DNA from: Candidatus Bathyarchaeota archaeon
Lineage (GTDB): Archaea > Thermoproteota > Bathyarchaeia > Bathyarchaeales > Bathyarchaeaceae
NCBI GenBank assembly: GCA_030669695.1
Contig: DAOVDC010000016.1
Location: forward strand, 1-10,815
Direction of reading: 5' to 3'
DNA length: 10,815 nucleotides
Notes under the pieces: model-generated
What the model was told of the DNA's origin: nothing
The model's database searches: none
What the model saw: only the letters and a program-made list of their open reading frames with translations
In this document: piece after piece, positions 1-10,815 of the stretch
Layout: each line of letters opens with the position of its first letter
Numbering within the stretch: position 1 is the first letter of the stretch
Translations under genes and position numbers: made by a program

Positions 1-1590
1 TATGGCTGAAGCAGCCATCCAGTAAGGGTCGATCTTCCCGTAGTTTGGGTTCATCCCACAAGAAATAACGACGCCTCTCCAAGAATCAGTTAAGGGTTTA
101 ATAACCGCTGCATCGTTCGGCCCACCATACTTTCCCTGCAATGGTTTCAGAACGGTGTTTCCTTTAACCTCATGGTCATATGTTCTTATCACGGACTCTT
201 TGCTTGCAATGTTTGGTGAAGACAGTATTCTTAGAAGTTCTTGTGTCAAGTCTGCTGGTTCAGCAATAGCTGGCTCTACGTAGTTTGGCGGTTTCCATTT
301 TGCGGTTCTTTTAGTCTTTGGAGGGGCAAACAGGAAATACAGGTCTAAATCAGCAACAGTGTGTCCTCGATAATGGACTTTAACCGTGTGGTCGTCAGTA
401 AATCTACCAATAGTAGTGGCTTCAACATCTTCGCTCTTGAAGATGGCCAAAACTTTTTCAAGATTTTCCTCTCTAACAGACAGAAGCATTCTTTCTTGTG
501 ATTCAGAAATGTGAATCTCCCAAGGAGCCATGCCAGGATATTTTAGGAGAACCTTTTCCAGTTCAACATAGACTCCACAGTTAGATCTGTGCGCCATCTC
601 ACCTACAGCGCAGGAGAGACCCCCTCCACCCAGATCAGTTATAGCTGAACCCAGCTCTTGGTTTCTTATATCCATGATGGCACGCTTGATCTTCTCTTCT
701 TCGATTGGATTTGCAATCTGAACTGCGGACCTTGACACTTCCTCAGATTCCTTTGTCAACTCTGCTGAAGCGAAGGTCACTCCATGGATTCCGTCTCTGC
801 CAGTTCTTCCACCAGCCAGAACGGCGAGGTCTCCAGGTTTTGTGTCTCTGACAAACTTGCTCATCGGCAGAATTCCAACACAGCCGCAGTAGACCACAAC
901 GTTGCCGACATAGCTTTTGTCGAAGTATATGGCGCCGTTGACAGTTGGTATGCCCATGTTATTTCCGTAGTGACCTATGCCAGCAACTACTCCTCTGAAA
1001 ACGTATTTCGGATGTTTTGTGCCGACGGGAAGTTTGTCATGATTATAGTCTAAGGGGCCGAAACAAAGAACATCTGTGCAAGCTATGGGGTCAGCCCACA
1101 CTCCAAGGATATCTCTGATAACGCCACCAGTGCCTGTTGCAGCACCTCCAAAGGGTTCTATAGCTGAAGGATGATTATGTGTCTCAACTTTCACAGCAAT
1201 TGCACAGTCATCTTCGAAGTCGACTATACCCGCGTTGTCTTCAAAAACGGAAAGACACCAAGGCAAGTCAAGTTCCTTTGTCACTTTGGCTATGTATTCT
1301 TTAAACATGCTACTTATGATTAGTTTTCCATCAGGCGAGACTATGTCTCCTTTGAAGGTTTTGTGAAAGCAGTGCTCCGACCATGTCTGACCAATTGTTT
1401 GAAGTTCCACATCCGTTGGATTTCTTTCCTTCCTTGAAAAGTATTTTTGAATACTCTTCATTTCTATGAGATTTAGACCAATTCCGAGTTCTTTGCTGAT
1501 TTGGAGTAGTTGTTTGTCATTTGCATCCAGTAGGTTTATGTCGGTGAGTTCGAAAGGCACATTCCGTTTCATGCAAAGACCGATGCTCAT
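1..1590 (-). CDS. purL: Phosphoribosylformylglycinamidine synthase, large subunit PurL (partial, C-terminus outside window)
   Basis: ATP-dependent amidation of FGAR to FGAM in purine synthesis, working with PurS and the glutaminase PurQ. The minus strand is open for 530 codons from an ATG at 1590 to the left edge, so the C-terminal part is missing. Visible motifs are WSEHC at residues 70-74, with the His expected to be catalytic, ETHNHP at 136-141, the Gly-rich FGGAATGTGGVIRDI stretch at 147-161, GGRTGRDGIHG at 260-270 and ITDLGGGGLS at 317-326. The last residues before the edge read DPYWMAASAI, which matches the start of the second half-repeat of the family. The ATG overlaps the purS stop as ATGA, and a GAGG lies about 7 bases upstream, indicating translational coupling. 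An in-frame Met7 is a less likely start. No frameshift was seen. purQ is not in the window. Confidence 0.95.
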   Translation of the reverse strand, partial: MSIGLCMKRNVPFELTDINLLDANDKQLLQISKELGIGLNLIEMKSIQKYFSRKERNPTDVELQTIGQTWSEHCFHKTFKGDIVSPDGKLIISSMFKEYIAKVTKELDLPWCLSVFEDNAGIVDFEDDCAIAVKVETHNHPSAIEPFGGAATGTGGVIRDILGVWADPIACTDVLCFGPLDYNHDKLPVGTKHPKYVFRGVVAGIGHYGNNMGIPTVNGAIYFDKSYVGNVVVYCGCVGILPMSKFVRDTKPGDLAVLAGGRTGRDGIHGVTFASAELTKESEEVSRSAVQIANPIEEEKIKRAIMDIRNQELGSAITDLGGGGLSCAVGEMAHRSNCGVYVELEKVLLKYPGMAPWEIHISESQERMLLSVREENLEKVLAIFKSEDVEATTIGRFTDDHTVKVHYRGHTVADLDLYFLFAPPKTKRTAKWKPPNYVEPAIAEPADLTQELLRILSSPNIASKESVIRTYDHEVKGNTVLKPLQGKYGGPNDAAVIKPLTDSWRGVVISCGMNPNYGKIDPYWMAASAI

Positions 1591-1838
1591 TGCGTTTCCT
1601 CTATGGTGAAGCTGTAGTTGTCCTTTGTTGGGTTCGCTAAGAGTCTTCTGCACATTTCGTCTACAAGTCTGTTAGCTTCTTTCACGGAACGCGCAGAAAG
1701 GGTGATTTCATAAACTTTGCTTACCTTCGTCGCTTCGACAGGATATCCTAATTCTTTTAGAGATTCTGCTGTTGTTTCTCCTTCAGGGTCGGAATGTCCT
1801 GGCTTGAGAGAGACCTCGATTTTAGCTTGGTATATCAT
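1587..1838 (-). CDS. purS: Phosphoribosylformylglycinamidine synthase subunit PurS
   Basis: Small structural subunit of the FGAM synthase complex, thought to bring PurL and PurQ together for ammonia transfer. The 83 residues match the usual PurS length of about 80. The N-terminal beta strand runs into SLKPGHSDPEGETTAESLKE (residues 10-29), the family's LKPGV-DP-G-A pattern, followed by LGYPVEATKVSKVYEITL. Its TGA overlaps the purL ATG by four bases, so the two products are probably made in fixed proportion. No Shine-Dalgarno site is visible. Instead, a TATA-like TTTAAATT centred near 1864 lies about 26 bases upstream of the ATG, as expected for a leaderless transcript. The gene therefore seems to open its own purS-purL unit, from a promoter inside the 49-bp element that is repeated before purP. 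Confidence 0.93.
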   Translation of the reverse strand: MIYQAKIEVSLKPGHSDPEGETTAESLKELGYPVEATKVSKVYEITLSARSVKEANRLVDEMCRRLLANPTKDNYSFTIEETQ

Positions 1839-1846
1839 AATGTAGT

Positions 1847-1895
1847 ATTAAACAATTAAAAATTTAAACTTTATTTAGATGAAAATTTAAATAAA
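1847..1895 (-). promoter_or_regulatory. purS copy of the duplicated 49-bp promoter/operator element
   Basis: Read on the minus strand, this contains TTTATTTAAATTTTC (1895-1881), a 12-base centre, then TTTAAATTTTTAATT and TTTAAT. It matches the element upstream of purP at 43 of 49 positions, with both 15-mers identical. The second 15-mer carries the likely TATA box, centred near 1864 and about 26 bases from the purS ATG. The first 15-mer contains the palindrome ATTTAAAT, and its TTTAAATTTT core recurs 23 bases downstream. The element begins 3 bases after the purM stop codon. The promoter role follows from archaeal TATA geometry; an operator role for the upstream half is inference. Confidence 0.65.
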
Positions 1896-1898
1896 AGT

Positions 1899-2984
1899 TT
1901 AAATGACTATTTCCAACTCTATCTTTTTCCCTTGATATAACGCAACAATTCCTCTAGAATCAGTCACTTTCCCAATCTGTTCAGCTTCAACCTGATCTCT
2001 TTCGAAACCGTCAATGAGAACATCTTTGTCAGTTTTGTCCGCGACTACGGCAAAGCCCCATCCCATGTTGAAAGTCCTCAGCATCTCGTCGTCCGTAATA
2101 GCGCCTCTCACTTTTGGAGCAGTTTCTTGAACAAGTCTGAAAATTGGTTGAGGCTTAAAGTTGTCGAACTCAAATCCTATTCCTTTGGAAAAACGCATCA
2201 GCCTATCGAACTTTAAATAGGCGTCACCAGTGATGTGAACCAAACCTTTCAGTTTATGCTCCTTAGCAGCATTCAAGACAGGTTTAACGTAAATCTTTGT
2301 TGGTTCCAAAACTTCGTTGATGAGTTCTCTTTCCAGTCCATCTGGAATATCATGTGGCTCATATTTGCCACCCCACTGCTTAAAAAGAACCTTTCTCGCC
2401 AAAGATATTCCGTTGCTGTGGATACCTGAACTTCTTAAGCCGATCACAACATCCCCGGGCTTAATGTTGTTTCCAAAGACTATGTCATCCTTAAACAGTT
2501 CACCTACACAGGCGAAGATCATGTCGAAGCCCTTTCCCTCTGTAACTCCTCGAATAATCTCAGCTACATCTCCTATTTCTCCGCTTGGCACTATGCACTC
2601 AGCTTCGCGTGCACCCTTCGCTATGCTTTTCATCCATTCGCCTATCAAATGAGGATCAGATACTTGAGCGTGAATGTTGTCTACAACGGCTAACGGTTTC
2701 GCGCCAGATCGGATGACATCGTTTACGGCCATTGCAACTCCGTCGATGCCTATGGTGTCATACTTGTTTGCTAGTTGTGCCAGAAGAACTTTGGTTCCGA
2801 TTCCCTCTATGACAAAATCGAGGTATCGATTGTCGATGGGAAAGATGTTACCGTAAGGAAGCTGAACGACGTTTCCGTATTTGCTGAATCTGTAGGTTTG
2901 TTTTAGAGTGTTTAATGCCGCTTTGGATCTTGCTCTTAGTTCCCTATCTACACCAGCCTCTGCGTATGTAAATTCCTCTGGCAC
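1899..2984 (-). CDS. purM: Phosphoribosylformylglycinamidine cyclo-ligase (AIR synthetase) PurM
   Basis: ATP-dependent ring closure of FGAM to aminoimidazole ribotide (AIR), the first imidazole-containing intermediate. Recognisable PurM features are YAEAGVD (residues 7-13), EGIGTK (60-65, replacing the usual DGVGTK), NDV (88-90), SSGIHSNG (185-192), EPTKIYV (227-233), HITGDAYLKF (250-259) and FNMGWGF (305-311). Several segments differ from the bacterial form: VVDNIHAQVSD stands where bacteria have FLDYFATGK, and PSGEIGDVAEIIRG stands near the bacterial GGETAEMPG. The start chosen is GTG at 2984, because AGGTGA at 2990-2995 is a Shine-Dalgarno site spaced 5 bases from it. An in-frame GTG at 2993 lies inside that site and has none of its own upstream. 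The length of 361 residues is normal. The gene follows purP by 39 bases and is probably cotranscribed with it. Confidence 0.92.
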   Translation of the reverse strand: MPEEFTYAEAGVDRELRARSKAALNTLKQTYRFSKYGNVVQLPYGNIFPIDNRYLDFVIEGIGTKVLLAQLANKYDTIGIDGVAMAVNDVIRSGAKPLAVVDNIHAQVSDPHLIGEWMKSIAKGAREAECIVPSGEIGDVAEIIRGVTEGKGFDMIFACVGELFKDDIVFGNNIKPGDVVIGLRSSGIHSNGISLARKVLFKQWGGKYEPHDIPDGLERELINEVLEPTKIYVKPVLNAAKEHKLKGLVHITGDAYLKFDRLMRFSKGIGFEFDNFKPQPIFRLVQETAPKVRGAITDDEMLRTFNMGWGFAVVADKTDKDVLIDGFERDQVEAEQIGKVTDSRGIVALYQGKKIELEIVI

Positions 2985-2989
2985 CAAGT

Positions 2990-2995
2990 TCACCT
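2990..2995 (-). promoter_or_regulatory. Ribosome binding site that decides the purM start
   Basis: AGGTGA on the minus strand complements the archaeal 16S 3' end (family knowledge) and stands 5 bases before GTG at 2984. It overlaps the alternative GTG at 2993, so both cannot be used in the same way. Confidence 0.6.
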
Positions 2996-3023
2996 AAGAA
3001 ATCAACAACATGGCGAAATTTGA

Positions 3024-4406
3024 TTACGTCACTATTTCTTGAAGTTGTTTGCTTTCCCACGCTCTTCTTATCTCTAAGGCTATTCTGTCACCCATGCTCA
3101 TTCTTTTCTGATACTTCGCGTTGGCGTACTGCGAACCGACTCCCATGTGAGTGTTTGTTCCACCACCGTGTCTCAATGCAACGTCTTGCGTAACTGGAAT
3201 ATGCATGTAAGCCGCTTTTCCTTCAGGCACATCGTACAAACCATACTCTACTGCAGTTCCGGGGCCGATCTTACTCCATGTAATAAGCGTCTGCAGGCAC
3301 CATGCACCAATTATTCCGGGAGACTCGTATTTTCTCGTCGCTAACAAAAACGCATCGGCGAATTTGTGGACTTCCTTGAGTAAAGATTCTCTTAGACTCA
3401 TAGACAAATGTGCAGTGACCTCAAATGAAGGAACTTTCTTAATTTTCTGTTGCACATCAACTGGAAGCCTCTTTAACCCATCAAATATGGTTTCCCTCCG
3501 CTCATCTATGGATAGAAACTGATTTGCCAAGCAAATTCTTGCGGCTTCCAAGCTTACGTTGTACAGCTTAGCGTACCAATCATCGATATCTCCCCAATCT
3601 TTTTTTGCGTCCAATGGAGAGAAGAAGAAGTTAAAGTTTGCATGTGGACCGAGAACTATCTGTTCAATCCTAGCTCGTTCTAAACTTTCTCTGTTAAGGT
3701 TTCCGGCTTTGATTTCTTTTTTAACCTTCTCTTCGAGGTGGTTTGAATCCGCGGCGAAAATGAATTCTCTTTCAAATTTCCTCTGTGCATGCTCTGCTTT
3801 CAACAAGAGGGGCTCGTCAATATATTCTTTGAAGTTTATGCCATTTTCGTAGACCTCGTATTTGTGGGATTTTGGATATGGAATACCTGCTTGTTCAGCG
3901 AACCAGTAATAATCTCTCTCAACTTCTCCTCTGTTTTCGATTTTCAACAGTTTCCTTGAACCTACAATTGGCACCGCGAATTTGTTTTCAATAACGCTGC
4001 AGTGTTCGTCGCCGCCAACGTAGACGGAGAATGCTCTGTTCGGAATCTGGATACATTCGAGCTCAACCAGATCATCGACGTATTTGACAATGTCTGAATA
4101 ATTGTCTAGGATTAAGATTACACTCTTCCACGCGGCTTTCTTTTTTATGTCAGCTGGGTCGTTGACTACTATTAGGTCTCTGCGAGCAACTGTGGGTAAA
4201 TCTTCTATAACCTCGCCGGGTTTTCCAACCATTGGGTTTTGAAGGTAAATTCTTGCTCTTTGAGGGGTCGTATAAATTATCGTCTTCAGGTTGTAGTCTC
4301 GTTGTCCCAGCCAAGCGTCAAGTGCGGAGTGAGAGCCTAGATTGAGTCCGACTGGTTCTCGATAGGACCGAACGACTTCTTGCATTTCTTCTCTTTCTAT
4401 AACCAT
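3024..4406 (-). CDS. purP: Formate-dependent FAICAR synthetase PurP
   Basis: PurP ligates formate to AICAR using ATP, giving FAICAR. Archaea use it in place of the folate-dependent PurH transformylase. It is an ATP-grasp-type enzyme made of DUF1246 and DUF1297. Visible features are GLNLGSHSALDAWLG (residues 20-34, with His26 in the family's SHSALD motif), RRDLIVVND (75-83), an ATP-grasp-like central part with LLLKAEHAQRKFE (200-212), VLGPHANFNFFFSPLD (251-266, matching the family's G..FNF.FFYSPL segment) and a C-terminal GIIGAWCLQTLITW-GPGTAVEYG block (364-388). At 460 residues it is about 100 longer than the characterised Methanocaldococcus enzyme (about 360), so this is a long variant. Paralogues of uncertain activity exist in this family, but placement between purC and purM supports a real purine role. 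The start is an ATG with GGGTGA spaced 6 bases upstream. Confidence 0.92.
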   Translation of the reverse strand: MVIEREEMQEVVRSYREPVGLNLGSHSALDAWLGQRDYNLKTIIYTTPQRARIYLQNPMVGKPGEVIEDLPTVARRDLIVVNDPADIKKKAAWKSVILILDNYSDIVKYVDDLVELECIQIPNRAFSVYVGGDEHCSVIENKFAVPIVGSRKLLKIENRGEVERDYYWFAEQAGIPYPKSHKYEVYENGINFKEYIDEPLLLKAEHAQRKFEREFIFAADSNHLEEKVKKEIKAGNLNRESLERARIEQIVLGPHANFNFFFSPLDAKKDWGDIDDWYAKLYNVSLEAARICLANQFLSIDERRETIFDGLKRLPVDVQQKIKKVPSFEVTAHLSMSLRESLLKEVHKFADAFLLATRKYESPGIIGAWCLQTLITWSKIGPGTAVEYGLYDVPEGKAAYMHIPVTQDVALRHGGGTNTHMGVGSQYANAKYQKRMSMGDRIALEIRRAWESKQLQEIVT

Positions 4407-4412
4407 CTTATC

Positions 4413-4418
4413 TCACCC
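4413..4418 (-). promoter_or_regulatory. Ribosome binding site of purP
   Basis: GGGTGA on the minus strand, 6 bases before the purP ATG at 4406. It shows that purP has a translated leader, unlike purS, although the two genes share the same promoter element. Confidence 0.6.
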
Positions 4419-4448
4419 TATATTTTCAGCATCTTTATGGGGTATGGC

Positions 4449-4497
4449 ATTAAATAATTAAAAATTTAAAGTTTTTGTAAACGAAAATTTAAATAAA
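4449..4497 (-). promoter_or_regulatory. purP copy of the duplicated 49-bp promoter/operator element
   Basis: Minus-strand TTTATTTAAATTTTC, 12 variable bases, TTTAAATTTTTAATT, one base, TTTAAT. This is the same arrangement as before purS with six substitutions, five of them in the 12-base centre. A TATA box TTTAAATT centred near 4466 would place transcription start near 4440, giving a leader of about 34 bases that contains the GGGTGA site. Similarity fades downstream of the last TTTAAT. The conserved upstream 15-mer lies outside the TATA box and may be a regulator site (inference). Confidence 0.65.
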
Positions 4498-4503
4498 GGC
4501 GTT

Positions 4504-4512
4504 AAAGAAAAA
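4504..4512 (-). terminator. Possible oligo-T terminator of purE-purC
   Basis: The minus strand reads TTTTTCTTT about 30 bases after the purC stop and just before the purP promoter element. Archaeal polymerase often terminates at T-rich tracts without a hairpin. None is visible here, so the call rests only on composition and place. Confidence 0.3.
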
Positions 4513-4540
4513 GCGTCAAGGAACATAACACGAGAAATCG

Positions 4541-5404
4541 TTAAAACTTCCTACCGGTTAATCTCTCATACGCTTCAATATACCGTTGACTCGTCTTCTG
4601 TATAATTTCCTCGGGCAAAATAGGTTTCGTTAGTTTGGTTCCCGCTTTGGGCTGTTTTTTATCCCAACCCTTTACTCTTTCAAGGTAGTCTCTTACTATT
4701 TGTTTGTCGAAGCTCTCCTGCGTTTTTCCGGGTTGATATTTGCTTGCATCCCAGAACCTGCAACTGTCAGGCGTCTCAGCCTCGTCTATTAAAATTATTT
4801 TTTCAGTTTCATCTTTTCCGAATTCCACTTTGAAGTCTGCGAGGATGATTCCAGCTTTTTTTGAGTCTTTTAACATCAACTCGTTTAGTTTCAACGTAAT
4901 TTCTTTGACTTGTTCAATCTCCTCTGGTTTCAGCCATCCGTAAGAAATAATGTCCTTCTCCGTGATTGGCCTGTCTTTTGCCTCTAGCTTTGTTGTAAAC
5001 TCGATCACGGGCTCGCTGAGTTTTGCGGCTAATACGGGGTCTGTTCCTTCTGGAAGCTTAACTTCACTACGTTGAAGTCTCTTCCAGTATGAACCATATA
5101 AGTAGTTTCGCCCTATCACTTCAATGGGTATAAGAAAGAGTTTTTTGACAAGCATTTTGTCCGGGGCGGGAATATCTATCAAATGCGTTTCTATGCCAGA
5201 GACGCTGCAGTTTGTAAAGCAGTAGGCAGACAGACGACAAAGAACCTCGCCTTTATGTGGAACTTTATCAGCTAGCATTACATCATGAGAAGATAATCTA
5301 TCCGTGTAAACGAATAGAAGCTGTCCTTCACCGGCATCATAGATATCTTTAACCTTGCCACTTCGCAAGAAACGCTTTCCCGAATAATTCAACGCTTCAT
5401 ACAC
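4541..5404 (-). CDS. purC: SAICAR synthetase PurC
   Basis: ATP-dependent joining of aspartate to CAIR, giving SAICAR. Family motifs from the chosen start are GKVKDIYD (residues 16-23, the nucleotide-binding entry strand), RLSSHDVMLADKVPHKG (36-52), EVIGRNYLYGSYWKR (95-109), LADFKVEFG (188-196) and IDEAETPDSCRFW (206-218), the last two being the SAICAR synthetase signatures. The 287 residues fit the family's larger form. The start is uncertain. GTG at 5404 overlaps the purE stop by 8 bases and is preferred. An ATG at 5452 would add 16 residues lying inside the purE coding frame with no family resemblance. A TTG at 5392, with GGTG 9 bases upstream, is also possible. Overlap with purE suggests coupled translation; the products act consecutively, and in animals the two activities are fused in PAICS. 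Confidence 0.93.
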   Translation of the reverse strand: MYEALNYSGKRFLRSGKVKDIYDAGEGQLLFVYTDRLSSHDVMLADKVPHKGEVLCRLSAYCFTNCSVSGIETHLIDIPAPDKMLVKKLFLIPIEVIGRNYLYGSYWKRLQRSEVKLPEGTDPVLAAKLSEPVIEFTTKLEAKDRPITEKDIISYGWLKPEEIEQVKEITLKLNELMLKDSKKAGIILADFKVEFGKDETEKIILIDEAETPDSCRFWDASKYQPGKTQESFDKQIVRDYLERVKGWDKKQPKAGTKLTKPILPEEIIQKTSQRYIEAYERLTGRKF

Positions 5405-5906
5405 CTTCCAATCCGGAAATCCTCTTTCCCCGCACCTTACTATCAGCAACATTGACTTCTTTCTTTTTCTTCAATTGGAATTCACGGATTTTTTTGAGCA
5501 GTGAAGGATTTTCCAATGCAAATATTTTCGCAGCTGCTAAGGCGGCGCTCTCCGGGTCAAGGATAACAAGAGGCGCGACTCCGCTCGGCATCCTTAGAGA
5601 GGAGTAAACGTCAGTGCCTCCGAATTTCTCCGAGTATGGAGGACAAGCTACAACGGGAAACTTTGTGTTAGCGTCAACTAGTCCGGAAAGTGCATTAGAC
5701 AAGCCGGCAACCGTGATGTAAACTATTCTATCTCCAGTTTGCTCATAGTTTTCTAAAATGTTCAGTAAGTCTTTTGGCGTTTTGTGTGCTGAAGCTATTC
5801 TGTACTCGTAGTGAACACCAAAATGTTCCAGTACACGGCCCATAGGAGCCGCAAAGCTAAGATCTTTTTTGGACCCCATTAAGATAATGACGTTTTGCTT
5901 AGACAT
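5397..5906 (-). CDS. purE: Class II AIR carboxylase PurE
   Basis: Carboxylation of AIR to CAIR. The sequence follows the class II pattern known from Treponema denticola PurE and the animal PAICS carboxylase domain, which use CO2 directly and need no ATP-dependent PurK. Visible features are MGSKKD (residues 10-15, the phosphate-binding loop), ASAHKTP (38-44, catalytic His region), VAGLSNALSGLVDAN (66-80), ACPPYSEKFGGTDVYSSLRMPSGVAP (87-112) and PESAALAAAKIFAL (118-131). The class II AGRSN motif reads AGLSN here, with Leu replacing Arg. The start is ATG at 5906 (169 residues). A TATA box TTTATATA centred near 5933 puts transcription start on this codon, so an in-frame ATG at 5963, upstream of the TATA box, is rejected. 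The Lys-rich tail after residue 145 overlaps the start of purC. Confidence 0.93.
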   Translation of the reverse strand: MSKQNVIILMGSKKDLSFAAPMGRVLEHFGVHYEYRIASAHKTPKDLLNILENYEQTGDRIVYITVAGLSNALSGLVDANTKFPVVACPPYSEKFGGTDVYSSLRMPSGVAPLVILDPESAALAAAKIFALENPSLLKKIREFQLKKKKEVNVADSKVRGKRISGLEGV

Positions 5907-5927
5907 GATTGTATATTTCAGGAAAAA

Positions 5928-5937
5928 CCTATATAAA
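5928..5937 (-). promoter_or_regulatory. TATA box of purE-purC, leaderless start
   Basis: The minus strand reads TTTATATAGG, a near-consensus archaeal TATA box, centred about 27 bases upstream of the ATG at 5906. No Shine-Dalgarno site precedes that ATG. The geometry predicts a leaderless mRNA and fixes the purE start. The box lies in the 89-base gap after glnA, so purE-purC need not depend on glnA transcription. Confidence 0.7.
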
Positions 5938-5995
5938 CACGAGGAAAAATCACGCTTAACCACCTATCATAGAAACGAAAGTTTTTGAGGCTAAA

Positions 5996-7516
5996 TTAGC
6001 CGAAGTGTAGGTATTGTTCAATTAACTCATTTGTTTTATCGACGTCGTTCATTAACGTTTCTTTTAATCTCTTGTCCTTGTATCCATATAGTTTCTTTAG
6101 AATTCCGTTTATCGTTTGTTCAGGGAACGCGTTTCCTTTTTCGTAGTATTTTCTATCTTTCTCTAAATATTTTGCAGATTCGTAACAAGACTGTGGCAGC
6201 ATTCTTAACCTGTTCGAATTTTTTCTTTTCTTTTCTCCAAGCGCATCCACATAGAGGTCTTTTGCGAGTTTGATAGACTCTTTATTTGTTAGGCCGTACT
6301 CAACTGCCACGGCGATTCCAGCCAAAAGCAAGTAAATGTTTGCTGACCCGTCTGGTGTCCTTAATTCAATTGTTTGTCTATATTCATTCGTGTTCGCTGG
6401 GTTACCTATTTTACCGGGATTGATTTTTTCTGCCATGTTTCTAGCGGCAGTCCAGCCTAATGGAACTCTTACTAGAGCTGACCTGTTTCCGTATCCCCAG
6501 TATATCCCTGTTGGAGTTTCTTGATGAGAGCCATGTCTCAAGTAGGATATTGGCACCGTGTTGCCAAACGCTGTGAGGCTTGGAGCGAATTTTAGGAGAC
6601 CCCCAATTATCTTCTTTGCTTCGTCACTTAGTTTTCCATCCGAATCGGTCATTATGCTTTTTCCGTTTTTGTAGCCGCGAATATGTATGTGTAATCCGCT
6701 TCCAGCGTGACCGACCTTTAACTTAGGGGCAAAAGTGATGTTTACCCCGTATTTGGCACCGATGTTTCGTTTAATCCATTTGGCAATAATTATATGGTCA
6801 GCCATATCCTCTAATGGTTCTAATGAAAACTCGATTTCATGTTGTTCCATACCGTTATCCGGTATGTTGCCAACCTCAGCATGACCGTATTTCACCTTTG
6901 CACCAGTCCCAGCAATAGTGCTCAAGATTTCGTTTCTCAGATTTTCCCATTTAACAAAAGGTGAAGACTCATGGTAACCCTTCTCGGGTGCGCAAGGATA
7001 CAGGTCTTTTCTTTCTTGCCTAAATGCAATGTAGAATTCAAGTTCGCCTAAGGCTTCAAGTGTAACTCCCGTATTCTTAAACAGTTTTTCTTGCGCTTTT
7101 CTCAATATGTTTTCCGGAGCAATGTCAAGTTGATTCCCGTTTTTGTCGAAATAGGCACACAGAAGATTTAGGGTCGGGGTCTCATTGAAGGGGTTTATGA
7201 ACGCTGTTCTGTATTTTGGCATTACATAGAGGTCGCTTGCTTCCAAGTTGATGTATGAGAAAAGACTCGAGCCGTCTACTCTTTCTCCCATTTCTAAGAT
7301 TTCGTTTAGATGTTTTTCGTTGTTGATTACAAAGCTGAGCGATTTCAGTCTTCCGTCTTCACCGACGTGACAGAGGTTTACCATTTTTATGTTTTTATCT
7401 TTTACAAACTTGATGATGCCTTCTTTGGTGAAGTCTTTAGGTAACTTTCCAAGATATGTAACCAACGGATTGGGGTTTAGGGATATTAAGGTGGATTCAT
7501 TCTGTTGAATTACCAT
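5996..7516 (-). CDS. glnA: Glutamine synthetase, about 500-residue GS-like form
   Basis: ATP-dependent synthesis of glutamine from glutamate and ammonia in the cytoplasm. Residues matching the GS active site are present: Glu158 and Glu160 in GELEFY, Glu214 in HAEV, Glu227 in EQHEIEF, His276 in GSGLHIH, Arg327, Glu333 (flap), Arg345 and Arg350 in GNRSALVR, and Glu384 and Arg386 in IELRTPD. The enzyme looks catalytically competent. It differs from classical archaeal GSI: the two metal-binding Glu are 13 rather than 8 residues apart (GNIPDNGM loop), the usual TFMPKP reads TFAPKL, and it has 506 rather than about 440-470 residues. From memory of the family, it resembles the variant found in some Bacteroidota/Chlorobi (inference). 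The ATG has GGAAGTG 5 bases upstream. It leads the same-strand purine block, which consumes glutamine. A gamma-glutamyl-amine ligase is a less likely alternative. Confidence 0.88.
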   Translation of the reverse strand: MVIQQNESTLISLNPNPLVTYLGKLPKDFTKEGIIKFVKDKNIKMVNLCHVGEDGRLKSLSFVINNEKHLNEILEMGERVDGSSLFSYINLEASDLYVMPKYRTAFINPFNETPTLNLLCAYFDKNGNQLDIAPENILRKAQEKLFKNTGVTLEALGELEFYIAFRQERKDLYPCAPEKGYHESSPFVKWENLRNEILSTIAGTGAKVKYGHAEVGNIPDNGMEQHEIEFSLEPLEDMADHIIIAKWIKRNIGAKYGVNITFAPKLKVGHAGSGLHIHIRGYKNGKSIMTDSDGKLSDEAKKIIGGLLKFAPSLTAFGNTVPISYLRHGSHQETPTGIYWGYGNRSALVRVPLGWTAARNMAEKINPGKIGNPANTNEYRQTIELRTPDGSANIYLLLAGIAVAVEYGLTNKESIKLAKDLYVDALGEKKRKNSNRLRMLPQSCYESAKYLEKDRKYYEKGNAFPEQTINGILKKLYGYKDKRLKETLMNDVDKTNELIEQYLHFG

Positions 7517-7657
7517 CCATGCACTTCCATTTTCTATGAAAACACACGCACATATTTCTGTTTTTGTTCCTCTTGACTTTTAGGCGAATTCTACTTCAAA
7601 GCAAGAAACCGTGAATTGATAACTCCGATGTTGGAAGCTCAAATCTTGCAGCAAAAT

Positions 7658-7670
7658 GAATATATTAAAT
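7658..7670 (-). promoter_or_regulatory. Candidate TATA box for glnA
   Basis: Minus-strand ATTTAATATATTC is the best TATA-like match upstream of glnA. It would start transcription near 7638, leaving a leader of about 120 bases, long for an archaeon. A weaker AAATATG near 7550 would give a short leader, so the choice is open. Confidence 0.35.
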
Positions 7671-7760
7671 TGTATTGGATGAAAAATCGTCTTTTTAAGA
7701 ATAAATCCTTGACTTTATCGAAAATTTGCCGTCCGAGTAACTCTGAGATTTCATCAAGAT

Positions 7761-7800
7761 CAAACTAATGCCTTTTCTTCATCCGGCATGAAATAGTTTG
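7761..7800. repeat. Bulged inverted repeat (hairpin) between ssb and glnA
   Basis: On the plus strand CAAACTA (7761-7767) pairs with TAGTTTG (7794-7800), and the adjoining ATGCC (7768-7772) pairs with GGCAT (7785-7789). That is 12 base pairs, with a GAAA bulge on one side and a 12-base loop. No T-run follows on the minus strand, so it is not a simple terminator of ssb. It could be part of a transcript structure or a protein-binding site. Confidence 0.5.
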
Positions 7801-7819
7801 GAGAGGAGAAAGATAAATG

Positions 7820-7835
7820 TTTACACTCGCTTAGA
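7820..7835. repeat. 16-bp direct repeat, copy downstream of ssb
   Basis: TTTACACTCGCTTAGA matches the plus-strand sequence at 8327-8342 in 15 of 16 positions, the first 13 exactly. The two copies flank the ssb coding region, one in its leader and one after its stop. Chance occurrence in a window of this size is possible. Confidence 0.4.
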
Positions 7836-7857
7836 CCAAACAGGCACGAGAATCTTT

Positions 7858-8322
7858 TTAGTATCTTCTCCGCTGGTAACCCCGTCTTTCACCGCCCCCT
7901 CTTCTTTCACCATATCTGGGGCGGTCGCGTCTCTCTTGCTCGTATCGTTTATCAGATAGATTGTTTTCTGTATTGACTTTTGTGATGGGAGATTCTTCTA
8001 GGATTTCGAAACTGCCGTATCTTCCTATGTTTAAACGCATGTTTCCTCGGAAAAGGTTGACGTAGCCGTTTGTGATCTGCAGTGTGGCTTCATCGTTTAC
8101 TTTGTCTATGTTGTCATCCCAAAGCGTTAGGTATACGCATCCTGTCTCGTCTCCAACAAGAGCATCCTGAACTCTGCGTGTAGTGTAGTCTCTTGCCGAT
8201 GTGACGTTTCTAATTTCACTTTTGGAGACGACTTTCACGACCGTGTTTACTTCTCTTGAGCTGGGGGTTAGTTTTTCTATCTTTACTTGTTCTTTACTTT
8301 CGGATGGTTTTTCATCTGACAT
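7858..8322 (-). CDS. ssb: Single-stranded DNA-binding protein, crenarchaeal OB-fold type
   Basis: Binds single-stranded DNA (possibly RNA) in replication and repair. A single OB fold covers about residues 16-108, with the family signature DALVGDETGCVYLTLWDD (53-70), then ITNGYVNLFRGNMRLNIGRYG (83-103). Trp68 and Phe91 are candidates for base stacking. This closely follows Sulfolobus SSB (ALVGDETGRVKLTLWG and FKGQVQLNAG). The tail from about residue 125 is rich in Arg and Gly, with RGGGERRGYQRRRY at the end, whereas the Sulfolobus protein ends in acidic residues; here the last residues are basic. The length of 154 is close to the 148 of Sulfolobus SSB. It is a single gene, divergent from the radical SAM gene. 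The start is the ATG at 8322, with only a weak GAGTG site upstream. RPA-like OB proteins are the alternative. Confidence 0.88.
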   Translation of the reverse strand: MSDEKPSESKEQVKIEKLTPSSREVNTVVKVVSKSEIRNVTSARDYTTRRVQDALVGDETGCVYLTLWDDNIDKVNDEATLQITNGYVNLFRGNMRLNIGRYGSFEILEESPITKVNTENNLSDKRYEQERRDRPRYGERRGGGERRGYQRRRY

Positions 8323-8326
8323 GTCT

Positions 8327-8342
8327 TTTACACTCGCTTCGA
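8327..8342. repeat. 16-bp direct repeat, copy in the ssb leader
   Basis: TTTACACTCGCTTCGA on the plus strand is the partner of 7820-7835 (one mismatch). On the ssb strand it sits immediately upstream of the start codon, inside the predicted 5' leader. Confidence 0.4.
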
Positions 8343-8358
8343 TTCAATGCTCATTGAA
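8343..8358. promoter_or_regulatory. Perfect 16-bp palindrome upstream of ssb, candidate operator
   Basis: TTCAATG, CT, CATTGAA: both 7-base arms match perfectly around a 2-base centre. It lies 20 bases upstream of the ssb ATG, over the transcription start predicted from the TATA-like CTTAAGAA at 8367-8374. This placement would suit a dimeric repressor. It also lies between two divergent units and could affect the plus-strand genes less directly. Confidence 0.45.
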
Positions 8359-8366
8359 CATTCTGG

Positions 8367-8374
8367 TTCTTAAG
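8367..8374 (-). promoter_or_regulatory. Candidate TATA box for ssb
   Basis: Minus-strand CTTAAGAA is about 26 bases upstream of a transcription start near 8344, giving a leader of about 22 bases. It is not close to consensus. GTTTAAAC near 8410-8418 is a better-looking sequence but would require a leader of about 65 bases. Confidence 0.3.
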
Positions 8375-8556
8375 CGTTGCGGTAATGCGAACAGTGCATT
8401 GCTTCTTCTAGTTTAAACTTCTCTCCACCTAGCTTTGAGCGGAGTCAAGACAACAAACACAACAGTCTTCACAATGAGAACCAGCCAACAAATAATCACC
8501 GTTTCCGGTTGCAGAGTCATCAAGCTTGGATAAGCTCTGATCTAGCTAAACAAGAA

Positions 8557-8566
8557 CTTTTATTTT
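8557..8566 (+). promoter_or_regulatory. Candidate TATA box for the radical SAM/membrane gene pair
   Basis: CTTTTATTTT centred near 8561 predicts transcription start near 8587 and a leader of about 19 bases, which contains the GGAG site at 8594-8597. Confidence 0.4.
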
Positions 8567-8593
8567 CTCGCTGTTAAATTAAGTAGCACACTT

Positions 8594-8597
8594 GGAG
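8594..8597 (+). promoter_or_regulatory. Ribosome binding site that decides the radical SAM gene start
   Basis: GGAG is 8 bases before ATG 8606 but only 2 bases before the in-frame ATG at 8600. The spacing favours 8606, which also gives the typical MKVLFVEPP start of this family. Confidence 0.6.
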
Positions 8598-8605
8598 CAA
8601 TGTGC

Positions 8606-10030
8606 ATGAAAGTTCTTTTCGTGGAACCACCGAAGGATTACTGGTTTGTCATGGGAGAATATCTTCCGCCACCATATGGAATCCTTCAACTCGCAGCGTA
8701 TCTCGAAAGCAAAAACAAAAACGTGGAAATAGAAGTATTGGACTGCCAAGCTAAAGGTTTAGATTGGAAGGCACTGGAAAAACATGTGGAAGCTTCTACC
8801 CCTGATATTGTTGCCTCAAGCGCACTTGCCACTTGCAATACCTACGTTGCCGTTCGAACCTCTGAAACAGCTAAGAAAGTGAATCCAAATGTCCTGACAG
8901 TTGCTGGAGGCCAACACTTCACAATGATGGCCCAGGAAAGCTTAGAAACTTACCCTGAGATTGACGTAATTGTCCGCGGAGAAGGAGAATTAACCCTTGT
9001 GGAATTAGTCAAAGCATCTGCTGAGAAAAAATCTTTTGCGCGAATAAAGGGCATCTCTTTTCGGCACGATGGCAAAATCAAACACAATCCTTCGCGCCCC
9101 TTGATTGAGAACTTAGACAACCTGCCATATCCCGGATACCACTTCGTAGAGGATGTGGTTCACAAATACCATTTCACCGCAATGGCGGGTCCTAAAACCA
9201 AGTATGCCCTAATCGAGGGATCAAGAGGCTGCCCACACCGCTGTACGTTTTGCACCCAATGGAAGCATTGGGAAGGCAGGTGGAGAACCAAATCGCCGAA
9301 ACGAATCGCAGACGAATTTGAGTTTTGCTACGAAAAATATGGGAGCAAATTTATCTGGCTGACCGATGACAACTTCGGATTGGGCAAACGTGCAAGCGAC
9401 TTAGCTGACGAAATCATCAAACGAGGATTTTCGAACGATATAATGTGGTTTACGCAGGTGAGATGTGACGATGTCGTGAAGCACCGTGACCTCTTACCCA
9501 AAATGCGAAAATCGGGCCTCCGCTGGACGCTTCTAGGAGTAGAAAGCGCTAGTCAGTCGACGCTTGAAACTTTTAAAAAAGGGATAAGACCAGAAGACGC
9601 TAAAACAGCCGTGAAATCATTACATGAGAACGACATATTCGCTCACGCGATGTTGATTATCGGAGAACGCAAGGATACAGCGGAGTCAATAGCACGTTTG
9701 AGAGAGTTTATGAACGATATAGATCCCGCTTTTGCGATTTTTGCGATCCTCACACCGTTTCCTGGAACCGAAGTTTTCGAAGAAGCGAAGCGAAACGGTT
9801 GGATCGAGGATTTCAATTGGGCTCATTATGACATGGTTCACGCCATTATGCCCACGGAAACGTTGTCAAGAGAGGAAGTGCAGGAAGAACTTTACAATTG
9901 CTATCGTAGCTTCTTCGGCTCTTGGGGTAGGAGATTGAAGGGTCTTTTCTCAACGAACGAAATAAAGAGGAGGGTCTTCTGGTACATGGCCACAAAAGGT
10001 ATTTTGAAGCAGCTAAGAAGTTTGTTTTGA
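8606..10030 (+). CDS. B12-binding radical SAM protein, BchE-like, function unknown
   Basis: Probable cobalamin-dependent radical SAM enzyme, a class that methylates or rearranges unactivated carbons. The N-terminal B12-binding domain spans about residues 1-140, with MKVLFVEPP, YLPPPYGILQLAAYLE (19-34), VAGGQHFTMMAQESLE (99-114) and VIVRGEGELTLVELV (121-135). The radical SAM core follows with CPHRCTFC (Cys209, Cys213, Cys216), the CxxxCxxC ligands of the 4Fe-4S cluster, then FIWLTDDNFG (249-258), TQVR (283-286), LLGVES (309-314) and FPGTEVFE (385-392). The C-terminal part (residues 400-474) resembles the helical end of BchE-like proteins. Length is 474 residues. Nothing here shows the substrate. 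Archaeal members of this broad group modify membrane lipids (for example GDGT ring and calditol synthases), so a lipid target is possible but unproved. It is followed after 3 bases by a membrane protein gene. Confidence 0.88.
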   Translation: MKVLFVEPPKDYWFVMGEYLPPPYGILQLAAYLESKNKNVEIEVLDCQAKGLDWKALEKHVEASTPDIVASSALATCNTYVAVRTSETAKKVNPNVLTVAGGQHFTMMAQESLETYPEIDVIVRGEGELTLVELVKASAEKKSFARIKGISFRHDGKIKHNPSRPLIENLDNLPYPGYHFVEDVVHKYHFTAMAGPKTKYALIEGSRGCPHRCTFCTQWKHWEGRWRTKSPKRIADEFEFCYEKYGSKFIWLTDDNFGLGKRASDLADEIIKRGFSNDIMWFTQVRCDDVVKHRDLLPKMRKSGLRWTLLGVESASQSTLETFKKGIRPEDAKTAVKSLHENDIFAHAMLIIGERKDTAESIARLREFMNDIDPAFAIFAILTPFPGTEVFEEAKRNGWIEDFNWAHYDMVHAIMPTETLSREEVQEELYNCYRSFFGSWGRRLKGLFSTNEIKRRVFWYMATKGILKQLRSLF

Positions 10031-10033
10031 GCT

Positions 10034-10789
10034 GTGATTCTGTTGTCCCAGATGCTATATCGCAATCCTTTTTTGATGTTTATGATCAGCGTGTCTTTTT
10101 TCGGATTGTTCCTCGTAGGAGCGCTCGCTTTGAATCCTCCGATAGTGAGGGAGAGCTTTCTTTGGCGCAAACCGTTGGTCGGTTCTTTGTTCTGGTTGAT
10201 CTGCGTCTTTGGAATTCTGGCAGTTTTCTTCCCGAAGCAGTGTTCAGCAGTGTTTGATTTTAGGAAAAAAGACAAGCATGGGCGCCTTGATGTAAACCTG
10301 TTTGCTTTTCATGGAACACACTCCATAGTGCAGGGGCATCACCCTGATTGTGAAAACTTTTCTGCTCACGTATTACGAATAGGCGACCGAAGGTTTTGTG
10401 CTGCGTGTACTGGGTTGCTTCTAGGAGGACTAATTTCTCTTGTCGGCGCCTTTCTGTATTTTTTCATCGGTTGGAGTGTTGGAGAAAGCAGCCTTCAGGC
10501 AGTTTTTGCGGGACTTGTAGGAGTTAGTTTTGGTTTGTTTCAGTTCAAAGTCAAAAGAAGTGTTGTCCGTCTGGTTTTAAACAGCTTTTTCGTTTTAGGT
10601 GCTCTTCTACTCCTAGTTGGGATCGATGAGCTGGCTCAAAGCGTGTTTGTTGATTTGTTTCTAGTAATTTTGGTTGTTTTTTGGCTTTTCACTCGGATAT
10701 CGCTTTCACAGTGGAATAATTGGAGGATTTGCTACACCTGTAATGTGGAGTCCTGTGGATTTCGCATATCACGCAAAATAAGAGGTTGA
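10034..10789 (+). CDS. Multi-pass membrane protein with Cys/His motifs, DUF2085-like
   Basis: Function unknown. The 251-residue protein has about six hydrophobic segments: residues 12-33, 50-66, 127-146, 153-171, 178-197 and 203-221. Between the second and third lies a polar loop with HHPDC (102-106) and then RRFCAACTGLLLGG (119-132). This resembles the DUF2085 pattern, in which a Cys-His-Pro segment is followed by CxxCTGxxxG before a membrane helix. A short tail after the last helix has Cys233, Cys236 and Cys241. The Cys and His together could bind a metal or form disulfides (inference). The start is GTG at 10034, 3 bases after the radical SAM stop; ATG at 10052 would give a protein six residues shorter. 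The tight spacing implies cotranscription and probably a shared role. No signal peptide cleavage site is evident. Confidence 0.75.
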   Translation: MILLSQMLYRNPFLMFMISVSFFGLFLVGALALNPPIVRESFLWRKPLVGSLFWLICVFGILAVFFPKQCSAVFDFRKKDKHGRLDVNLFAFHGTHSIVQGHHPDCENFSAHVLRIGDRRFCAACTGLLLGGLISLVGAFLYFFIGWSVGESSLQAVFAGLVGVSFGLFQFKVKRSVVRLVLNSFFVLGALLLLVGIDELAQSVFVDLFLVILVVFWLFTRISLSQWNNWRICYTCNVESCGFRISRKIRG

Positions 10790-10815
10790 ACTACTATCTG
10801 CGGCTTAGCCCGTAG

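Follow-up and report, generated by a model that had tools for sequence, protein, structure and literature searches.

A purine gene promoter element with repeated TTTAAA-type sites in Bathyarchaeia: a candidate operator-promoter

The window, by which we mean the whole stretch of 10,815 nt analyzed here (contig DAOVDC010000016.1 of a Candidatus Bathyarchaeota archaeon), carries on its minus strand the gene order glnA-purE-purC-purP-purM-purS-purL, as read from its ORFs and supported by Pfam matches for all genes except purL (Table 1). The ORF that leaves the window at its first base is the one we take to be purL; in the near relative G002, purL is followed by purQ and guaA. The nearest relatives found are metagenome-assembled genomes of Bathyarchaeota, with PurP identities of 99% in G002 (locus L023) and 82% in G001 (L001). 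Directly before purE lies a glutamine synthetase gene (5996-7516), an arrangement shared with G002 and G067 that joins glutamine supply to the purine cluster. The window encodes a single PurP; G185, G068 and G069 (L071, L073 and L083) contain two tandem PurP-like paralogues with 24-29% identity to the window protein, the first paralogue of L073 being split over two ORFs.

Table 1. Positions of genes and promoter features in the window.
Feature	Position	Strand	Basis or remark
purL (presumed), runs off the window	1..1653	-	ORF; similar ORFs in relatives
purS, small FGAM synthase subunit	1587..1838	-	PF02700
Element, purS copy	1847..1895	-	R1 score 49.7 bits at 1841-1904; window sequence among the 16 in R1
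Site 3, purS copy: TTTAAATTTT, reads as TATA box with TTTT extension	1859..1868	-	first base 30 nt before purS ATG
Spacer with BRE directly before site 3	1869..1881	-	A at -3, A/G at -6
Site 2, purS copy: TTTAAATTTT, upstream operator-like repeat without BRE	1882..1891	-	
Site 1: TTTAAA, weaker repeat 12 bp upstream of site 2	1898..1903	-	overlaps purM stop codon
purM	1899..2993	-	PF02769/PF00586
purP, PurP-type, 460 aa	3024..4406	-	PF06973/PF06849
Element, purP copy	4449..4497	-	purS-only profile R1: 43.2 bits at 4443-4506
Site 3 (reads as TATA box), purP copy	4461..4470	-	first base 64 nt before purP ATG
Site 2, purP copy	4484..4493	-	sequence
purC	4541..5452	-	PF01259
purE	5397..5963	-	PF00731

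The gaps upstream of purS and purP contain two copies of a 49-bp element, which is the longest among three direct-repeat families in the window (seed 11, minimum length 20). An earlier sequence-only reading had described this duplication, and we could reproduce its core: minus-strand positions 1895-1847 and 4497-4449 are equal at 43 of 49 positions, two 15-mers are identical in both copies, and five of the six mismatches fall into the 12-nt spacer between them (5/12 spacer positions vs 1/37 others), so that the spacer varies in sequence at equal length. The spacing proved less rigid than claimed, as the distance between the two repeats, here called site 2 and site 3, ranges from 21 to 23 bp elsewhere. 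The similarity was also said to end sharply outside the element; instead, it fades on the upstream side, where the repeat can be extended to 60 nt at 82% identity. Low complexity is indeed insufficient to account for the resemblance: When 500 sequence sets were drawn from a Markov model of the gaps' composition, 49-mer identity peaked at 36 (mean 28) against the observed 43, and the pattern of the two 15-mers (≤3 mismatches) occurs at two places in the window and in none of 200 dinucleotide shuffles.

To describe the anatomy of the element we rely on an alignment of 33 element-bearing purS upstream regions, 31 of them distinct, with 30 rows used for BRE and hexamer counts (L088 dropped). In archaeal core promoters the TATA box precedes the start site by about 26-30 bp, with the BRE directly upstream. 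The general form of site 3 across promoters is YTTAAATTTT; within it, TTAAATTTT is invariant in 31/31 distinct sequences, which is partly built in because the rows were found by patterns and a profile containing TTAAATTTT. The distance from the first base of site 3 to the purS ATG is 29-33 nt in all 31 sequences and exactly 30 nt in 21. Relative to site 3, 30/30 rows have A at -3 and 30/30 have A/G at -6, which corresponds to a strong BRE by the rule given for Sulfolobus in the consulted part of PMC5817253. Given this BRE and the distance of about 30 nt to the ATG, we take site 3 to be the TATA box in a core promoter of the strong-BRE type, and the purS promoter is probably leaderless. Site 2 was considered as a second TATA box and rejected because T occupies -3 in 30/30 rows. 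The TATA box thus belongs to the downstream 15-mer, in line with the sequence-only reading, and the upstream 15-mer is devoid of a BRE. Site 2 matches TTTAAAT exactly in 25/30 rows (deviating in G049, G199, G188, G189 and G183) and precedes site 3 by 23, 22 and 21 bp in 18, 10 and 3 of the 31 distinct promoters, respectively. Site 1 is more loosely kept, with TTTAnA in register in 20/30 rows. An inverted repeat formed by sites 1 and 3 is present in the fold of the window sequence and was discarded: The pairing is not conserved, and TTTAAA is self-complementary anyway.

For comparison, we hand-chose 33 purS upstream regions from the 159 genomes in which purS was matched but the element gave no strong match (G191, whose contig begins 20 nt before purS, stayed outside this set). 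A [CT]TTAAA box occurs in the same stretch of 13 of these 33 regions. TTTT follows the box in only 1/13 of them vs 30/30 element rows, a contrast that is partly circular because the element rows were found with patterns and a profile containing TTTT. The contrast implies that the same ten letters are kept at sites 2 and 3, beyond the apparent need of a TATA box. At other genes TTTT followed 0/7 TTTAAA boxes, a count of little weight given a narrow intergenic filter that kept only two copies of the element itself. Ten of the element-less loci (L120, L125, L126, L129, L134-L136, L139, L144 and L146) have a different purS promoter in common, of about the form GATGAAAGCGTTTAAATCC; upstream of it, several of these loci carry TTTGC, possibly a regulatory site of another kind.

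The specificity of the element was assessed by genome scans. In four genomes the pattern TTTAAATTTT-N13-YTTAAATTTT was found with up to three mismatches at 15 places, of which five are exact, none has one or two mismatches and ten have three (vs 14 for the reversed control); the five exact places are all located at purS, at purP, or at purL of G004, where purS is missing. With at most one mismatch, 256 Bathyarchaeia genomes yielded 29 places in 27 genomes, compared to three places for the reversed pattern. All 17 exact places precede purine genes (purS 14, purP 1, guaA 1, purL 1), and the 12 one-mismatch places divide into four before purS and eight at other sequence. A profile trained exclusively on 16 purS upstream regions (R1) gave, under strict filters, 36 strong matches (E up to 8.8e-5) in 33 of the 256 genomes: 33 directly before purS and one each before purP (G002, 43.2 bits), guaA (G185, 39.2 bits) and purL (G004). 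Fifteen of these matches are profile members and 21 are not; among the latter, those of G055, G056 and G067 agree with a member at all 67 nt and the purS match of G002 differs by one base. The best match after the 36 scored 22.7 bits, and individual inspection extended down to 23 bits. Under laxer filters 12 element-bearing genomes returned 15 matches of 37-52 bits, all at purS, purP, guaA or purL, the next one scoring 17.4 bits. Moreover, an even draw of 398 genomes from the phylum, which overlaps the class and was searched under strict filters, produced matches of E≤0.001 in 17 genomes, all of them already known. Strong matches are confined to purine genes and the element is therefore not a general AT-rich promoter; a profile that hits AT-rich gaps as often as pur promoters, which had been named as a refuting outcome, was not obtained.

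Within the class, the element was found in 33/256 genomes from several branches and is tied to purS: A purS match was obtained in 191/256 genomes, 32 with and 159 without a strong match, although the strict filters may lose weak ones. We placed 66 of 70 loci (31 with and 35 without the element) in a PurL tree; four (G052, the first G001 copy, G194, G049) stayed out because their purL match had fewer than 250 residues or was lacking, and G044 was too short to be included. On this tree the element label requires five changes, at least three of which are forced by well-supported branches. In the PurL branch around the window 16/17 rows possess the element (G065 does not); the other element-bearing rows are found in separate branches, and the pair of G195 and G196 is sister to 15 element-less rows. 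The expectation that relatives keep the upstream site is thus borne out close to the window, but farther off the site is often absent (159/191). We favor an element that was present early in the class and repeatedly lost; several independent gains are a less likely alternative. In the element-less G180 (L122), TTTAAATTT is located at -54 from the purS ATG and the TATA region is changed to TTTAATAT, apparently a decayed copy that has kept site 2.

The copies at genes other than purS are rare. The second element copy lies in the 134-bp gap that separates purC from purP, both in the window and in G002; besides the window, only 1/29 PurP loci (L023, that is G002) shows it. Because the same gap measures 2 bp in G067 (PurP identity 97%) and 27 bp in G001, the comparison favors a gain in the window/G002 lineage, a loss in G067 being possible. 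Since site 3 of this copy lies 64 nt before the purP ATG, a transcript leader of several tens of nucleotides would be expected for purP. The gene guaA immediately follows purQ in G002 and G069 (by Pfam) and in G068 (by its first residues only); in G185 it is located apart from purQ and has its own element. The profile member nearest to both the purP copy (51/67) and the guaA copy of G185 (56/67) is the window's purS promoter, and because of this, within-genome copying is a likely origin for neither beyond doubt. In G001 (CP070759.1), which has two purS copies at 9219-9470 (L072) and 12540-12986 (L001), the first of them running into N bases, the second purS-purL copy is equipped with the element just like the first. 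In G004 (L032, L079) purL comes immediately after the element; there is no purS between them, nor is a purS protein match listed, which could reflect either a deletion or an assembly fault.

The sequence-only reading had interpreted the element as an operator-promoter shared by two purine operons and hoped for further sites before purF and other pur genes. The first part is supported insofar as the scans are purine-specific; the sharing with purP is limited to the window and the one other PurP locus. The wider regulon was not found. A search for purF in nine genomes gave seven full-length matches at 290-320 bits, which we call purF-like because all are below the family cut-off of 350. Paired sites precede 0/7 of these genes; a lone TTTAAATTT occurs in 0/7 within 90 nt and in 1/7 within 160 nt (G198, at -91, unpaired). 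For purA, likewise searched in nine genomes, 0/3 upstream regions (those with the 5' half of the gene in the loci returned) contain TTTAAATTT within 90 nt. In this sample the site accordingly does not stand before most de novo purine operons. The genes purB, purO, purD and guaB were covered by the whole-genome profile scans, which gave no strong match beyond purS, purP, guaA and purL in the 12 element-bearing genomes. The predicted regulon is narrow. It comprises purSLQ and in some cases guaA; purP joins it in the window and a single near relative only. Another conserved promoter without the element, GTCAAAAACCTATAAAT, precedes the start of the purF-like genes in G067, G002 and G068 (L212, L214 and L217). 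No common neighbor that could encode a regulator was seen near the pur genes in the ORF lists and among ten selected proteins compared with Pfam; regulator-type genes at 3-8 kb from pur genes are one ArsR-like gene (G051) and TFB genes (G047, G001).

How does the element relate to known systems? With a canonical archaeal core promoter it has in common the strong-type BRE and a TATA-like TTTAAAT located some 30 nt ahead of the ATG; it differs by the TTTT extension, by two upstream TTTAAA-type repeats and by its occurrence at purine genes only. Bacterial PurR regulons (E. coli, B. subtilis) resemble it in that the element would control de novo purine genes, but it has far fewer targets. A PurR homologue was sought with PF09182 (PurR N-terminal) and rejected: The family exceeded its cut-off in 0/24 genomes, with weak matches in 7/24 (E 0.003-0.08); of 14 control genomes, six gave matches, two of them over the cut-off. 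UV-response promoters of Sulfolobus likewise have a short non-palindromic motif upstream of BRE and TATA box: The consulted part of PMC5817253 describes an A(N)TTTC hexamer at -44 to -39, present at a reported 214 genes, linked to the UV response and bound by a protein then unknown. This hexamer, however, overlaps site 2 in only 16/30 element rows. For Halobacterium salinarum, passages of PMC3794607 report no PurR homologue by sequence and infer a purine regulator other than TrmB, with candidates from a network model. Archaeal purine genes under an inferred non-TrmB regulator are a parallel to the present case; unlike here, the candidates are named in those passages without an operator. The TrmB motif TACT-N7-8-GAGTA given there (PMC3794607) is absent from both strands of the window. 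A 2011 review of archaeal purine synthesis does not contain "repressor" or "transcription factor" in its main text (PMC3261824), and in the open-licence literature we found no archaeal purine operator of this kind.

Taken together, the comparison outlines a gene-specific architecture in which extra TTTAAA-type repeats are added to a core promoter made up of a BRE and a TATA box roughly 30 nt ahead of the purS ATG. From its sequence and distribution, the element is very probably a dedicated cis-regulatory purine promoter, and a specific regulator is likely to bind its repeats. We assign a probability of roughly 0.6 to the reading as a purine-dedicated operator-promoter, which includes the binding of a regulator and treats repression as the favored mode; for repression by exclusion from the TATA box, taken on its own, the odds are about even. 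The putative DNA-binding regulator would recognize the TTTAAATTTT repeats. When purines are plentiful it would occupy sites 2 and 3 and keep off TBP and TFB; when purines become scarce it would leave the DNA and allow transcription of purS-purL-purQ, and of guaA where this gene adjoins. Repression appears most likely because a promoter that seems strong by its BRE has one repeat overlying its TATA box and because the extension of site 2 recurs at site 3; this argument against activation is indirect.

An activator that binds only site 2 (and site 1) and recruits TFB and TBP when purines are needed, site 3 being just the TATA box, is the main rival, although we consider it rather unlikely. The position of site 2 resembles that of upstream motifs such as the Sulfolobus hexamer (PMC5817253, in part), and the near-fixed spacing between sites 2 and 3 would fit a contact with basal factors. 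However, the regulators in the consulted part of PMC5817253 bind upstream of weak BREs and the BRE found here is of the strong type; moreover, the common TTTT extension of site 3 (30/30 vs 1/13, partly circular) would be left unexplained. We regard as improbable that the promoter is simply strong and constitutive, with sites 1 and 2 acting as an unregulated AT-rich up-element that binds no specific regulator. T-rich upstream DNA can aid promoter opening and the whole sequence is AT-rich, but a nonspecific strength element would be expected at further strong promoters as well: There are no strong matches at other genes in 256 genomes and none between 17.4 and 37 bits in the 12 genomes, and TTTAAAT at site 2 in 25/30 rows is more than mere AT-richness.

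Function at the RNA level, as a terminator of the purM transcript or a leader structure, has very little probability. The T-rich coding strand, the location between purM and purS and the fold of the window copy (z -2.17) would be compatible with it. These RNA readings fail: Conservation of the fold is lacking (mean z -0.54 in 28 rows, L085, L088 and L115 dropped; 4/28 below -2; 8/28 pairing the same arms), the window has 0 Rfam matches, and the element keeps to the purS ATG instead of the purM end. It remains there in loci whose purM match stops 385 or 824 bp away, and it also occurs before guaA. With a leaderless start, moreover, the element would be absent from the purS mRNA. That two gaps are alike by chance or low complexity, both being AT-rich, is next to impossible in view of the shuffles and composition-matched draws, and the genome scans already make it untenable.

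For the operator-promoter, a broader picture can be drawn tentatively. An undescribed archaeal purine repressor or activator, present early in Bathyarchaeia, might act through direct TTTAAATTTT repeats of which one is the TATA box, such that a basal factor and the regulator would compete for the same ten bases; the arrangement might behave as a portable module that reached purP in one lineage and guaA in another. Little is known about the regulation of archaeal purine genes. An exact site, retained across several branches of a large class of uncultured archaea, offers a direct bait for the regulator, and the natural set of genomes with and without the element can be used to find the regulator gene.
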